This document shows, piece by piece, positions 1 through 64,000 of a stretch of DNA of 64,000 bases; the first letter of the stretch is position 1; each line of letters begins with the position of its first letter. The notes beneath the pieces are model-generated. The model saw only the letters and a program-made list of their open reading frames with translations, was not told the origin of the DNA and made no database searches. The stretch covers positions 1 through 64,000 of the forward strand of contig DAHUXZ010000001.1 of the NCBI GenBank assembly GCA_027315455.1, in the 5' to 3' direction. The stretch comes from Thermoplasmata archaeon. GTDB taxonomy: Archaea > Thermoplasmatota > Thermoplasmata > Lutacidiplasmatales > UBA184. Position numbers and translations under genes: made by a program.

Positions 1-477
1 GCGCTCGGGGTCCTCGCCGCGTCCGCCCGCGCCCTGGGCCGGCTCGCCCACGAGCGCGCGACCGGCGCCCTCGTCGCCGTCGACCTCGGCGCCACCCCGG
101 GTCCCCGGCTCGCGGCGCCGCGCTACCGGCTCGCCGGCCGGCCGGACGAGCTTCGCCGCCGGCCGGACGGCCGGCTCGTCCCGGTCGAGTTCAAGAGCCG
201 GAACGCTCCGCCCGGCGGGCCCCCCGCGTCCCACCGTCTCCAGGTCGCGGCGTACTGCCTCCTCCTCGAGGAGACGACGGGCCGGCCGCCGCCGTTCGGG
301 CGGCTGCGCTACGGCGACGGCACGGAGTTCGAGGTCCCGTGGGACGCCGACCAGCGCGCCGAGCTCCTCGCCCTCCTCCGCGAGATGCGCCGCCCCTACG
401 ACGGACGGGCCCGCCCAAGCCCCCGGCGCTGCGCCCGGTGCGCCTGGAGGCCGCGGTGCGACGCCGCGGCGGCCTAG
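1..477 (+). CDS. Cas4/Dna2-like PD-(D/E)XK nuclease, C-terminal part (truncated by window start)
   Basis: Open in frame 1 from base 1 to TAG 475-477 (absent from ORF track because it lacks a start). Contains GRPDEL...VPVEFKSR...QVAAYCLLLEE nuclease core and C-terminal CxxCxxxxxC cluster (RRCARCAWRPRCD). Confidence 0.75.
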   Translation, partial: ALGVLAASARALGRLAHERATGALVAVDLGATPGPRLAAPRYRLAGRPDELRRRPDGRLVPVEFKSRNAPPGGPPASHRLQVAAYCLLLEETTGRPPPFGRLRYGDGTEFEVPWDADQRAELLALLREMRRPYDGRARPSPRRCARCAWRPRCDAAAA

Positions 478-1292
478 CCGGCCCCGGACCGCGGGCGCCG
501 ACGGCACCAGTAGACCTCGGTGCGGTAGGGGATCTCGACGGTCGCCCGCCCCCGGGTCGCCGGGTCGCGCTCGAGCTCCTCGCGCACGGCCTCGGCGAAC
601 GACGCCCGGTCCGCGTCCGAGAGCGTCCCGATGGCGCTGACGGAGGTGAAGCGGTCGACGACCGTCTCGGGGCTCGCCGGCTGGACCAGGGAGAACTCCG
701 CGCGCCGAAGGGGGGTGAACCGCTCGCGCGCCGCTCGGGTCGTGAACGCCGGCCGCCAGACCGAGGGGCGGGCGCGGGGGATCGCGCCCGCCTGCGCCTC
801 CACGAGCTGCCCGAGGCGCCGGACCCAGCCGACGGTCTCGTCCCTCCGGTTCCAGACGAGTCCGAACCCGCCGTTCGGACGGAGCACGCGGGCGACCTCC
901 TCGAGCGCCGGCGGCCCCGCGAACCAGTGGAACGCCTGGGCGACGACGACGGCGTCGAACGCCGCCGCGGAGAACGGGAGCGCCTCGGCGCGCGCGGCGA
1001 CGAGGTCGGCCGGGCCGAGCCGGCGCCGGAAGACCGTCCGCATGCCGCGGGTGAGCTCCGCGGCGATGACCCGGGCGCCGGTCGCGCGAACGGCGCGGGT
1101 CATCTTCCCCGTCCCCGCGGCGAGGTCGAGGACGGTGCGCCCGGGCCGGAGGCCGATCCGCTCCGCCAGCTCGGCGATCGCGGCCGCCGGGTACTCCGGG
1201 CGGCCGCGCTCGTAGGCCTCCGCGTTGCGCTCGAACCCGGCGATCGCCGGATGCGGCGGCTCCATCGCGGCGCCCAGCCCGGCGCGGCTCAA
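474..1292 (-). CDS. SAM-dependent class I methyltransferase
   Basis: Motif I VLDLAAGTGKMT, then AEALPFSAAAFDAVVVAQAFHWF, typical Methyltransf_11 pattern. Confidence 0.85.
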   Translation of the reverse strand: MSRAGLGAAMEPPHPAIAGFERNAEAYERGRPEYPAAAIAELAERIGLRPGRTVLDLAAGTGKMTRAVRATGARVIAAELTRGMRTVFRRRLGPADLVAARAEALPFSAAAFDAVVVAQAFHWFAGPPALEEVARVLRPNGGFGLVWNRRDETVGWVRRLGQLVEAQAGAIPRARPSVWRPAFTTRAARERFTPLRRAEFSLVQPASPETVVDRFTSVSAIGTLSDADRASFAEAVREELERDPATRGRATVEIPYRTEVYWCRRRPRSGAG

Positions 1293-1363
1293 GGCGTTGC
1301 GCCCCGCGCCCGGTTCCGCCGGCCCTCCGAAAGCTTTTCCCCGACCCCGAGTTCGGCGGCCCG

Positions 1364-1822
1364 ATGGCCGAGGGGATCGTCGAGCGGACCCTGGTGCTCG
1401 TGAAGCCGGACGGGGTGAAGCGCGGGGTCGTCGGGGAGATCCTCGCTCGGTTCGAGCGCAAGGGGCTCAAGATCGTCGCGGCGAAGCTCGTCCAGGTGAC
1501 GCCGGAGCTCGCCGCGCGGCACTACGCCGAGCACGCCGAGAAGCCGTTCTACCCGGGTCTCGTCCAGCACATCACCTCGGGTCCCGTATTCGCCCTCGCG
1601 CTCGAGGGCCGCAGCGCGATCGCCGTCGTCCGGCTGATGACCGGGGCGACGAACCCGCAGACCGCCGCGCCCGGTACGATCCGGGGCGACTTCGGTCTCG
1701 CGGTCACGCCGAACCTCATCCACGCCTCCGACGCCCCGGCGACGGCCGAACGCGAGCTCGCGCTCTACTTCGGGCCCGCCGACTTCGTCGCGTACGCCCG
1801 GAGCGGTCAGGAGTTCACCTAG
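1364..1822 (+). CDS. ndk: Nucleoside diphosphate kinase
   Basis: ERTLVLVKPDGVKRG start and NLIHASDA active-site His motif. Confidence 0.97.
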   Translation: MAEGIVERTLVLVKPDGVKRGVVGEILARFERKGLKIVAAKLVQVTPELAARHYAEHAEKPFYPGLVQHITSGPVFALALEGRSAIAVVRLMTGATNPQTAAPGTIRGDFGLAVTPNLIHASDAPATAERELALYFGPADFVAYARSGQEFT

Positions 1823-1826
1823 CCGG

Positions 1827-2393
1827 ATGCCGTCGCGGATCGACCGGCCGCTGCGCGCCCTCGCCGCCGGGGGGGTCATCGTGTATCCCACGGACACCCT
1901 CCTCGGGCTCGGCGCCCGGGCGACGGACCCCGCGGCCGTCGCGCACCTGTTCGCGCTCAAGGGCCGGCCCGGCGGCGTCCCGATCTCGATCGCCGTCTCC
2001 TCCTACGACGAGCTCGAGCGCTGGGCCGAGCTCGCCCCGCCCGCACGGGCGTGGGTCCGCCGCGCCCTCCCCGGTCCGTTCACGGTCCTCGCGCGGGCCT
2101 CGCTTCGGGCCCGACGGTCGCTCGCGCCGGGGATCGTCGGCCCCGGCGGGACGATCGGCCTGCGCATCCCCGACCACGCGACGGCCCGCGCCCTCGCCCG
2201 CGCCGCGGGCCCGCTCACCGCCACCTCGGCCAACCGCCACGGCGCGCCGCCGTGCCGCCGTATCGCGCAGGCACGGCGGGCGTTCGGCGCGGAGGTCGCC
2301 GCCTACGTGCCGGCGGTGCCGGCGCCCTCGGGGCGGCCGTCCACGATCGTCGACTGGACCGGTGGCCGTCCCCGCTTCGCCGAGCGGCGGTAG
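1827..2393 (+). CDS. Sua5/YciO/YrdC threonylcarbamoyl-AMP synthase family
   Basis: VIVYPTDTLLGLGARATDPAAVAHLFALKGRPGGVPISI and LTATSANRHG. Confidence 0.92.
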   Translation: MPSRIDRPLRALAAGGVIVYPTDTLLGLGARATDPAAVAHLFALKGRPGGVPISIAVSSYDELERWAELAPPARAWVRRALPGPFTVLARASLRARRSLAPGIVGPGGTIGLRIPDHATARALARAAGPLTATSANRHGAPPCRRIAQARRAFGAEVAAYVPAVPAPSGRPSTIVDWTGGRPRFAERR

Positions 2394-2397
2394 CGCG

Positions 2398-3282
2398 ATG
2401 GCCGACGCGTACCCGCCGGACCTTCCCGCGTGGCGCGCGGCGGCGCGGATCGCCGCCGACGCCCGCGAGCTCGGCCTGCGGCTCGCCGTTCCCGGTATCC
2501 CGCGCCGCGAGCTGGCCGATCGCATCGAGGGCTACATCCGCGACCACGGCGCCGAGCCGGCGTTCCCGGCGAACCTCTCGCGGAACGTCGAGGCGGCGCA
2601 CTACACCCCCTCGCCCGACGACGACGCGGTCCTCGAGCCCGGCGATCTCCTCAAGGTCGACGTCGGGGCGCACATCGGCGGGGCGATCGCCGACACGGCG
2701 TTCACCGTCGAGGTCGGCGGGATGCACCGCCATGCCCATCTCGTACGGGCCGCGAAGGAGGGGCTCGAGGCGGGGATCCGCGAGGTGCGCCCCGGCGGCT
2801 CGGTGGACGACATCGGCCGCGCGATCGAGGCGGCGATCCACGCCCGCGGCCTCAAGCCGGTGCGGGACCTCACCGGTCACTCGATCGAGCGCTACCTCCT
2901 CCACGCCGGCCAGTCGATCCCGAACGTCGGCGGGATGAGCGACGAGCGGCTGCGGGAAGGGGAGATCATCGCGATCGAGCCGTTCGCGACGAACGGCCTC
3001 GGGAGCATCGGCAACGGACCGTTCGGGAACATCCTCCGATTCCGGGCCGACCCGGGGGCCTCCGAGCCGGTCCTCGCCCGCCTCTTCGCCCGCTTCCGCA
3101 CCCTCCCGTTCGCCCTGCGCTGGGTCGACGTGGCCGACCGGCCGGTCCTCACGCGCCACCGCCGCCTCCTCCAGGTCTACCCGGTCTTCGTCGAGCGCGG
3201 CGGGGGCCTGGTCGCCCAGGCGGAGCACACCGTCCTGGTCACGGCCGACGGGCCCGAGGTCCTCACCGCGCTCCCCGGATAG
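2398..3282 (+). CDS. map: Type II methionine aminopeptidase
   Basis: LLKVDVGAHIGGAIADTAFTV, GHSIERY...HAGQSIPNV, IAIEPFAT, QAEHTVLVT. Confidence 0.95.
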   Translation: MADAYPPDLPAWRAAARIAADARELGLRLAVPGIPRRELADRIEGYIRDHGAEPAFPANLSRNVEAAHYTPSPDDDAVLEPGDLLKVDVGAHIGGAIADTAFTVEVGGMHRHAHLVRAAKEGLEAGIREVRPGGSVDDIGRAIEAAIHARGLKPVRDLTGHSIERYLLHAGQSIPNVGGMSDERLREGEIIAIEPFATNGLGSIGNGPFGNILRFRADPGASEPVLARLFARFRTLPFALRWVDVADRPVLTRHRRLLQVYPVFVERGGGLVAQAEHTVLVTADGPEVLTALPG

Positions 3283-3294
3283 CGCGGCGGGCCG

Positions 3295-4314
3295 TCACCC
3301 CGCGTGCGCCCGGGCGAGGTACTTCTCGACCCCGTCGCACGCGAGCGCGACGGCGAGCCCGAACAGGGCGATCGTGGCGGCGGGGAACGCGTACATCCAC
3401 CACGCCCCGACGCCCGCTACCGACCAGCCGTGGCAGGTCCCCTGGGCGAGAAGGTAGCCCCATTCCGGGAAGACCCCGTTCGGGAGCGGGGTGAGGAGCG
3501 GGTAGACCGGGTTGCCGGACGGCGCGCCGAAGCACGCGAGGAACGGGAAGACCGTGAGGACGAAGAAGATCCCCGCGACGTCCGGTGGCATCTGGGCGAG
3601 GACGGGCGCGTAGCTGTTCGGCAGGATGTGGCGGCGCAGGACGCGGACGGCGCCGGCGCCCGACGCCTCGGCGGCCTCGACGAACGGCCGCTGGGCGACC
3701 TCGCGGGCCCGCGCGCGGACGAGCCGGGCGTACGCCGGCCAGAGGACGAGGACGTAGAGGAGGACGAAGACCGGAAGGTACGCCGCGGGACGGAGGAACA
3801 CCTCGACGTTGACGAGGAGGATCGTCGCGAGGAGGAACGGCGGGACCCCGGCGAGCAGGTCGGTGAAGAACGTGACCGCGAGGTCGAGGCCTCCGCCCTC
3901 GCGCGCCCCCGCGACGCCCCCCAGGAGCAGGCCGACGAGCGCGGCCCCGCCGAGGATCCCCCCGACGATCCCGAGGTCGAAGGGGGCGGCCTGGACGAGG
4001 GCGCGCAGCTCGTCGATCCCTCCGGACGCGACGTGGAGGACCCCGAGCGGATGGGCCGCCGACGGGCCGGCGGCGGGGCCCGGCGTGACGAGGCCCGCGA
4101 CGAGCGGCAGCCGGTCGATCGCCGCCCCGTCCGACCCGAGGGCGAACGCCGCCGCGCCGGCGAAGAGCGCGAGGACGATCGCGCCCGCCCAGAGCTCGGG
4201 GTTGCCGCCGAGGTAGCGGAACCGCTCGACCAGGGGACGCCGGAAGCGGGGGGGCGGCCCGTCGGCCGGAAGCCGGCCGGGCGGGGGGGGCGGCAGGGCG
4301 CGGCGCCGGCCCAT
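3295..4314 (-). CDS. ABC transporter permease, DppC/OppC type
   Basis: Multiple TM helices; EAA loop FVEAAEASGAGAVRVLRRHILPN. ATG at 4314 overlaps the end of the upstream gene. Confidence 0.85.
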   Translation of the reverse strand: MGRRRALPPPPPGRLPADGPPPRFRRPLVERFRYLGGNPELWAGAIVLALFAGAAAFALGSDGAAIDRLPLVAGLVTPGPAAGPSAAHPLGVLHVASGGIDELRALVQAAPFDLGIVGGILGGAALVGLLLGGVAGAREGGGLDLAVTFFTDLLAGVPPFLLATILLVNVEVFLRPAAYLPVFVLLYVLVLWPAYARLVRARAREVAQRPFVEAAEASGAGAVRVLRRHILPNSYAPVLAQMPPDVAGIFFVLTVFPFLACFGAPSGNPVYPLLTPLPNGVFPEWGYLLAQGTCHGWSVAGVGAWWMYAFPAATIALFGLAVALACDGVEKYLARAHAG

Positions 4315-7202
4315 CAGGCCCGCCTCCGCTCGCGCGGGTCGAGGGCCCGGGCGAGGACGTCCGAGGCGAGGGTCGCGCCGAGCACGAGGAGGATGAGAAG
4401 GAAGACCGCCACCTGGTAGAAGTTCCCCGCGAGCGGTCCCGTGAAGCCGAGCGGGGTCTGCTGCAGGTGGGTCAGCTCGAGGAAGAAGATCGTGCCGAAC
4501 CCGGGGTCGTCGAAGATCGTCTCGACGACGGCCTGGGTCCCGATGAACACGGGCAGCGTGAGCCCCATCAGCAGGACGAAGATCGGCAGGACGCGCCGGC
4601 CGGTGTGGGTCCAGAGGAGCCGGCGTTCGTCGACCCCGCGCGCCCGCGCGGCGGCGATGTGGGGCTCGCGCGCCGCATCGGCCACGAGGTGGCGGGCGTG
4701 GCGGAGGAACACCGCGACGTAGACGGACGCGATCGCGGCGGCCTGGAGGAGGGTCTTCGCGAGGACGACCCCCTCGAACGCGAGGTCGCCGTGGAGCAGG
4801 CCGTCGACGAGCGGCAGCCCGGTCGGCGACGTGGTCGACCCGACCCCCACCCAGCTCGGGTAGCCTCCGTGGGCCACGAACCATGCCGTCGACGGCAACT
4901 CCCCGAACGGGCTGTCGCCGAACGTCGCGCGCAGCGGGGGGGCGAGCCCCAGGACCAACAGGAGACCGACGAGGAACGACGGCAGGAAGAGACCGATCGC
5001 CGAGACGACCCGGGCGACGGGGTCGAGCACGCCCTCCGGTCGCCAGCCGGCCCGGAGGGCGATCGGGTAGGCGACCGCCGCCGAGATCGCGAGGGCGATG
5101 GCGCCGAGCTCGAGGGAGCTCGGGAGCCACCACGCGAGGAACTGCGTCACCGGCTCGCGCAGGTCGGCGTAGACGGCGTAGCCCCAGGCGCCCGTGAACA
5201 GGCGCTCGATCAGGGTCCCGAACCCCCAGAAGAACGCCGTCGACGTGCAGGCGAGGTCGGACCAGGTGCACGTCGGGGAGACCACGCCGGGGGCGAGGAT
5301 CCCGGGCGGACGGTGGAGCCCGAAGTCGACGAGCACCGTCCCGAAGAAGTAGAGGACCGCGAGCAGGAGGATCGTCTGGACGGGGATGAGGATCGCCCGC
5401 ATGACGACGTACCGCGCGAACGGCGACAGCAGCGAGGGGGGTAGACCGGCCGCGACGCGCCGTCGGCTGAGCTCGCCCGCGGCGACGACGCCGAGCGCGA
5501 CGGCGATCGCGAGGAGCGGCAGCGTGAACGCGAGCCCCGACGGGTCGATCCGGTCCGCGGCCAGGGCCGCGAGGGCCGCCTCGACGCGGACATCCGAGAT
5601 CCCCTGCCCGTCGACGACGACCGTGCGGGACGCGGCGCGGTAGGGGCCCGTCGCCGGCGTAGAGAGGACGCTCGTGCCGTTCGGGGCCGTGAGCGCGAAG
5701 GCGCCCTGGGGATCCGAGACGGCCGTGGCGGTGAAGCCGTACGGGCCGACGAGGGTCACCGTGACCCCGGCGATCGGCGCGCCGGAGGCCGCGCTCTCGA
5801 CGGTGCCCGTCACCGGGTAGGTCCACAGGGGGGCGAGGACGATCGCGAGCGGCGGGACGGGGCCGTCGACGACGAGCGATCCGAGGTCGGGCGCGTAGCC
5901 CGTCGCGTCGACCTCGACCGGGTACGAGCCGTTCGCGAGCGCGAACGCGAAGGACCCGTTCGCCGCCGTCGTCGCGAGCGCCCCCCCGACGCTCACGAGG
6001 GCCCCGGCGATCGGCCCTCCGCCCTGGGCGCTGACCGTGCCGGTCACGGACCAGCGGAACGGGCCGCCCGCGCGGCCGTAGGCGGTGAGGCACCCCCCGT
6101 CGGAGGCCGCGTAGAGGCTGCCGTCCGAGAGGGCCGGCGACGCGAACGCGTAGGTCCCGAGGGCCGCCGTCGCCTCGACGGCGCCGGTCGCGGGGTCCAT
6201 CCGCCACAGCTCGAAGACGCCGTTCGCGACGACGTAGAGCGCGTTCGATGTCGCGAGCGGGGCGGCGAGGTTCTCGAACGGGGAGAACTCCCCGCCGGTC
6301 TCCCACTCGACGGCGCCGGTGGTGCGGTTGAGCGCGAGGACCGAGCCACTGTCGAGCTGGGCGAAGACGGACTGGGGGGTGAGGGCCGGGGTCGCATGGA
6401 TCGAGTCCGCGTGGCCGCCGAGCGCCCCCGAACGGACCCACTCGAGATGCCCGTCGGACTCGGAGAAGGCGCTCACCCGGCCGGCGAGGTCGCCGACGAC
6501 GACGACCCCCCCGCCGGCGGCCGGCGCCGTCGCGACGCCGGCGCCGACCGAGGTCGACCAGTCGACCGTGCCCGAATCGCTCAGCGCCTCGAGGGTGCCG
6601 TTCGCCCCCACGACGAACAGGCGGCCGCCGTCGGCCGAGATCGCGCCGCCCACCGGCTGGCTCAGGGCCTGGCGCCAGAGCGCCGAGCCGCTGGCGACGC
6701 CGAACGCCTCGATGAGCCCCGAGGTGGTCCCGACCACGATCGCCCCGTTCGCGACGGTGATCCCTTGGACGACCGCCGAGCCCAGGTTGAGCTGCCAGAG
6801 CGGCGTTCCGGTCGTCGCGTTGAACGCGCTCAGGTTCCCGCGCGCCGACGCGACGAGGAGCTCATCGCCCACGATCTCGGGGGTGACGGGCTCGACGCCG
6901 ACGGTCCGGTTCCAGAGGACGGAGCCGTTCGCGGAGAGGTTGACCGCGAAGACCGTCCCGAGGTCATCGGCGACGTAGAGGCGGTCGCCGTCGACGACCG
7001 GTCCGGCACGCAGATGGTAGGAGGAGAGGCAGGCCGACCACGTCTGCGTCGCGAGGGTCGGGCCCCCCAGCGGGGAGTAGCCGCTGCGGTTGTCGCTGCC
7101 GTGGTAGGTCGTCCAGCCGTCCGGGGACGACGCGGTCGCCGTGAGGAGCGTCGCGGCGCTCAGTCGCCCCGGTGCGGCGCCGCCGAACGGGAGCGGGGCC
7201 AC
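4314..7202 (-). CDS. Fusion: PQQ-like beta-propeller + two carboxypeptidase-regulatory-like repeats + DppB-type ABC permease
   Basis: Repeated blades of the type GxLxAFNATTGTPLWQ; Ig-like PVTGTVESAASGAPIAGVTVTL; C-terminal TM permease with EAA loop EPHIAAARARGVDERRLLWTHTGRRVLPI. Confidence 0.85.
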   Translation of the reverse strand: MAPLPFGGAAPGRLSAATLLTATASSPDGWTTYHGSDNRSGYSPLGGPTLATQTWSACLSSYHLRAGPVVDGDRLYVADDLGTVFAVNLSANGSVLWNRTVGVEPVTPEIVGDELLVASARGNLSAFNATTGTPLWQLNLGSAVVQGITVANGAIVVGTTSGLIEAFGVASGSALWRQALSQPVGGAISADGGRLFVVGANGTLEALSDSGTVDWSTSVGAGVATAPAAGGGVVVVGDLAGRVSAFSESDGHLEWVRSGALGGHADSIHATPALTPQSVFAQLDSGSVLALNRTTGAVEWETGGEFSPFENLAAPLATSNALYVVANGVFELWRMDPATGAVEATAALGTYAFASPALSDGSLYAASDGGCLTAYGRAGGPFRWSVTGTVSAQGGGPIAGALVSVGGALATTAANGSFAFALANGSYPVEVDATGYAPDLGSLVVDGPVPPLAIVLAPLWTYPVTGTVESAASGAPIAGVTVTLVGPYGFTATAVSDPQGAFALTAPNGTSVLSTPATGPYRAASRTVVVDGQGISDVRVEAALAALAADRIDPSGLAFTLPLLAIAVALGVVAAGELSRRRVAAGLPPSLLSPFARYVVMRAILIPVQTILLLAVLYFFGTVLVDFGLHRPPGILAPGVVSPTCTWSDLACTSTAFFWGFGTLIERLFTGAWGYAVYADLREPVTQFLAWWLPSSLELGAIALAISAAVAYPIALRAGWRPEGVLDPVARVVSAIGLFLPSFLVGLLLVLGLAPPLRATFGDSPFGELPSTAWFVAHGGYPSWVGVGSTTSPTGLPLVDGLLHGDLAFEGVVLAKTLLQAAAIASVYVAVFLRHARHLVADAAREPHIAAARARGVDERRLLWTHTGRRVLPIFVLLMGLTLPVFIGTQAVVETIFDDPGFGTIFFLELTHLQQTPLGFTGPLAGNFYQVAVFLLILLVLGATLASDVLARALDPRERRRA

Positions 7203-7334
7203 GAGGACGACGCTGATGAGCAGGAGAACGACCGTTCCCCGATCCGTCCGACCCCCTCCCGTCGCGCGCGACGCGCGGCGGGAGGACCCCCTCGCGTTTC
7301 AGGCTTTGCGCGAGACGGCTGCGGCCGGTGCGCC

Positions 7335-8474
7335 TCAGGACCGCCCATCCTGCTCGACGCGGGCGAGGCGCGCGCCCTCGACCATGTTCGTGAGCTTGGC
7401 GTAGGCGATTCCGAGCCGCCGGGTCCTCAGCCCGCAGTCGGGGTTCACCCAGATGCGGCCGGGGTCGCCGAGGATCTTCGCGGCCCGCCCGATCCGCTCG
7501 GCGACCTTCGGCGGGGTCTCGACCTCGTCCCGGTGGACGTCGAGGACACCGAGGCCGACGTCCCGGGTGTCGCCGTACTCGCGCAGGACGTGGAGGATCT
7601 CGTAGCCGTCCCGTCCCTCGATGTCCCGGTTCGCGAACTCCCACGCCCACTGGCGGCACCGCTTCGCCTCGAGGAGCGCGGGAAACAGCGTGCGGTAGTC
7701 GGAGAAGCAGATGTGCATCGAGAACTCGGCGTCGAGCCCTTCGGTGGCCGCATTGAACCCTTCGACGACGAGGTCGGCCTCGTCCGGGTGGGTGCCGGCG
7801 GCCGGCTCGTCGATCTGGATCACGCGGCAGCCCCGCGCGATGAGCGCCTGCAACGTCGGGCGGAGCGCGCGGCGCGCCAGCTCGACGACGAACTCGCGCT
7901 GGGCGCTGCGGCGGACGGCCCGCGTCTTCCATCCGGGATGGCGCGCGAGGTAGTACTCGTTGTACGTCCAGTCGGCGAGGGTGTACGGCCCCGTGATCGG
8001 CAGCTTCGGCTCGCCCGCGGCGTGGGTGCGGACGAAGTCGAACTCCTCGAGGTGGTACGGGCGGTCGAGCCGGATCTCCCCGGTGACCGCCGCCTTGAGG
8101 TAGTACTTGTTGTCGAAGGAGCGCACGTGGCCCTGGAACTGGAACCCGTGCATCTGGCGGATCGGGTACTCGTACATCTCGACGCGCCGCGCCTCGCCGT
8201 CGTAGACGCGGTCGAGGCCGGCCGTCTCGAAGAACTTGAGCCCGAAGAGCGCCCCCCAGTCGCGCACCGTGGCGGCGCCGACCTCGCGGGAGGCGTCGCC
8301 GAGGAACGCGCGGAGGGCGGGGTCGTCCTTCGCGGCGAACCCGAGGCGGTCGTTCCACTCCGAGAACTCCGCCCGCGCCCGCTCGTCGAGCGGCTCGCCC
8401 CGCTGGCCCTTGAGCTGCCAGGAGGGCTTCGCGAGGCTCCCGATCTCCTGCGTCGGGTAGAGCGGGCGGGTCAT
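7335..8474 (-). CDS. metE: Cobalamin-independent methionine synthase, MetE C-terminal/catalytic type
   Basis: ITGPYTLADWT, GCRVIQIDEPAAGTHPDEAD, HICFSDY, WVNPDCGLRTR Zn-site motif. Confidence 0.9.
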   Translation of the reverse strand: MTRPLYPTQEIGSLAKPSWQLKGQRGEPLDERARAEFSEWNDRLGFAAKDDPALRAFLGDASREVGAATVRDWGALFGLKFFETAGLDRVYDGEARRVEMYEYPIRQMHGFQFQGHVRSFDNKYYLKAAVTGEIRLDRPYHLEEFDFVRTHAAGEPKLPITGPYTLADWTYNEYYLARHPGWKTRAVRRSAQREFVVELARRALRPTLQALIARGCRVIQIDEPAAGTHPDEADLVVEGFNAATEGLDAEFSMHICFSDYRTLFPALLEAKRCRQWAWEFANRDIEGRDGYEILHVLREYGDTRDVGLGVLDVHRDEVETPPKVAERIGRAAKILGDPGRIWVNPDCGLRTRRLGIAYAKLTNMVEGARLARVEQDGRS

Positions 8475-9451
8475 GCCGCACCTCCGGGGCCGGCGAGCGC
8501 CGCCCGGGCCGAGGCGAGCAGGTGGACCTTGCGGGTCGCCGGTTCCCACGGCAGAAGGTCGAGGGGGGCGCCGGGGCCCAGCCAGATCGAGGCCGGCCGG
8601 AGGCGGTCGTTCACCGCGCGCACGATGCGGGCGACATCCCCGGGGTCCTCGACGAACGTCGTACGCGGGTCGATGCAGCCGAGGCCGAGGCCCCGTCCGG
8701 CGGGCAGGGCCGGGAGGGTCTCCGCATCGGTCTCGGTGAGGTCGCAGCCGATCACGCCGACGGCGAGGCGGCCGAGGAGCGGGAAGGCCGGCCGCGCGTC
8801 CCCGAAGAACGTCCAGACGATCGAGACCGCCCCTTCGAGGGCCGTGCCGAGGCTGCGGTAGGCGGCGACGACGGACTCGGCCGCGGGGCCCTCGGGCGGG
8901 CGGACGACGAGGAGCGGCTCCTGGAACTGGAACGTGGCGTACCCCAGCCCCCGGAGCTCGCGGACCTCGTCGGCGAGGAGCCGGCCGAGCCGGTGGGTGA
9001 GGGCCTCGACGGTCTCCCCGGAGCGGTTGTCGAGGAGCCCGGCGAACGTGTACGGTCCCGGGAGGATCACCTTCGCCCGGGCGGCGCCGTGCGCCCGGGC
9101 GGCGGCGGGCAGGTGGCGCGCGATCGCTCCCGGGACGCGGTCCGGGGGCGCGTGGAGGATCGGCTGGCGGTAGAAGGTGTTGGTCTCGAACCAGCGGGTG
9201 ACCTCGGAGCCGACGGTGAACCCCGACCAGGTCTGGGAGAACGGACGGAAGAGGTCCGCCCACCTCAGGTAGCCGCCGGTGACCGCGTCGACCCCGAGTC
9301 GGTCCTCGAGGCGGACGATGTCGCCCTCCGCCGCGTCGAAGAGGCCGTCCACGGCCTCGCGGGTCGTCCGACCCCGGTCGAGGTCGCGGGTCGCCTGGAC
9401 GAGGGCTTCGGATCGGGGGAACGGTCCGGTGAGGCTCGTGCGCACGATCAT
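8471..9451 (-). CDS. MetE-like paralogue (N-terminal / partner protein)
   Basis: TSLTGPFPRSEALV, VILPGPYTFAGLLDN; overlaps the catalytic metE by 4 nt. Confidence 0.8.
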   Translation of the reverse strand: MIVRTSLTGPFPRSEALVQATRDLDRGRTTREAVDGLFDAAEGDIVRLEDRLGVDAVTGGYLRWADLFRPFSQTWSGFTVGSEVTRWFETNTFYRQPILHAPPDRVPGAIARHLPAAARAHGAARAKVILPGPYTFAGLLDNRSGETVEALTHRLGRLLADEVRELRGLGYATFQFQEPLLVVRPPEGPAAESVVAAYRSLGTALEGAVSIVWTFFGDARPAFPLLGRLAVGVIGCDLTETDAETLPALPAGRGLGLGCIDPRTTFVEDPGDVARIVRAVNDRLRPASIWLGPGAPLDLLPWEPATRKVHLLASARAALAGPGGAA

Positions 9452-9694
9452 GGAAGGCGCGCTCGCAACCGGGTCGCTCGCTTAACCGTGACGCCGGTGC
9501 GGTACGTTCAACGGCGTTGCGTCGGGGTCAACGCCTCCTTCCGGCGGTCCGGACCGCGGCCGCTCCTCCAAGGCGCGCCGGCGCGGGCCGGCCGTCGCCC
9601 GGCGGGGGTCGCGAGGGCGCAAGTCGGCCGGCGACGAGCGTCAATCACGTCAACCGGAGGGATTAAGTCGGGCGGCACCGATTGCGCTCGGTTC

Positions 9695-11101
9695 ATGGTC
9701 GAGGCGACGTCCTCGCGTTCCAAACGCGGGGCACCGGCGGAGGGCGCGCCGGAGGAGGAGCGGGCCGACGAGGCCCGCAGCGCCCGCGCCGTCCGCCTCG
9801 CCCGGTTCTACCAGGGGAAGGTCGAGACGGTCCCCAAGGTCCCGGTCCGCTCCCTCGCCGACTTCGCGCTCTGGTACACCCCGGGGATCGCGGCGGTCTC
9901 GCGGGCAATCGAATCCGACCCCGAGGAGGCGTTCGACCTCACCGGACGGGGCAACACGATCGCCATCGTCACCGACGGGAGCCGGGTCCTGGGCCTCGGC
10001 AACATCGGGCCGCGCGCCGCGCTCCCCGTGATGGAGGGGAAGGCGCTCCTGTTCAAGTTCCTGGGCGGCGTCGACGCGGTGCCGCTGCCAATCGACGTCG
10101 CGTCACCCGAGGCGCTCGTCGAGACCGTCCTGCGGATCGCCCCCGCCTTCGGGGGCATCAATCTCGAGGATATCGCGTCGCCGAAGTGCTTCTTCGTCCT
10201 CGAGGAGCTGCAGAAGCGCTGCCCGATCCCCGTCTGGCACGACGACCAGCTCGGCACGGCCGCGGCGACCGTCGCGGGGCTGCTCAACGCCCTCGCCCTC
10301 ACCCACCGCTCGATGCGGGAGGTCCGGACGGTGCTCCTCGGCGCCGGCGCCGCGAACCTCGTGACGGCCCGGCTCCTCGTGACCCTCGGTCACGACCCCC
10401 ACCAGCTCACGCTCGTCGATCACAAGGGCGTCCTGACCGGGGAACGCGAGGACCTGGACGAGCTCATGCTCCACAACCCATGGAAGTACCGCCTCGCGCT
10501 CCAGACCGACGGCGGAGGCCGGTCGGGGACCCTCGCCGACGCCCTTGCCGGCGCCGACGTCCTCCTCGCGGCCTCGACCCCCGGGCCCCACACCGTACGC
10601 CCGGAATGGGTGCGGTCGATGGCCCGCGACCCGGTCGTCTTCGCGCTCGCGAACCCGGTGCCGGAGATCTGGCCGTCGGCGGCCCTCGAGGCCGGCGCCG
10701 CGATCGTCGCGACGGGGCGCAGCGACTTCCCCAACCAGGTGAACAACTCGCTGATCTTCCCCGCGGTCTTCCGTGGTGTCCTCGACGCCCGGGCCCGCTC
10801 GATCCCGGACGAGATCGTCCTCGCCGCCGCGCGCGAGCTCGCGGCCCGGGCCGAGGACCGGGGCCTCTCCGCGCAGCATCTGCTCCCGACGATGGAGGAG
10901 TCGGCGGTCTTCCCCCACATCGCCGCCGCCGTCGGGACGGAGGCGGTACGCCTCGGGATCGCCCGGCGGCGCCGGACCCGGGAGGAGTTCCTCGCCATGG
11001 CACGCACCACGATGGCGCGCGCCGCCCGGCTCGCGGAGACGTTCGCCCGCGGCGGCCTCATCGCCCCGATGCCCGACGAGCCCGCGCCGAAGGAGACATG
11101 A
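9695..11101 (+). CDS. NAD(P)-dependent malic enzyme
   Basis: FALWYTPGIAAVSRAI, GNTIAIVTDGSRVLGLGNIGPRAALPVMEGKALLFKFLGGVDAVPLPID, PVWHDDQLGTAAATVAGLLNAL. Confidence 0.95.
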   Translation: MVEATSSRSKRGAPAEGAPEEERADEARSARAVRLARFYQGKVETVPKVPVRSLADFALWYTPGIAAVSRAIESDPEEAFDLTGRGNTIAIVTDGSRVLGLGNIGPRAALPVMEGKALLFKFLGGVDAVPLPIDVASPEALVETVLRIAPAFGGINLEDIASPKCFFVLEELQKRCPIPVWHDDQLGTAAATVAGLLNALALTHRSMREVRTVLLGAGAANLVTARLLVTLGHDPHQLTLVDHKGVLTGEREDLDELMLHNPWKYRLALQTDGGGRSGTLADALAGADVLLAASTPGPHTVRPEWVRSMARDPVVFALANPVPEIWPSAALEAGAAIVATGRSDFPNQVNNSLIFPAVFRGVLDARARSIPDEIVLAAARELAARAEDRGLSAQHLLPTMEESAVFPHIAAAVGTEAVRLGIARRRRTREEFLAMARTTMARAARLAETFARGGLIAPMPDEPAPKET

Positions 11102-11646
11102 CCGAACGCAAGGAGTCCACGAAGCGCGCCGCATCCACGCCGACCGAGGCCCCGACCGTGCCGATCCACGTCCGGGTCGCGACCGAGGCCGACATCCCCC
11201 CGCTCGTCCCGCTCCTCGTCCGCCTCAAGCGGCTCAACGAGGAGTTCGACCCGCTGCTCAAGGTCCGCTCCGACGTCGAGGCGCAGGCCCGCGAGATCCT
11301 CCGCCACGACCTCGCGAACCCCCGCGCCATCGTCCTCGCGGCCGAGGGGGTCGGCCCGGACAAGGACAGGGTGATCGGGGTCGTCCGCGCGCAGGTCCGC
11401 GACCGGGTCTTCTACACCCCGGAGCTCGAAGGCGTCATCCTCGACATCTACCTCCTGCCGCTCTACCGTCGACGGGGCGTCGGGGAGTACCTCCTGCAGG
11501 AGGCGACGGCCCGCCTCAAGGAGAAGGGGGCGGGCCTCGTCACCGCCGAGTTCCCGACCCAGAACGAGATCGCGGCGCGCTTCTACGCGAAGCGGGGGTT
11601 CCGTCCGATCACGGCCCTGCACGCCCGGGCCCTCGAGCGGGCCTGA
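11098..11646 (+). CDS. GNAT-family N-acetyltransferase
   Basis: DIYLLPLYRRRGVGEYLLQEATARLKEKG...AARFYAKRGFRP. Confidence 0.88.
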   Translation: MTERKESTKRAASTPTEAPTVPIHVRVATEADIPPLVPLLVRLKRLNEEFDPLLKVRSDVEAQAREILRHDLANPRAIVLAAEGVGPDKDRVIGVVRAQVRDRVFYTPELEGVILDIYLLPLYRRRGVGEYLLQEATARLKEKGAGLVTAEFPTQNEIAARFYAKRGFRPITALHARALERA

Positions 11647-11689
11647 TCGGCCCCAAGAGCCTATGTAATCCGGGCGCCGTCGGCACGCG

Positions 11690-12652
11690 ATGCCGGCCCG
11701 TCCGTCCGCTCCGCCGTCCGCTCCGGAGCCGAAGTACCTGCGCCGTGGGAAGGTCAAGGAGGTCTACGAGGTCTCCCCGACCGAGCTCGAGTTCCGCTTC
11801 ACGAACGACATCTCGGTGTTCGACAAGCACATTCCGAGCGAGATCCCGCACAAGGGCGAGACGCTCGCGCGCACCGCCGCGCACTGGTTCGAGCTGTGCG
11901 GCCGCCTCAAGGTCCCGCACCACTTCCTGAGGCTCTCCGGCCCGACGGCGATGCGCGTGCGCCGCGTCCAGGTCGTGCCGAAGCCCCGCACCCTGGGGGC
12001 CCACCCGAAGAACTTCCTCATCCCGCTCGAGTTCATCGTGCGCTACTACGTGGCGGGCTCGCTCTGGGACCGCGTCCGGGCCGGAAAGGTCCGCGCCGAC
12101 GCCCTCGGCTTTCCGGCCGGCCACGCCCCGGTCTACGGCGAGCGGCTCCCCGAGCCGATGTTCGAGGTCACGACGAAGCTCGAGCCCATCGACCGCCTCC
12201 TCGACTGGCCCGAGGCGCTCGAGCTCTCCGCGCTCGACCGCCGGGAGATGGACGCGATCCGGGAGACGATCCTGCGCATCGACGCCGCGATGGGTGCCGA
12301 GGTCGAGCCGCGGGGGCTCCTCCACGTCGACGGCAAGAAGGAGTTCGCCGTCGACGCCGAAGGGACGACGATGGTGGTCGACACGTTCGGTACCGCCGAC
12401 GAGGACCGGTTCTGGGACCGCGACGCCTACCAGCGGGGCCGCCAGGTCGAGTTCTCCAAGGAGTTCGTCCGCCAGCATTACCGCACCTCGGGCTACTTCG
12501 ACCTTTTGACGAAGGCGCGGGAGGCCGGGACCGCGGAGCCGCCGATCCCCGCCCGTCCCCCCCACCACGGCGACGAGGTGAGCCGCCTCTACACGACGGT
12601 CTTCCAGCGGCTGACGGGGCGACCGTTCGCCCCCACCGGGGGCCCGGCGTAG
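11690..12652 (+). CDS. purC: Phosphoribosylaminoimidazole-succinocarboxamide synthase
   Basis: RRGKVKEVYEVSPTELEFRFTNDISVFDKHIPSEIPHKGETLARTAAHWFE; VRYYVAGSLW. Confidence 0.95.
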   Translation: MPARPSAPPSAPEPKYLRRGKVKEVYEVSPTELEFRFTNDISVFDKHIPSEIPHKGETLARTAAHWFELCGRLKVPHHFLRLSGPTAMRVRRVQVVPKPRTLGAHPKNFLIPLEFIVRYYVAGSLWDRVRAGKVRADALGFPAGHAPVYGERLPEPMFEVTTKLEPIDRLLDWPEALELSALDRREMDAIRETILRIDAAMGAEVEPRGLLHVDGKKEFAVDAEGTTMVVDTFGTADEDRFWDRDAYQRGRQVEFSKEFVRQHYRTSGYFDLLTKAREAGTAEPPIPARPPHHGDEVSRLYTTVFQRLTGRPFAPTGGPA

Positions 12653-12718
12653 GCCGCATCGCTCACCGTTTCACGCCCTCTCCCGCACCCTTATCCGCCG
12701 CCCGGTCGTTTCCCCGGC

Positions 12719-13714
12719 GTGGTCCAGAAGGTCCCGCCCCGCGCCGCGACGCCGCCGGAGTCCGAACCGCCGAAGCGCACGGTCGCCCTCGAGGACCTCG
12801 CCGGCGTCGGCCCGACGACCGCCGACAAGCTGAGGGAGGCCGGCTACACCGACCTCATGGAGATCGCCGTCGCGTCGCCGGGCGACATCGCCGAGGCCGC
12901 CGAGATCGGCACCGCGATCGCGATGAAGATCATCGCCGAGGCGCGGCGCGCCGCCGACGTCGGCTCCTTCGAGCTCGGGACCGCCCTCCTCGAGCGCCGC
13001 AAGCGTCTCGGCCGCATCTCGACCAACGCGAAATCGCTCGACGAGCTCCTGGGCGGGGGGGTCGAGACCCAGGCGATCACCGAGTTCGCCGGGGAGTTCG
13101 GCACCGGCAAGACGCAGCTCGCCCACCAGATCGCCGTCAACATCCAGCTGCCGCCGGACCAGGGCGGGCTCAACGGCGAGGCGGTCTACATCGACACCGA
13201 GTCGACGTTCCGCCCCGAGCGCATCGTCGACATGGCCAAGGCCGCGGGCCTTGACCCGGCGGAGGCCTTGGCGCGGATCCACATCGCGCGGGCATTCAAC
13301 TCGAACCACCAGATGCTCCTCGTCGGGAAGGCGCAGGAGCTCGCCCGCGAGCGCCCGATCCGCCTCGTCGTGGTCGATTCGCTCACCTCCCACTTCCGCA
13401 GCGAGTACGCCGGCCGCGGCGAGCTCGCGCCCCGGCAGCAGCTGCTCAACAAGCACCTCCACGAGCTGTTGCGCTTCGCCGACACCTACAACGCGGCGAT
13501 CGTCGTCACGAACCAGGTCTCGTCGCGGCCGGACATCCTCTTCGGGGACCCGACGCGCCCGATCGGCGGGAACATCGTCGCCCACGCCGCGACGTACCGC
13601 CTCTACCTGAGGAAGTCGAAGCCCCCCAAGCGCATCGCGCGCCTGATCGACTCGCCGAACCTCCCCGAGGGGGAGGCGGTCTTCTCCCTCACGACCGAGG
13701 GGATCCGCGAGTAG
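12719..13714 (+). CDS. radA: DNA repair and recombination protein RadA
   Basis: Hh[29 protein letters not shown]; Walker [23 protein letters not shown]; archaeal recombinase. Confidence 0.98.
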
Positions 13715-14366
13715 GCCGGTCGACGCGCCGGATCGCCGTCGCCTTGACGTAGAGGACGACGCGGCGCCCCGCGGCGAGGCGAAGGGAGCGGACCGCGCCC
13801 GGGGTGACGCTCGCGACGAGGAGGCGGCCCGCCGCGCGTACCTCGAGGGCGACGGGTCCCGACCGGTGCGCCCGCACCGCGGTCACGACCCCGGAAAGGA
13901 CGTTGCGGGCGCTCGTCGGGAAGCGGGCGAGCGCGACCAGGACCGCCTCGGGGTCGATCGCGCAGCTGACGGGCTCCCCCTCCCGCGCCCGGAACCCGAC
14001 CCAGAGCGTCGCCCGGCCGAGGCGCACCCCCGGCGCCGGGCGGCCGCGGTAGCGGCCCCGGACGATGACCGCCGGAAGTCGTCCCCGCTCCCCGCGGGAC
14101 CGCCCGAGGTCGAGCGCTCCCCGGCCCAGGCCGAGGAGCCGCGTTCCGAGGGGAGTAAGCCGCGTCCGGCCGGCCTCGGCCCCCCCGCGGCGGGTCTCGG
14201 CGACCGCTCCCCCCGCGGCCCGGCGCAACCGGAGCAGGCGATAGACGCCGCGGTCGCGCGGGATCCCGAGGCGCCGGCACGCCCGCACGAGGTTCGGGTC
14301 GAGGGCGAGCGCCTCGAGCAGCGCGACGTCGAGCGGGGTGAGGAGCGTCTCGCGGGCGGCGGTCAC
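13689..14366 (-). CDS. ModE-like regulator: wHTH plus molybdate-binding TOBE-like domain
   Basis: [32 protein letters not shown]...[11 protein letters not shown] resembles Mod[42 protein letters not shown] resembles TOBE. Last gene of the transporter operon. Confidence 0.75.
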
Positions 14367-15391
14367 GCCCCCGCCTCCCCGGCACCGCCGATCGGCCGAA
14401 GGGCGTCCTCGTCCAGGGAGAACCGCAGCGCGTCGCCGATCCCCCCGTTCCCGGCCGACGTCACCCCGCGCTCGAACAGCCTCAGCTCGAGCCCATCCAC
14501 CGCGACACGGATCTCGCGCCCCCCCGGCCGCTCGCGGCGGCCGACGACCCGGCCCGACCAGCCGCCGGTCCCCGCAGCCCGCATCGCCTCGGACGGGACC
14601 CCGATGCCCCCGGGCCCCGCGCGCGCGAGGAGCCAGGCCGCGAGCGAGCCTTCCGGGCCGCCCGCGAGATCCTCGGCCGCGAGGACGTTGTCGTAGCCCG
14701 CGAGCTCCGCGGCGAACCGGGACGGGGGGCGGTCGACGAGCCGGGCCGGGGTGGTGGGGGGAAGGGCGCGTCCCCCGTCCAGGACGAGGAACCGGTCCGC
14801 GACCGCGAAGGCGGTCTCGGCGTCGTGCGTCACGAGGAGCATCGACACCCCCTCGCGCTGCAGGACCCGTCGGATCGATCCGATGAGCGCCCGGCGGGCG
14901 AGGGCGTCCACGGCCGCGAGCGGCTCGTCCCAGAGGAGGAGCCGGGGGCCGGCGGCGAGCGCCCGCGCCATCGCCGTCCGCTGCTGCTCGCCGCCGCTGA
15001 TGGAGAGTACGCTCGCCCGGGCGAGCCGGGTCAGCCCCCAGGCGTCGAGGAGGTCCCGGGTCCGCGCGGCCGTGTCCGCCGCCCCCCGGATCTCGAGCGG
15101 ATAGGCGACGTTCCCCTCGACGGTGCGGTGCGGGAACAGGGCGAGACCCTGCGGGACGTAGCCCATCCGGCGCTCCTCGGGCGGGAGGGCGGCGACCGGC
15201 GTCCCCCCGACCGAGAGCTCCCGGGCGTAAGCCGGGACGAACCCCGCGATCGCGCGCAGGAGCGTCGTCTTGCCGGCGCCGGAGGGGCCGAGGACGGCAA
15301 GGGCGGTCCCCGGCGGGACCTCGAGGTCGACGGGCCCGAGGGCGAAGCCGTCGAGGCGCGCCGTGAGCCCGCGCACCACGAGCGCGCTCAA
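14363..15391 (-). CDS. ABC transporter ATP-binding protein, molybdate/tungstate type
   Basis: LGPSGAGKTTLL, SISGGEQQRTAMARALAAGPRLLLWDEPLAAVDA, C-terminal TOBE-like region. TTG start overlaps permease stop. Confidence 0.88.
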   Translation of the reverse strand: MSALVVRGLTARLDGFALGPVDLEVPPGTALAVLGPSGAGKTTLLRAIAGFVPAYARELSVGGTPVAALPPEERRMGYVPQGLALFPHRTVEGNVAYPLEIRGAADTAARTRDLLDAWGLTRLARASVLSISGGEQQRTAMARALAAGPRLLLWDEPLAAVDALARRALIGSIRRVLQREGVSMLLVTHDAETAFAVADRFLVLDGGRALPPTTPARLVDRPPSRFAAELAGYDNVLAAEDLAGGPEGSLAAWLLARAGPGGIGVPSEAMRAAGTGGWSGRVVGRRERPGGREIRVAVDGLELRLFERGVTSAGNGGIGDALRFSLDEDALRPIGGAGEAGA

Positions 15392-16245
15392 ACGAACCTC
15401 CCGAGGCCGGCCCACGCCGGCGACCCCCGGCGGGCGGCGAGGCGGGCCGCGACGAACCGCGCGAAGGCGAGCAGGACGAGGACCGACGCGGCCGCGGCCG
15501 CGCCGGGCAGGTCGCCGATCTGGTAGAGGCTGAAGACGTAGACCGAGACCGGGCTCGTCACCGGGCCCGCGTAGCCCGACGAGGGGTAGACGACGTTCGC
15601 GAGGATGAGGAAGCCCCCGATCTCGCTGACCGACCGGGCCCAGGCGAGGAGGAGACCGGCGGAGATCCCCCGCGCCGCCACGGGGGCGGTCACCGTGGCG
15701 AAGGCGGACGCCGGGGAGGCGCCGAGGCTCCGCGCGGTCTCGATCAGGCGCGCGTCGACCGCCCGGAACGCCGATTCGCTCGCGAGCACCGCGTACGGGG
15801 CGCTCACGAAGATCATCACGAGGACCGTCCCCCAGATCGTCTGCACGATCGGCAGCCCGGCCCGGATCGCGAGCGCCCCGAGCGGGGCGGACGGGGCGAA
15901 GAGCAACAGCAGGGCGAGACCGCCCACGAGGTGGGGCAGGACGATCGGCAGGGTGACCGCCGACTCGACGAGCGTGCGGCCGCGGAAGGGGCGGCGGGCG
16001 AGGAGATAGCCGAGGGGCAGCCCGAGCACGGCGATCGCCCCGAGGGAGAGCGCCGAGGCGAGGAGGGTGAAGGCGAGGGCCGCGCGCATCCCCGGGGCGA
16101 GCGCGGCGGCGCCGATCGCCGACGGCGAGACGGAGGCGAGGAGGGCGGCGAGGGGGAGGAGGAGGAGAGCGAGGAGCGAGCCGGCGGCGAGGATCTGGAC
16201 GGCCCGCCACGCCCCCGGCCGCCGCCCCCGGCCGGCCGCGGCCAT
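15388..16245 (-). CDS. ABC transporter permease, molybdate/tungstate type
   Basis: TM-rich; LIETARSLGASPASAFATVTAPVAARGISAGLLLAWARSVSEIGGFLIL. Confidence 0.85.
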   Translation of the reverse strand: MAAAGRGRRPGAWRAVQILAAGSLLALLLLPLAALLASVSPSAIGAAALAPGMRAALAFTLLASALSLGAIAVLGLPLGYLLARRPFRGRTLVESAVTLPIVLPHLVGGLALLLLFAPSAPLGALAIRAGLPIVQTIWGTVLVMIFVSAPYAVLASESAFRAVDARLIETARSLGASPASAFATVTAPVAARGISAGLLLAWARSVSEIGGFLILANVVYPSSGYAGPVTSPVSVYVFSLYQIGDLPGAAAAASVLVLLAFARFVAARLAARRGSPAWAGLGRFV

Positions 16246-16249
16246 CCGT

Positions 16250-17320
16250 TCAGAGCTCCGCCGCGAGGTCGGTCGGCAGCGGAACGACCATCGGGGCGAG
16301 GACGGCGGGCAGCGCGCCGGGCCCCTCGACCCAGGCCGGCACGATCGGGACGAACCCCGACGCGTTGAGGAGGGCCGTGCCCTGGGGCGCGACGAGGAGG
16401 TGGATGAACAGCGCCCCGAGCGCGGCGTTCGGGGCGGTCGTCGGGACCGTCGCGGCGAAGGCCAGGGGCGCGCCGTGGACCGTCGTGAGCGAGCCGTTGG
16501 CCGCGAGGATCCCGGTCGACGCCTGGGCGTAGGTCGCCACGCTCGCGGGGTCCATCGCCCCGAGGTCGACCCCCGCCGGGAGCGGGACGTAGGCCAGCCC
16601 GTGGGCGACGGCGAAGGACCGGTAGGTGAACGCCGCCTGGACGACGTGGGTCGACAGCAGCGTGGCGATCGCCGTCTCCGGCTCCTCGCGCGCCGTGGCC
16701 GGATCGACCTGGGCGAGGGTCCCCGGCCCGCCCGAGTAGAAGTGGCCGTAGAGGGCGCCGAGCGAGCCCATCGTCTCGAGGCCCTCGAGCTCGAGGACGA
16801 AGATGCCGTTGTAGCCGTTGGGGTCGATCGACGCGTTCGCGACGCCCAGCACGACCCCCGGGGCGACGATCTTCTCCGCCCAGTTCGTCGCGTTGATCCC
16901 GGCGAGCGCGCTGGCCGTCGGGTCGTAGACGAGCACCTCGGGGTCCGAGGCGAAGACGACCTGCCAGGCGGCGTAGTTCGGGTAGAGCAGCTCGGGGATC
17001 AGGCGGAAGTCGGCGGCCGCCGCCACGTCGTAGGCCTGGTGCAGCTGGGCGACCGCGCCGAGCGCGGCGAGGCTCCCCTCATAGAGCTGGGCCGCGAACG
17101 GGCTCTCGACCCCCGGCGACTCGTTGGCAAGGAGGTCGGCGAGCGAGGGAAAGACGGTCCCGAGCGTCCCGGCCGCGGTGATCGACAGCACCGGGGAACC
17201 CGACCCCGGCGCCGGAGGGGCGAGGGTGGGGCCGCGGAGAAGGTAGCCCCCCACGGCCCCGGCGGCGACGGCCAGCACGGCGATCGCGATCACCCACGGG
17301 CGCGGAACCGGCGGAGCCAC
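16250..17320 (-). CDS. Substrate-binding protein of molybdate/tungstate ABC transporter
   Basis: Signal anchor WVIAIAVLAVAAGAVGGYLL; LSITAAGTLGTVFPSLADLL; tungstate/molybdate-type SBP layout. Start set to GTG 17320 from promoter spacing; the track uses TTG at 17341. Confidence 0.8.
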   Translation of the reverse strand: MAPPVPRPWVIAIAVLAVAAGAVGGYLLRGPTLAPPAPGSGSPVLSITAAGTLGTVFPSLADLLANESPGVESPFAAQLYEGSLAALGAVAQLHQAYDVAAAADFRLIPELLYPNYAAWQVVFASDPEVLVYDPTASALAGINATNWAEKIVAPGVVLGVANASIDPNGYNGIFVLELEGLETMGSLGALYGHFYSGGPGTLAQVDPATAREEPETAIATLLSTHVVQAAFTYRSFAVAHGLAYVPLPAGVDLGAMDPASVATYAQASTGILAANGSLTTVHGAPLAFAATVPTTAPNAALGALFIHLLVAPQGTALLNASGFVPIVPAWVEGPGALPAVLAPMVVPLPTDLAAEL

Positions 17321-17344
17321 CGTTGTGGGAGATTCCCACAACGG
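17320..17344. promoter_or_regulatory. Perfect inverted repeat CCGTTGTGGGA-GAT-TCCCACAACGG, candidate operator
   Basis: 11-bp arms 17320-17330 and 17334-17344, between a TATA-like CTTTATC (minus strand, 17344-17350) and the GTG start of the SBP gene. Confidence 0.75.
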
Positions 17345-17366
17345 ATAAAGGGACCCCCTCCGACCC

Positions 17367-17852
17367 TCAGAGCGCGCCGCGCCGGCCGAACGGCCCGTAG
17401 CGGTACCAGGCGCGGCCGACGACGCTCGCGAGCGGGACCGGGCCGAACTGCCGGCTGTCCCGGGCGCGGGCCGAGCGGTCGGAGAGGACGAAGACGTGGC
17501 CCGGCGGGACCTCGAGCTCCTCGAGCGCGTCGGGGTCGTCGGGGGGACCTGCCGACGGGGCCGCGGGACGTACCGCGCCGGTGCGGGTCGCCCGGACGAG
17601 GTCGCCGGGGACGCCGATGATCCGCTTGATGAGGAGCCGTTCGGTGTCGGCGGGGTCGTGGAGCACGATGACGTCCCCGCGGCGGGGGGGGTCGGCGACG
17701 AACGCCGCCGGGTCGACGAGGAGCCGGTCGCCGGGCGCGAGCCCGGGGGACATGCTGCGGTCGTGGACGACGACCCGGAGGCTGCGCGCGCGGCGGGCGT
17801 CGTCCCGGTCCGCCGGGCCGCCTGGCGCCCGAGGGTCCCCGGCGGCCGGCAT
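17367..17852 (-). CDS. sodX: S26-family peptidase, probable nickel-SOD maturation protease
   Basis: RSMSPGLAPGDRLLVD (Ser), RGDVIVLHDP...LIKRIIGVPGD (Lys), GHVFVLSDRSARARDSRQFGPV; no TM anchor; adjacent to sodN. Confidence 0.82.
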   Translation of the reverse strand: MPAAGDPRAPGGPADRDDARRARSLRVVVHDRSMSPGLAPGDRLLVDPAAFVADPPRRGDVIVLHDPADTERLLIKRIIGVPGDLVRATRTGAVRPAAPSAGPPDDPDALEELEVPPGHVFVLSDRSARARDSRQFGPVPLASVVGRAWYRYGPFGRRGAL

Positions 17853-17853
17853 C

Positions 17854-17860
17854 TTTATCC
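17854..17860 (+). promoter_or_regulatory. TATA-like element TTTATCC upstream of sodN
   Basis: Centre lies 26 nt before the ATG at 17883. Confidence 0.6.
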
Positions 17861-17882
17861 GACCGAGGGCCGTGGACGCGCC

Positions 17883-18410
17883 ATGTCGGCTCGACGTGCG
17901 CTCGCCACGGGTCTGCTCGCGATCGCGGACATCGTGTCTCCCCCCCGTCCGGTCTACGCCCACTGCGACATACCGTGCGGGATTTATGACCCCCATGAGG
18001 CCCAGATCTCGGCCCTCACCGTCCTGAGGATGGACCAGCTGATCGGGGAGCTGCCGAAGCCGTCGGCGACGTCCACGCCCGAGGAGCTCGAGGCGTACCA
18101 CGCGAAGCTCTCCCGCTACCTGGCGGTCAAGGAATCCCACGCCGAGCGGGTCAAGCACGAGCTCCGGGTGATCTGGGGCGACTACTTCACCGCCGACCAC
18201 GTCAAGCAGCACCCGACGCTCCACGAGTCGTTCTGGAACGCGATGAAGCTCGCCTCCAAGGCGCGGCAGGGCACGGGGCTCGCGGACGCCCAGGCGCTCG
18301 TCGGCCATGTCCAGCAGATCGCCGAGATCTTCTGGAAGACGAAGGGCGCGACGCCGCGCCGCGCGCCCTCGCTCCAGAAGTCCGGCGGCGAGATCGTCTA
18401 CCCCGCGTAG
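17883..18410 (+). CDS. sodN: Nickel-containing superoxide dismutase precursor
   Basis: Ni-hook HCDIPCGIYDP beginning at codon 27 (17961) after a 26-aa propeptide; VIWGDYFTADHVKQHPTLHESFWNAMKLASKAR and IAEIFWKTK match NiSOD. Confidence 0.95.
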   Translation: MSARRALATGLLAIADIVSPPRPVYAHCDIPCGIYDPHEAQISALTVLRMDQLIGELPKPSATSTPEELEAYHAKLSRYLAVKESHAERVKHELRVIWGDYFTADHVKQHPTLHESFWNAMKLASKARQGTGLADAQALVGHVQQIAEIFWKTKGATPRRAPSLQKSGGEIVYPA

Positions 18411-18455
18411 GGCGCCCGCGGTCGGCGCGGCGTGAACGGCGGCCGGGCGGTTCGG

Positions 18456-19979
18456 ATGACGGAGACCCTTCCCGTTGACGGGTCCTCGCTCACGCTCGAG
18501 CAGTTCCTCGCCGTCGTCCGGGGCGGCTGCGAGGTCTCCATCCCGCCGGAGGCGATGGCCCGTGTCGCGGCGAGCCGCCGCGCCGTCGAGCGCGCGGTGG
18601 CGGCGGGACGCGCCGTCTACGGGGTGACGACGGGGTTCGGGAGCCTCTCCGACCGGGCGATCGCGCCCGGCGACGCCCGCCGGCTGCAGACGGCGCTCGT
18701 GCGCAGCCACTCGAGCGGGGCCGGGCCCGCGCTTCCGCCCGAGGTCGTCCGGGGGATGGTCCTGCTCCGGCTCAACTCGCTCGTCGCGGGCCACTCCGGG
18801 GTGCGCCCGGAGGTCGTCGAGCGGCTCGCGGCCGTGCTCAACCGGCGGCTGGTCCCCTTCGTGCCGGAGCAGGGCTCCGTCGGGGCGTCCGGCGACCTCG
18901 CCCCGCTCGCGCACCTCGCCCTCGCCCTCCTGGGGGAAGGGGCGTTCCTTGACGGGCAGGGACGGTCCGAGCCCGCGGGGGTCGTGCTCGCCCGCGAGGG
19001 GATCCCCCCGCTCCTCCTCGCCGAGAAGGAGGGGGTCTCCCTCGTCAACGGGACCGCCCTCATGGCATCGTACCTCGCGCTCGCCGTCGAGGAGCTCGGC
19101 CTCCTCCTGTCGGCCGCCGAGATCGCCGGCGCGCTGTCGTTCGACGCCCTAAGGGGCCATCCCGGAGCGCTGGACGACCGCCTGGGGGAGATCCGCCACC
19201 TCCCCGAGCAGCGCGAGGAGGCCCGGATCCTCCGCGCGCTCCTCGCGGGAAGCCGCCTCGCCGTCGAGGGCGCCTACCGTGGGCAGGACCCGTACACGCT
19301 CCGCTGCCTGCCCCAGGTGTTCGCCTCGGTGCGGCTGGCCCTCGGGTTCGCGCGCCGGGTGCTGGACGGCGAGCTCAACGCCGTCACGGACAACCCGGTC
19401 GTCTTCGAGGGCGACGAGTTCGTGAGCGGCGGGAACTTCCACGGCCAGCCGCTCGCCCTCGCCCTCGACACCCTCGCGCTCGCCGCGCAGTACCTGGCCG
19501 CGTTCAGCGAGCGGCGGATCTCGCGCCTCCTCCACCCGGCCCTCAACCGCGGCCTCCCGCCGTTCCTCGCGGTCCCGGCGGGCCTCTCCTCGGGATTCAT
19601 GATCCCGCAGTACCTCGCGGCGGCCCTCGTCAACGAGAACGCGACGCTCGTCCACCCCGCGAGCGCCGGGAGCCTGCCGACGTCGGCGGACCAGGAGGAC
19701 TTCGTGAGCATGGGACCGTGGGCCGGGGCGAAGCTGCGCCGGGTCCTCGCGAACGTGTCGACGGTCGTCGCGATCGAGTGGATGGTCGCCGGCCAGGCGC
19801 TCGAGCTGCGCCGGCCCGAGGTCGGGGGGGCCGGCAGCGAGTCCGCGCTGCGGTTCCTGCGCGAGATCGTCGCGCCGTGGTCGGAGGACCGGCCGCCGGC
19901 TCCGGACATCGACCGGCTCACGACGGCCCTCCGCGACGGGTCGGCGGTCCGTCGGGTCCGGCGGGACGTCGCCTTCTAG
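18456..19979 (+). CDS. hutH: Histidine ammonia-lyase
   Basis: YGVTTGFGSLSDRAI, GSVGASGDLAPLAHLALALLGEG (MIO-forming ASG), LINGTALM-like VSLVNGTALMASYL. Confidence 0.95.
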   Translation: MTETLPVDGSSLTLEQFLAVVRGGCEVSIPPEAMARVAASRRAVERAVAAGRAVYGVTTGFGSLSDRAIAPGDARRLQTALVRSHSSGAGPALPPEVVRGMVLLRLNSLVAGHSGVRPEVVERLAAVLNRRLVPFVPEQGSVGASGDLAPLAHLALALLGEGAFLDGQGRSEPAGVVLAREGIPPLLLAEKEGVSLVNGTALMASYLALAVEELGLLLSAAEIAGALSFDALRGHPGALDDRLGEIRHLPEQREEARILRALLAGSRLAVEGAYRGQDPYTLRCLPQVFASVRLALGFARRVLDGELNAVTDNPVVFEGDEFVSGGNFHGQPLALALDTLALAAQYLAAFSERRISRLLHPALNRGLPPFLAVPAGLSSGFMIPQYLAAALVNENATLVHPASAGSLPTSADQEDFVSMGPWAGAKLRRVLANVSTVVAIEWMVAGQALELRRPEVGGAGSESALRFLREIVAPWSEDRPPAPDIDRLTTALRDGSAVRRVRRDVAF

Positions 19980-19981
19980 GG

Positions 19982-20884
19982 CTACGGGCGGCCGAGGACG
20001 GGCGCGGGAGCCGGGGCGGGCCCGGTGGGGGCCTCCGTCGACACGCGCACCGACCCCCCCTCGAAACGGACCGTCTCCCCGCAGGCGGGGCAGGCGTACT
20101 CCGCGACGCCCCGGTGGCGCAGGGTCGTGCGGCAGCGCGGGCACGGGATCGGCCGCGCGGTCACCCACGCGGCGAGCAGCTCCTGGGCGCGGCGGTCGTG
20201 GGACGGGGGGCCGTTCGGAAGGGGGGGCGGCACCGCGCGCGGGGGCGCCGGCACGGGGGCCGGGACCGCGGGAGGGGCGGCGTTCCCCGTCGCGGGCTGG
20301 GGCACGGGCGGCGCGGCGGCGGCGCGGGCGACCGGGGCGGACCGTAGGCGGCCGCACGACGGGCAGTAGAGGGTCGCTCCCGTGCCCGTGGGCACGAGGG
20401 GCGTCGAGCACGAGGTGCATCGGGGGGCGACGGTCCAGGAACGGGGGAGGGCGACCGGCGCCGGGGCCTCGGGCGCAGTGGGCGGCGGGGCCGCCGCGGT
20501 CGCCGCCGGTGGCGGGACGTAGCGCACCGCGCGGGTCACGGGGTCGTAGCGCACGTCGGCCGTCCCCTCGCGGAGCGCCTCCTCGAGGACCTTCTGGGTG
20601 CGTCGCTCGGGCCAGGCGAGGGCCGCGGAGAGGCCGGGGATCGACGTCGCGCCCAGCGAGCGGACCGTGGAGAGGATCTGCTCGCGCTCGTGGCGGGATC
20701 CCGAGGAGAACCAGCCCATCGTTCCGGCGATTTGAGAGAGGTAGGCAAGAACCTGTCGGCGCATCCGAAGCCCGGCGCCCGGGGAGGCGGGAGAGGGAAG
20801 GCACCGGGGGTCCGTTCGGGGTCTGGTGGACGGAGCCACCCCGTTCGGATCACCGGTGCCCGAGGCCGAAGTCTGTAACTCCAC
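19982..20884 (-). CDS. Protein with N-terminal wHTH-like region and two zinc ribbons (start uncertain, probably downstream of 20884)
   Basis: CTSCSTPLVPTGTGATLYCPSCG and CPRCRTTLRHRGVAEYACPACG; Pro/Ala linkers. TATA box 20890-20899 lies too close to the GTG at 20884. Confidence 0.65.
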   Translation of the reverse strand: MELQTSASGTGDPNGVAPSTRPRTDPRCLPSPASPGAGLRMRRQVLAYLSQIAGTMGWFSSGSRHEREQILSTVRSLGATSIPGLSAALAWPERRTQKVLEEALREGTADVRYDPVTRAVRYVPPPAATAAAPPPTAPEAPAPVALPRSWTVAPRCTSCSTPLVPTGTGATLYCPSCGRLRSAPVARAAAAPPVPQPATGNAAPPAVPAPVPAPPRAVPPPLPNGPPSHDRRAQELLAAWVTARPIPCPRCRTTLRHRGVAEYACPACGETVRFEGGSVRVSTEAPTGPAPAPAPVLGRP

Positions 20885-20889
20885 GCCCG

Positions 20890-20899
20890 ACTATATAGT
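20890..20899. promoter_or_regulatory. Palindromic TATA element ACTATATAGT
   Basis: AT-rich 10-bp palindrome in a very GC-rich intergenic region between divergent genes. Confidence 0.6.
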
Positions 20900-21142
20900 T
20901 AACCTCAACCGCGGAGGATGAACGATGGCGTCCCGCGGTCGCGAACGACGCCCCCGCCCGAGACTCGCCGGGAACTCGAAGCCTAGGTTCATAATCCGGC
21001 GGCCGAGTGGCGTAGCCAGAGAGAACGCCCGACGGCTTGGCCAGTGCGGCCCCTCGATCCCCGGGTCGGGTCCCGGGGAGGCCCCCTCCGGGTGGGGGTC
21101 CGGGGGGCGACAGCAGGGTCGGGTCGACCGGGCGGACGAGCT

Positions 21143-21559
21143 ATGGCGAGCGTCGCGATCGTCGGGGGCACCGAGGACATCCGCCTGCTCCTCCGGGGAC
21201 TCGCGCGTCTCCACCGTCACCAGGTCGTGGCGGAGGGGGCGGTCCCCGAGACGCTCGACGCCCTCCCCCGCCTCCCGAACGGCGCCGTCGTCCTCTTGGA
21301 GGCCGACCTCGATGAGTCCGGGACGTCCCAGCGCCTCACCGAACTCCTCCGGTCCCGTCCGGACCTCAAGCTGGTCCTCATCACCGCCCGCTGGTCCCCG
21401 CGCATCGAGGAGCAGGCCCGCCTCCTCGGGATCCCGACGGTGCTCCGTCGTCCGTTCGCCGTCCACCAGCTGGTCCAGGTGCTCTCCCCCGGTGGCGCGT
21501 CGGCAAAGGCCACGGCGGGCGGGTCCGACGGCGACGGCTCGTCCTCGGCGAAAGGGTAA
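21143..21559 (+). CDS. Response-regulator receiver-like protein
   Basis: VAIVGGTEDIRLLLRGLARLHRHQVVAEGAVPETLDALPRLPNGAVVLLEADLDE...LKLVLITA...IPTVLRRPF; receiver-like fold pattern with possibly degenerate acidic pocket. Confidence 0.6.
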   Translation: MASVAIVGGTEDIRLLLRGLARLHRHQVVAEGAVPETLDALPRLPNGAVVLLEADLDESGTSQRLTELLRSRPDLKLVLITARWSPRIEEQARLLGIPTVLRRPFAVHQLVQVLSPGGASAKATAGGSDGDGSSSAKG

Positions 21560-21584
21560 GGGACCTTTCGCGCTGGGCGACGGT

Positions 21585-22961
21585 GTGCCCGACCCGGCGA
21601 AGGCAATCGAAGCCCTCGCGCGCGAGCTTCCCGGGCGCGTCACGACCGACCCGGGGGCGCTCGCGGCGGTCGCGCACGACGCCTCCCACCTCTCCGCCAC
21701 CGCCGCGGCCGTCTGCCGCCCCGCCGACCCGGAGGAGGTCGTCCGCCTGGTCCGCTGGGCCCGACGGGAGCACATCCCCCTCACCGCGCGGGGCGCGGGG
21801 ACCTCGCTCGACGGCGAGTCCGTACCGGTACCGGGCGGGGTGGTCGTCGACCTCTCGGGCTGGAGCGGGGTCCTGGAGATCGACCCCGTCGACCGCCTCG
21901 TCCGCGTCGGCCCCGGAGTCGTCAACGCCGACCTCCAGGCGGCCCTGAGGCCCCACGGGCTGTTCTTCCCCCCGAACCCCGGGTCGTGGACGACGTCGAC
22001 GCTCGGCGGCAACGTCGCGACGAACGCGAGCGGCCCCCGCTCGTTCCGGTACGGCCCGACCCGCGCCTGGGTCCGGGGCGCCGAGGTCGTCCTCGGGACC
22101 GGGGAGCGGCTCACGATCGGCGGGCGGGCCGCCAAGCGGTCGACGGGCCCGGACCTCGTGTCGATGTTCGTCGGCAGCGAGGGAACGCTCGGGCTCTTCA
22201 CCGAGCTCACGCTCGCCCTCGCTCCCCTCCCGGCCCGCCGCGCGGGGCTCGCGGTTCCGCTGCCCGATGGCCGGCCCCTCGCACCGGTCGCCCGAGCCCT
22301 CGCCACCGCAACCGGGCTCGGTCTGTCGGCGGTCGAGTACCTGGACCGCGGCTGCGCGGAGGCGCTCGCGCGGGTCGAGAACGCGCGCCTTCCCGCGGAC
22401 CGAGCCCTCCTCCTGCTCGAGGTCGAGTCGGCGGACGAGGCCGAGGAGACCCGGCACCTCGAGGCGATCGGGGCGACCCTCATCGGGCTCGGGATCCCCG
22501 AGGCGGCGTCGGTGTACCCCGAGGCGGACCGACTCTGGACCCTGCGCGGGCAGAGCGGCACGGCGCTCGACCGCACCCTCGGCCCCCGGGTCCGCGAGGA
22601 CGTCTGCGTCCCGCTCTCGCGCCTCGACCCGATGCTGGAGGCGATCGCCGCGGCCGCCCGGGAGGCCGGGGTGCCGCTCTACCTCTACGCCCACCTCGGG
22701 CAGGGAAGCCTGCACCCGAACTTCGCGATCGATCCGGCACGGCCTACGGCCGCGCGGCTACGGGAGGCGGTCCTCCGCGCGGCGCTCCGCCTCGGCGGGA
22801 CGGTGAGCGGCGAGCACGGCATCGGTCGGGTCAAGGCCCCGTTCCTCCCCGGGGAGATCGGCGACGGCGGGGTCCGGCTCCTTCGGGCGCTCAAGCGCGC
22901 GTGCGACCCGGACGGGATCCTGAACCCGGGTACGCTGCTTTCCGGCGAGGCCGCGCCGTAG
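21585..22961 (+). CDS. FAD-linked oxidase, GlcD / D-lactate dehydrogenase family
   Basis: PLTARGAGTSLDGESVPVPGGVVVDLSGW, GSEGTLGLFTELTLAL, GEHGIGRVKAPFL, KRACDPDGILNPG. Confidence 0.93.
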   Translation: MPDPAKAIEALARELPGRVTTDPGALAAVAHDASHLSATAAAVCRPADPEEVVRLVRWARREHIPLTARGAGTSLDGESVPVPGGVVVDLSGWSGVLEIDPVDRLVRVGPGVVNADLQAALRPHGLFFPPNPGSWTTSTLGGNVATNASGPRSFRYGPTRAWVRGAEVVLGTGERLTIGGRAAKRSTGPDLVSMFVGSEGTLGLFTELTLALAPLPARRAGLAVPLPDGRPLAPVARALATATGLGLSAVEYLDRGCAEALARVENARLPADRALLLLEVESADEAEETRHLEAIGATLIGLGIPEAASVYPEADRLWTLRGQSGTALDRTLGPRVREDVCVPLSRLDPMLEAIAAAAREAGVPLYLYAHLGQGSLHPNFAIDPARPTAARLREAVLRAALRLGGTVSGEHGIGRVKAPFLPGEIGDGGVRLLRALKRACDPDGILNPGTLLSGEAAP

Positions 22962-24051
22962 ACTCGAGGAGAGCGACCACCTTCTCCGTCGCGCGGGGGC
23001 GCGGACGCCGGGCGAACGCCTCGGCGCTCAGCCACCGGGCGCGGGAGCCGCGGGGGGGCGTCATCCGGGGGAGGCGGCCACGGAAGACGTGGAGCTCGAC
23101 GCGGACGTGGCTGTAGGCGTGGCGGACCACCCCGGCCTCGGTGAGCTCAGGTGCGGTAAGACCGGTCTCCTCCCGGAGCTCCCGGACCGCCGCCGCGCGG
23201 TACCCCTCGCGGGATGCGACCTTGCCGCCCGGGAACTCCCAGAGACCGCCGAGAAGGCCCCGGCGGGGCCGCGGCTGCACGAGCCAGCGGCCCTGCGACT
23301 CGAGGGCGACGACGGCGGCGCGCACGAGCGGGACCGGCGCCCTCCGGCGGGCCCGGGGGATCGCGGCCGGGTCGTCGAGCTCGCGGTGGGCGCGGCAGCC
23401 GTCCGCGAGCGGGCAGCGCCCGCAGTCGGTCGTGCGCGGCCGGCAGATCGTCTCGCCGAGCTCCATCAGCGCCTCGTTGAAGGGGCCGGGGGACTCCGGC
23501 GGGAGGTCGGCCGCGAGCCGTCGCTCGAGCCGACGACGCACCTCACCTCGGCGGAGGTCGCCCTCCTCGCGGGTGAGGCGGGCCGCGACCCGGAGGCCGT
23601 TGGCCTCGAGCGCCACGACGGGGACGCCGAACGCGCAGCTCGCGATCGCCCGGGCGATGTACGGCCCGACCCCGGGGAGCGATTCGAGCTCGTCGACCCG
23701 TCGCGGGAGCTCGCCGTCCGACCGGGCAGAGAGCCGGCGGGCCGCGGCGTGGAGGTGGCGGGCGCGGGCGTAGTAGCCGGCCCCCTCCCAGGCCTTGAGG
23801 ACCTCCGCCTCCGTCGCGCAGGCGAGGGCGCGGACCGTCGGGAAGCGCCGGACGAACCGCTCGAAGTAGGGCAGCGCCTGGGCGACGCGCGTCTGCTGGA
23901 GGAGGGCCTCGGCGACCCACGTCCGGTAGGGCGAGGGGTCGCGCCGCCACGGGAGCGGGCGCGCGTGGCGGCGGAACCAGCGGACGAGCCGCCGTCCGCG
24001 CGCGGAGCCCCGGGGGCGGTCCCTGCGTCGCGGGGTCGCGGCCACCTTCAC
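22891..24051 (-). CDS. mutY: A/G-specific adenine glycosylase with C-terminal NUDIX-like domain
   Basis: PLPWRRDPSPYRTWVAEALLQQTRV, LPGVGPYIARAIAS, 4Fe-4S CRPRTTDCGRCPLADGC, LWEFPGGKV...RELREETGL. Confidence 0.93.
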   Translation of the reverse strand: MKVAATPRRRDRPRGSARGRRLVRWFRRHARPLPWRRDPSPYRTWVAEALLQQTRVAQALPYFERFVRRFPTVRALACATEAEVLKAWEGAGYYARARHLHAAARRLSARSDGELPRRVDELESLPGVGPYIARAIASCAFGVPVVALEANGLRVAARLTREEGDLRRGEVRRRLERRLAADLPPESPGPFNEALMELGETICRPRTTDCGRCPLADGCRAHRELDDPAAIPRARRRAPVPLVRAAVVALESQGRWLVQPRPRRGLLGGLWEFPGGKVASREGYRAAAVRELREETGLTAPELTEAGVVRHAYSHVRVELHVFRGRLPRMTPPRGSRARWLSAEAFARRPRPRATEKVVALLESTARPRRKAAYPGSGSRPGRTRA

Positions 24052-24108
24052 CGCCGGACGAGCTATAGGTTTAAAAGCGCCTTCGAGGTCGAACCCCGGG
24101 AGCCTCCC

Positions 24109-24441
24109 ATGTCCTCGATGGTCGTGGTCACGGACGAGACGTTCGAGGCCGAAGTGATCCGTTCTCCCCTGCCGGTCGTCGTCGACTTCTACGCGGACTG
24201 GTGCGGCCCGTGCCGCACCGTCGAGCCGGTCCTCGAGGCGCTCTCCTCGGACCTCGCGGGCCGGGTCAAGTTCACGAAGCTCAACGTGGACGAGTCCGAC
24301 CTCGTGACCCGGTCCTTCGGCATCCACTCGATCCCCACGTACCTGTTCGTCGCCCAGGGCCGCGAGCGGGGCCGCGAGATCGGCCCGGTCGGCCCCGTCG
24401 AGTTCCGCTCGATCCTGCAGCGTTACTTCGACTTCGCGTGA
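24109..24441 (+). CDS. trxA: Thioredoxin
   Basis: VVVDFYADWCGPCRTVEPVLEAL, FGIHSIPTYLF. Confidence 0.95.
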   Translation: MSSMVVVTDETFEAEVIRSPLPVVVDFYADWCGPCRTVEPVLEALSSDLAGRVKFTKLNVDESDLVTRSFGIHSIPTYLFVAQGRERGREIGPVGPVEFRSILQRYFDFA

Positions 24442-24460
24442 GGCCGGCGCGCCCCGGCGC

Positions 24461-26029
24461 CTAGTGGCGGAAGACCCGCCAGCCGGTGCGGTACATCGCG
24501 ATCCCGGCCGCCTCGGCCGCGGCGATGACCTCCGCGTCCCGGACGCTCCCGCCGGGCTGGACGATCGCGCGCACCCCCGCGCGGGCCGCCAGTTCGACGC
24601 CGTCCGCGAAGGGAAAGAAGGCGTCCGACGCGAGGACCGACCCGCGGGCGAGGTCGCCCGCGACGCGCGTCGCGATCTCGACGGCCGTCACCCGGGCCGC
24701 CTGGCCCGAGCCGATCCCGACGGTCGAGGTTCCCCGGGCGAGGACGACGGCGTTCGACTTCGCGTGCCGGACGACCCGCCAGGCGAAGTCGAGGCTGGCG
24801 AGCTCCTCCGGGGTCGCGGTGTGCGACGTCATCCGAACGAGCTCCCCGGGGACGAGCGGTCGGCGGTCGACCTCCTGGAGAAGGAGACGGCCCAGGGCGC
24901 CCCGGGCCTCCCACGACGGGCCGACCGCGCGGGGGAGGTCCACGCGGACGAGCTTGAGCTTCGACCGGCGGTCGAGGGCCGGCCGGGCGGCGGGGTCGAA
25001 CCCGGTCGCCGCGAGCAGGTCGACGAACACCCCCCGCAGCGCCGGAGGTGCGGCCGCCCCGATCGGGCGGTTCGCGGCGATGATGCCCCCGTAGCGGGCG
25101 ACGGGGTCCGTCTCGAGGGCGTGGGTGAGCGCCTCCTCGATCGTCGGGGCGGTGCTCGCCCCGACGGGCGTCGCGTGCTTGACCACCGCGACGGCCGGCC
25201 CGGGGAACTCCGCGACCGTCGCGAGCGCGGTGTCGAGGTCGAGGAGGTTGTTGAACGAGAGCCCGTCGCCCTTCACGAGCTCGACCGCGCTCGGGTCGAT
25301 CCGGCCCTCCGAGGAGGGGGCCCGGCGGTAGGCGGCCGCGGCCTGGTGGGGGTTCTCCCCGTAGCGGAGCACGAGCGGCTCCCGGACGAACCGGATCTCC
25401 GGGGGGAATCCCCCGCCCGACGCCGGCGGCCCGGCAAGGCCGCGGGCGATCTCGGCGTCGTAGGCGGCCACCCGGTCGAACGTACGCAGGGCGAGGGCCC
25501 GCCGTGTCGCCGCGGCGAGCCCCCCCGAGCGTTCGGCCAGCTCCGCCGCGACCGAGGGGTAGTCGGCGGGGTCGGTCAGCACGGCGACCCAGGCGTGGTT
25601 CTTCGCCGCGGCGCGCGCGAGGGTGACGCCTCCGACGTCGATCATCTCGACGAGATCGGCCGCCGTCGGGTCCTCGGCGTAGCGCCGGGCGAACGGATAG
25701 AAATTCACCGCCACGAGGTCGATCGGGAGGAGCCGGTGGTCGGCGAGCTCCTGGGCGCCCTCGGGGGTCCGGGGAGCGAGGAGGCCCCCCAGAAGACCCG
25801 GGTGGAGCGTCTTGATCCGGCCCCCGAACCAGTCGCCGATACCGGTGAGCTCCTCCGCCGGGCGGCTCGGGACGCCGCCCCGCGCGAGCGCGGCCGCGGT
25901 CCCGGAGGTCGCCACGATGTCGACGGAGAGCGCCGTAAGGCTCCGCGCGAACTCCACGAGCCCCGTCGGGTCGAAGGTCGAGAGAAGGGCGCGGCGGACC
26001 GGGACGATCCCGTCGCCGTCCGGTGCCAC
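24461..26029 (-). CDS. purH: Bifunctional AICAR formyltransferase / IMP cyclohydrolase
   Basis: MGS-like N-terminus RRALLSTFDPTGLVEFARSL; GGRIKTLHPGLLGGLL; LRYGENPHQAAAAYR; VKHATPVGAS. Confidence 0.95.
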   Translation of the reverse strand: MAPDGDGIVPVRRALLSTFDPTGLVEFARSLTALSVDIVATSGTAAALARGGVPSRPAEELTGIGDWFGGRIKTLHPGLLGGLLAPRTPEGAQELADHRLLPIDLVAVNFYPFARRYAEDPTAADLVEMIDVGGVTLARAAAKNHAWVAVLTDPADYPSVAAELAERSGGLAAATRRALALRTFDRVAAYDAEIARGLAGPPASGGGFPPEIRFVREPLVLRYGENPHQAAAAYRRAPSSEGRIDPSAVELVKGDGLSFNNLLDLDTALATVAEFPGPAVAVVKHATPVGASTAPTIEEALTHALETDPVARYGGIIAANRPIGAAAPPALRGVFVDLLAATGFDPAARPALDRRSKLKLVRVDLPRAVGPSWEARGALGRLLLQEVDRRPLVPGELVRMTSHTATPEELASLDFAWRVVRHAKSNAVVLARGTSTVGIGSGQAARVTAVEIATRVAGDLARGSVLASDAFFPFADGVELAARAGVRAIVQPGGSVRDAEVIAAAEAAGIAMYRTGWRVFRH

Positions 26030-26135
26030 CGTCGGTACCCCCGATGGGGAGGGTGGACGATAGATAAGTGTGTCGAAGCCGGCCGCCGGACGAAGGGGCC
26101 GGCCGTCGTGCGCCCCCCGGGCCCCCCGCGCGGGA

Positions 26136-27668
26136 TCAGGTGAGGGACGCTTCGACCGAGACGGTGGTCACGGTGAGCACGTTGACGATGAGGCGGGCCG
26201 AGACCGTGACGATGGTCCCCGGCGGCGGGTCGGCGCAGGTGTACGGGGCGGGGAGCGCCGTGGGGCTCTGGCAGGCAGAGCCGTACGGGAAGATCTTCGG
26301 GAGCGTCGCGAAGTAGCCCATCCACGCGGACGGGTAGGGCGTCGTGACGTTGAGGTAGAGGGGAGAGGTGAGATAGAACGACGTCGCCCCGTTGACGATC
26401 GTGAACGAGGCGACGGCGAGCACGCGCGTGAGGATCGCCGACGTGGTGATCCCCCCGCTGGCCGAGTAGTTCCCCACGAGGTTCACGAGCGTCACGGCGG
26501 CGGTCAGCCCGTTCGGATTGGTCTTCCAGGAGATCGCCGGGGGGCTCTCCATGATCGGAAGCCCGCCCTGCTGGTCCAGGATGACCGCCCCCTGGTCGTA
26601 CGCGACATCGGTGACCGGCACGTAGCGGTTGAGGAGGTGGACGACGATCCCGCTCTGGTACTGGGTCGTGTAGGTCGAGGAGGCGACGGCGCTGAACGCG
26701 CAGGCGATGACGCCGGTCTGGTTGACCCAGGTGAGCGTCTCGTTGGCCCCGGCGCCGCCCGGGTAGGTCACCGTGCGGGGCGCCGTCACGTACCCGACGG
26801 AGTTCCACCAGACGACCGTCATGTTGAGGTTGCTTCCGCCGGCGGCGAGGGTACCGACCCGGTCCGATGACGAGAGGTTCGCCTCCGGGCAGATCCGTCC
26901 GAGCGAGCCGACGAACTCGACGAACAGGGTCATGCCCCCCTTCGAAGAGTGGGACCCGGCGGGGTTGAAGCTGAACGTGTCGTTCTGGCCGAAATAGAAG
27001 AACTGGGCGATCGGGTACGTCGAGTCCGAGCCGCCCTTGTTGTAGATGACCTGGTCGTTCGAGCCGTTGATCGTGAACCGAACGAAGCCCGTGTCCCCTC
27101 CGGTCCAGTCGATCGTGATCGTGTCGTTGTTGCCGGTGATGTTGTAGGCGACACTGTTGCTGTTGCCGTTGACGGTCAGGGTGAACGCGCTGTTGTTGGC
27201 GTTCGTGACGTTCCAGGAGTCGATGTTCCCGTTGCTGGTGCACTTGCCGCTGCCGTTGGTGAGGCAGCTCGAGCCGAAGTTCCACTGGGGCGGGGAGTAG
27301 GCGACCTTCGAGACGAAGTACTTCGTGAGCGTCTTGACGCCGACCCCCTCGGGCTGGATCGCCCCGGGCGACGGGGCCCCGAACGGCGGCTGGGCCTGGG
27401 AGCCCAGGGTCACGGGCGAGGCGAGGCTCATCGAGATCGTGGGGTGGGCGGCCTCGGCGAGGATCGTCGCCTGGAGCCGCTCGAGCTGGTTCTCGACCTG
27501 GAGGATGTGCTGGTCCTCGAGCGCCGCCATCTGCCCGGGAAGGCTCTCGAGGACGAACGTCGAGAGGAAGGAGACGACCAGGAGGAGCCCGAAGATCGTC
27601 GCGACGGCCGCCACCTGGCCCGCCCGGGCCCGGCGGCTACGCTGACGGATCGTACGAAAACGCCGCAC
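26136..27668 (-). CDS. Secreted, membrane-anchored Asn/Ser/Thr-rich surface protein (pilin-like N-terminus)
   Basis: GQVAAVATIFGLLLVVSFLSTFVLE hydrophobic N-terminal segment; many N-x-S/T sequons. Confidence 0.6.
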   Translation of the reverse strand: MRRFRTIRQRSRRARAGQVAAVATIFGLLLVVSFLSTFVLESLPGQMAALEDQHILQVENQLERLQATILAEAAHPTISMSLASPVTLGSQAQPPFGAPSPGAIQPEGVGVKTLTKYFVSKVAYSPPQWNFGSSCLTNGSGKCTSNGNIDSWNVTNANNSAFTLTVNGNSNSVAYNITGNNDTITIDWTGGDTGFVRFTINGSNDQVIYNKGGSDSTYPIAQFFYFGQNDTFSFNPAGSHSSKGGMTLFVEFVGSLGRICPEANLSSSDRVGTLAAGGSNLNMTVVWWNSVGYVTAPRTVTYPGGAGANETLTWVNQTGVIACAFSAVASSTYTTQYQSGIVVHLLNRYVPVTDVAYDQGAVILDQQGGLPIMESPPAISWKTNPNGLTAAVTLVNLVGNYSASGGITTSAILTRVLAVASFTIVNGATSFYLTSPLYLNVTTPYPSAWMGYFATLPKIFPYGSACQSPTALPAPYTCADPPPGTIVTVSARLIVNVLTVTTVSVEASLT

Positions 27669-27709
27669 GCCACCGGCTCCGGAGAGAAATGTACGCGTGG
27701 GGCCGGTAT

Positions 27710-28114
27710 TTAATCGTCCCTTCGGGTCCGCGCCGCGCCCGTCTCACGCGACAGCGCCGGGCGCGAACCGGACGGGGCCCGGCCCCCCAGCCATTCCTTC
27801 CCCTTGCGGAGGGTGCCGAAGGTACGACGGGTGGCGACGCGGATCCCCTCCCCCGAGGGACCCGACAGGGGGCCGTTCCAGGCCGTGCGGGCGGCGATCA
27901 TCGTCCGGTTCGTGACCCGCACGAGCACCCGGGGACCCGAGAACCGGATCAGCTTGAGATCGGCCGGGGCTCGGATCGCCTCCGCGAGCGAGCGGGCGAG
28001 CTCCCTTTCGAGCCCGCGCGGGGAAAAGGTGGGGACCCCCACCACCTCGACGCCGAGGTAGCGGGGGCGGGGGGAAGGGTTACCGGACGAGGTCGATGAC
28101 TTCCTCGGACTCAC
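27710..28114 (-). CDS. Probable RNase P protein component 2 (Pop5-like)
   Basis: RPRYLGVEVVG...LIRFSGPRVLVRVTNRTMIAARTAWNG...IRVATRRTFGTLRKGKEWL resembles the Pop5 pattern. Start ambiguous, 35-nt overlap with ftsZ. Confidence 0.55.
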   Translation of the reverse strand: MSPRKSSTSSGNPSPRPRYLGVEVVGVPTFSPRGLERELARSLAEAIRAPADLKLIRFSGPRVLVRVTNRTMIAARTAWNGPLSGPSGEGIRVATRRTFGTLRKGKEWLGGRAPSGSRPALSRETGAARTRRDD

Positions 28115-29210
28115 CGGCGGCGTAGCCTCCCTTCTGGCCGAGCAGGCTCGTCGCCCGGACCCCGGTGATGATGAGCAGCACCTTGATGGTGTTCTCGAGG
28201 TCCGGGGTGTTCTCGACCGAGCAGCCCCAGATGATCCGGGCCCGCTTGGAGATCTTGCCGCCGACGAGCGCCGCGGCCTTCTCGGCCTCGGAGACGGTCA
28301 TCGTCGGACCGCCGATCACGCGGACGAGGGCGCCGGTGGCGTCCTTGAGCTCGACGCTCCCCAGGAGCGGGGAGGTCAGCGCCTCGGTGACCGCCTCGGT
28401 GACGCGGTCCGTCGCGCTCTCGCTCTCGCCGAGGCCGATGAGCGCGACCCCGCCGTCCTTCATGACGGTCAGGATGTCGGCGTAATCGAGGTTCACGAGG
28501 CCGGGCTTCGTCACGATCTCGGTGATCCCCTTGATCCCCGTCATGAGGACCGCGTCGGCGAGCTTGAACGCCGAGTCGAGGGGCATCCGCGGGACGAGCT
28601 CGAGGAGCCGGTCGTTCTGGATGACGATGGTGGTGTCGCAGACCCGGCGCAGGCGCTCCAGGCCGTCGCGGGCCTGCTCCATGCGCGCAGCCCCCTCGCC
28701 GGCGAACGGCAGGGTGACGACGCCCATCGTGAGCGCACCGGCCTCCTTGGCGAGCCGGGCGACGAGGTGGGCGGAACCGGTACCGGTCCCTCCGCCCATC
28801 CCCGCCGTGACGAAGACGATGTGCGCGCCATTGAGGAACGCGCGCAGCTCCTCCTCGTTCTCGCGGGCCGCCTCCTCCCCGATCTCGGGGCGGGCTCCCG
28901 CGCCGAGGCCCTTCGTCGCGCGGCGTCCGATGAGGATCTTCCGTGGGGCGTGGACCGTCAGGAGGTGCTTAGCGTCCGTGTTGATGGCGCACATCTCCGC
29001 GCCCTGGATGCCCTCCTCGACGCAGCGGTTGATCGTGTTCGAGCCGCCGCCGCCGCACCCGACGATGCGGATGTTGACCTTCAGCGTCTCTGCCAGTTTC
29101 GCGAGCTCGGCGTCGTCCGCGTTGACGTACGTCGGTGCGGCCTTCTTCTCCTCCACCAGGGACTGGTTCTCCTGGTGCTTGGCAATCGCTTCCTGGATGA
29201 TGGATTTCAT
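28080..29210 (-). CDS. ftsZ: Cell division GTPase FtsZ
   Basis: IVGCGGGGSNTINRC, GMGGGTGTGSAHLVARLAKE, AINTDAKHL. Confidence 0.97.
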   Translation of the reverse strand: MKSIIQEAIAKHQENQSLVEEKKAAPTYVNADDAELAKLAETLKVNIRIVGCGGGGSNTINRCVEEGIQGAEMCAINTDAKHLLTVHAPRKILIGRRATKGLGAGARPEIGEEAARENEEELRAFLNGAHIVFVTAGMGGGTGTGSAHLVARLAKEAGALTMGVVTLPFAGEGAARMEQARDGLERLRRVCDTTIVIQNDRLLELVPRMPLDSAFKLADAVLMTGIKGITEIVTKPGLVNLDYADILTVMKDGGVALIGLGESESATDRVTEAVTEALTSPLLGSVELKDATGALVRVIGGPTMTVSEAEKAAALVGGKISKRARIIWGCSVENTPDLENTIKVLLIITGVRATSLLGQKGGYAAGESEEVIDLVR

Positions 29211-29538
29211 CGATTCCTTCTCCGCTACGTTTGTCGGACGAGCGTCATACGCTCTGGCAGGAGCAATCCCGGGGATTCCTACTTAAACGTTGGCTCACAG
29301 GGGAAGTCGTCACTAGCGGACCGGCCGTCGCTAGCCGAGGCGAGAGCGGGGGAGCCTCGGCAGGGGGGAATGTGACCTTGGATACGGAGGCGAACCCCAC
29401 GGGGTCCCGCCGTTCCCTCTCCGGCCGGCGCCGCTCGCCCCCGCGCTGAGTCTCGAGCCCCGCGGCGGCCCGGTCGGGGCCCCGGCTCACCGACCCCGGG
29501 GCCATGGCCCCCGCGAATGGCGAGGAGGGCAGCGAGAG

Positions 29539-29545
29539 TTTATCC
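29539..29545 (+). promoter_or_regulatory. TATA-like element TTTATCC upstream of polC
   Basis: Centre 26 nt before GTG 29568. Confidence 0.55.
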
Positions 29546-29567
29546 TTGGACCCGGACGTGTCGGGCC

Positions 29568-32500
29568 GTGGAATCGTATTTCCGCGCGATCGAATCCGAG
29601 GTCGAGCGGGCGTACGAGATCGCCGGTCGCGCCCGGGCGGAAGGCCTCGACCCGGAGCTCACGCCCGAGGTGCCGCGCGCCCAGGACATGGCGATGCGCG
29701 TCGAGAAGCTTCTCGGGCACCTCCACCTCGAAGGGATCTCGCGCGAGATCCGGGAACTCTGCGGTCGCCTCCCCCGGGAGGAGGTCGCCCTCACGATGGC
29801 CCGGCGGATCGTGGCCGATCCGGCCCGGGGGTCGAACGTCGAGGCGCGGCTCGATGCGGCGCTCCGCGTCGGCCTCGCGATCTTAACGGAGGGGATCCTG
29901 GTCGCCCCGCTCGAGGGGCTGGCCGAGGTCCACCTCCGGGACGGGCGGACCGGCGGCCAGTACGTGGAGCTGTACTACGCCGGACCGATCCGTGCCGCGG
30001 GCGGAACGGCCCAGGCCCTGAGCGTTCTGCTCGCCGACATCGTCCGGCGGGATCTCGGGCTGGAGGCGTACCGACCCGACGAGGCGGAGGTCGGCCGGTA
30101 CAAGGAGGAGATCCCGCTCTACAAACACCTCCAGCATCTGCAGTACGTGCCCTCGGCCGAGGAGATCGAGCTCGTCGCTCGGAGCGTTCCGGTCTGCATC
30201 TCGGGGGAGGCCACGGAAGGGGACGCGGAGGTGAGCGCCTTTCGCAACCTCCTCCGGGTCAACACCAACGGGATCCGCGGGGGCGCCTGCCTCGTCATCG
30301 CCGAGGGCCTCTGCCAGAAGGCCGCGAAGCTGCGCAAGGTCGTCGACAAGCTCGGCATCCCCGGCTGGGAGTTCCTCGAGCGCCTGGGACGCCACAAGGC
30401 GGCCGATGCCGAGGACGGCCACGCGCCGAAGTATCTGGCCGAGGCGGTCGGAGGTCGGCCGGTGCTCGCCTACCCGCACCGGCCCGGCGGGTTCCGCCTC
30501 GTCTACGGCCGAGCGCGGACGGCGGGCCTCGCCTCGTGCGCGGTGAACCCGGCCACGATGATCCTGTTGCGGAACTTCGTCGCGGTGGGCACCCAGGTCA
30601 AGCTGGAATATCCCGGCAAGGCGACGGCGATGGCCCTGTGCGATGCCGTCGAGGGCCCGATCGTCGAGCTCGACGATGGAACGCTCACCGCGGTGCACGA
30701 CGCCGACCGCGCCCGGACCGTCCTGCCCCGCGTCCGCCGGCTCGTCGACCTCGGCGAGCTGCTGGTCCCGTTCGGAGAGTTCCTCGAGAACAACCGGGCG
30801 CTCGTCCCCGGCGCCTACTCCCTCGACTGGCACCTCGAGGAGCTCCGCGAGCAGGGCGTGGTCCCCGGCCCGGGGTCCGCGACGCCGTCCTACGCCGGCG
30901 CGATCGAGGAGTCGCGGCGCCTAGCCGTGCCGCTTCACCCGCGCTTCCTCCTTTTCTGGCACGACCTCACCTCGGCCGAGATCCGCCGCCTGGGCGAGTT
31001 CGTCGAGGGACTCGGACGGGTCGCCGATGGCCACCTCGTGGTGCCGTGGGATGCGGAGTATCGGGAACTCCTCGTTCGTCTGGGATTCCTCCACGCCCCG
31101 GGCTCGGACGGTCGGCTCGTCGGCGAGGCCGACGTGTCGGCGGCCCTTCTGGGAGGGCTTGGCCTCGATGTCGTCGACGGCCGAATCGTCCGGCGCGAGC
31201 CGCTCGACCCGACCGCCGACGACCCGCTCACCTACGTGAGCCGTCTCGCGGGGGTGCCGATCCGAGCGCGGGCTCCCTCCCGGATCGGGGCCCGGGTCGG
31301 CCGGCCGGAGAAGGCCCGCCAACGGCGGATGAGCCCGAACGTCCACGCCCTCTTCCCGGTCGGGGAGGCCGGCGGGACCCATCGCTCCGTGTCGGAGGCC
31401 GCTCGGCGGACGATGCGCACGGGCGTCGCGGTGCCGCTCGGGCTGCGGGAGTGTCCGGCCTGCCACCGATCCACGGTCTGGTTGCGGTGCGGCTGCGGGT
31501 CCCACACCGAGCCGACGGGCCGGGTCGTCGCCGAGCCGCTGCCCGTCGCGCGGCTCTGGGCCGACGCCGTCGGCCGGCTCGGGCTCCGCCGCGTTCCCGA
31601 GGTCAAGGGCGTCAAGGGGCTCACCTCTCCGGGGAAGGTCCCGGAGATGCTCGAGAAGGGGATCCTCCGGGCGGCGAACGGTCTCTCGGTCTACCAGGAC
31701 GGGACCGCGCGCTTCGATCTCACCGACATGCCGCTCACGCACTTCCGGCCGCGGGAGATCGGCCTCGCCGTGGAGGCCGCCCACCACCTCGGCTATACCA
31801 CCGACTGGAGCGGGGAGCCGCTCACGGACCCCGAGCAGCTCGTCGAGCTGCGGCCCCAGGACCTCATCGTGGCGACGGCCTGCGGCGAGTACCTCCTGCG
31901 CCTCGCCCAGTTCGTCGATGCCGAGCTCGTGCGCCTGTACAATCTCGAGCCGTTCTATCGGGCCGTCCGCATCGAGGACCTGATCGGCCACATCGTCGTC
32001 GCGCTCGCCCCCCACACCTCGGGCGGGGTGGCCGGGCGGGTCATCGGCTACACGTCGGCCGAGGCGTGCTTCGCCCATCCGGTCTTCCACGCGGCGAAGC
32101 GACGGAACTGCGATGGGGACGAGGACTCGGTGACGCTCCTTCTGGACACGCTGCTCAACTTCTCGCGGTCGTACCTCCCGCAGAACCGCGGGGCGCTGAT
32201 GGACAAGCCGCTCGTGCTGACGACGCGGCTCGATGCGACGGAGGTCGACAAGGAGGCGCACAACGTCGACGTGGCCGCGCGCTACCCGCTCGCGTTCTAC
32301 CGGGCCGCGGCCGCCGGCCGCCCGGCGAAGGAGGTCGAGGCCCTCGTGCCGACCCTGGGCCGTCGCCTCACGCGCCCGTCACCCCTGGAAGGGTTCGCGT
32401 TCACGCACGACACCACCGACATCGCCGGCGGCCCGGTCCGTTCGGCGTACCGCGAGGCCGGCTCGATGGCCCGGGGCGTCGAGCAGTCGCTCACCCTCAC

Positions 32501-32909
32501 CGCACAGATCCGCGCCGTGGACGTCGCCGATGCGGTGGGGCTCGTCCTCAACACCCACTTCCTGCCGGACCTGATGGGGAACCTCAAGAGCTACGCGACC
32601 CAGCGGTTCCGCTGCAAGACGTGCGGGACCTCGTACCGGCGGCCGCCGCTCGCCGGCCGTTGTACGAAAACGGAGGGGCGCGGCGTGTGCGCGGGCGAGC
32701 TCCTCCCGACGGTGTTCGAGGGGGCGGTGCGCAAGTACCTCGGCCTCTCCCAGCGCCTCGCGTCGACGGAAGGAGTGACGCCGTACCTGCGCCAGCGCAT
32801 CCAGATCCTCGAGACCTCCCTCGCGACCCTCTTCCCGGGAGCGCCGTCGCAGACGACCCTCGAGAGCTACACCGCCGACGAGCCGCCGCCGGCCGACGAC
32901 GCGGCGTAG
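29568..32909 (+). CDS. polC: DNA polymerase D large subunit DP2 (no intein)
   Basis: YVELYYAGPIRAAGGTAQALSVLLADIVR, RVNTNGIRGGACLVIAEGL, HNVDVAARYP, FRCKTCGTSYRRPPLAGRC. Start set to GTG 29568 from promoter spacing. Confidence 0.95.
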   Translation: MESYFRAIESEVERAYEIAGRARAEGLDPELTPEVPRAQDMAMRVEKLLGHLHLEGISREIRELCGRLPREEVALTMARRIVADPARGSNVEARLDAALRVGLAILTEGILVAPLEGLAEVHLRDGRTGGQYVELYYAGPIRAAGGTAQALSVLLADIVRRDLGLEAYRPDEAEVGRYKEEIPLYKHLQHLQYVPSAEEIELVARSVPVCISGEATEGDAEVSAFRNLLRVNTNGIRGGACLVIAEGLCQKAAKLRKVVDKLGIPGWEFLERLGRHKAADAEDGHAPKYLAEAVGGRPVLAYPHRPGGFRLVYGRARTAGLASCAVNPATMILLRNFVAVGTQVKLEYPGKATAMALCDAVEGPIVELDDGTLTAVHDADRARTVLPRVRRLVDLGELLVPFGEFLENNRALVPGAYSLDWHLEELREQGVVPGPGSATPSYAGAIEESRRLAVPLHPRFLLFWHDLTSAEIRRLGEFVEGLGRVADGHLVVPWDAEYRELLVRLGFLHAPGSDGRLVGEADVSAALLGGLGLDVVDGRIVRREPLDPTADDPLTYVSRLAGVPIRARAPSRIGARVGRPEKARQRRMSPNVHALFPVGEAGGTHRSVSEAARRTMRTGVAVPLGLRECPACHRSTVWLRCGCGSHTEPTGRVVAEPLPVARLWADAVGRLGLRRVPEVKGVKGLTSPGKVPEMLEKGILRAANGLSVYQDGTARFDLTDMPLTHFRPREIGLAVEAAHHLGYTTDWSGEPLTDPEQLVELRPQDLIVATACGEYLLRLAQFVDAELVRLYNLEPFYRAVRIEDLIGHIVVALAPHTSGGVAGRVIGYTSAEACFAHPVFHAAKRRNCDGDEDSVTLLLDTLLNFSRSYLPQNRGALMDKPLVLTTRLDATEVDKEAHNVDVAARYPLAFYRAAAAGRPAKEVEALVPTLGRRLTRPSPLEGFAFTHDTTDIAGGPVRSAYREAGSMARGVEQSLTLTAQIRAVDVADAVGLVLNTHFLPDLMGNLKSYATQRFRCKTCGTSYRRPPLAGRCTKTEGRGVCAGELLPTVFEGAVRKYLGLSQRLASTEGVTPYLRQRIQILETSLATLFPGAPSQTTLESYTADEPPPADDAA

Positions 32910-32963
32910 GCAGAGAACGCTGGCATAACGGCCAAATACCGCGAGGGGGCTCGGCCCGGTTGC

Positions 32964-33067
32964 GGGCTTGTGGGGTAGTTTGGACTATCCTTTTGGCCTT
33001 CGAAGCCAAAGACCTGGGTTCGAATCCGCGGGCGCCTGCGCCGGCGGCGAGACTCCCAGCAAGCCCG
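32964..33067 (+). tRNA. tRNA-Arg(UCG), interrupted by a T-loop intron 33025-33053
   Basis: Acceptor GGGCTTG (32964-32970)/CAAGCCC (33060-33066); D-arm GGGT..ATCC; anticodon stem TTGGC/GCCAA with loop CTTCGAA, anticodon TCG 33000-33002; T-stem CTGGG (33014-33018)/CCCAG (33055-33059). After intron removal the T-loop reads TTCGAAT. One extra nt lies between D-stem and anticodon stem. Confidence 0.92.
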
Positions 33068-33077
33068 TCCGCCCGCC

Positions 33078-33389
33078 CTAGCGGAAGTACCCCGGAGCCG
33101 CGGCGGTGTCGGGACGCTTCTCCTCCGCCGGCTTGACCGCCTCGAGGACATCGACGGCGAGCAGCGCATTGATCGGGATCAGTCGGACGAGGCCCCGCTC
33201 CTCCTTGGTCCCTTCCTCGAGCTCGATGGCGAGCGAGTTGTCCCCGCCGACGGAGACGAGCCCGCGGAACAGCCCCGTCGAGAGGAGCGCCTCGTCCCGC
33301 GTTCCGGCCGATCGCACGCGGATCCGGGAACCGGTGGTGAGGGTGATCGTCGGCCGCTTCGCCTCGGCACTGGTCTGCTCGCTCTTCAT
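33078..33389 (-). CDS. Conserved small protein of unknown function (possibly Sm-like beta-barrel)
   Basis: PTITLTTGSRIRVRSAGTRDEALLSTGLFRGLVSVGGDNSLAIELEE...RLIPINALLAVDVLEA. Confidence 0.55.
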   Translation of the reverse strand: MKSEQTSAEAKRPTITLTTGSRIRVRSAGTRDEALLSTGLFRGLVSVGGDNSLAIELEEGTKEERGLVRLIPINALLAVDVLEAVKPAEEKRPDTAAAPGYFR

Positions 33390-33898
33390 CGCTTCGTTCC
33401 TTTAGGGGTGGCCTCACGGGCCGGCGCCCGGGCCGCCGGGGGCGGTGGCGCCGTCTCGATGAGGGTCTGGAGATGGTTCACGGTCTCCCGGTACCGACGC
33501 AGCGCGTTCTGGGCGTTGGCCTCGGTGAAGTCCCACGCGCGCGCAAGATTCCCGTAGCGGAGCCGGTAGCCCTTGCGGCCCTTGCCGTCCGTGCTCCCGC
33601 CCACCTCCTCGAGCATGTCGAGAGACTTGAGCTTGTTGATGTGCCGGTAGATCGTCGGCTTCGATGTGCGGAGGACCGCCGAGAGCTCCTCCGCGTACCA
33701 GGGACGCGAGAGGTCCCGCAGGAAGCACTCCCGTACGAGCCGGTAGGCGAGGGTCTCTCCGACCGGTCCTGCGCCCCCCCGGTGGTCCTCGGCCTCCGGA
33801 AGGTAGCCGACCATGCGCAGGAACTCCTGGAGCGCCTCGTCGAGGTCGGAGACCGAGGTGAGGGGAGTGGTGTAGCGCAGGGTCAGCTCGAAGGGCAT
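33386..33898 (-). CDS. Winged-helix (ArsR-like) transcriptional regulator
   Basis: PWYAEELSAVLRTSKPTIYRHINKLKSLDMLEEVGG...KGYRLRYG. Confidence 0.75.
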   Translation of the reverse strand: MPFELTLRYTTPLTSVSDLDEALQEFLRMVGYLPEAEDHRGGAGPVGETLAYRLVRECFLRDLSRPWYAEELSAVLRTSKPTIYRHINKLKSLDMLEEVGGSTDGKGRKGYRLRYGNLARAWDFTEANAQNALRRYRETVNHLQTLIETAPPPPAARAPAREATPKGTKR

Positions 33899-33994
33899 CG
33901 CGTGGAGGGGTCTCAATCCCTGCGTGGATAAAAAGGGCGGGCGCCGGCGTCGTGCGCCGGGAAACGATTTGTCCCACGGGTGGGTCCGGGGCGC

Positions 33995-34828
33995 GTGGCG
34001 TTCTCGCTCGCCGTTCCCCGGTCGCCGGCCGAGGCGGTCCGCCTGCTCGCCGACGCTCCCCCGGGCGGCGCCGAGGCCCTCGCCGGCGGAACCGACCTTC
34101 TTTTGGACATCGACGCGGGCCGGGTCGCGCCGTCCCGGCTGATCTCCCTCGGACGGCTGCCCTGGCGCACGCTGCGGCGCTCCGGAGGGGACCTCGTCAT
34201 CGGTGCGACGCTCCCGCTCCGGGACCTCGAGCGCGACCCTCGGCTGCCCCGGGACCTGCCCGGCCTCTATCGCGCGGTCCGGGCCGTGGGCAGCGTCGCC
34301 CTGCGCCACCGGGCCACGATGGGCGGGAACATCGCCCGCTCGTCCCCCTCCTCCGATCTGCTCCCGATCCTCCTCGCGCTCGAGGCCCGCGTGCGTCTGG
34401 TCGGTCCGTCCGGGCCCCGCGAGCTGCCGCTGCCCGAGCTCCTCAAGGGGCCACGCGAGACGACGCGGGTGCCGGGCGAGTTGATCGCCGCGATCGTGGT
34501 CCCGGCCCGGCGGCCGTCGGCGTACCTCTGGCAGCGGGTCCGGCCCTCGAACGACATCTCGCAGGTGGGGGTCGCCGTCGCGCGGCGCGAGCGTCCGCCC
34601 TATTGGCGCGTGGCGCTCGGAGGCGTCTGGCCCGTCCCGGCGCGTCTTTCGAGCGTCGAGGCGATCCTCGACTCCCCGGACCCCGGCGACATCGCCGTCG
34701 AGCTCGCGGCGCAGGAGGCGGCCCGGTGCGCCCCGTTCGTCACCGACAAGCGCGCGACGGAGGCGTACCGGCGCCGGCTCGTCGCGACGCTCCTGCGGCG
34801 GGCGCTCCGGGAGGTGACCGTCCCATGA
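33995..34828 (+). CDS. FAD-binding subunit of xanthine dehydrogenase-family molybdenum hydroxylase (CoxM-like)
   Basis: ALAGGTDLLLDIDAGRVAPSRLISL, IGATLPLRDLE, VGSVALRHRATMGGNIARSSPSSDLLPILLAL. Alternative GTG at 33980. Confidence 0.88.
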   Translation: MAFSLAVPRSPAEAVRLLADAPPGGAEALAGGTDLLLDIDAGRVAPSRLISLGRLPWRTLRRSGGDLVIGATLPLRDLERDPRLPRDLPGLYRAVRAVGSVALRHRATMGGNIARSSPSSDLLPILLALEARVRLVGPSGPRELPLPELLKGPRETTRVPGELIAAIVVPARRPSAYLWQRVRPSNDISQVGVAVARRERPPYWRVALGGVWPVPARLSSVEAILDSPDPGDIAVELAAQEAARCAPFVTDKRATEAYRRRLVATLLRRALREVTVP

Positions 34829-35316
34829 CCGGTGGGGAGGGGACCGGGAACGCCGCCCTCGCCCTGACCGTCAACGGACGGCGCCGTCGCATCCGGGCCC
34901 CCGACGCGGAGCGGCTCCTCGACACCCTCCGTTGGCGCCTCGGGCTCAAAGGGACGAAGGAAGGGTGCCGCTCCGGCGGGTGCGGCGCCTGCACGGTCCT
35001 GGTGGACGGCCGCAGCACGCTCTCCTGCCTCACGCTCACGCACGAGGTCGCGGGGGCGACGGTCACGACCGTCGAGGGGATCGGACGCGACCCGGTCGGC
35101 CGCCGGGTCCAGGCCGCGTTCGCCCGCGAGAACGCGGTCCAGTGCGGCTACTGCACCCCGGGATTCGTCGTGGCGCTCACGGGGCTTCTCCGCGAGCGGG
35201 GTCCAAAGCTCCCGCCCGAGCGGCTTCTCGAGGACCTCGGGGGGAATCTCTGCCGATGCACCGGTTACGCCGCGATCCGTCGAGCCACGGAAGCGGTCTG
35301 CCGGGAGGTCGGCTGA
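34825..35316 (+). CDS. 2Fe-2S subunit of xanthine dehydrogenase-family enzyme (CoxS-like)
   Basis: EGCRSGGCGACTVLVDG...SCL and QCGYCTPGFV...NLCRCTGY. Confidence 0.95.
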   Translation: MTGGEGTGNAALALTVNGRRRRIRAPDAERLLDTLRWRLGLKGTKEGCRSGGCGACTVLVDGRSTLSCLTLTHEVAGATVTTVEGIGRDPVGRRVQAAFARENAVQCGYCTPGFVVALTGLLRERGPKLPPERLLEDLGGNLCRCTGYAAIRRATEAVCREVG

Positions 35317-37508
35317 TGCGGACCGACGCCCCCGCGAAGGTCCGCGGACGTGTCGAGTACGGGATGGACCTCGAGGCGCCGGGGATGCTCTGGGGCGCGC
35401 TCGTTCCGGCGCCGGTCGCCCACGGCCGGATCGTCGCGATCGATGCCTCCGTCGCCCGCGGCATGGCGGGGGTCCGCGCCGTGGTCACGGGGGCCGACCT
35501 CGACCGGCTCCTTCCCAAGGGCGGGGGGGATCCCGAGCGCCGCCTGCTTCCGACGGAGGAGGTGACCTACCGCCACCAGCCGGTCGCCGTGATCGCGGCC
35601 GACAGCCGGGCCGTGGCCCGCGCGGCCGCCGCCGCAGTGCGCGTGGCGACGGAGGCCCTCCCGTCCGTCGACGATATCGAGGAGGTCTTCCCGGACTGGC
35701 CGGGGGCCGAGGGTCCGGGTTCGCCGCAGGTCGTCGCGCACGTCCACGCGCTCCACGGGGACCTCGACGCCGCCTTCGCCTCCGCCGAGCTCGTGGTGTC
35801 CCAGACGTTCCGCACCTCGGGGGTCGCCCAGGTCGCGCTCGAGCCCCATGCCTGCCTCGCCAGCGTCGAGGACGGGAGCTATCGCATCCGCACCTCCACG
35901 CAGGCGCCGTTCGCGGTCCGCTCCGACACGGCCGAGATCCTCGGGCTGGCGGAGTCCCGCGTGGTGGTGGAGGGGAGCTGGGTCGGGGGCGGCTTCGGGG
36001 GGAAGGCGTCGTCCCTCGTCGAACCGTACGCGCTCGTCCTCGCCATCGCGTCCGGCCGCCCGGTGAAGCTCGCCCTGACCTACCGGGAGGAGTTCCTCCT
36101 CGGCCGCTCGACGCTGCCGGCGGTCGTGCGGATCGACTCGAGCCTCCTCAAGGGGACGATCACCGGCCGCCGCGTGCGCCTCCTGCTCGATGCGGGGGCG
36201 ATGCTGCCGGGGCGCGACTTCGCGACCGGCTACGCCATCGGGTTCCTCGCCGGTCCGTACCGTATCGAGGCCGTCGAGCTCGAGGGCTACGCGGTGCGAA
36301 CGCACAAGCCCCCGTTCGGCGCCCATCGCGCCCCGTTCGCCGCGCAATGCGCCTTCGTCGCCGAATCCCACATGGACGCGATCGCCCGCCGGGCCGGGAT
36401 CGACCCCTTCGACCTCCGCCTCGCCCACGCCTGGCGGGAAGGGGACACGACCCCGCTCGGCCAGCGGGTCGGACCCTTCGGGCTGCGGGAGGCGCTCGAG
36501 CGCGCCCATCGGCAGCGGGAGGCGTGGCGGGCCGACGGCCATGGGTCCGGCGGGATCGGGGTCGCCTGCGGCTTCTGGTCGACCGGCACCGGGGCGGGCG
36601 GTGAGGCGATCGTCGAGTTCGCCCGCGACGGGCTGCACATCATCGAGGGGGAGCGCGAGATCGGGAGCGGGTCCGTCATCCGGGGGCTCGTCGCGGTCGT
36701 GGAGCGCGTGACCGGGCTGCCGCCGGCCGCCGTGCGGGTCGACTATCGGGACACCCGCTCGGCGCCGTTCGACTCCGGCGTCTTCGGCAGCCGGACCGTG
36801 GGGGCGCTCGGGCAGGCCGTCGAGAAGGCCGTCCGCAAGGGGATGGGTACGCTCGCGGCGCGGGCGAAGGTGCCCGAGGTCCGCCTCGCCTTCGACGGGG
36901 GTGAGCTGTGGGTCGTGACGCGGGGGCACAAGCGGTCGCTCACGTCGCTGCTCACCCCGGCCGAACGGGCGCTGGGTCACCTCGCCATCGGGGGTCGACA
37001 TTACGGCCGCAGCGGAACGCTCGAGGAATCCCGGGTCCGGGAAGGGGAGTTCTACGCCTACACGGACTTCACCGCATCGGTCGTTCTCGCCCAGGCCGCC
37101 GTCGACCGCGAGACCGGGGCGGTCCGACCGGAGCGGGTCGCCGAGTTCCTCGACGTCGGGGTCGCGCTCGACCCCGAGATGGTCCGGACCCAGATGGAGG
37201 GGGGCATCGCGATGGGGCTCGGGACCGCCCTGACCGAGGAGACCCTCTGGACGTCCGCGGGCCGTCTCGCGAACCCCGGGCTGCTCGACTACCGGATCCC
37301 AACGCTCGGGGACATCCCGCCCATCGAGACCGTGATCGTCGAAGGGTTCCCCGGCGCGGGTCCGTTCGGGGCGAAGGGCGTGGGCGAGCCGCCGATCATC
37401 CCCGTTCCCGCGGCGATCGCGAACGCCGTCCTCGACGCGACCGGCGCCCAGGTCACCGAGCTTCCCCTGACCCCGGAGCGCGTCGCCCGAGCGCTTAAGC
37501 TCCTCTAG
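35316..37508 (+). CDS. Molybdopterin-binding catalytic subunit of xanthine dehydrogenase-family enzyme (CoxL-like)
   Basis: VEGSWVGGGFGGKASSLVEPYA, KPPFGAHRAPFAAQCAFVAESHMD, GPFGAKGVGEPPIIPVPAAIANAV. Confidence 0.92.
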   Translation: MRTDAPAKVRGRVEYGMDLEAPGMLWGALVPAPVAHGRIVAIDASVARGMAGVRAVVTGADLDRLLPKGGGDPERRLLPTEEVTYRHQPVAVIAADSRAVARAAAAAVRVATEALPSVDDIEEVFPDWPGAEGPGSPQVVAHVHALHGDLDAAFASAELVVSQTFRTSGVAQVALEPHACLASVEDGSYRIRTSTQAPFAVRSDTAEILGLAESRVVVEGSWVGGGFGGKASSLVEPYALVLAIASGRPVKLALTYREEFLLGRSTLPAVVRIDSSLLKGTITGRRVRLLLDAGAMLPGRDFATGYAIGFLAGPYRIEAVELEGYAVRTHKPPFGAHRAPFAAQCAFVAESHMDAIARRAGIDPFDLRLAHAWREGDTTPLGQRVGPFGLREALERAHRQREAWRADGHGSGGIGVACGFWSTGTGAGGEAIVEFARDGLHIIEGEREIGSGSVIRGLVAVVERVTGLPPAAVRVDYRDTRSAPFDSGVFGSRTVGALGQAVEKAVRKGMGTLAARAKVPEVRLAFDGGELWVVTRGHKRSLTSLLTPAERALGHLAIGGRHYGRSGTLEESRVREGEFYAYTDFTASVVLAQAAVDRETGAVRPERVAEFLDVGVALDPEMVRTQMEGGIAMGLGTALTEETLWTSAGRLANPGLLDYRIPTLGDIPPIETVIVEGFPGAGPFGAKGVGEPPIIPVPAAIANAVLDATGAQVTELPLTPERVARALKLL

Positions 37509-37522
37509 GGTAGGACGGCGCC

Positions 37523-38680
37523 ATGCTCCTGCCGCGCTCGGAGGTCGAACGGGTCCTCGGGACCTACGGCCCCGCGCCGGTCGTCGGGGTCGTCGGCTCC
37601 CACTCCGCGCTCGACACGGCCGACGGGGCCGCGGCGGAAGGGTTCCGCACCCTCGTCCTCGCCCAGGCGGGACGCGAGGCGACGTACGCCCGGTACTACC
37701 GGACCCGTCGCTCGCCGACGGGCGAACTCGAGCGGGGGTGCGTCGACGAGGTCTGGACGTACCGGGCGTTCGCCGACATCGCCCGGCCCGAGGAGCAGGA
37801 ACGCCTGCGGCGAACGCACGTCCTCCTCGTCCCGAACCGGGCCCTGAGCAGCTACGTTCCCCTCGACGTCATCGAGCAGGACCTCCGGGTGCCGATCGTC
37901 GGCTCGCGCGCGCTTTTGCGGATCGAGGAGCGGACGGAGCGGGAGAACTACTACACCCTCCTCGGCCGGGCGGGCATCCCGACCCCGGAGCGGCTCGACG
38001 GACCCTCGGCGATCGACGGCCTCGCGATCGCGAAGCTCCCGCATGCGCGGCGCCGGCTCGAGCGCGGCTTCTTCACCGCGGCGAGCCCCGCGGAGTTCGC
38101 AACGAAGAGCGCGGCGCTGCTCGCCGCGGGCGCGATCAGCTCCGGGGACCTCGCCGCGGCCCGGATCGAGCGCTACGTCCTCGGGCCCGTGTTCAACTTC
38201 AACTTCTTCTTCTCGCCGCTCGTGCCCCGCGCCGACGGTCTCGAGCTCCTGGGCGTCGACGAGCGCCGGGAGAGCTCGCTCGACGGTCTCGTCCGCCTGC
38301 CGGCGGCCGAGCAGCTCGAGCTGGGAGCGGCGGGCCGGACGCCGGACTACACCGTCGTGGGACACGGCACGCTCACCGTCCGCGAGTCGATCCTCGAGGA
38401 GGTCTTCCGGATCGGCGAACGCTTCGTGGATGCCGCACGGGAGCGCTACCCTCCGGGGATCATCGGCCCGTTCTGCCTGCAGACCTGCATCGACCCGGAC
38501 GGGCGGCCGTGGGTCTTCGATGTCGCGGCCCGCCTTGGCGGCGGGACGAATATCCATCTCGCGATGGGCCACCCCTATGCGAACGCCCTCTGGCGGACCC
38601 CGATGAGCTCCGGGCGTCGGCTCGCCGTCGAGATCCGCCGGGCGCTCGCCCTGGGCCGCCTTCGGGAGATCGTCACATGA
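37523..38680 (+). CDS. purP: Formate-dependent FAICAR synthetase PurP
   Basis: VGSHSALDTADGAAAEGFRTL, VPNRALSSYVPLDVIE, RIEERTERENYYTLLGRAGIPTP, DVAARLGGGTNIHLAMGHPYANALW. Confidence 0.92.
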   Translation: MLLPRSEVERVLGTYGPAPVVGVVGSHSALDTADGAAAEGFRTLVLAQAGREATYARYYRTRRSPTGELERGCVDEVWTYRAFADIARPEEQERLRRTHVLLVPNRALSSYVPLDVIEQDLRVPIVGSRALLRIEERTERENYYTLLGRAGIPTPERLDGPSAIDGLAIAKLPHARRRLERGFFTAASPAEFATKSAALLAAGAISSGDLAAARIERYVLGPVFNFNFFFSPLVPRADGLELLGVDERRESSLDGLVRLPAAEQLELGAAGRTPDYTVVGHGTLTVRESILEEVFRIGERFVDAARERYPPGIIGPFCLQTCIDPDGRPWVFDVAARLGGGTNIHLAMGHPYANALWRTPMSSGRRLAVEIRRALALGRLREIVT

Positions 38681-39852
38681 GCGAAGAGCCGTCGCCCGGG
38701 CCCCTAAACCGGACCGCCCTCTACCCCTTCCACGTCGCGCGGAACGCCCACCTCGTGCCGTTCGCCGGATGGGAGATGCCGCTCTACTACGAGGGGATCC
38801 TCCCCGAGCACGCCGCGGTCCGGGGTCACCTCGGCCTGTTCGACGTCTCCCACATGGGTATCCTGTCGGTACGGGGCGGCCACGCCACGGAGCTTCTGTC
38901 CCGTCGGACGACCGCGAACGTGGACCGATTGGTCCCCGGCCAGGTGCGCTACTCGTTCCTCCTCGACTCCAACGGCGCGATCGTGGACGACCTCCTCATC
39001 AGCCGCCTCGACACCGGCGCGGACCCCGCGCGGTCGTACCTCGTCGTCCCCAATGCGGGTCGGACCCCGCTCATCTTCGACCTCCTGCGCGAGCATCGGC
39101 GCCCCGACACCGAAATCGCACGGCACAACGGTGCCGTGGCGATCCTGGCGGTGCAGGGCCCCGCGGCCCGCGCGACCCTCGAGCGCCAGTTCCCCTGGCG
39201 CCTCGCCGACCTCGCCCCGTACCACCTGCGCCGCTTCCCGCTGGAGAGCGCGACGCCCTCCGACGGAGCGCTCGACGTGGCGGTGCCCTCGACCCTGAAG
39301 GACGGGGTCCTCGTCAGCCGCACGGGCTACACCGGCGAGGCCGGCTACGAGTTGTTCGTCGCCGGGGACCGCGCCGTGGCGATCGCCGAGGCGCTCGTCG
39401 GCGCCGGCGCGCGTCCCTGCGGGCTCGGGGCGCGCGACACGCTCCGGCTCGAGAAAGGCTACCTCCTCTCGGGGCAGGACTTCAACCACGACCGGACGCC
39501 GCTCGAGGCCGGCCAGGACCGGTTCGTCGACCTCGACCACCCGTTCGTCGGGCGCGAGACGCTCGAGCGGCAGCGCGAGGAGGGCGTGGCCGTTCGCCTC
39601 GCCGGTCTCACCGTCGAGGCCGCCGGGGCGATCCCCCGCCACGGGACGGCCGTGTTCGCGGGCGATCGGCCGGTCGCCACGGTGACGAGCGGCGGCCTGT
39701 CGCCGTCGCTCCACTACGGGATCGCCCTCGCCTACCTTCCGCGGGCGCTCACCGAACCGGGGACCCCTCTCGAGGTGGAGATCCGGGGGCGGAAGGTGCC
39801 GGCGCGGGTCGCGAAGCTCCCGTTCCTCACGGCGGCGTCCGCGCGACGCTGA
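38677..39852 (+). CDS. gcvT: Glycine cleavage system aminomethyltransferase
   Basis: LVPFAGWEMPLYYEGILPEHAAVRGHLGLFDVSHMG, GYTGEAGYELFV, GLGARDTLRLEKGYLLSGQDF. Confidence 0.96.
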   Translation: MSEEPSPGPLNRTALYPFHVARNAHLVPFAGWEMPLYYEGILPEHAAVRGHLGLFDVSHMGILSVRGGHATELLSRRTTANVDRLVPGQVRYSFLLDSNGAIVDDLLISRLDTGADPARSYLVVPNAGRTPLIFDLLREHRRPDTEIARHNGAVAILAVQGPAARATLERQFPWRLADLAPYHLRRFPLESATPSDGALDVAVPSTLKDGVLVSRTGYTGEAGYELFVAGDRAVAIAEALVGAGARPCGLGARDTLRLEKGYLLSGQDFNHDRTPLEAGQDRFVDLDHPFVGRETLERQREEGVAVRLAGLTVEAAGAIPRHGTAVFAGDRPVATVTSGGLSPSLHYGIALAYLPRALTEPGTPLEVEIRGRKVPARVAKLPFLTAASARR

Positions 39853-39880
39853 TATAGACGGCGGACCCCCTCCCCCACCG

Positions 39881-42292
39881 ATGGCCGCCGGAGCCGGGGC
39901 GGAGCGGCCGTTCATCGGCCGCCCCGAGGCCGTCGACGCGCTGCGTCGCCGCGGCGACGCCGCCCGGTCGGGGCGCGGCGGGTTCACCGTCGTCGAGGGG
40001 GAGGCCGGCGTCGGCAAGTCCGTCCTCGTCGCCGAGCTCGCCGCCGAGGGCCGGGGCAAGGGGATGCGGGTCCTTGTCGCTCGCGCCATCGCGCTCGACG
40101 ACCCGCCGCCGTTCCTGCTCGTCCGCGAGGCGCTCGCCAGCCGGGGGGCCCGCCCGGCGGCCGGGGACGCCCGGGAGGCGGTCGGTTCGATCGCCTTCGC
40201 CCCGTCGGCGGTCGTCGAGGACCTCGCCGAGGAGAGGACGGGGACCGCCGCGCGGAGCGGGGCGCTGTTCGAGGAGTCGCTCCTCGAACCGTTCGCCGGT
40301 CCGGCCGGGGGCGGGGCGGGCCGCGGCCCGCTCGTCGCCGCGTTCACCGCGGAGTTCCTGCGCCTCGCCGAAGGCGGCCCGGTCCTCGCGATATTCGAGG
40401 ACCTTCACCACGCGGACGAGGCGTCGCTCGACTGCCTCGCCCAGCTCATCCCCCAGACCGCGACGCACCCGATCTGGCTGGTCGGGACGCGGCTGCCGCT
40501 TCACCTCCTCGTCCCCGGCCGGCGTCCCCTCCTCGAGCGCCTCGAGCACGGCACCGATGCCGAGGTCGTCCGGCTCCGGCCGTTCACCCCCAGCGAGGCG
40601 GCCGAGTTCGTCCACGGCGAGCCGGGGGGCGAGAGCGCCCGGGACGAGGACGTGACGCGCTGGCACAGCCAGAGCGGGGGCAATCCATTGTTCCTCGAGC
40701 AGATCGTGCGGGTCCACCGCGAGCGCGGCAGCCCCCCCGCACCGACCCCCGAGCTCGGCGTCGGCGAGTACGCCGCCTACCTCGACCGGCAGGTCGCCGC
40801 CCTCGGGGAGGGGGCGGCCCGCGCCCTGGCCGTCGCGGCCGTCCTCGGCCGGGAGTTCCCCTTCGCCCTGCTCCTCGCGGCGAGCGGCGAGGACGAGGAG
40901 CGTCTCGCCGAGGCCGTCCAGGAGCTCGTCGCGCGGGGGCTGCTGCGCGAGCATCCGAACGAGGACCTCGAGTTCCGGCGCGACGACCTGCGCACCCACC
41001 TCTACTCGGCGATGACGGAGGCGCGGCGCCGGCTCCTCCACCGCCGGGCCGGTGAGGCGATCGAGTCGACCGGCGCCGCCGACCCCGCGACGGTCTACGC
41101 GCTCGCCCGGCACTTCTACCTCGGTCGGCTCGACGAGAAGGCGGCCCACTACAACCGGCTCGCGGCGGAGTTCGCCGCCCGGGCGTTCACGCCGCTCGTC
41201 GCGCGCCCCCACTTCGAGCGCGCGCTCGACTGCCAGCGCCGGCTCGCGGTCCGCGACCCCGTCGCCGAGCTCGAGACGACCCTTGACCTGGCCGTCCAGC
41301 TCGACCGCCTGGGCGAGCTCGAGGCGGCCGAGCGGACCCTCGCGGCGGCCATCCCGCCCCCGGACGACCCGGCGATCCCCCCGTCCCTGCGGGCCGCCGC
41401 CGTCGTCTATCTGGGGCGGATCCTGGGTGACCAGGGACGCTGGGAGGAGGTGGACCGCCTGACCGCCGAGCTGCGGAGCGCGCCACCGGCGGCCCTCGGG
41501 CTCGCGGCCCGGCTCGCCCTGTACCGCCTGCGCGGTGAGCTCGAGTACTACCGGGGCCGCTACCCGGAGTCGCTCGTCCAGCACGACATCGCCCTCGCGC
41601 TCGCCCGGGAGCACGGCGATCCCCGGGAGATCGCCCTCGAGACGGTCCGGAGGGCCAACGTCCTCGGGATGATCCCCGGCCGCCTTGACGAGGCGCTCGA
41701 CGGCTACCGGCGGGCGAGCGAGGCGCTCATCGAGCGGGGGGACCTCGGCGAGGCGTCGTTCGCGATGCTGTTCCTCGGCGTCGTCCTCAGCCAGCACGGA
41801 CGCAACGCGGACGGCCTCGCCGCGCTGACGGAGGCCCGCGACCTCGCCGACCGGTCCCACGACCTCCGCCGCCTCGGCTGGGCGCTGTTCAACATCGCCG
41901 ACCTCGAGCGCGAGGAGGGCCGTCTTTCGGAGGCCCGCACGGCGAACGCCGCCTCCCGCGAGATCCTCGCGCGGGTCGGCGACCGCTTCGGCCTCGCCCA
42001 GGCCGAGATCATCGCCGGGAAGATCCTCCTCGACTCGGGCGAGCTCGCGGAGGCCGAGGTGCCGCTGCTCGAGGCGTACCGTCTCGTCCGCGAGCTGCGC
42101 ACGACGGTCGATGAGATGGAGGTCGTCCTCCGTCTCGCCGAGCTCGCGCGCGCCCGGGGGGACCTCGCCGGCGCCCGCGCCCGGGTCGAGGAGCTGGAAC
42201 GGCAGGGGATCGAGCGGCTGCGGCCGGATCTCGCGCCGGAGTACCGCCGGCTCCTCGGGGGGCTGACGATGGGGGACGGGGAACGTGGGTAG
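39881..42292 (+). CDS. STAND/AAA_16-type ATPase with C-terminal TPR-like repeats
   Basis: FIGRPEAVDALRRRGDAARSGRGGFTVVEGEAGVGKSVLVAELA; VLAIFEDLHHADEASLDCL; helical repeats to C-terminus. Confidence 0.8.
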   Translation: MAAGAGAERPFIGRPEAVDALRRRGDAARSGRGGFTVVEGEAGVGKSVLVAELAAEGRGKGMRVLVARAIALDDPPPFLLVREALASRGARPAAGDAREAVGSIAFAPSAVVEDLAEERTGTAARSGALFEESLLEPFAGPAGGGAGRGPLVAAFTAEFLRLAEGGPVLAIFEDLHHADEASLDCLAQLIPQTATHPIWLVGTRLPLHLLVPGRRPLLERLEHGTDAEVVRLRPFTPSEAAEFVHGEPGGESARDEDVTRWHSQSGGNPLFLEQIVRVHRERGSPPAPTPELGVGEYAAYLDRQVAALGEGAARALAVAAVLGREFPFALLLAASGEDEERLAEAVQELVARGLLREHPNEDLEFRRDDLRTHLYSAMTEARRRLLHRRAGEAIESTGAADPATVYALARHFYLGRLDEKAAHYNRLAAEFAARAFTPLVARPHFERALDCQRRLAVRDPVAELETTLDLAVQLDRLGELEAAERTLAAAIPPPDDPAIPPSLRAAAVVYLGRILGDQGRWEEVDRLTAELRSAPPAALGLAARLALYRLRGELEYYRGRYPESLVQHDIALALAREHGDPREIALETVRRANVLGMIPGRLDEALDGYRRASEALIERGDLGEASFAMLFLGVVLSQHGRNADGLAALTEARDLADRSHDLRRLGWALFNIADLEREEGRLSEARTANAASREILARVGDRFGLAQAEIIAGKILLDSGELAEAEVPLLEAYRLVRELRTTVDEMEVVLRLAELARARGDLAGARARVEELERQGIERLRPDLAPEYRRLLGGLTMGDGERG

Positions 42293-43184
42293 GCCTCCGC
42301 CCCCCACGCCGCCCCCCTCCCCGCGCGAGGTCGCCGCCCTCGTGCGCCGGGCGCTCGCCGAGGACCGGGCCGGTCGCGACGTGACCTCCCGCGCGCTCGT
42401 GCGCGGGGACCGGCGCGCCGAGGGGATCCTCGAGTCGCAGGCCCGTGGGGTCTTCTCCGGCGCCGCCGTCGTGCGGGCCGTCGCCCACGCCGCCGGCCTC
42501 GCCGTCCGTGACCTCGCGCCGGACGGGGCCCGGGTGGCGCCGGGGAGCGAGGTCGCCCGGCTCGAGGGGAACGCCCGGCGCCTCCTGTCCGTCGAGCGGA
42601 CGCTGTTGAACTTCGTGATGCACCTTTCCGGCGTCGCGAGCGCGACGGCGCGCGCCGTGGCGGCGGCCGGGCCGTCGCTGCGCGTCTACGCGACGCGCAA
42701 GACGCTGCCCGGCCTGCGCGACCTGGAGAAGTCGGCCGTCCTCCACGGCGGCGGATGGCCCCATCGCCGCGACCTCTCGAGCGCGCTCCTCGTCAAGGGA
42801 AACCACCTCGCCCTCGTCCCGAACGCCGAGGCGCTCCCCCGGGCGCGGCGGGCCGCGCGGCGGGGCCACCGGCGACTCGAGGTCGAGGTCGGTTCCGTCG
42901 CCGAGGCGCTGGCCGCCGCCCGCGCCGGGGCCGACGCGCTCCTCCTCGACAACGTGGGACCCCGCCGCGCCCGAGCGATCGTCGTCGCGCTCGCGGCCGC
43001 CGGCCTGCGCCGACGCGTCTGGGTCGAGGTCTCCGGAGGCATCACGCCCCGGAGCGTCGCGCGCTACCGGGCCTGCGGCGCCGACGCGGCGAGCCTCGGG
43101 GCCCTCACCCACTCCGCTCCGGCCCTCGCCTTCCACCTCGTCGTCCGCCCCGCGCCGGCCGGCGGGCGCCGACGGACGGCTTAA
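42285..43184 (+). CDS. nadC: Nicotinate-nucleotide pyrophosphorylase (carboxylating)
   Basis: ALAEDRAGRDVTSRAL, RTLLNFVMHLSGVASATA, ATRKTLPGLRDLEKSAV..GGGWPHRRDLSSALLVKGNH, WVEVSGGI. Confidence 0.95.
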   Translation: MGRPPPPTPPPSPREVAALVRRALAEDRAGRDVTSRALVRGDRRAEGILESQARGVFSGAAVVRAVAHAAGLAVRDLAPDGARVAPGSEVARLEGNARRLLSVERTLLNFVMHLSGVASATARAVAAAGPSLRVYATRKTLPGLRDLEKSAVLHGGGWPHRRDLSSALLVKGNHLALVPNAEALPRARRAARRGHRRLEVEVGSVAEALAAARAGADALLLDNVGPRRARAIVVALAAAGLRRRVWVEVSGGITPRSVARYRACGADAASLGALTHSAPALAFHLVVRPAPAGGRRRTA

Positions 43185-43221
43185 GAGCGGTGTCCTCCTC
43201 GTACGTCGCGGAGGGGCGCGC

Positions 43222-44127
43222 ATGTCGCTCGAGGACGAGATCCGGCAGCTCAAGGAGGAGCGCCGGGCCGTGCTGCTCGCCCACAACTACCAGCGGCCCG
43301 AGGTCCAGGACCTCGCCGATTTCGTGGGCGACTCCCTGTATCTGTCGCGGAAGGCCGTCGAGGACGACCGCCCGGTGATCGTCTTTGCCGGGGTCCGCTT
43401 CATGGCCGAGACCGCGAAGATCCTCAACCCGAACAAGACCGTCCTCCTCCCCGACCTCCGGGCGGGGTGCGGCCTCGCCGACTCCATCACTGCCGAGCAG
43501 CTCCGCACGTGGAAGGAGGCCCATCCCGGCGCGGTGGTCGTCGCCTACATCAACACCTCGGCCGAGGTGAAGGCCGAGTCCGACTACTGCTGTACGAGCT
43601 CGAACGCGGTGAAGATCGTCAGCCAGATCCCCGCCGACCGGGAGATCCTGTTCCTGCCGGACATGTTCCTCGGCGACTACGTCCGCCGGCGGACCGGTCG
43701 CGCGATGCACCTGTGGGTCGGGGACTGCCCCGTGCACACCAAGATGCGCCCGGAGCAGGTCGACCACGCGCGGATCGAGCATCCGGGCGCGCCGATCGTC
43801 GCGCACCCGGAGTGCGGGTGCACGAGCCGGGTCCTCGAGAGCGTCGACCGGATCCTCTCGACGGACGGGATGCTTCGCTTCGCGGAGGAGACGCGCGCGC
43901 CCGAGGTCCTCGTCGCGACGGAGGTCGGGATCCTCCATCGGATGCGCCGCCTCAACCCGACGACGCGCTTTCTGCCGCTCGAGCCGGGGGCGATCTGCCC
44001 GTACATGAAGGAGACCGACCTTGCGGACATCCGCGACTCCCTCCGCCTCGGTCGATGGGTCATCGACGTCCCGCCGGCGACGGCCGACCGGGCGCGCCGG
44101 TCGCTCGAGCGGATGATCGCCGCGTAG
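43222..44127 (+). CDS. nadA: Quinolinate synthase
   Basis: LLAHNYQRPEVQDLADFVGDSLYLSRKA, DLRAGCGLADSI, YINTSAEVKAESDYCCTSSNAVKI, HPECGC. Confidence 0.96.
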   Translation: MSLEDEIRQLKEERRAVLLAHNYQRPEVQDLADFVGDSLYLSRKAVEDDRPVIVFAGVRFMAETAKILNPNKTVLLPDLRAGCGLADSITAEQLRTWKEAHPGAVVVAYINTSAEVKAESDYCCTSSNAVKIVSQIPADREILFLPDMFLGDYVRRRTGRAMHLWVGDCPVHTKMRPEQVDHARIEHPGAPIVAHPECGCTSRVLESVDRILSTDGMLRFAEETRAPEVLVATEVGILHRMRRLNPTTRFLPLEPGAICPYMKETDLADIRDSLRLGRWVIDVPPATADRARRSLERMIAA

Positions 44128-44136
44128 GGGCCGGGC

Positions 44137-44520
44137 CTAGCCCCGGAGCCCCGGAAGGATCGGGCCGAGGCCGTGGACGTAGTAGGCGTAGGCCGAGACG
44201 AACAGCAGTACCGCGGAGAGGAACAGCACTCCGATCGCGGTCCAGCTCGGCTTCGTGTGGAGGTAGAACCCGATCGACAGGGGGTTGACGCGGGTGCCGA
44301 GGAACGAGAACGCCGACAGGAGCAGGAAGACCCCGAACGCCACCGGGAGGAGCACCGAGACGGTCCCGAGGAGGAGACCGAGGAACAGGACCACGACGCC
44401 GACCGGGGCGGCCGCGTGGGAGCGACGCGCCACGACGGGCGCCTCGACCCGGTGGCGCGGGCGGGCGAGCCGGTGGGCCGACCGCTGATGCACGACCCTT
44501 TCCTCCCCGCCCGGGTACAT
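44137..44520 (-). CDS. Small membrane protein, unknown function
   Basis: Two to three predicted TM segments (VGVVVLFLGLLLGTVSVLLPVAFGVFLLLSAFSFLG; AIGVLFLSAVLLFVSAYAYYV). Confidence 0.5.
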   Translation of the reverse strand: MYPGGEERVVHQRSAHRLARPRHRVEAPVVARRSHAAAPVGVVVLFLGLLLGTVSVLLPVAFGVFLLLSAFSFLGTRVNPLSIGFYLHTKPSWTAIGVLFLSAVLLFVSAYAYYVHGLGPILPGLRG

Positions 44521-44656
44521 GAACTGGTCGCTCCATCGGTGCCGGGGGTCGGCCGCCGGGCGCGGGACCGAAGGTAGATACGCCGGGCGGCCATCGACCC
44601 CGCGTCGCGGAGGGCGCGGGCGGGGGTCCCGATCCGCCGCGCCGAGCCCCCCGAAC

Positions 44657-45655
44657 GTGAACGTAACCAACGACCTCCTCCCCGCGATCGGCACCGGCGC
44701 GCTCCTCCTCCTTGTCGGGGCCGCCTTCCTCCTCCTCGGGGCCGTCGTCTTCGCGGGCTCGCCGCTCGCCTTCAGCGTGTGGGTCCTCCTTCTCGGAGGG
44801 CTGGTTCTCGCGAGCGGCCTCGCGATCGTGCTCGTCCAGCGCCGGCGCGCCGGCGCGCGCGCCGCCGTCTCTCGGCCGTCGCCCGTCCCGCCCGCAGCGG
44901 CCGCCCCGACTTTGGTCCTGCCGGCCGCGGTCCCCGCGGCGGCGTCGGCCCCCGCGGCCTCGCGCGGGGCGCTCGCCGCCCCGCGCGCCGTACAACGCGC
45001 CGCGGCCGTCGGTCGGCCACCCAGCGCCCCGCGGTCCGTCTCCACCTCGATCCCCGGCGCCTACCTCCAGTCGATCTCCCCCGGGCTCGACCTCTCCCCC
45101 TGGCCGGAGGCTCCCCCGCCGGTCGTCGCGGCCCTGCCGTTCTCGGCGGGGGTCCCGCGCAGCGGGCCGGAGGGGGCGGGGGAAGGGTCGGGTCGTGCCC
45201 CCGGCTCCGAGGCGGTGCTCGAGCTCGAGCTCGCCCGGTTGCGCGCGCGGGTCCGGGAGCTCGAGTCGCCCCGGCCCGCGGGGTCGCCGTTCCCGGCCGG
45301 CACTTCCGTCGCTCGGTCCGGAGCCGTGACGGCCCTGCCCCGGCCCGGGGCCGAGCCGCCCGCCCCCTCGAACCGGCCGTCGATCGGCGCGCGCGGCTGC
45401 GCCGGCTGCGGGCAGGGTCTCCCGACCGCCCGCGCTCCTCTCCTCTGCTGGGGGTGCGGCCGCGCGCTCTGCGCGGGGTGCTTCTGGCGCTACGGCCCCG
45501 GTCCCGGTCTCCATCGATGCCCCGACTGCCTCGCGAAGGCGTCCGGGGGCGCGGGCGACCCGGTGACGGGCCTCTCCGGAGGGCGCTCCGGGATCAGCCC
45601 CGTCCCCGGCGGGCGGCCCACGAGCGGGCCAGCTCCTCCGCCGGGCGGGCGTTGA
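44657..45655 (+). CDS. Membrane protein with Pro/Ala linker and C-terminal cysteine-rich zinc-binding domain
   Basis: Two N-terminal TM helices; GCAGCGQGLPTARAPLLCWGCGRALCAGCFWRYGPGPGLHRCPDCL. Confidence 0.6.
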   Translation: MNVTNDLLPAIGTGALLLLVGAAFLLLGAVVFAGSPLAFSVWVLLLGGLVLASGLAIVLVQRRRAGARAAVSRPSPVPPAAAAPTLVLPAAVPAAASAPAASRGALAAPRAVQRAAAVGRPPSAPRSVSTSIPGAYLQSISPGLDLSPWPEAPPPVVAALPFSAGVPRSGPEGAGEGSGRAPGSEAVLELELARLRARVRELESPRPAGSPFPAGTSVARSGAVTALPRPGAEPPAPSNRPSIGARGCAGCGQGLPTARAPLLCWGCGRALCAGCFWRYGPGPGLHRCPDCLAKASGGAGDPVTGLSGGRSGISPVPGGRPTSGPAPPPGGR

Positions 45656-47228
45656 GCACGGTCTCGGGCGCGGCCCAAGCGCGGCGCGCGAGACCGACCG
45701 CGAGGCGGTAGCGCTCCCACGCGGCCACCGGAACGTCGCCGGGCCCGAGGGCGAGCTGGGCTCCCGCCTCCACCGCCTGCCGGGCGAACGTGCTGTCGAG
45801 CCCTTCAGAGCCGGCCCCGGCCGTGACCTCGAACGCCACCGGGCGCGCCGCCGCGAGGGCAAGCCACGGCCGCAGGCGGTCCGGCTCGGCACCCGAGTCG
45901 ACCCCGGCGGCCAGGTGGGCGACGAGGAGGGGGCCGGCGGCGTCCCCCGGGGCGGACGCCGGCGGGACGGCGAGCCCGGCGGCCGGCCGGAGGACCCAGA
46001 AGTCCGCGCCCGGCGGCGGGCCGGTCGGGAAGCGCGCGGTCTCGATGCCGAGGAAGATGCGAGGCGCACCGGAGGACGGGCGCGGGAGTGCCGGTACCTC
46101 CCCGTCGGCCTCGGGCACGACGACCCCGAGGTACTCGAACCCCAGGCGGCGCGCGGCCCGGGCGGCATCGGGCAGCCCCCCGGTCCCTCCGAGGCGCTCG
46201 AGGTGGACGTGGAGCAATCCGCGCACGTCGGGCGCGTCGACGAGCGTCGGGAGGCGGCCCGCCTCGGCCGCCTCGATCTCGCCGTGGTCCTCCCGGATCT
46301 CCGCCGGTATCGTCGGGAGACCGAGGGCGGCGTAGACGTCGTCCTCCGTGGCCCCCGCGACGCGTTCCTCGCCGCGGAAGACGCCGTACTCGTTGACCTT
46401 GAGGCCCCGGTCGCGGGCCCGAGAACGGAGATGGACGTTGTGGTCCTTCGACCCGGTGAAGTACTGCAGCGCGGCCCCGAACGCCGCCGGCTCGACGACG
46501 CGCAGGTCGACCTGGAGCCCGTCGGACAGCTCGACCGTCTCCTTCGTCGGACCGCGCATCCTCACCGTCCGGACCTCGGGAAGGGCGCTGAACACCTCGA
46601 AGACGCGCTCGGGCCGCGTCGAGGTCGCGAGGATGTCGAGGTCCCCGACGGTCTCCCGGCGGCGGCGCAGGCTGCCCGCGACCTCGACCCGATCGACCGG
46701 GGCGCCGGTCCGGATCGCCGCGAGCAGCCCCTCGGCGACCCGCCAGGCGTCGACGAGCGGACGCCGCTTCGGCCCGCCGCCCACCTGTGCGAGCGCCGCG
46801 GAGAGGAGCGCGATCTTCCGTGGGCCGAACCCGGCGAGCCCGTCGAGACGGTGCGCGGCGAGCGCCGCCGCAAGCTCGCCGGGGCCCTCGATCCCGAGCT
46901 CGACCCAGAGGCGGCGCGCGGTCTTGGGGCCGAAACCGGGGAGGCGCATGATCTCGAGGAGGCCGGGCGGGACCTCCGAGCGGATCCGGTCGAGGAACGG
47001 GACCGCCCCGGTCCGGAGGTACTCCTCGATCTTCTCGGCGAGCGCCTCCCCCACCCCGGGGATCGCCCGCAGCTCGCCGCGGGCGGCGACGCCCGCGAGG
47101 TCCTCGGTGAGCGCTTCGAGCGACCGGGCGGCCCGGCGGTACGCCTCGGGCTTGAAGCGGACCCCCTGAAGGTCGAGGAGGTCGCCGATCTCGCGGAAGA
47201 TCGCGACGAGCTCGGTCGTCCCCGGCAT
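45594..47228 (-). CDS. polX: Family X DNA polymerase (PolX) with degenerate PHP domain
   Basis: HhH LRAIPGVGEALAEKIEEYL; GSLRRRRETVGDLDILATS and GLQVDLRVV catalytic Asp; FTGSKDHNVHLRSRARDRGLKVNEYGVF. Confidence 0.92.
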   Translation of the reverse strand: MPGTTELVAIFREIGDLLDLQGVRFKPEAYRRAARSLEALTEDLAGVAARGELRAIPGVGEALAEKIEEYLRTGAVPFLDRIRSEVPPGLLEIMRLPGFGPKTARRLWVELGIEGPGELAAALAAHRLDGLAGFGPRKIALLSAALAQVGGGPKRRPLVDAWRVAEGLLAAIRTGAPVDRVEVAGSLRRRRETVGDLDILATSTRPERVFEVFSALPEVRTVRMRGPTKETVELSDGLQVDLRVVEPAAFGAALQYFTGSKDHNVHLRSRARDRGLKVNEYGVFRGEERVAGATEDDVYAALGLPTIPAEIREDHGEIEAAEAGRLPTLVDAPDVRGLLHVHLERLGGTGGLPDAARAARRLGFEYLGVVVPEADGEVPALPRPSSGAPRIFLGIETARFPTGPPPGADFWVLRPAAGLAVPPASAPGDAAGPLLVAHLAAGVDSGAEPDRLRPWLALAAARPVAFEVTAGAGSEGLDSTFARQAVEAGAQLALGPGDVPVAAWERYRLAVGLARRAWAAPETVLNARPAEELARSWAARRGRG

Positions 47229-47266
47229 CGCCCCGAGGTAGGCCCTCCGGGGCAAAACCCCGCCGG

Positions 47267-48055
47267 CTACGGCGCGGCGGCCGCGCCGGCGTCGACCCAG
47301 AGCCGGTGCGCCGCGACCCGGAAGCCGAGCCGTTCGTACACGCGGCGCGCGGGGGTGTTCTCCGCGCGGACCCAGAGCCCCGCGGCGGCGCCGGTCGCGG
47401 CGGCGGTCCGGACGAGCGCCGCGGTCGTGGCGCCGGCAACCCCCCGGTTGCGGGCGTCGGGGGCGGTGAAGACGCCCCCGATCACCCAGATCCCGGGCAG
47501 CGTGACCTGGGCCCGGGCGACGCCCACCAGCCGCAGCCCCTCGAAGACGCCCCAGATGGGCTCGCGCTCCGGGTCGGCGGTGGCGTAGCTCGACGTGAGG
47601 GGCCCGATGTACTCCCGGGCGAGGTCCCGGAGCGCGTCGGTGTCGGCGGCGCGCAGCCGGCGGCAGCCCCTCGCGGTCGCGGGGACCGGCCCCGGTTCGC
47701 GCCGCATCCCGAGGAGAGGGTAGGTCGCGATCGGCCCGCGCGCGCGCCCGACCGCAGCCTCCGCCCCGGCCGGCACGACGGCGACGAACGGGCGCGGGGG
47801 GAGCGCCCCGGCGAGGAGGTCGTCGCCGTCCCCTCGCCCGATCCAGTGGACGACCGGGCTGCGCGGGTTCCCGAGCCAGACGAGGAGGTAGGCCCGCGGC
47901 GCCCCGTCCTCGATAAGACGGACGAACCGAACGCGGTCCGGGGCGTGCTCGAGGTCCCAGACGGAGAAGGCGTGGGTGAACGGGTCCCGCTGGGCCTGGG
48001 CCCGCAGCCACCCGCGGTCGATCCCCTCCTCGATACGGGCGGGACCGCCGGGCAT
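47267..48055 (-). CDS. GNAT-family acetyltransferase
   Basis: IGGVFTAPDARNRGVAGATTAALVRTA...ENTPARRVYERLGFRV. Confidence 0.8.
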   Translation of the reverse strand: MPGGPARIEEGIDRGWLRAQAQRDPFTHAFSVWDLEHAPDRVRFVRLIEDGAPRAYLLVWLGNPRSPVVHWIGRGDGDDLLAGALPPRPFVAVVPAGAEAAVGRARGPIATYPLLGMRREPGPVPATARGCRRLRAADTDALRDLAREYIGPLTSSYATADPEREPIWGVFEGLRLVGVARAQVTLPGIWVIGGVFTAPDARNRGVAGATTAALVRTAAATGAAAGLWVRAENTPARRVYERLGFRVAAHRLWVDAGAAAAP

Positions 48056-48133
48056 GTCGTCCGATAGCGGCGGACCGTACTTACGGGGTCGCCCCGGGGG
48101 CAACCCTTAACCCCGGGTCGCCCTCCGCACGGC

Positions 48134-49012
48134 GTGCCGCGGGCCCACCGCCCGAGCGCGGAGTTCCCGGCCCATCTCGAGACGCTCTACCGGGAGTTTC
48201 CGTTCGCCCGTTCGTTCGCCGACGACCCGGTCTCGTGCCTCCGGCCGCTCGCCACGGACCCGCGGTCCGCCGAGGCGAGCGGGGTCTTCCTCGCGACCCT
48301 GGCCGTCGGGCAGACCGCGGCGATCCGCGGGGCGTTCGCCCGCCTGACCGAGCGCGCCGGGGGGGACCTCGCGACCGCGGTCCGCCACGCGACGGCGGCC
48401 AACCACGGCCGCCTCCTCTCGCCGTTCCAGCACCGGTGGATCCGGGGCGACCAGATGGGGTACCTCGCGCTCCGGCTGAGGACCCTCTACGCCTCCTACC
48501 CGTCGCTGGAGGCGCTCTTCCTCGAGGGGCTCGACGCCGGGGATTTCGCCCACGGGATCGACGCCCTCGCCCGGGGACTGAGGGGGGGCGCCGGCGACCC
48601 GCCGTCGCCCCCCGGCTACGCCGCCCTCTTCCCCACGCCGCTCGGGGCTCCGCGGAGTCCCTGCAAGCGGCTCACGCTCTACGTCCGCTGGATGGTCCGA
48701 CCGCGCTTCCCCGACCTCGGCCTGTGGTCCCACGTCCCGGCCGGGGAGCTGCGCGTCCCCCTCGACCAGCATGTCTACTGGATCGCCTACCATCTCGGCC
48801 TGACGCGTCGCCGCACCCGCTCCTGGGCCGCCGTCGAGGAGGTCACCGAGGCGCTGCGGCGCATCGACCCCCTCGACCCCACGCGCTACGACTTCGTCCT
48901 GTGCCACACCGGCATCTCCGGCGACTGCCCGAAGCGCCGGGACCTCGCGGTCTGCGGACCCTGCTCGGTCCGCGCGGACTGCCGCCTCTGGCGGGGGAGG
49001 GCCGCCGCATGA
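48134..49012 (+). CDS. TIGR02757/DUF2400 family, FeS-cluster HhH-type protein
   Basis: RSPCKRLTLYVRWMVRP..DLGLW; DFVLCHTGISGDCPKRRDLAVCGPCSVRADC. Confidence 0.8.
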   Translation: MPRAHRPSAEFPAHLETLYREFPFARSFADDPVSCLRPLATDPRSAEASGVFLATLAVGQTAAIRGAFARLTERAGGDLATAVRHATAANHGRLLSPFQHRWIRGDQMGYLALRLRTLYASYPSLEALFLEGLDAGDFAHGIDALARGLRGGAGDPPSPPGYAALFPTPLGAPRSPCKRLTLYVRWMVRPRFPDLGLWSHVPAGELRVPLDQHVYWIAYHLGLTRRRTRSWAAVEEVTEALRRIDPLDPTRYDFVLCHTGISGDCPKRRDLAVCGPCSVRADCRLWRGRAAA

Positions 49013-49437
49013 GCCCTCCCCCGACGGTGGCCCCGCTCCCCATCGACCCCGGTCTCCTCGGCCGCTTCCGTGCCGCCGGCACCCGGATCGCGTGGCGGCC
49101 CGCTCCCCCGGGAGCGCCCGAGCGTCGGGGCCGCCGGCCCGGGCCGGCGGTGACCGCGCGCATCGCCCACCTCCACGACGAGGAGGCCCGCATCGAGGAG
49201 ACCACGCGCGCGGGTCGCCGGCGCCTCGTCGTCGACTCGGGACCGGTGGGCGCCCTCGTGATCCTTCTCGAGGCCGACCGTCTCGGCCCGCCGGGCCGCC
49301 TCGTCGCGCACGCCGCCCACGAGATCCCGGCGTTCGGCCAGGGGGCGATCGAGGCGGAGTGGGGCGGGGACCCCGCCGAGGGGCCGGGCCTCGCCATCGC
49401 GGACCTCGTCGCGCTGGCCCGCTACGCCCTGGGCTGA
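49009..49437 (+). CDS. Hypothetical protein
   Basis: ATG overlaps upstream stop; consistent codon use; no recognised domain. Confidence 0.5.
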   Translation: MSPPPTVAPLPIDPGLLGRFRAAGTRIAWRPAPPGAPERRGRRPGPAVTARIAHLHDEEARIEETTRAGRRRLVVDSGPVGALVILLEADRLGPPGRLVAHAAHEIPAFGQGAIEAEWGGDPAEGPGLAIADLVALARYALG

Positions 49438-49453
49438 CCGGGCGGACGGGGGG

Positions 49454-50212
49454 CTACGCGACGCCGAGCCGCCGGACGAGCTCGGGGAGCGAGCGCACCC
49501 GCGGGATCGGGCCGGGCGGGGCCGGCACCGGAAAGCGCGGCCGGGGCCGGTACCGCGCGAGCCCGACCATGCGGACCGCCCCCATCCCGGCACGGCGGGC
49601 CCCGAGCAGGTCGCTCCCGAGGTCCCCGACGTGCAGCGCGTCGCGGGGCCGTGCGCAAAGAAGCCGCAGGGCGAGGCGGAACGGGCGCGCCGACGGCTTC
49701 GCCGAGGCGATCTCGCAGGAGAGGATCGTGGCGTGGAGCCGCGGGGCGATCCCGAGCCGTCCGAGGAGCGCGCGGATCGCGTGGGGGGGCTCGTAGAGGA
49801 TGTTCGAGACCAGGCCGAGGCGGATCCCCGCGTCGCCGAGCGCCGCAAGGGCGGGGAGGACCCCCGGGCCGAGGCGGACCGTCGCCCGCTGTACCGCCCG
49901 CGCGATCCCGCGGGCGACGGTTTCGGGCGCGACGGCGACCCCGGTGCGCCCGGCGATCCAGCGCACCTGCGCCGGGATCGGGAACGACCGGCCGCGGCGC
50001 TCGCGGGCGGCGCCGGCCCGCTCTAGGTCGAGGACGGCCGCCGCGGCGGCCGCCGGGGAAAGGCCCCCGTCGGCCAGCGGCCCCTGCCAGCTCGCGCGGC
50101 GTTCGGATTCGTACCGGGTCCGCCCCGCGGGATCGAGGTAGGCGAGGGTGTACCACAGATCCAGCGTGATGGCCACGGGCCGCGCCGGCGCGCGCCCGGC
50201 TCCGGCATTCAC
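49454..50212 (-). CDS. HAD-superfamily hydrolase
   Basis: ITLDLWYTLAY, LGLVSNI, SAKPSARPFRLAL, HVGDLGSDLLGARRAGM. Confidence 0.85.
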   Translation of the reverse strand: MNAGAGRAPARPVAITLDLWYTLAYLDPAGRTRYESERRASWQGPLADGGLSPAAAAAAVLDLERAGAARERRGRSFPIPAQVRWIAGRTGVAVAPETVARGIARAVQRATVRLGPGVLPALAALGDAGIRLGLVSNILYEPPHAIRALLGRLGIAPRLHATILSCEIASAKPSARPFRLALRLLCARPRDALHVGDLGSDLLGARRAGMGAVRMVGLARYRPRPRFPVPAPPGPIPRVRSLPELVRRLGVA

Positions 50213-51567
50213 GTCCGCCAGCCCCGGTGGCGGTGCTCGTCGTAGAGGCCGATGGTCCGGTCGAAGACCTCCCGGAGCCTCGGGGCGGCCCGGCTGACGT
50301 GGCAGCGTCGGGCGGTCTGGGCCCCGGCGATGCCGATGCTCTCGGCCCGCGCGGGGCGGCTCAAGAGCATGCCGAGCCGGTCCGCGAGCGCCTCGGAGCG
50401 CCCGGGCGGCACGGCGTAGCCGTTGACCCCGTCGTTGACGAGCTCGGCCACGCCGGCGCCGCGACTGACGACGACGGGCAGGTGGTGCGTCCACGCCTCG
50501 ACGACGACCAGGCCGAAGCCCTCCCACGGCGCCGGATGGGCGAAGACGTCGGCCGCGCCGTAGGCGGCGCGCAGCGCGTCCGCGCTCAGCCCGCCGGTGA
50601 AGACGACGGACCCGGTGAGCTTGAGCTCGCGCACGCGGGCGTCCAGGCGGGCGCGCCAGCTCGTCGCCTTGTTCTCGCCGAGCGCCTCCGGCCGCGTGGA
50701 GAAGCTCTCCCCGCCGACCAGGACGAGGCGGGCGTCGGGGTGGCGCCGGAGCAGGCGCGCGAACGCCTCGATGAGGAGGTCCTGGCGCTTCACCGGGTCC
50801 ATCCGCGCGACGGAGAGGACCGTGGGCGCGTCCCCGAGGCCGTAGCGCGCACGGAACGCCGCGACCTCCCGCGGGCTCGCGCGCCGCTGCTCGCGGGGGT
50901 CGAAGTACGGATAGACCTGGAACGCGCGGCCGTGGAACCCGGCGCGGATGAGGTCCTCGAGCCCGGCGCGGGTGCTCACGACGATCCCGTCGAACCCCTC
51001 CATCGACTTGAGGAAGAAGCGCCGGACCGGCTCCGGGTAGCCGCGGAAGTCGAGGGGAATGTGCCAGTGCAGGACCGTCGGGGCCGCCGAGCCGATGATC
51101 CCGCCGACCAGGATCTGCTGGAAGTCGTTGACGTAGAAGACGTCGTGGTCCGCCGCGTGGGCGAGCAGGCGCTGCACGGTCCGGTACTGGTACGTCACGA
51201 ACGCCGGGTAGTCCTCGAGCGAGGGGCGAAAGCCCGACGGGCCGTGGAAGGATCGCCAGATCTCCTCCTTGAAGCGGCCGTAGCGGGTCCGCTCCTCGGC
51301 GCTCAGCGGAACGCTCTCGAGGAGGTAGCCCTCGTCGGTCACGAGCCGCTCGGGGATGCCGCTCGCGCCGAGCGCGACCCAGGTGGGGGTGCCGCGGAGC
51401 CAGGAGCCCCGGCCGCTCGAGAGGAGCGCACGCATCATCGGCACGACGCCGCCGATCTGGGGCACGTAGTCGCGGCCGAGCACCCAGCGCTCGCCGGCCG
51501 GCGCGGTCCGGCCGGGGATCGGCCGGACGGGCGGGGTCTGAGTGCTCACGCAGAGTCGGATCGGCAT
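50209..51567 (-). CDS. GT4 glycosyltransferase (trehalose-synthase-like)
   Basis: VFYVNDFQQILVGGIIG, SVARMDPVKRQDLLIEAFARLL, HPAPWEGFGLVVVEAWTHHLPVVVSRGAGVAELVNDGVNGY. Confidence 0.85.
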   Translation of the reverse strand: MPIRLCVSTQTPPVRPIPGRTAPAGERWVLGRDYVPQIGGVVPMMRALLSSGRGSWLRGTPTWVALGASGIPERLVTDEGYLLESVPLSAEERTRYGRFKEEIWRSFHGPSGFRPSLEDYPAFVTYQYRTVQRLLAHAADHDVFYVNDFQQILVGGIIGSAAPTVLHWHIPLDFRGYPEPVRRFFLKSMEGFDGIVVSTRAGLEDLIRAGFHGRAFQVYPYFDPREQRRASPREVAAFRARYGLGDAPTVLSVARMDPVKRQDLLIEAFARLLRRHPDARLVLVGGESFSTRPEALGENKATSWRARLDARVRELKLTGSVVFTGGLSADALRAAYGAADVFAHPAPWEGFGLVVVEAWTHHLPVVVSRGAGVAELVNDGVNGYAVPPGRSEALADRLGMLLSRPARAESIGIAGAQTARRCHVSRAAPRLREVFDRTIGLYDEHRHRGWRT

Positions 51568-51697
51568 CGAAACGCGCCCGGCCCCCCGTGCGGTTTGCGG
51601 AGAGACGCCGGGTTAAGCCCGGCCCCGATCGCCGTTCGGAGAACTCTTCGGCGAAAGCACGATGGCACCGAAACAGAAAGAGCTTTGCGTCGGCGAA

Positions 51698-52081
51698 CTA
51701 GGAAAGACCGGCCGCGCGGAGCGCGAGGGCGCTCGCGAAGCCCACGGCCGCACCGGACGCCGGTCCCGCGGCCCAGCCGAGCCGGATCGATCGGAGGACG
51801 CCGGTATCGAGGCTCGCCCGCCCGCGGGCGAGCCCCGCGCCGGCGATCCCGACGCGGCCCGGGGAGAGGATCCCCGTGCCGACGGGGGCCGGGACGGCCC
51901 CGGAGGCGAGGAGCGCCCCCGCGAAGGTGAGGGGGGCCATGAGGCGCAGGGCGGTGGGCGCGCGGAGCGCTCCGCCCGCGTAGGCCATCCCCATGCACGC
52001 GCCGGTGTACTGGGCGCCCCTGCCCGCCGCGAACCCGACCGCGAGGCCCAGAAGGACGATGGCGAGCGGGTCGAGGATCAC
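51698..52081 (-). CDS. Small membrane protein, weakly PiT (phosphate permease)-like
   Basis: LAIVLLGLAVGFAAGRGAQYTGACMGMAYAGGALRAPTALRLMAPLTFAGALLASGAV; 128 aa only. Confidence 0.4.
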   Translation of the reverse strand: MILDPLAIVLLGLAVGFAAGRGAQYTGACMGMAYAGGALRAPTALRLMAPLTFAGALLASGAVPAPVGTGILSPGRVGIAGAGLARGRASLDTGVLRSIRLGWAAGPASGAAVGFASALALRAAGLS

Positions 52082-53943
52082 CCGCGCCCCATCGGACGGG
52101 CCGGGCCGGCCGGACCGGCCCCGGGCCAGACCCGGGTGAGCTCGCGACGCAGGATCGCGGGAGCGCTCGCGTAGCCGAGGGCGAGCGCGGCGCGCAAGAG
52201 GGCGATGTGGGTGAGCGCCTGGGGGTAGTTGCCGAGCGGGCGCCGGCGGACCGGGTCGTACTCCTCGGAGAACAGTCCGAGCGTCCCCCCCGCCCTAAGG
52301 AGGCGGTCGAAACTTTTCCGCGCCAGCCGCTCGGCACCGGCGCGGGCGCGGGCCTCGACGAGCCAGAACGAGCAGGGCAGGAACGCCCCCTCGGGGCCCG
52401 CGAGGCCGTCGTCGGCGCGGTAGCGGTAGACGAACGGGCCGACGGCGAGGTCAGAGGCGACCCGGTCGATCGTGGCGAGGACCTTCGGGTCGTCGAACGG
52501 GAGGAACCCGACGAGCGGGATGCGCAGGTTCGCGGCATCGACGGCATGCTCGCCGAACGACCGGACGAACGTCCGACGGTCCGGGTCCCACCCGCGGCGG
52601 AGGATCGTCGCGTGGATCCGGTCCGCCGTCCGCCGCCACCCGCGGGCCGCGGCGCTGTCGCCGTAGCGGTCGGCGATCCCGGCGGCCGCGTCGAGCGCGA
52701 CCCACGCCATCAGCTTCGAGTGGACGAAGTGGCGGGGCGGTCCCCGGACCTCCCAGATCCCGCGATCCGGTCGGCGCCACGCCGTCGCGACCCGGTCGGC
52801 GAGCGGGACGAGGCGGCGCCACCGGCGGCTGAGCGCGATGGGGTCGAGGTCGACCATCAGCCGCGCGCAGGCGAGGAGCTCGCCGAAGATGTCGAGCTGG
52901 AACTGGGCCGCGGCGCCGTTGCCCACCCGCACCGGCCGCGAGTCGAGGTAGCCGCGGAGCCCGGGGATCTCGCGCTCGGTGAGGTCGCTCTCGCCGTGGG
53001 CCCCGTAGACGACCCGCAGGCCCGCCGGTCCGTCCGGGGCGGCCTCGATGCGGTCGACGACCCAGCCCAGGAACGCCGCGGCTTCGCTGCGGTGGTCGAG
53101 GAGCAGCATCGCCTGGGCCGCGAACGCGGCGTCCCGGATCCAGACGTAGCGGTAGTCCCAGTTGCGCCCGCCGCCCGGCCATTCCGGCAGCGAGGTCGTG
53201 GGGGCCGCGACGAACGCCCCCGTGTCCGCGTGCGACAGCAGCTTGAGCACGAGCTCGCTGCGCTCGACGGCGGTGTGCCAGGCTCCGGCGAGCCGGTGGA
53301 TCGGCGCCGCCGCGCCGTGGACCCACGTCCGCCAGAACGCGACCGCGTTGGCCGCCGCGCCGACGGGGTCCCGCGGAGGACGGGCGCCGTTGAAGCCGAG
53401 GTGGACCCACTGCGCCGTGCCGGGCGCGACGCGCCCCCGGGCGATGGCGCGGTCCCCTTGGCGTTCGCTCGGCCACGGCGCCGTCTGCACGAGCCGGTCG
53501 TCCCCGTCCGTCGCGATGACCTCGCGGCCGCGGGTCGCGAGCGCCGGGACCCGGGCGCCATAGCCGAATCGGGGGGCGAACGTCACCGTGACCGCGACCG
53601 TGGACCCCTCGGACTCGAGCAGGCGCAGGATGGACGGGGAGGACTCCCGGTCCGGGTCGAGGAGGAACAGGTCGATCAGGTGGAGGCGGCCGCCGTCGGG
53701 GAGGGTGAAGCGGGTCTCGAGCAGGTTCGTCGACGGGAGGTAGCGCTGATCGCCCCGCACCGCGGGCTCGGGGGCGACCCGGGCGAACCCCCCGCGCTCG
53801 GGGTCGAGCAGGCTCGCGAAGACGCTCGGCGAGGCGAACCGGGGCAGGCACGCCCAGGCGATCGTCCCGTCCCTGTCGACGAGCGCGGCGGTGTGGAGGT
53901 TGCCGATCAGCCCGAGGTCCGTGAGGGATGTCGCCGGCTCCAC
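52078..53943 (-). CDS. GH15 family glycosidase (glucoamylase/trehalase-like)
   Basis: LGLIGNLHTAALVDRDGTIAWACLPRFASPSVFASLLD; WPGGGRNWDYRYVWIRDAAFAAQAM; GAFLPCSFWLVEAR; FSEEYDP...LGNYPQALTHIAL. Confidence 0.92.
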   Translation of the reverse strand: MEPATSLTDLGLIGNLHTAALVDRDGTIAWACLPRFASPSVFASLLDPERGGFARVAPEPAVRGDQRYLPSTNLLETRFTLPDGGRLHLIDLFLLDPDRESSPSILRLLESEGSTVAVTVTFAPRFGYGARVPALATRGREVIATDGDDRLVQTAPWPSERQGDRAIARGRVAPGTAQWVHLGFNGARPPRDPVGAAANAVAFWRTWVHGAAAPIHRLAGAWHTAVERSELVLKLLSHADTGAFVAAPTTSLPEWPGGGRNWDYRYVWIRDAAFAAQAMLLLDHRSEAAAFLGWVVDRIEAAPDGPAGLRVVYGAHGESDLTEREIPGLRGYLDSRPVRVGNGAAAQFQLDIFGELLACARLMVDLDPIALSRRWRRLVPLADRVATAWRRPDRGIWEVRGPPRHFVHSKLMAWVALDAAAGIADRYGDSAAARGWRRTADRIHATILRRGWDPDRRTFVRSFGEHAVDAANLRIPLVGFLPFDDPKVLATIDRVASDLAVGPFVYRYRADDGLAGPEGAFLPCSFWLVEARARAGAERLARKSFDRLLRAGGTLGLFSEEYDPVRRRPLGNYPQALTHIALLRAALALGYASAPAILRRELTRVWPGAGPAGPARPMGRG

Positions 53944-53972
53944 CTCCGACCGTCCCGCGGACGCGATCTGGC

Positions 53973-56738
53973 CTAGGAGCAGCCGCTCGTTGCCCCGCAG
54001 ACCGTGCACGCGTAGCAGGTGCCCGATCGGACCATGATCCCGCCGCAGATATGGCAGGAGGGTGCGTCCTCGCTGACGCCACCGGTGAGGGCGCCCTCGC
54101 CGAACGCATCGAGCGGCTTGGTCTCGAACTTCACGGCGGTGGCGGCCGCCGGCTTCGCGGCCCCGCCCCCGTTGCTCTCGCCCGCCGGCCCCTCGAGGCC
54201 GATCGCGCGGCGGTCCTCCTCGGAGAGGAACTCGATCGCGAGCCAGCGCGCCACGTAGTCCGGGATCGACTTCGCGAAGCGGACCTTCGGGTTGTTCGTC
54301 GCGCCGGCCGGCTCGAACCGAAGGTGCGCGAGCTTGCGCACGAGGTCCTTGAGCGGGACCCCGTGCTGCAGCGCCATCGACATCGAGATGCCGAGGGAAT
54401 CCATCAGCCCGTTGACGGTCGAGCCTTCCTTCGTGACCCGGAAGAAGACCTCTCCGGGGCGCCCGTCGGGGTAGAGACCCACGGTGACGTAGCCGTCGTG
54501 CCCACCCACCTGGAAGTGGTGCGTCACGGCCTTGCGCTCGTCGGGCAGGCGCTCGCGGACCGGACCCCGGGGGCCGGTGACCGGGCCGCGGCCCTTGCCG
54601 GTCTCGTACGGCTGCGAGGCCTTGCACCCGTCGCGGTAGAGGGCCACGGACTTGATCCCGAGGCGCCACGCCTCGAGGTAGATCTTCTCGATGTCCTCGA
54701 CGGTCGCCTCGTGGGGGAGGTTGATCGTCTTGGACGCCCCCCCCGAGAGGAACGGCTGGACCGCGCCGAGCATCTTGAGGTGGCCCATCGGCGAGATCGT
54801 CCGGGTCCCGCCGGCGGGGGCGAGGGCCGTGTCGAAGACGGAAAGGTGCTCCGTCTTGATCCCGGGGGCGCCCTCGAGCGTCCCGTTCGCCTCGAGGTGG
54901 GCGACGATCGCGGCCCCCTCGGCCGGCGGATAGCCCAGGCTCGCGAGCGCGTCGCCGACGGTGCGGTTCACGAGCCGCATCACCCCGCCGCCGACCAGGT
55001 TCTTCGTCTTGACGAGCGAGAGCTCCGGTTCGAGACCGAGGGTGTCGCACCCCATGAGCAGGCCGATCGTCCCCGTGGGGGCGATGACGGAGATCTGGGC
55101 GTTGCGGTAGCCCCAGAGCTCGCCGGCCTTGACCGTGTCGTGCCAGCGGTCCTGCGCGGCGCGGACGTAGGGGTCGAGACGGCGGTCCTTCCCCGCGAGG
55201 ACGTCGGCCGCGTGCGAGTGCTTGCCCATCACGCGGAGCATCGGCGCGCGGTTCTTGTCAAAGGCGGGGAACGGCCCCACCCGCTTCGCGATCTCCGCGG
55301 ACATGTGGTAGCCCTCGGCGGAGAGGTACGCCGAGATCGCCGCGGCCAGGGTGCGGCCGGCGTCGGAATCGTAGGCGAATCCGTAGTGCATGAGCAGCGC
55401 GCCCAGGTTGGCGTAGCCGAGCCCGAGCGGCCGGAAGTCGTGGGAGTTCTGCGCGATCGACGCCGTCGGGTAGCTCGACGCGTCGACGACGATCTCCATC
55501 GCGAGGATGATCGCCCGGATCGCATCCCGGTACAGCTCGAGGTCGAAGGAGCCGTCCCCGCGGAGGAACTTCATCAGGTTGATCGACGCGAGGTTGCACG
55601 CCGAGTCGTCCAGGAAGAGGTACTCGCTGCACGGGTTCGAGGCGTTGATCCGCCCCGACATCGGGCTCGTGTGCCAGTCGTTGGTGATGTCGTCGAACTG
55701 GACGCCGGGGTCGCCGCATCGCCACGCCGCGTAGGCGAGCTTCCGCCAGAGGTCGCGGGCCCGGTAGGCCTGGGCGACGGAGTGGTCGGTCCGATTGTAC
55801 GTCTTCCACTCCCCGTCCTTGACGACCGCGTCCATGAAGGCGTCCGGGATGCGGACGGAGTGGTTCGCGTTCTGGTAGGCGATCGAGGCGTAGGCGCTGT
55901 CCGGCGCGGTCCCGTCGAAGTTCGACGAATAGCCCTCGCGGATCAGGGCGAGCGCCTTGTCCTCCTCCCGGACCTTGCACTCGATGAAGTCGACGACGTC
56001 GGGGTGATCGAGGTTGAGGATCACCATCTTCGCCGCGCGGCGCGTCGTCCCGCCGGACTTGATGACGCCGGCGAGGGCGTCGAACGCCCGCATGAACGAC
56101 ACGGGGCCGGACGCGATGCCCCCGCCCGACAGCCGTTCGTGGCTGCCGCGGAGCGAGGAGAGGTTCGTGCCGGTGCCGCTGCCGCCCTTGAACAGGCGTC
56201 CCTCGCTCGTCGCGAGGGCGAGGATCGAGTCCATGTCGTCGGCGACGGACTGGATGAAGCACGCCGAGCACTGCGGCGGCTCGCGGACGCCGACGTTGAA
56301 CCAGACGGGGCTGTTGAACGCCGCCATCTGCTGGACCATGAGGTAGGAGAGGCTCTCCTCGAGCTGCGTCGCCTCGTCGGCGGTGTCGTAGTAGCCGAGC
56401 TCGAGCCCGCGCTGCGCGATCCAGTGGCAGACGCGCCGGATCATCCCGTCGATCGAGGTCTCGCGGCGACCCTGGATGACGCGGAAGTACTTCGACGCGG
56501 CGATGTTGATCGCGTTGGCGCTCCAGCTCTCCGGGGCGTGGATCCCCTTGAGCTCGAAGATGACCGCCCCCTCGGCGTTCTTGATCACCGCGTCGTGGGT
56601 CTTCCAGCCGACGGTGTCGAACGCGGTCTTGCCCCGGGGGACCAGCCGGGGAACGGGGATCGGTTCGCGTCCGAGCCGCGAGGGCGGCCGGGGGGCCTCG
56701 TCGTTGACGGGTGCGGTGCGCTTCTTCGCTACGGCCAT
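53973..56738 (-). CDS. nrdJ: Adenosylcobalamin-dependent (class II) ribonucleotide reductase
   Basis: FNSPVWFNVG...QCSACFIQSVADDMDSIL, FKGGSGTGTNLSSLRG, INASNPCSEYLFLDDSACNLASINL, C-terminal CHICGG..CYACTVCG. Confidence 0.95.
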   Translation of the reverse strand: MAVAKKRTAPVNDEAPRPPSRLGREPIPVPRLVPRGKTAFDTVGWKTHDAVIKNAEGAVIFELKGIHAPESWSANAINIAASKYFRVIQGRRETSIDGMIRRVCHWIAQRGLELGYYDTADEATQLEESLSYLMVQQMAAFNSPVWFNVGVREPPQCSACFIQSVADDMDSILALATSEGRLFKGGSGTGTNLSSLRGSHERLSGGGIASGPVSFMRAFDALAGVIKSGGTTRRAAKMVILNLDHPDVVDFIECKVREEDKALALIREGYSSNFDGTAPDSAYASIAYQNANHSVRIPDAFMDAVVKDGEWKTYNRTDHSVAQAYRARDLWRKLAYAAWRCGDPGVQFDDITNDWHTSPMSGRINASNPCSEYLFLDDSACNLASINLMKFLRGDGSFDLELYRDAIRAIILAMEIVVDASSYPTASIAQNSHDFRPLGLGYANLGALLMHYGFAYDSDAGRTLAAAISAYLSAEGYHMSAEIAKRVGPFPAFDKNRAPMLRVMGKHSHAADVLAGKDRRLDPYVRAAQDRWHDTVKAGELWGYRNAQISVIAPTGTIGLLMGCDTLGLEPELSLVKTKNLVGGGVMRLVNRTVGDALASLGYPPAEGAAIVAHLEANGTLEGAPGIKTEHLSVFDTALAPAGGTRTISPMGHLKMLGAVQPFLSGGASKTINLPHEATVEDIEKIYLEAWRLGIKSVALYRDGCKASQPYETGKGRGPVTGPRGPVRERLPDERKAVTHHFQVGGHDGYVTVGLYPDGRPGEVFFRVTKEGSTVNGLMDSLGISMSMALQHGVPLKDLVRKLAHLRFEPAGATNNPKVRFAKSIPDYVARWLAIEFLSEEDRRAIGLEGPAGESNGGGAAKPAAATAVKFETKPLDAFGEGALTGGVSEDAPSCHICGGIMVRSGTCYACTVCGATSGCS

Positions 56739-57024
56739 TGAGGTTCACTCCGTGGGAGGAGGGCGGTCGGGTCGATCGACACGTCGATCGGACGCTGCCG
56801 GAACCGCTAGGCCGCCGGTACCCCTTGGCGCTTGCGCCCAGGCCGGGAAACCGTCTCGAGGGAGACGTGTTTCATGCCGAGCGGAGCGCTCCGGTTCACG
56901 GGCGGCGTCGCTCCGGACACCCGTCGCGGATCCTCCGGGGGGGCGGAGCATGTCGGGCTATATCTGGTTAGGGTTGGGCTCCCGCCATTTTGCCCCGCTT
57001 GCTTTCCTCCGTCCGCTTTCTTCG

Positions 57025-57195
57025 CTAGCGTCGGACGTCGGAACGCGACATGGCCGCCGGGACCGGCAGCACCCGCATCGTGCACGGCATCGTCACGCCG
57101 CAGTCCCCGCAGTAGAGCCCCTCGTCGGCGACCCAGAGGAACTGGCCGCACCGATCGCACTTGCGCGGGTCGTCCGGGTCGTTGCGGCAGACCAT
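57025..57195 (-). CDS. 56-aa zinc-ribbon microprotein
   Basis: Read directly: MVCRNDPDDPRKCDRCGQFLWVADEGLYCGDCGVTMPCTMRVLPVPAAMSRSDVRR*; not in supplied ORF track. Confidence 0.6.
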   Translation of the reverse strand: MVCRNDPDDPRKCDRCGQFLWVADEGLYCGDCGVTMPCTMRVLPVPAAMSRSDVRR

Positions 57196-57254
57196 GCCGG
57201 AGGGACCGGCCCTCGACTACAAAGAGCCCGCGCTGAAGGAGAGGGCGCCGTCGG

Positions 57255-57289
57255 AAAAAAAAGGGGGGAACCCCTCCGTAACGGAGGGG
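57255..57289 (-). terminator. Hairpin + U-tract terminator downstream of the 71-aa gene
   Basis: On minus strand CCCCTCCG-TTA-CGGAGGGG (57271-57289), then TTCCCCCC and T8 (57255-57262). Confidence 0.8.
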
Positions 57290-57313
57290 CCCCGGAAAGA
57301 AGGGAGAACCGGA

Positions 57314-57529
57314 TCAGGCGTTCTTCATCCGGGCGCGGGAGACGAATCCCTTCTTGTCGAGGAAGTACATGTATCCGTCCTGCCGCGTGATCTTCTCGGT
57401 CCCGACACGAGCCTTCTTGCCGCTCTTGTTGAGCTTGGTCGGGGTCTTCCACAGGTACCCGTCCTTGCCGAGGTAGTACAGGTATCCCTTCTCTCGCTTG
57501 ATCTGTTCCTTGCCGACCTTCTCCGCCAT
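57314..57529 (-). CDS. 71-aa basic protein with internal duplication, unknown function
   Basis: VGKEQIKREKGYLYYLGKDGYLWKTPTK and VGTEKITRQDGYMYFLDKKGFVSRARMK form two repeats; own terminator. Confidence 0.8.
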   Translation of the reverse strand: MAEKVGKEQIKREKGYLYYLGKDGYLWKTPTKLNKSGKKARVGTEKITRQDGYMYFLDKKGFVSRARMKNA

Positions 57530-57586
57530 GTTGGGCGACCTCGCCGGCGAGAAGGAAAGCCCTCCTATTTGAATGTAAGGTCGGAC

Positions 57587-58843
57587 TCACCTCGAAGAAA
57601 GGCAGATTCCCTGCCGGTAAACGGCCGTCGGAGCGACCCCGATCCGGTCCGGGATCTCCTCGACCGCCCGGACCGGGAACACGGCGAGGTCGGCGTCGCG
57701 GCCGACGGCGATGGTGCCGGCGGCCCCGCCGAGCCCGAGGGAGTGGGCGGCGTTGACCGTCGCCGCCGTCAGCGCCTCGGCCGGGGTGAGCCGGGCGGCG
57801 TAGACCGCGTGGGCCAGGACGACCGGCATCCCCTCGACCCACGAGTTCGGCGAGAGGTCGCTCCCGAGGGCGACCGGGACCCCCGCCTCGACGAAGTCGC
57901 GTCCCCTGGGCGGTGCCGGCGCGAGGGAGGCGAACGGGGTCACGGGCAGGAGGGTCGCGGTCACCCCCCGCTCGGCGAGTCGCGCGAGGTCGTCGTCCGT
58001 CGCCGCGAGCAGGTGGTCGGCGCTCGCCGCCCCGAGCCGGGCGGCGAGGCGGGCGCCGCCGCTGTGGCGGAACTCCTCGGCGTGCACCCGCAGGCCGAGA
58101 CCGAGCTCGCGCGCGGCCGTGAGGATGCGGGAGGCCTGGGTCGGGGAGAAGAACCCCGGCTCGCAGAAGACGTCCGCGAACCGTGCCCGTCGCCCGTGGG
58201 CGACCTCGGGCAGCGTGCGGCCGACGATTTCCTCGACATAGGCTCCCGGGCGCCCGGCGAACTCGGGGGGGACCGCGTGGGCGCCGAGGTAGGTCGGGAC
58301 GAGCCGTAGGCCGGTGCGGCGGGCGAGACGCGGCACGAGCGAGAGGAGCCGCAGCTCCCCGGCGTGCGTGAGGGCGTAGCCGCTCTTGACCTCGGCCGTC
58401 GTCGTCCCCCAGGCGGCCATCCGCCGAAGTCGCGCCTCCGCGGCGTCGAAGAGCGCCGCCGTCGACGCGCGCCGCGTCGCGCGCACGGTGGAAAAGATGC
58501 CGCCGCCGCGGCGGGCGATCTCGAGATAGGAGGCGCCGCGGACCTTGGCGGCGACCTCGCCGGAACGATCCCCGGCGAACAGGAGGTGGGTGTGGGGGTC
58601 GACGAACCCGGGTACCGCGCAGCTCCCGTCCATCTCGATCCGGCGGCCGCCCGAGCGCAGGCGGACCTCGCGGGCCGCCGCCCGGGACGTCCCCACGAAG
58701 ACGAACCGGCCGGCGTCGATCGCGACCGCGCCGTCCTCGACCCGCCCGAGCTCTTCCATGGCCGGCCCGAGGCGGGGCACGGGACCCGCCGCGAGCGTCG
58801 CGACCTCCCGGAACCCCGAGAGCACCAGGTCGGCTCGGATCAT
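57587..58843 (-). CDS. hutI: Imidazolonepropionase
   Basis: VPGFVDPHTHLLFAGDR, EVKSGYALT, PTYLGAHAVPPEF, ALGSDLSPNSW. Confidence 0.95.
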   Translation of the reverse strand: MIRADLVLSGFREVATLAAGPVPRLGPAMEELGRVEDGAVAIDAGRFVFVGTSRAAAREVRLRSGGRRIEMDGSCAVPGFVDPHTHLLFAGDRSGEVAAKVRGASYLEIARRGGGIFSTVRATRRASTAALFDAAEARLRRMAAWGTTTAEVKSGYALTHAGELRLLSLVPRLARRTGLRLVPTYLGAHAVPPEFAGRPGAYVEEIVGRTLPEVAHGRRARFADVFCEPGFFSPTQASRILTAARELGLGLRVHAEEFRHSGGARLAARLGAASADHLLAATDDDLARLAERGVTATLLPVTPFASLAPAPPRGRDFVEAGVPVALGSDLSPNSWVEGMPVVLAHAVYAARLTPAEALTAATVNAAHSLGLGGAAGTIAVGRDADLAVFPVRAVEEIPDRIGVAPTAVYRQGICLSSR

Positions 58844-59742
58844 GGTTGGCGGACCAGGTAATCGAGGAGGTCCCGCGCCGCGTGGCTGTGGAGGAAGACC
58901 TGCCGGGCCTCGGTCTCGAGGGGCTCGATCTCCTTGTAGCGGGAGGAGAAGTGCGTGAGGTAGAGCGACTCCACGCCCGCGGCCGTCGCGATCTCGGCGG
59001 CCTGGCGGGCGGAGGAGTGCCCCCACCGGTTCCCCTCGACCTCGAGGTCGGTAGCGGTCGTCGACTCGTGGATGAGCAGTGTCGCCCGGTCGGCCAGCCG
59101 GCGGATCTCCTCGGAGGGCGCGGAGTCGCCGGAGTAGACGACGGACCGCCCCGCGCGCGGCGGGCCCATGACGTCCTCCGGCCGGACGACGCCGCTCCCG
59201 ACGCGCACGGACTCCCCCGCCTCGAGCCGGGCGAAGTCGGGGCCGCGGATGCCGAGGGCCCGGGCGCGCGGGCCGTCGAAGCGGCCCCGCCGCGCGTCCT
59301 CCTCGAGGCGGTAGGCGAGCGCGGGGACGGGGTGGTCGGCCGCGACGGTCCGGACCGTGTAGCCGGGAAGGTCGAGCGAGGCACCCGGGGCCAGCGGATG
59401 GACCGAGACGGGGAACCGCAGGGTGAAGTAGCCCATGCCGAGGACCCGGTCGATCATCTCCTTCGCGTCCGGGGGCCCGTAGATGTCGAGCGGCTCGCTC
59501 CGGTTGTTGAGCCCCATGCTCTGGATGAGGCCCGGGAGGCCGAGGAAGTGGTCGCCGTGGAAGTGGGTGAGGAAGATGCGGCGCACCCGCATGAACGACG
59601 CCGACGATTGGAAGAACTGCCGCTGGGTGCCCTCGCCGCAGTCCAGGAGGACCAGCTCCCGCTCGAGATCGACGGCGATGGCGCTCGCGGAGCGGTCCTT
59701 CGTCGGCCAGGACCCGGCGGTGCCGAGGAAGGTCACCCGCAT
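58840..59742 (-). CDS. rnz: Ribonuclease Z
   Basis: VTFLGTAGSWPT, LLDCGEGTQRQF, FLTHFHGDHFLGLPGL, GWGHSSA-like NRWGHSSARQAAEIA, LTHFSSRY. Confidence 0.96.
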   Translation of the reverse strand: MRVTFLGTAGSWPTKDRSASAIAVDLERELVLLDCGEGTQRQFFQSSASFMRVRRIFLTHFHGDHFLGLPGLIQSMGLNNRSEPLDIYGPPDAKEMIDRVLGMGYFTLRFPVSVHPLAPGASLDLPGYTVRTVAADHPVPALAYRLEEDARRGRFDGPRARALGIRGPDFARLEAGESVRVGSGVVRPEDVMGPPRAGRSVVYSGDSAPSEEIRRLADRATLLIHESTTATDLEVEGNRWGHSSARQAAEIATAAGVESLYLTHFSSRYKEIEPLETEARQVFLHSHAARDLLDYLVRQP

Positions 59743-59832
59743 CGGCGGCCGCCAGCCGGTTCCCCTCTATTAGGGGAGGGGGCGAACGGGGAGGGTCAAG
59801 GAGAAGTAGGCCGCCGTTCTCCGCCTGAGCGC

Positions 59833-60942
59833 ATGGTCGACTGGGAGGCCGTCGAGCGGCTCCGCTCGAAGGGCTGGGACTGGGATCGTATCGCTGCGGA
59901 CCCCCGCGCGGAGTTTCACGCGGAAGAGGGGATGGGCGAGGCGGGACGGGCCCTGCGCGCCCTGTACTACCAGCGTCGGTCCCGGCAGCAGCGCCGCCCG
60001 GGTCCGGGGGGCGGCTCCCGGAAGTCCGGCGACCTGTCGGACCGGCCCAAGTGGACCCTCGCGCGGGTGGGGATGATCATCGCTCCCGCCTTCGGCATCT
60101 GGCTCGGCCTGGCCCTTCTTCTGCCGTCCCCGGTCGGTACCTACCTCCCGGCGTTCCCCGTGCTCGTCGTCCTGTTCCTCGCGGCGGTGTTCGTCCTCGC
60201 CTTCGGACTCCTTCGTGCGTCCGAGCGGTGGAACACCACCCTGCGCAACGGGGTCGTCGTCGGCGTCGTGCTCGGGTTCGTGCTCGCGGGCAGCCTCGGG
60301 CTTTCCGCGGTCCTGGGCGGCTGCCCGACCCTCTCGTCGAACCTCGGTCCGGAGCCCGCCCAGTGGGAGAAGGCCGCGAACCCTTCCTGGCAGTCCAACG
60401 GCGCCCCGGTGTTCTTCTTCTACGGGTCGATCGCCTGCCCGTTCTGCTCGGCGTCGAGCTGGGCCGTGGAGTTCGCCCTGTCCAAGCTCGGGACCCTCTC
60501 CGGCACCTACTACGACCATTCCTCCCTCACCGACACCTACCCCGGTACTCCCGAGGTGGTCCTCGCGTCGGCCACGCTCCAGAGCCAGTGGGTCTCGCTC
60601 AACATCCTTGAGACGACCGACAACACCCACATCACCTACCCGGCCTTCCCCTCCTGCACCGAGCAGGCGTACGTCTCCGCCTACGACTCCACCGGCATCC
60701 CGTTCGTCGTCGTGAACGGCCAGTACATCCACGCCGGCACGCTCGTCGACCCGAGCCAGCTGGCCGGCCTCAACGCGACCACCATCCAGGGCCAGATCGC
60801 CCAGCACCAGGGGGTGGCGTGGAACGCGGTGCAGTCCCAGGGGTACTTCCTGCTCGCCTATCTGGTCAAGGCGAACGGGGGTCAGCCGACCAGCATCGCG
60901 ACCGACCCGACCGTCGCCGCGGACCTCGCTCAGATCACCTAG
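59833..60942 (+). CDS. DUF929-family membrane protein with thioredoxin-like CPFC domain
   Basis: TM helices then PVFFFYGSIACPFCSASSWAVEFALSKLG...GIPFVVVNGQY. Confidence 0.82.
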   Translation: MVDWEAVERLRSKGWDWDRIAADPRAEFHAEEGMGEAGRALRALYYQRRSRQQRRPGPGGGSRKSGDLSDRPKWTLARVGMIIAPAFGIWLGLALLLPSPVGTYLPAFPVLVVLFLAAVFVLAFGLLRASERWNTTLRNGVVVGVVLGFVLAGSLGLSAVLGGCPTLSSNLGPEPAQWEKAANPSWQSNGAPVFFFYGSIACPFCSASSWAVEFALSKLGTLSGTYYDHSSLTDTYPGTPEVVLASATLQSQWVSLNILETTDNTHITYPAFPSCTEQAYVSAYDSTGIPFVVVNGQYIHAGTLVDPSQLAGLNATTIQGQIAQHQGVAWNAVQSQGYFLLAYLVKANGGQPTSIATDPTVAADLAQIT

Positions 60943-60952
60943 CGGAAGCCGG

Positions 60953-61426
60953 ATGCGCGCCGCGACCGTCCACACCATCATCCTGCTCGCCGCGTTCGCC
61001 GGCCTCCTCGTCAGCGGCTGGGCGGCCTACGAATCGACCCATCCGGCGGTCCAGGGGACGTGCACGGTGAACGCGTTCGTCTCCTGCGCCGCCGTCGACA
61101 CGAGCGGGCACACGACCACCCTCGGGGTTCCCGACTGGGCGATCGGCATCGGGGGATTCGTCCTCCTCATCGCCCTCGACATCCCCCTCTACCGCACGTG
61201 GAAGCGACCGTGGCTGCTGGCGGTCACGGGGTTCGCGGGGCTCGGCATCGCGACGAGCGTCTACTTCGCCTACATCGAGCTCGCGATCATCCACGCGTTC
61301 TGCCTCGTCTGCTTCTCCGCCTATCTGGCCGACGCCGTGGTCCTCGCGGGGGCCCTCTACTTGATCCGGAGCGGCCGCACCTCCCGCGAGGAGGCCGCGG
61401 CCCCGGCCGGGCCGGAGCCGACCTGA
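60953..61426 (+). CDS. Vitamin K epoxide reductase (VKOR) family protein
   Basis: TM protein with CTVNAFVSCAAVD, LGVPDWAIGI, and FCLVCFSAYLAD redox motif. Confidence 0.88.
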   Translation: MRAATVHTIILLAAFAGLLVSGWAAYESTHPAVQGTCTVNAFVSCAAVDTSGHTTTLGVPDWAIGIGGFVLLIALDIPLYRTWKRPWLLAVTGFAGLGIATSVYFAYIELAIIHAFCLVCFSAYLADAVVLAGALYLIRSGRTSREEAAAPAGPEPT

Positions 61427-61429
61427 GCC

Positions 61430-62131
61430 CTACGGCGTTGGAGAGTAGCCTGCCTTCCGGCGGGCGTCCTCGCGCTCGACGGCGTCGTTGGCCACGCGGA
61501 TCGCGCGCACCGTGCGCGCGAACGCCTCGAGGTGGTCCCCGCGGACCCCGACCACGAGGGCCGCGTCGCCCATGCCCGTGTAGAGGCGGGAGCCGACGCA
61601 CCCGAGGGACAGCGCGACGGGGGCCCCCTGGTTGAGGGTCGGCACGATGGCGCACATCGGCCGGCCGTTCATCGGGACGGGGCCCTTCGCCGCCTCGGCG
61701 GCGAGCATCGCCGACTTCGGGCTCGCGAACAGAAGGACGTTCGTCGGCGGGACCGGCAGGGAGCCGAGCGGACCGTAGGCCACGAAGCGAGGGGGCTTCG
61801 CGTTCCGCGGGATCTTCGCCTCGTCCCCGGGCGCCAGGTAGCCGTCCTTCTGCATCTGACCGACCGTCGCCATGAGGCGGGCGCCGACCTCGCCCTCGGG
61901 GGCGATCCCGTGGACGAAGGCGCCGATCTCGCACGCCTCGTGGGCGTGGAGGTCCGCGTAGAACGCCCGACTCCGCCCCTCGGAGAAGAAGGTGCAGACC
62001 GACGGCGCTCCCCCCGGGTGAAGCGGCACGCCGTGCGGCGGTGCCTCGAGGTAGGAGATCTGCATCGGCGGGCTGGTGAGGGCGAGGTCCCGGGTGAGGT
62101 CGCGTGCGAGGTCGGCCAGGTTCACGGGCAT
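61430..62131 (-). CDS. DUF169 family protein
   Basis: CTFFSEGRSRAFYADLHAHEACEIGAFVHGI...VLLFASPKSAMLAAEA...SLGCVGSRLYTGMGDAALVV. Confidence 0.75.
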   Translation of the reverse strand: MPVNLADLARDLTRDLALTSPPMQISYLEAPPHGVPLHPGGAPSVCTFFSEGRSRAFYADLHAHEACEIGAFVHGIAPEGEVGARLMATVGQMQKDGYLAPGDEAKIPRNAKPPRFVAYGPLGSLPVPPTNVLLFASPKSAMLAAEAAKGPVPMNGRPMCAIVPTLNQGAPVALSLGCVGSRLYTGMGDAALVVGVRGDHLEAFARTVRAIRVANDAVEREDARRKAGYSPTP

Positions 62132-62298
62132 GGATGGGGTCGCCCAGTCTCCGCGCGTATAGAGGATTTCCGAACGGAAAGCGTCGGCGGGGCCCGGGGG
62201 GGTGCCGGGGGCGGCCGCGGCCCCCCCCGTCCACCGCCGGTGGCCCGAGCGCTTCGCGTTATATACCCGACCTTGCTCGGCGGCCCGGGAACCGGGAA

Positions 62299-62529
62299 AT
62301 GCCGGCGGACATCGTCACGGCTGCAGAGGCCATCGGAGCGGGGATCGCGATCGCCGGCGGGCTGATCGGGACGGGCATGGCCCAGTCCGGGATCGGGGCC
62401 GCGGGCATGGGGATCATCGCCGAGAAGCCCGAGAAGTTCGGCCAGGTGCTGATCTTCTTCGTCATTCCCGAAACGCTCTGGATCCTCGGGTTCGTGCTGG
62501 GCATCGTCCTCTTGCTCAACATCCTGTAG
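62299..62529 (+). CDS. atpK: V/A-type ATP synthase subunit K (c-ring)
   Basis: 76-aa two-helix hairpin; GAGIAIAGGLIGTGMAQSGIGAAGMGIIAEKPEKFGQVLIFFVIPETLWILGFV. Confidence 0.93.
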   Translation: MPADIVTAAEAIGAGIAIAGGLIGTGMAQSGIGAAGMGIIAEKPEKFGQVLIFFVIPETLWILGFVLGIVLLLNIL

Positions 62530-62540
62530 GACCGCCCGCC

Positions 62541-63095
62541 ATGAGCCTCGAGCGCCTCGTCGCGGAGATCGAAGCCCGCGGGAAGGAGGAGCTCGCCCGC
62601 GAGGAGTCCCGCGCCGGCTCCGAGAAGGCGGGGCACCTCGCGGAACGCGAGCGGCGGATCGGCCAGCTCCGCCACGACCTCGCCCAGAGCGCGAGCGCCG
62701 ACGCGGCGCGCGAGCGCGCGCAGCGGGTCGCGGCGGCGAAGCTCCAGGCGCGCAAGCTCCTCTACGAGGCCCGGGAGAAGCGGATGGTCGAGTCGCTCGG
62801 GGCGACGCGCCAGCTCCTCGAGGAGTTCACGGAGTCCGACGAGTACAAAGAGCTCCTCAAGCGCATGCTCGCCGCGGCGCAGTCCCAGCTCGGCAAGGAC
62901 CTCAAGGTCAGCGGGCGGTCGGAGGATGCCGCCGTCCTCAAGAGCGTCGCCGGCCGGGCCTACGTCGCGACGCCCGTCGAGGTCCTCGGCGGGCTCGTCG
63001 CCGAGACGTCCGACGGGGCCCGCCGGCTCAACCTCACCTTCGACGAGCTGCTCCGCCTGCGCGAGGACAAGGTCCGCGACCTCCTCGGGCGCTAG
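62541..63095 (+). CDS. atpE: V/A-type ATP synthase subunit E
   Basis: Charged coiled-coil N-terminus; VYVATPVE-like region GGLVAETSDGARRLNLTFDELLRLREDKVRDLL; position after subunit K. Confidence 0.9.
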   Translation: MSLERLVAEIEARGKEELAREESRAGSEKAGHLAERERRIGQLRHDLAQSASADAARERAQRVAAAKLQARKLLYEAREKRMVESLGATRQLLEEFTESDEYKELLKRMLAAAQSQLGKDLKVSGRSEDAAVLKSVAGRAYVATPVEVLGGLVAETSDGARRLNLTFDELLRLREDKVRDLLGR

Positions 63096-63110
63096 GCCGG
63101 GACGGGGTCG

Positions 63111-64000
63111 ATGTCGAGCTCGCCGTACGCGGCCGCCCTGGGCCGGTTCAAGGCCGTCGCGACGCATCTCCTTTCGAAGGACAGCCTTGGTCCCCTGCTC
63201 GCCGCGAAGGACCTGGCCGAGGTCACGAAGCTTCTCGAGCCGACGGCCTACGGCAGCGAGCTCGCCGCCGCCTCGGCCCAGTACAAGGGCGTCGAGCTGC
63301 TGGAGGTCGCGGTCAACCGTCTCTTCGTCCGCCGCAACCGCATGGCGCTCGAGGCGGCCCCGTTCGCCGGCAAGCCCGTCGTGGCGGCCTACCTGCGCCG
63401 CTGGGACGTGCAGAACATCGGCCTCATCCTCTCGTCGAAGGCCCAGAACCGCCTGATGACCGCCGTCGAGACGTTCCTCGTCTCGAGCCGGGACATCCCG
63501 GCCGGCCTCATCGGCGGGGCCATGACGCTGGACGACTTCCGCCAGCTCCTCGCCCAGCCGACGCTCGAGGCGATCGCCGCGGCGCTCGTGCGCTACGGCT
63601 ACGGCGCGGCGCTCCTCCCGCTCCTGGACGGCTACCAGCGGACCCACGACATCTTCCCGCTCCTCCAGGCGCTCGACCGGGACTACTACGCCCGGCTCCT
63701 CGAGGCGATCCACCACTTCCAGGGGGACGAGTGGGTCGTCCGCCAGTTCGTCCAGAGCGAGATCGACCTCAAGAACGCCCTCCTCGTCCTCAAGGGCAAG
63801 GACGCCGGCCTCCCGCTCGACGAGGTCCTGGCGCGGTTCTTGGACGGCGGCCCGTTCACGCGGGTCCAGGCCGGGGACGCGTTCACCGCCCGCGGTCTCC
63901 TCGAGATCGTCCCGGTCCTCGAGGCGCGCTTTCCCCACCTCGCCGAGGGCCTCCCCCGCTACGAGGAGAGCCGCAGCCTGGTCGGGTTCGAGACGGTCCT
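63111..64000 (+). CDS. atpC: V/A-type ATP synthase subunit C (truncated by window end)
   Basis: SSPYAAALGRFKAVATHLLSKDSL, YLRRWDVQNIGLILSSKAQ, QSEIDLKNALLVLKGK. Confidence 0.9.
   Translation, partial: MSSSPYAAALGRFKAVATHLLSKDSLGPLLAAKDLAEVTKLLEPTAYGSELAAASAQYKGVELLEVAVNRLFVRRNRMALEAAPFAGKPVVAAYLRRWDVQNIGLILSSKAQNRLMTAVETFLVSSRDIPAGLIGGAMTLDDFRQLLAQPTLEAIAAALVRYGYGAALLPLLDGYQRTHDIFPLLQALDRDYYARLLEAIHHFQGDEWVVRQFVQSEIDLKNALLVLKGKDAGLPLDEVLARFLDGGPFTRVQAGDAFTARGLLEIVPVLEARFPHLAEGLPRYEESRSLVGFETV

Follow-up and report, generated by a model that had tools for sequence, protein, structure and literature searches.

A nickel superoxide dismutase gene (sodN) and a gene for an S26 peptidase (sodX) are placed head to head in the genome of a soil archaeon of the Lutacidiplasmatales (Thermoplasmatota), which raises the questions of whether they form a working enzyme with its activating protease, and of where the pair came from. 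The window analysed is a stretch of 64,000 nucleotides from this genome, which is 1.98 Mb in length and 94% complete. The explanation considered here, with high confidence, is that the locus encodes a working nickel superoxide dismutase (NiSOD) and the SodX protease that activates it, that the pair goes back to the ancestor of the family and derives most probably from a Chloroflexota-like bacterium, and that sodN is probably expressed from a leaderless mRNA. As such it is an ordinary enzyme pair of a type already reported for Lutacidiplasmatales; what is new is the evidence of joint transfer, the conserved promoter of leaderless type, the long subtype of SodX, and the altered second shell of the active site (S17/H47).

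Features of SodN and SodX

The sodN gene (17883..18410 on the + strand, from the ATG at 17883 to the last base of the stop codon) encodes a precursor of 175 amino acids that belongs to the Pfam family Sod_Ni (PF09055; 147 bits against a cut-off of 25, E = 5.4e-43) and to the NCBIfam family TIGR02753, sodN (155 bits against a cut-off of 90). Streptomyces NiSOD chains match it at E = 5e-20, with about 33% identity. The AlphaFold model of SodN (mean pLDDT 91.9) predicts the four-helix-bundle fold: all 16 of its matches in the PDB at E <= 0.001 are NiSOD, the best being Streptomyces NiSOD (TM-score by target up to 0.93). A match to PF00159 (hormone) was dismissed as a sub-threshold chance match. 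As the first-pass annotation had stated, the exact Ni-hook HCDIPCGIYDP (residues 27-37; 17961..17993, + strand) follows a propeptide of 26 amino acids, MSARRALATGLLAIADIVSPPRPVYA (17883..17960, + strand), which is predicted to be removed before His27. The hook residues H1, C2, D3, P5, C6, Y9 and P11 of the mature protein are invariant in 154 of 154 aligned SodN sequences, and His1, Cys2 and Cys6 are the predicted nickel ligands. The Ni-hook, the fold, the need for N-terminal processing before His1 and an adjacent S26 gene are all features in common with the NiSOD (1q0d, 1t6u) and SodX of Streptomyces. A C-terminal extension of about 20 amino acids (18345..18407, + strand), predicted to form a beta hairpin (model strands 158-162 and 170-174), is absent from Streptomyces SodN in the alignment; it was rejected as an archaeal trait, being present in Chloroflexota, Micrarchaeota and proteobacteria too.

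The second shell near His1 differs from that of the only crystallised NiSODs, which are actinobacterial. The hydrogen-bond network of His1, Glu17 and Arg47 that has been described for native (actinobacterial) NiSOD (PMC5722923) is not present in the window SodN, which has Ser17 and His47 where Streptomyces has Glu17 and Arg47. Every family member and all 30 Chloroflexota SodN combine H47 with A, S or G at position 17, Poseidoniia SodN have Ala and Glu at the two positions, and E17/R47 was found, among the SodN examined, only in three actinobacterial sequences, indicating that the network is not a defining feature of the wider SodN family. Thus, mechanistic conclusions based on Glu17 and Arg47 may not apply to most NiSODs.

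The propeptide of Streptomyces SodN is 14 amino acids long, and the greater length of the archaeal one was at first thought worthy of note; 26 amino acids is simply the norm of the family (range 20-26, median 26; the Chloroflexota median is about 20). Ala26, the residue preceding the predicted cut, is invariant in an alignment of 27 sequences.

The divergent sodX gene (17367..17852 on the - strand, with its ATG at 17852, its start codon at 17850-17852 and its stop codon at 17367-17369) encodes a LepB-like S26 serine peptidase of 161 amino acids, the putative NiSOD maturation protease. It is the only protein in the genome that matches Peptidase_S26 (PF10502; E = 9.9e-26), and its AlphaFold model (pLDDT 89.8) matches E. 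coli signal peptidase I. The catalytic dyad of Ser33 (codon 17754..17756, - strand) and Lys76 (codon 17625..17627, - strand) is invariant in an alignment of 23 sequences, and no transmembrane stretch was found in SodX, the highest 19-residue Kyte-Doolittle mean being 0.63. The first-pass description of a soluble, divergently encoded peptidase with a Ser/Lys dyad therefore holds, as does the count of 30 nt (17853-17882) between the two start codons. This geometry is repeated throughout the genus and so is not due to chance.

With 48.1 bits, SodX stays below the curated TIGR02754 cut-off of 63.25 bits, and it scores higher as a bacterial signal peptidase I (TIGR02227, 94 bits), which is its best NCBIfam match. 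Other S26 proteins linked to sodN also fall short of the TIGR02754 cut-off when their trimmed domains are scored (Prochlorococcus, 55.1; Poseidoniia, 62.2; L002, 61.1), indicating that this cut-off is strict. The TIGR02227 match, together with a boundary between VYA and His that looks like a signal-peptidase site and a mildly hydrophobic stretch within the window propeptide, could be taken to mean that SodX is a general signal peptidase lying beside sodN by coincidence, that the propeptide is a secretory signal, and that the enzyme is exported. Set against this are the lack of a membrane segment in SodX, the fact that 49 of 50 family loci keep an S26 gene next to sodN, and the character of most family propeptides, which are not strongly hydrophobic (median best 12-residue mean 0.65, compared with 1.93 for a Roseiconus secretory signal) and so favour a cytoplasmic precursor over a secreted one. 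Moreover, the genome encodes, at another place, a Sec11-like protein that has membrane segments, with its Ser in SDSM and a His in IIHRA replacing the lysine; the assignment is based on a weak model score of 14 bits and a pattern read by eye, and this protein is likely to be the general signal peptidase. SodX, a bacterial-type Ser/Lys peptidase and the sole PF10502 match of the genome, is therefore best explained as the SodN maturation enzyme, and the alternative as a whole is very improbable. The propeptide of the window SodN is somewhat more hydrophobic than most in the family, which leaves some room for export of this particular enzyme.

From these sequences we infer that SodX cleaves SodN before His1 and that the pair provides nickel-dependent removal of superoxide, in line with the initial suggestion of a NiSOD with its maturation peptidase. 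SodN would be synthesised first as an inactive precursor; the soluble SodX would cleave it behind Ala26, leaving His27 (mature His1) with a free amino group and a free side chain, which together with Cys2 and Cys6 would bind nickel supplied by a NicO transporter. The SodN hexamer would then dismutate superoxide arising from aerobic respiration.

Promoter region and neighbouring genes

A TATA-like box of sodN, TTTAT (17854..17858, + strand), lies at -29 to -25 from the ATG and is separated by one base from the start codon of sodX, as the first-pass annotation had noticed in describing the two as abutting. In an ungapped alignment from the sodN ATG, YTTAT or YTTAA begins exactly at -29 in 37 of 38 genus members (for one fixed place, the chance of the motif in a shuffled sequence is 0.00013). 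In 35 of the 38, ATG, GTG or TTG stands where the window has the start codon of sodX. Archaeal promoters have their TATA box about 26-27 nt before the transcript start. The position of the box thus suggests that sodN is transcribed from it into an mRNA that probably begins at or very near the ATG and is leaderless.

The further proposal that expression of sodN and sodX is linked did not gain support: no mirror-image TATA box for sodX was found at the expected place in the 38 genus members, and no protein of the FUR/Nur family was found in the genome, which also rules against the Nur-like regulator that had been suggested as a target of search. Coupled expression is a guess, and TBP bound at the sodN box would make interference as likely as linkage.

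Other genes flank the pair. An aromatic/histidine ammonia-lyase gene (PF00221, 568 bits; 18432-19979, + strand) begins 21 nt after the end of sodN, in the same orientation. An ammonia-lyase gene follows sodN in 37 family loci, usually with a gap of 16-91 nt to the match, whereas no Chloroflexota locus has this arrangement; the two genes may form a sodN-lyase operon. Downstream of sodX is an ABC transporter (14363-17341, - strand) consisting of an ATPase, a permease and an SBP_bac_11 solute-binding protein, for which molybdate, tungstate, sulfate or others are candidate substrates; at least 27 further loci of the family likewise have a solute-binding gene on the side of sodX. Carriage of the pair by a phage or plasmid was considered and rejected: there was no phage match, and the plasmid matches were two chromosome-sized or chromid records with 36-42% identity.

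Distribution in archaea and origin of the pair

Of the 37 genomes of the genus, counting this one, 32 encode SodN, as do 8 of 9 genomes sampled from sister genera of the family, whereas three genomes representing two further families of the order (f2 and f3) lack it; sodN is a core gene of the family. In all, 108 of 390 sampled genomes encode SodN, the additional ones being a genome from another order of the class and many Poseidoniia-like genomes of the phylum. Here Lutacidiplasmatales (f1) and Poseidoniia (f40 and f48) are interpreted group names, the latter based on the phylum, on where the sequences are placed and on PMC10783094. A scan by name also found NiSOD in metagenome-assembled genomes (MAGs) called Micrarchaeota, Aenigmatarchaeota, Heimdallarchaeota, Thaumarchaeota and others, of which those on single short contigs may be mis-binned. 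Nickel SOD (K00518) is listed as a stress-resistance gene of Lutacidiplasmatales, the same order, in passages of PMC9287336 that give no account of the maturation protease, or of the arrangement, promoter and origin of the two genes, and archaeal NiSOD of bacterial origin has already been discussed for Marine Group II/Poseidoniia, of the same phylum (PMC10783094). The locus was initially regarded as unusual for an archaeon; this core gene of the family has published precedents, and its presence in Poseidoniia, Micrarchaeota and other archaea indicates that NiSOD is not exotic in the domain.

Phylogenetic analysis of SodN placed the family in one clade (support 99), its nearest outside relative being a Chloroflexota MAG sequence (L079; 64% identical) as an immediate sister that is weakly supported at 82, in an alignment of only 150 columns, and grouped the Poseidoniia-like sequences with Prochlorococcus (97). 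Joining the family to the Poseidoniia-like SodN was rejected (p-AU 0.0023). In the SodX tree, from a similarly short alignment of 125 columns, one split (98) groups the SodX of the family with the long type found in Chloroflexota, a thaumarchaeal MAG and one Patescibacteria MAG. The divergent arrangement of sodN and sodX was found in 47 of 50 family loci, in 12 of 26 Chloroflexota loci, in the thaumarchaeal MAG and in one other bacterium, whereas nearly all remaining lineages have a tandem arrangement with sodX downstream of sodN on the same strand. The two trees and the layout agree in indicating a history of the pair that is shared with Chloroflexota, and on these grounds, together with the AU tests, the earlier suggestion of horizontal acquisition is upheld. 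The sodN-sodX loci of Chloroflexota (Dehalococcoidia, SAR202 and other MAGs such as L079, L089, L090, L095 and L113) are the closest outside the family and resemble the window pair also in their long LepB-like SodX, but have wider gene spacing, bacterial promoters and some tandem members. The Poseidoniia, in contrast, have a cyanobacteria-like SodN and a short, co-directional SodX just downstream.

Two departures from the prevailing layouts were noted. Three loci (L051, L055 and L088), which belong to genus g24 and a related MAG, have the S26 gene upstream of sodN on the same strand and are rearranged divergent pairs. The genome from another order of the class (G297) has a SodN with the hook HCDYPCGIYDP and a tandem downstream SodX, and its SodN groups with those of Anaerolineales and proteobacteria, apparently representing a third, separate acquisition of NiSOD in Thermoplasmatota.

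Inter-domain transfer of NiSOD is reportedly the topic of Sutherland et al. 2021. The pair occurs in several archaeal phyla and in nearly every genus of the family, within which its descent looks vertical; this might instead suggest an ancient inheritance common to all NiSOD-bearing archaea, with no transfer from bacteria. A single clade of all archaeal SodN was rejected (p-AU 4.6e-06, or 0.043 with Poseidoniia removed), the sister families f2 and f3 lack SodN, and both the layout and the type of SodX track the bacterial neighbours, so that common archaeal inheritance appears very improbable. The roots of the trees and the immediate sisters are poorly resolved, which gives rather more room to a transfer from archaea to Chloroflexota, or by way of a third lineage; this too is unlikely, considering that Chloroflexota show the greater diversity of SodN and SodX, with sequences branching on several sides of the one clade formed by the family. 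The direction of transfer is likely to have been into archaea: both genes would have been present in the ancestor of the family, most likely after a joint transfer from a Chloroflexota-like bacterium that was independent of the acquisition of NiSOD by Poseidoniia. The more specific proposal that the divergent sodN and long-sodX unit passed as a single module between Chloroflexota and the Lutacidiplasmatales ancestor, replacing an Fe/Mn-SOD, is on balance probable, and would imply at least three uptakes of NiSOD in Thermoplasmatota (by Lutacidiplasmatales, by Poseidoniia and by one f19 genome), each with an adjacent protease.

Superoxide defence in the genome and the family

The genome was searched for Fe/Mn-SOD (PF02777), CuZn-SOD (PF00080) and superoxide reductase (PF01880), and none was found, although the same searches were positive in control genomes; because the genome is short of complete, these absences are provisional. 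SodN is the only superoxide-removing enzyme found. Among 25 genomes of the genus that were searched, two (G014 and G017) encode an Fe/Mn-SOD domain besides SodN, and a weak Fe/Mn-SOD fragment was found in one further genome in a separate search. In three fairly complete genomes of the family (G033, G032 and G146), neither SodN nor Fe/Mn-SOD was found, reflecting either assembly gaps or some other defence.

The first-pass annotation had proposed an aerobic or oxygen-exposed lifestyle and a search for nickel transporters as well as for Fe/Mn-SOD. Two haem-copper oxidase (COX1) genes support the lifestyle, a NicO nickel transporter gene was found, and together they fit an oxygen-using, nickel-importing cell. 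The shared history of sodN and sodX suggests that NiSOD travels together with its own activating protease. Most discussion of NiSOD concerns marine microbes and Streptomyces; here it is the stable superoxide defence of a family of acid-soil archaea, and apparently the sole one across the whole family.

Follow-up and report, generated by a model that had tools for sequence, protein, structure and literature searches.

Results

Organization of the tRNA-Arg(UCG) Locus

The window, i.e., the whole 64-kb stretch of DNA that we analyzed, carries a tRNA-Arg(UCG) gene with a predicted 29-nt intron in its T-loop, located between the gene for the large subunit of DNA polymerase D (DP2) and a convergent ORF. 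It covers positions 1 to 64,000 of a contig of 130 kb in a MAG of 1.98 Mb (94% complete). The host genome is a member of Thermoplasmatota and is close to Ca. Lutacidiplasma, which is placed in the order Lutacidiplasmatales of this phylum (PMC9287336). The features of the locus are as follows, in coordinates of the window:

29517..32909, + strand: DNA polymerase D large subunit DP2, upstream neighbor (Pfam PF03833, PF24844, PF24846)
32932..32939, + strand: TATA-like promoter box CCAAATAC, with AAATA starting 30 nt before the tRNA
32964..33024, + strand: tRNA-Arg(UCG) exon 1, positions 1-59 (from sequence; exon pairwise identity 96.5% among 28 loci)
33000..33002, + strand: anticodon TCG (ARAGORN)
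33019..33022, + strand: 5' strand TTCG of the BHB central helix, exonic T54-G57 (from sequence and covariation)
33023..33025, + strand: 5' bulge AAT, predicted cut AA^T (from sequence; register set by the mature T-loop)
33025..33053, + strand: 29-nt intron at position 59/60 (from sequence and covariance model)
33048..33051, + strand: 3' strand CGAG of the BHB central helix, intronic (the partner of position 57 follows 57 in 123 pre-tRNAs)
33052..33054, + strand: 3' bulge ACT, predicted cut AC^T (from sequence)
33054..33067, + strand: tRNA-Arg(UCG) exon 2, positions 60-73 (from sequence)
33078..33389, − strand: 103-aa ORF, convergent downstream neighbor, without Pfam match

A gene of the FtsZ family (28080-29210, − strand; PF00091 and PF12327) lies close upstream of DP2.

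After A59, the tRNA gene is interrupted for 29 nt, and exon 2 then supplies T60, the T-stem strand CCCAG, the acceptor strand CAAGCCC and the discriminator base G73. In the precursor, an outer helix (CTGGG/CCCAG) and an inner helix (CCGC/GCGG) flank the BHB, the central helix of which pairs 33019-33022 with 33048-33051 and contains one T-G pair. The motif is a perfect 3-nt/4-bp/3-nt BHB of the hBHBh' form, both in the window and in all 28 loci of the genus described below. Removal of the intron in silico resulted in a 7-bp acceptor stem, a 5-bp T-stem and the T-loop TTCGAAT, and ARAGORN recognized the spliced sequence as a full-length tRNA-Arg(tcg). The original prediction, which had placed a tRNA-Arg(UCG) with a 29-nt intron at 59/60 between 32964 and 33067, was thus correct to the base by sequence and by comparison of the 28 loci, and the BHB motif and cut sites that it had assigned hold. 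Its warning that standard finders could cut the gene short was also borne out, since the ARAGORN model of the unspliced gene (32962-33042) ends inside the intron. The Rfam tRNA model scored the unspliced gene at 27.3 bits, which is under the cut-off, and an Rfam scan of the 64-kb window yielded nothing at gathering score. A covariance model of the interrupted T-arm, built from 24 sequences of mixed tRNAs, gave 43.9 bits at this locus, a score to be read with caution because the Arg(UCG) sequence is one of the 24 training rows; the next best score in the 64 kb was 13.7. A split or permuted tRNA was dropped as a candidate, as the exons are collinear and close.

The Intron and Its Surroundings Are Conserved within the Genus

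Searching the GTDB species collection with the interrupted T-arm pattern returned 66 contigs, all of which were labeled Thermoplasmata archaeon or Ca. Lutacidiplasma silvani, save one labeled "bacterium". A comparison of the locus among related genomes, which had been suggested along with the original prediction, agreed with it. In 28 of 28 same-genus loci (those readable whole, own locus included), the intron interrupts the gene at the identical base, with a length of 23-32 nt and all four central pairs kept. Pairwise identity across these loci is 96.5% for the exons and 67% for the introns. The promoter element AAATA is found at -28 to -31 in 28/28 loci. Of 30 loci compared, own locus included, 28 have DP2 upstream and 24 have the convergent 103-aa ORF downstream. 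The product of this ORF is conserved across the genus and has the C-terminal end GYFR.

We consider the insert to be beyond chance, because the complements of the 5-bp T-stem and the 7-bp acceptor stem resume exactly 3' of it, and because position and central pairs are the same in every locus read whole. Most genomes of the genus (37 with the own genome) matched the mature Arg(UCG) sequence, but no match spanned all 75 bases; the best matches stop at query positions 61-65, where the intron begins. The original prediction had named a second, intact tRNA-Arg(UCG) as evidence against it. None was found when we searched the own genome, where the other matches were only to tRNA-Arg(GCG) and tRNA-Arg(CCG).

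The BHB Pairs across T-Loop Introns of Different tRNAs

Across 24 T-loop introns from different tRNAs, the BHB structure had 83.7% of its cells paired, compared to 64.7% after shuffling, and the covariation score was 0.502 (0.207 shuffled, at most 0.275 slid). In 123 pre-tRNAs, G57 is opposite C in 89/89 cases and A57 opposite G or U in 34/34, although these sequences are related and the Fisher value for position 57 overstates the case. Pairs are formed at position 54 in 122, at position 55 in 123 and at position 56 in 122 of the 123 introns; at position 57, 96 show G-C or A-U and 27 show A-G. Of the 34 A57-type introns, all of them in other tRNAs, 27 have A-G as the innermost pair of the central helix, and many A57-type BHBs are therefore imperfect at their inner end. 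We set aside a different register for this type, in which a 3-bp central helix and cleavage 3' of A58 would result in a T-loop of 6 nt.

These data bear on whether the insert is removed. It could stay in the tRNA and enlarge the T-arm, or the gene could end within it (32962-33042), and ARAGORN indeed fits a T-arm-like and an acceptor-like segment inside the intron. However, the T-stem and acceptor strands 3' of the intron are conserved in 28/28 loci, whereas the intron drifts in sequence and length (23-32 nt); the T-loop TTCGAAT is restored only in the spliced form, and changes at position 57 are matched by its partner in the BHB central helix. We therefore regard an unspliced tRNA as very improbable. 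That the insertion killed this copy, with CGA codons being read by another tRNA, might be suspected from its place within the conserved T-loop and from the score below the Rfam cut-off, but a decaying pseudogene is already contradicted by the absence of another Arg(UCG) from the own genome search and of an uninterrupted one from the genus, by exons 96.5% identical over 28 genomes, and by the conserved promoter and neighbors. We propose, with a probability of about 0.93 and on the strength of comparative sequence data, that the locus encodes a functional tRNA-Arg(UCG), and that an archaeal-type BHB intron of 29 nt is spliced out of its precursor between positions 59 and 60.

T-Loop Introns Are Frequent in the Genome and throughout the Family

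Weak tRNA-model matches in the own genome led to further tRNAs with an insert at 59/60. The covariance model identified 16 matches with E ≤ 1.8e-5, followed by a gap to E about 1. We count 16 complete T-loop-intron tRNA genes representing 14 isoacceptors: Arg(UCG), Arg(UCU), Glu(CUC), Asn, Gly(UCC), Ser(GCU), Ser(GGA), Ser(CGA), Ala(GGC), Asp, His and Lys(UUU) as single copies, and Gln(CUG) and Leu(UAG) with two copies each. Adding one truncated Ser(CGA) copy, this amounts to 17 of about 42 own tRNA loci (about 40%), in a census that combined searches with fetched stretches of the genome. Cutting after the second bulge base gave a canonical tRNA in ARAGORN for Arg(UCG) and for most of the other genes; in unspliced form, ARAGORN made no call on 11 of the 16. 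Position 59/60 is the main intron site of this genome, with 16 complete loci versus three anticodon-loop introns seen, in Tyr, Glu(UUC) and Leu(UAA). D-loop inserts are present besides the T-loop intron in Lys(UUU) and Leu(UAG), and Arg(GCG) has a D-loop insert only, of about 33 nt (G000:C16, L029). A D-loop insert was also observed in the tRNA-Arg(UCG) of a genome from another family (G040, L073).

Some tiny contigs of the MAG duplicate tRNA genes found elsewhere in it (C74, 543 bp, and C12; C53, 1359 bp, and C8; C69, 597 bp, and C77). The Gln(CUG) genes on C74 and C12 have identical exons and different introns. These duplicates are strain variants or contamination, and possibly show fast intron drift.

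A relaxed DNA pattern told the genus apart from a reversed control but was noisy elsewhere in the class, and the covariance model was used instead. It yielded 4-16 matches in each of the 37 genus genomes, and the well-assembled relatives G029 and G018 have a T-loop isoacceptor set much like that of the own genome. In a class sample of 250 genomes, all 58 family genomes, from several genera, had 4-16 matches; genomes outside the family had at most five, and 162 had none. Some of the T-loop matches outside the family are real, as in G111, G095 and G041. In G038, from another family of the order, we found T-loop introns in seven tRNAs, mostly short and AT-rich (13-26 nt), using a script on fetched stretches, as the covariance model misses them. 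The Arg(CCG) gene of G041 seemingly has two introns. The original prediction had called such an intron unusual in a euryarchaeal-type genome; this stands when measured against reviews (PMC4090602, PMC4033280), but not in the sense of a single oddity, given 16 genes in this genome and a family-wide distribution.

In two genomes of family f25 (G111, L357; G095, L358), tRNA-Lys(UUU) apparently contains three introns, one each in the D-loop, anticodon loop and T-loop. In family f2 of the order, the tRNA-Arg(UCG) genes of G037 (L064) and G039 (L065) have an anticodon-loop insert of about 200 nt with repeated GGGGGTTACCGTAAGGGGG-like elements; their T-loop is without an intron.

The set of introns could have spread recently by the copying of one intron among tRNA genes, an alternative to an old, fixed set that concerns their origin and not their function. 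For Thermoproteales, it is accepted that introns spread by transposition (PMC4033280, PMC4090602), and the shared position and like 3' end in 14 isoacceptors would fit such a process. Against it, much the same isoacceptor set is found in three members of the genus, G038 has introns in six of the same isoacceptors although in a different family and mostly at much shorter lengths (13-26 nt), and the inner hairpins are without obvious common sequence. We consider recent copying unlikely; the recurring set and its overlap with G038 point to a gain of the T-loop introns before the radiation of the genus.

The Family Endonuclease Resembles the alpha'2 Type

No splicing endonuclease was detected in the own MAG (94% complete) by PF01974 or by a search with an EndA protein from a sister genome. 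The gene pyrE, a neighbor of endA in the inspected genus loci, was also without a match in the own MAG, which makes a missing segment the simplest reading; the absence of endA thus likely reflects a gap in the assembly. Loss of splicing as its cause was rejected, since the enzyme is matched in 31 of 36 genus mates, the other five being less complete assemblies (59-78%).

The genus endonuclease has two PF01974 and two PF02778 stretches in one chain of about 350 aa, inside the range of roughly 290-360 aa expected of alpha'2 enzymes, and in nearly all matching members both PF01974 matches lie in one ORF, about 550 bases apart. Four genomes (G008, G011, G035 and G036) have a third PF01974 match, in some cases on another contig. 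Neither a separate beta subunit nor a three-unit chain was identified in the genus endonuclease. Its closest solved relatives are 5x89, the A. fulgidus structures 1r0v and 2gjw, and M. jannaschii 1a79. The catalytic Y/H/K of the C-terminal repeat is intact in the chains read (FKYGAHF...HARY...VRK, aligned with M. jannaschii 1a79). A CSL or ASL insert carrying a Lys close to the active site, as expected of the broad-specificity (alpha beta)2 and epsilon2 enzymes, is absent, as YGSRVGDRLELSL aligns gapless to the A. fulgidus and M. jannaschii enzymes; the longer A. fulgidus chain 3p1y, which we take to be a CSL-grafted enzyme, marks where an insert of this type would sit. At the level of sequence, the family endonuclease therefore resembles the narrow-specificity alpha'2 type. 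An EndA tree left the relations among families of the order unresolved.

Discussion

Position 59/60 has been listed among tRNA intron sites before, mostly for Crenarchaeota (PMC4090602), and 673 non-canonical introns have been reported in 217 archaeal genomes (PMC8450103). In reviews, tRNA introns at non-canonical sites go together with endonucleases of broad specificity, and Euryarchaeota with alpha4 or alpha2 enzymes are said to have introns nowhere but at the canonical position beside the anticodon (PMC4090602, PMC4033280). Further, diversified intron positions have been tied to loops such as CSL and ASL (PMC12397907). The literature disagrees on homodimers and relaxed motifs: One source counts the alpha'2 enzymes of A. 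fulgidus and T. acidophilum among those of narrow specificity (PMC6379350), whereas in another homodimers were also described to cut BHL-like motifs, with archaeal enzymes recognizing such motifs regardless of the tRNA mature domain (PMC8707768).

The introns described here share the 59/60 site, the BHB, a short hairpin intron and the possibility of several introns per tRNA with those of Crenarchaeota (PMC4090602), but such introns have been reported mainly from Crenarchaeota and Nanoarchaeota with (alpha beta)2 enzymes, in contrast to the alpha'2-like enzyme of these Thermoplasmatota, and 59/60 is the main intron site of the genome studied here. The soil Asgard archaea Atabeyarchaeia and Freyarchaeia (PMC11291895) likewise have many, often non-canonical, tRNA introns. 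In those, 92-95% of tRNA genes are interrupted, while in the soil archaeon studied here, from a different phylum, about 40% carry a T-loop intron at one site. Beyond Crenarchaeota, tRNA introns at non-canonical positions also occur in ARMAN-2 (PMC12397907); the ARMAN epsilon2 endonuclease is a three-unit chain with an ASL, neither of which applies to the family enzyme. A parallel in architecture is provided by the alpha'2 enzymes of A. fulgidus, Thermoplasma acidophilum and Ferroplasma acidarmanus (PMC12397907, PMC6379350, PMC8707768), which share with the Lutacidiplasmatales family enzyme two catalytic-domain repeats per chain, an intact C-terminal Y/H/K and the lack of a CSL or ASL insert. 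Reviews link these enzymes to canonical introns, whereas here an alpha'2-like enzyme would serve many T-loop introns, and most A57-type T-loop introns have an A-G pair in the BHB. The literature searched, which was that available without subscription, contained no report of T-loop introns for Thermoplasmatota; for the Ca. Lutacidiplasma genomes, tRNAscan-SE was run and the main text is without the words "intron" or "splicing" (PMC9287336). The single Arg(UCG) intron is of a known kind; what we call new is the family-wide concentration at 59/60 together with an alpha'2-like enzyme.

We propose that in each 3-nt bulge the tRNA-splicing endonuclease would cut between the second and the third base (AA^T and AC^T) and that the exons would then be joined, presumably by RtcB, to give a normal T-arm. 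The exon half of the central helix would be provided by T54-T55-C56-R57, which occurs in nearly every tRNA. Since this near-invariant TTCR lies two bases 5' of 59/60, the exon half of the motif would always be present, and any hairpin that ends in the complement of TTCR plus two bulge bases and lands at 59/60 would create a splice site in any tRNA. The pairing data suggest that the site would be portable even with an endonuclease that needs a proper BHB, and the introns could thereby be concentrated at one site without a relaxed enzyme. We give even odds to the broader proposal that 59/60 is a universal portable splice site across this Thermoplasmatota family, with cleavage by an alpha'2-like endonuclease that has neither CSL nor ASL.

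As tRNA finders end many of the T-loop-intron genes wrongly or miss them, genomes of this kind may seem poor in tRNAs. The family belongs to a euryarchaeal phylum and has an alpha'2-like enzyme, and its 4-16 T-loop introns in each genome run against the rule given in the reviews. It offers a natural test of whether the shape of the motif, and not its position, limits the endonuclease, and of whether introns can settle easily at 59/60 owing to the invariant T-loop sequence. If 59/60 is indeed a portable site, the placement of introns would be separable from the relaxedness of the motif. The T-loop and elbow would be unable to form until splicing, a dependence that could order end-processing and T-loop modification, and at least a third of the tRNAs would need splicing to form their elbow.
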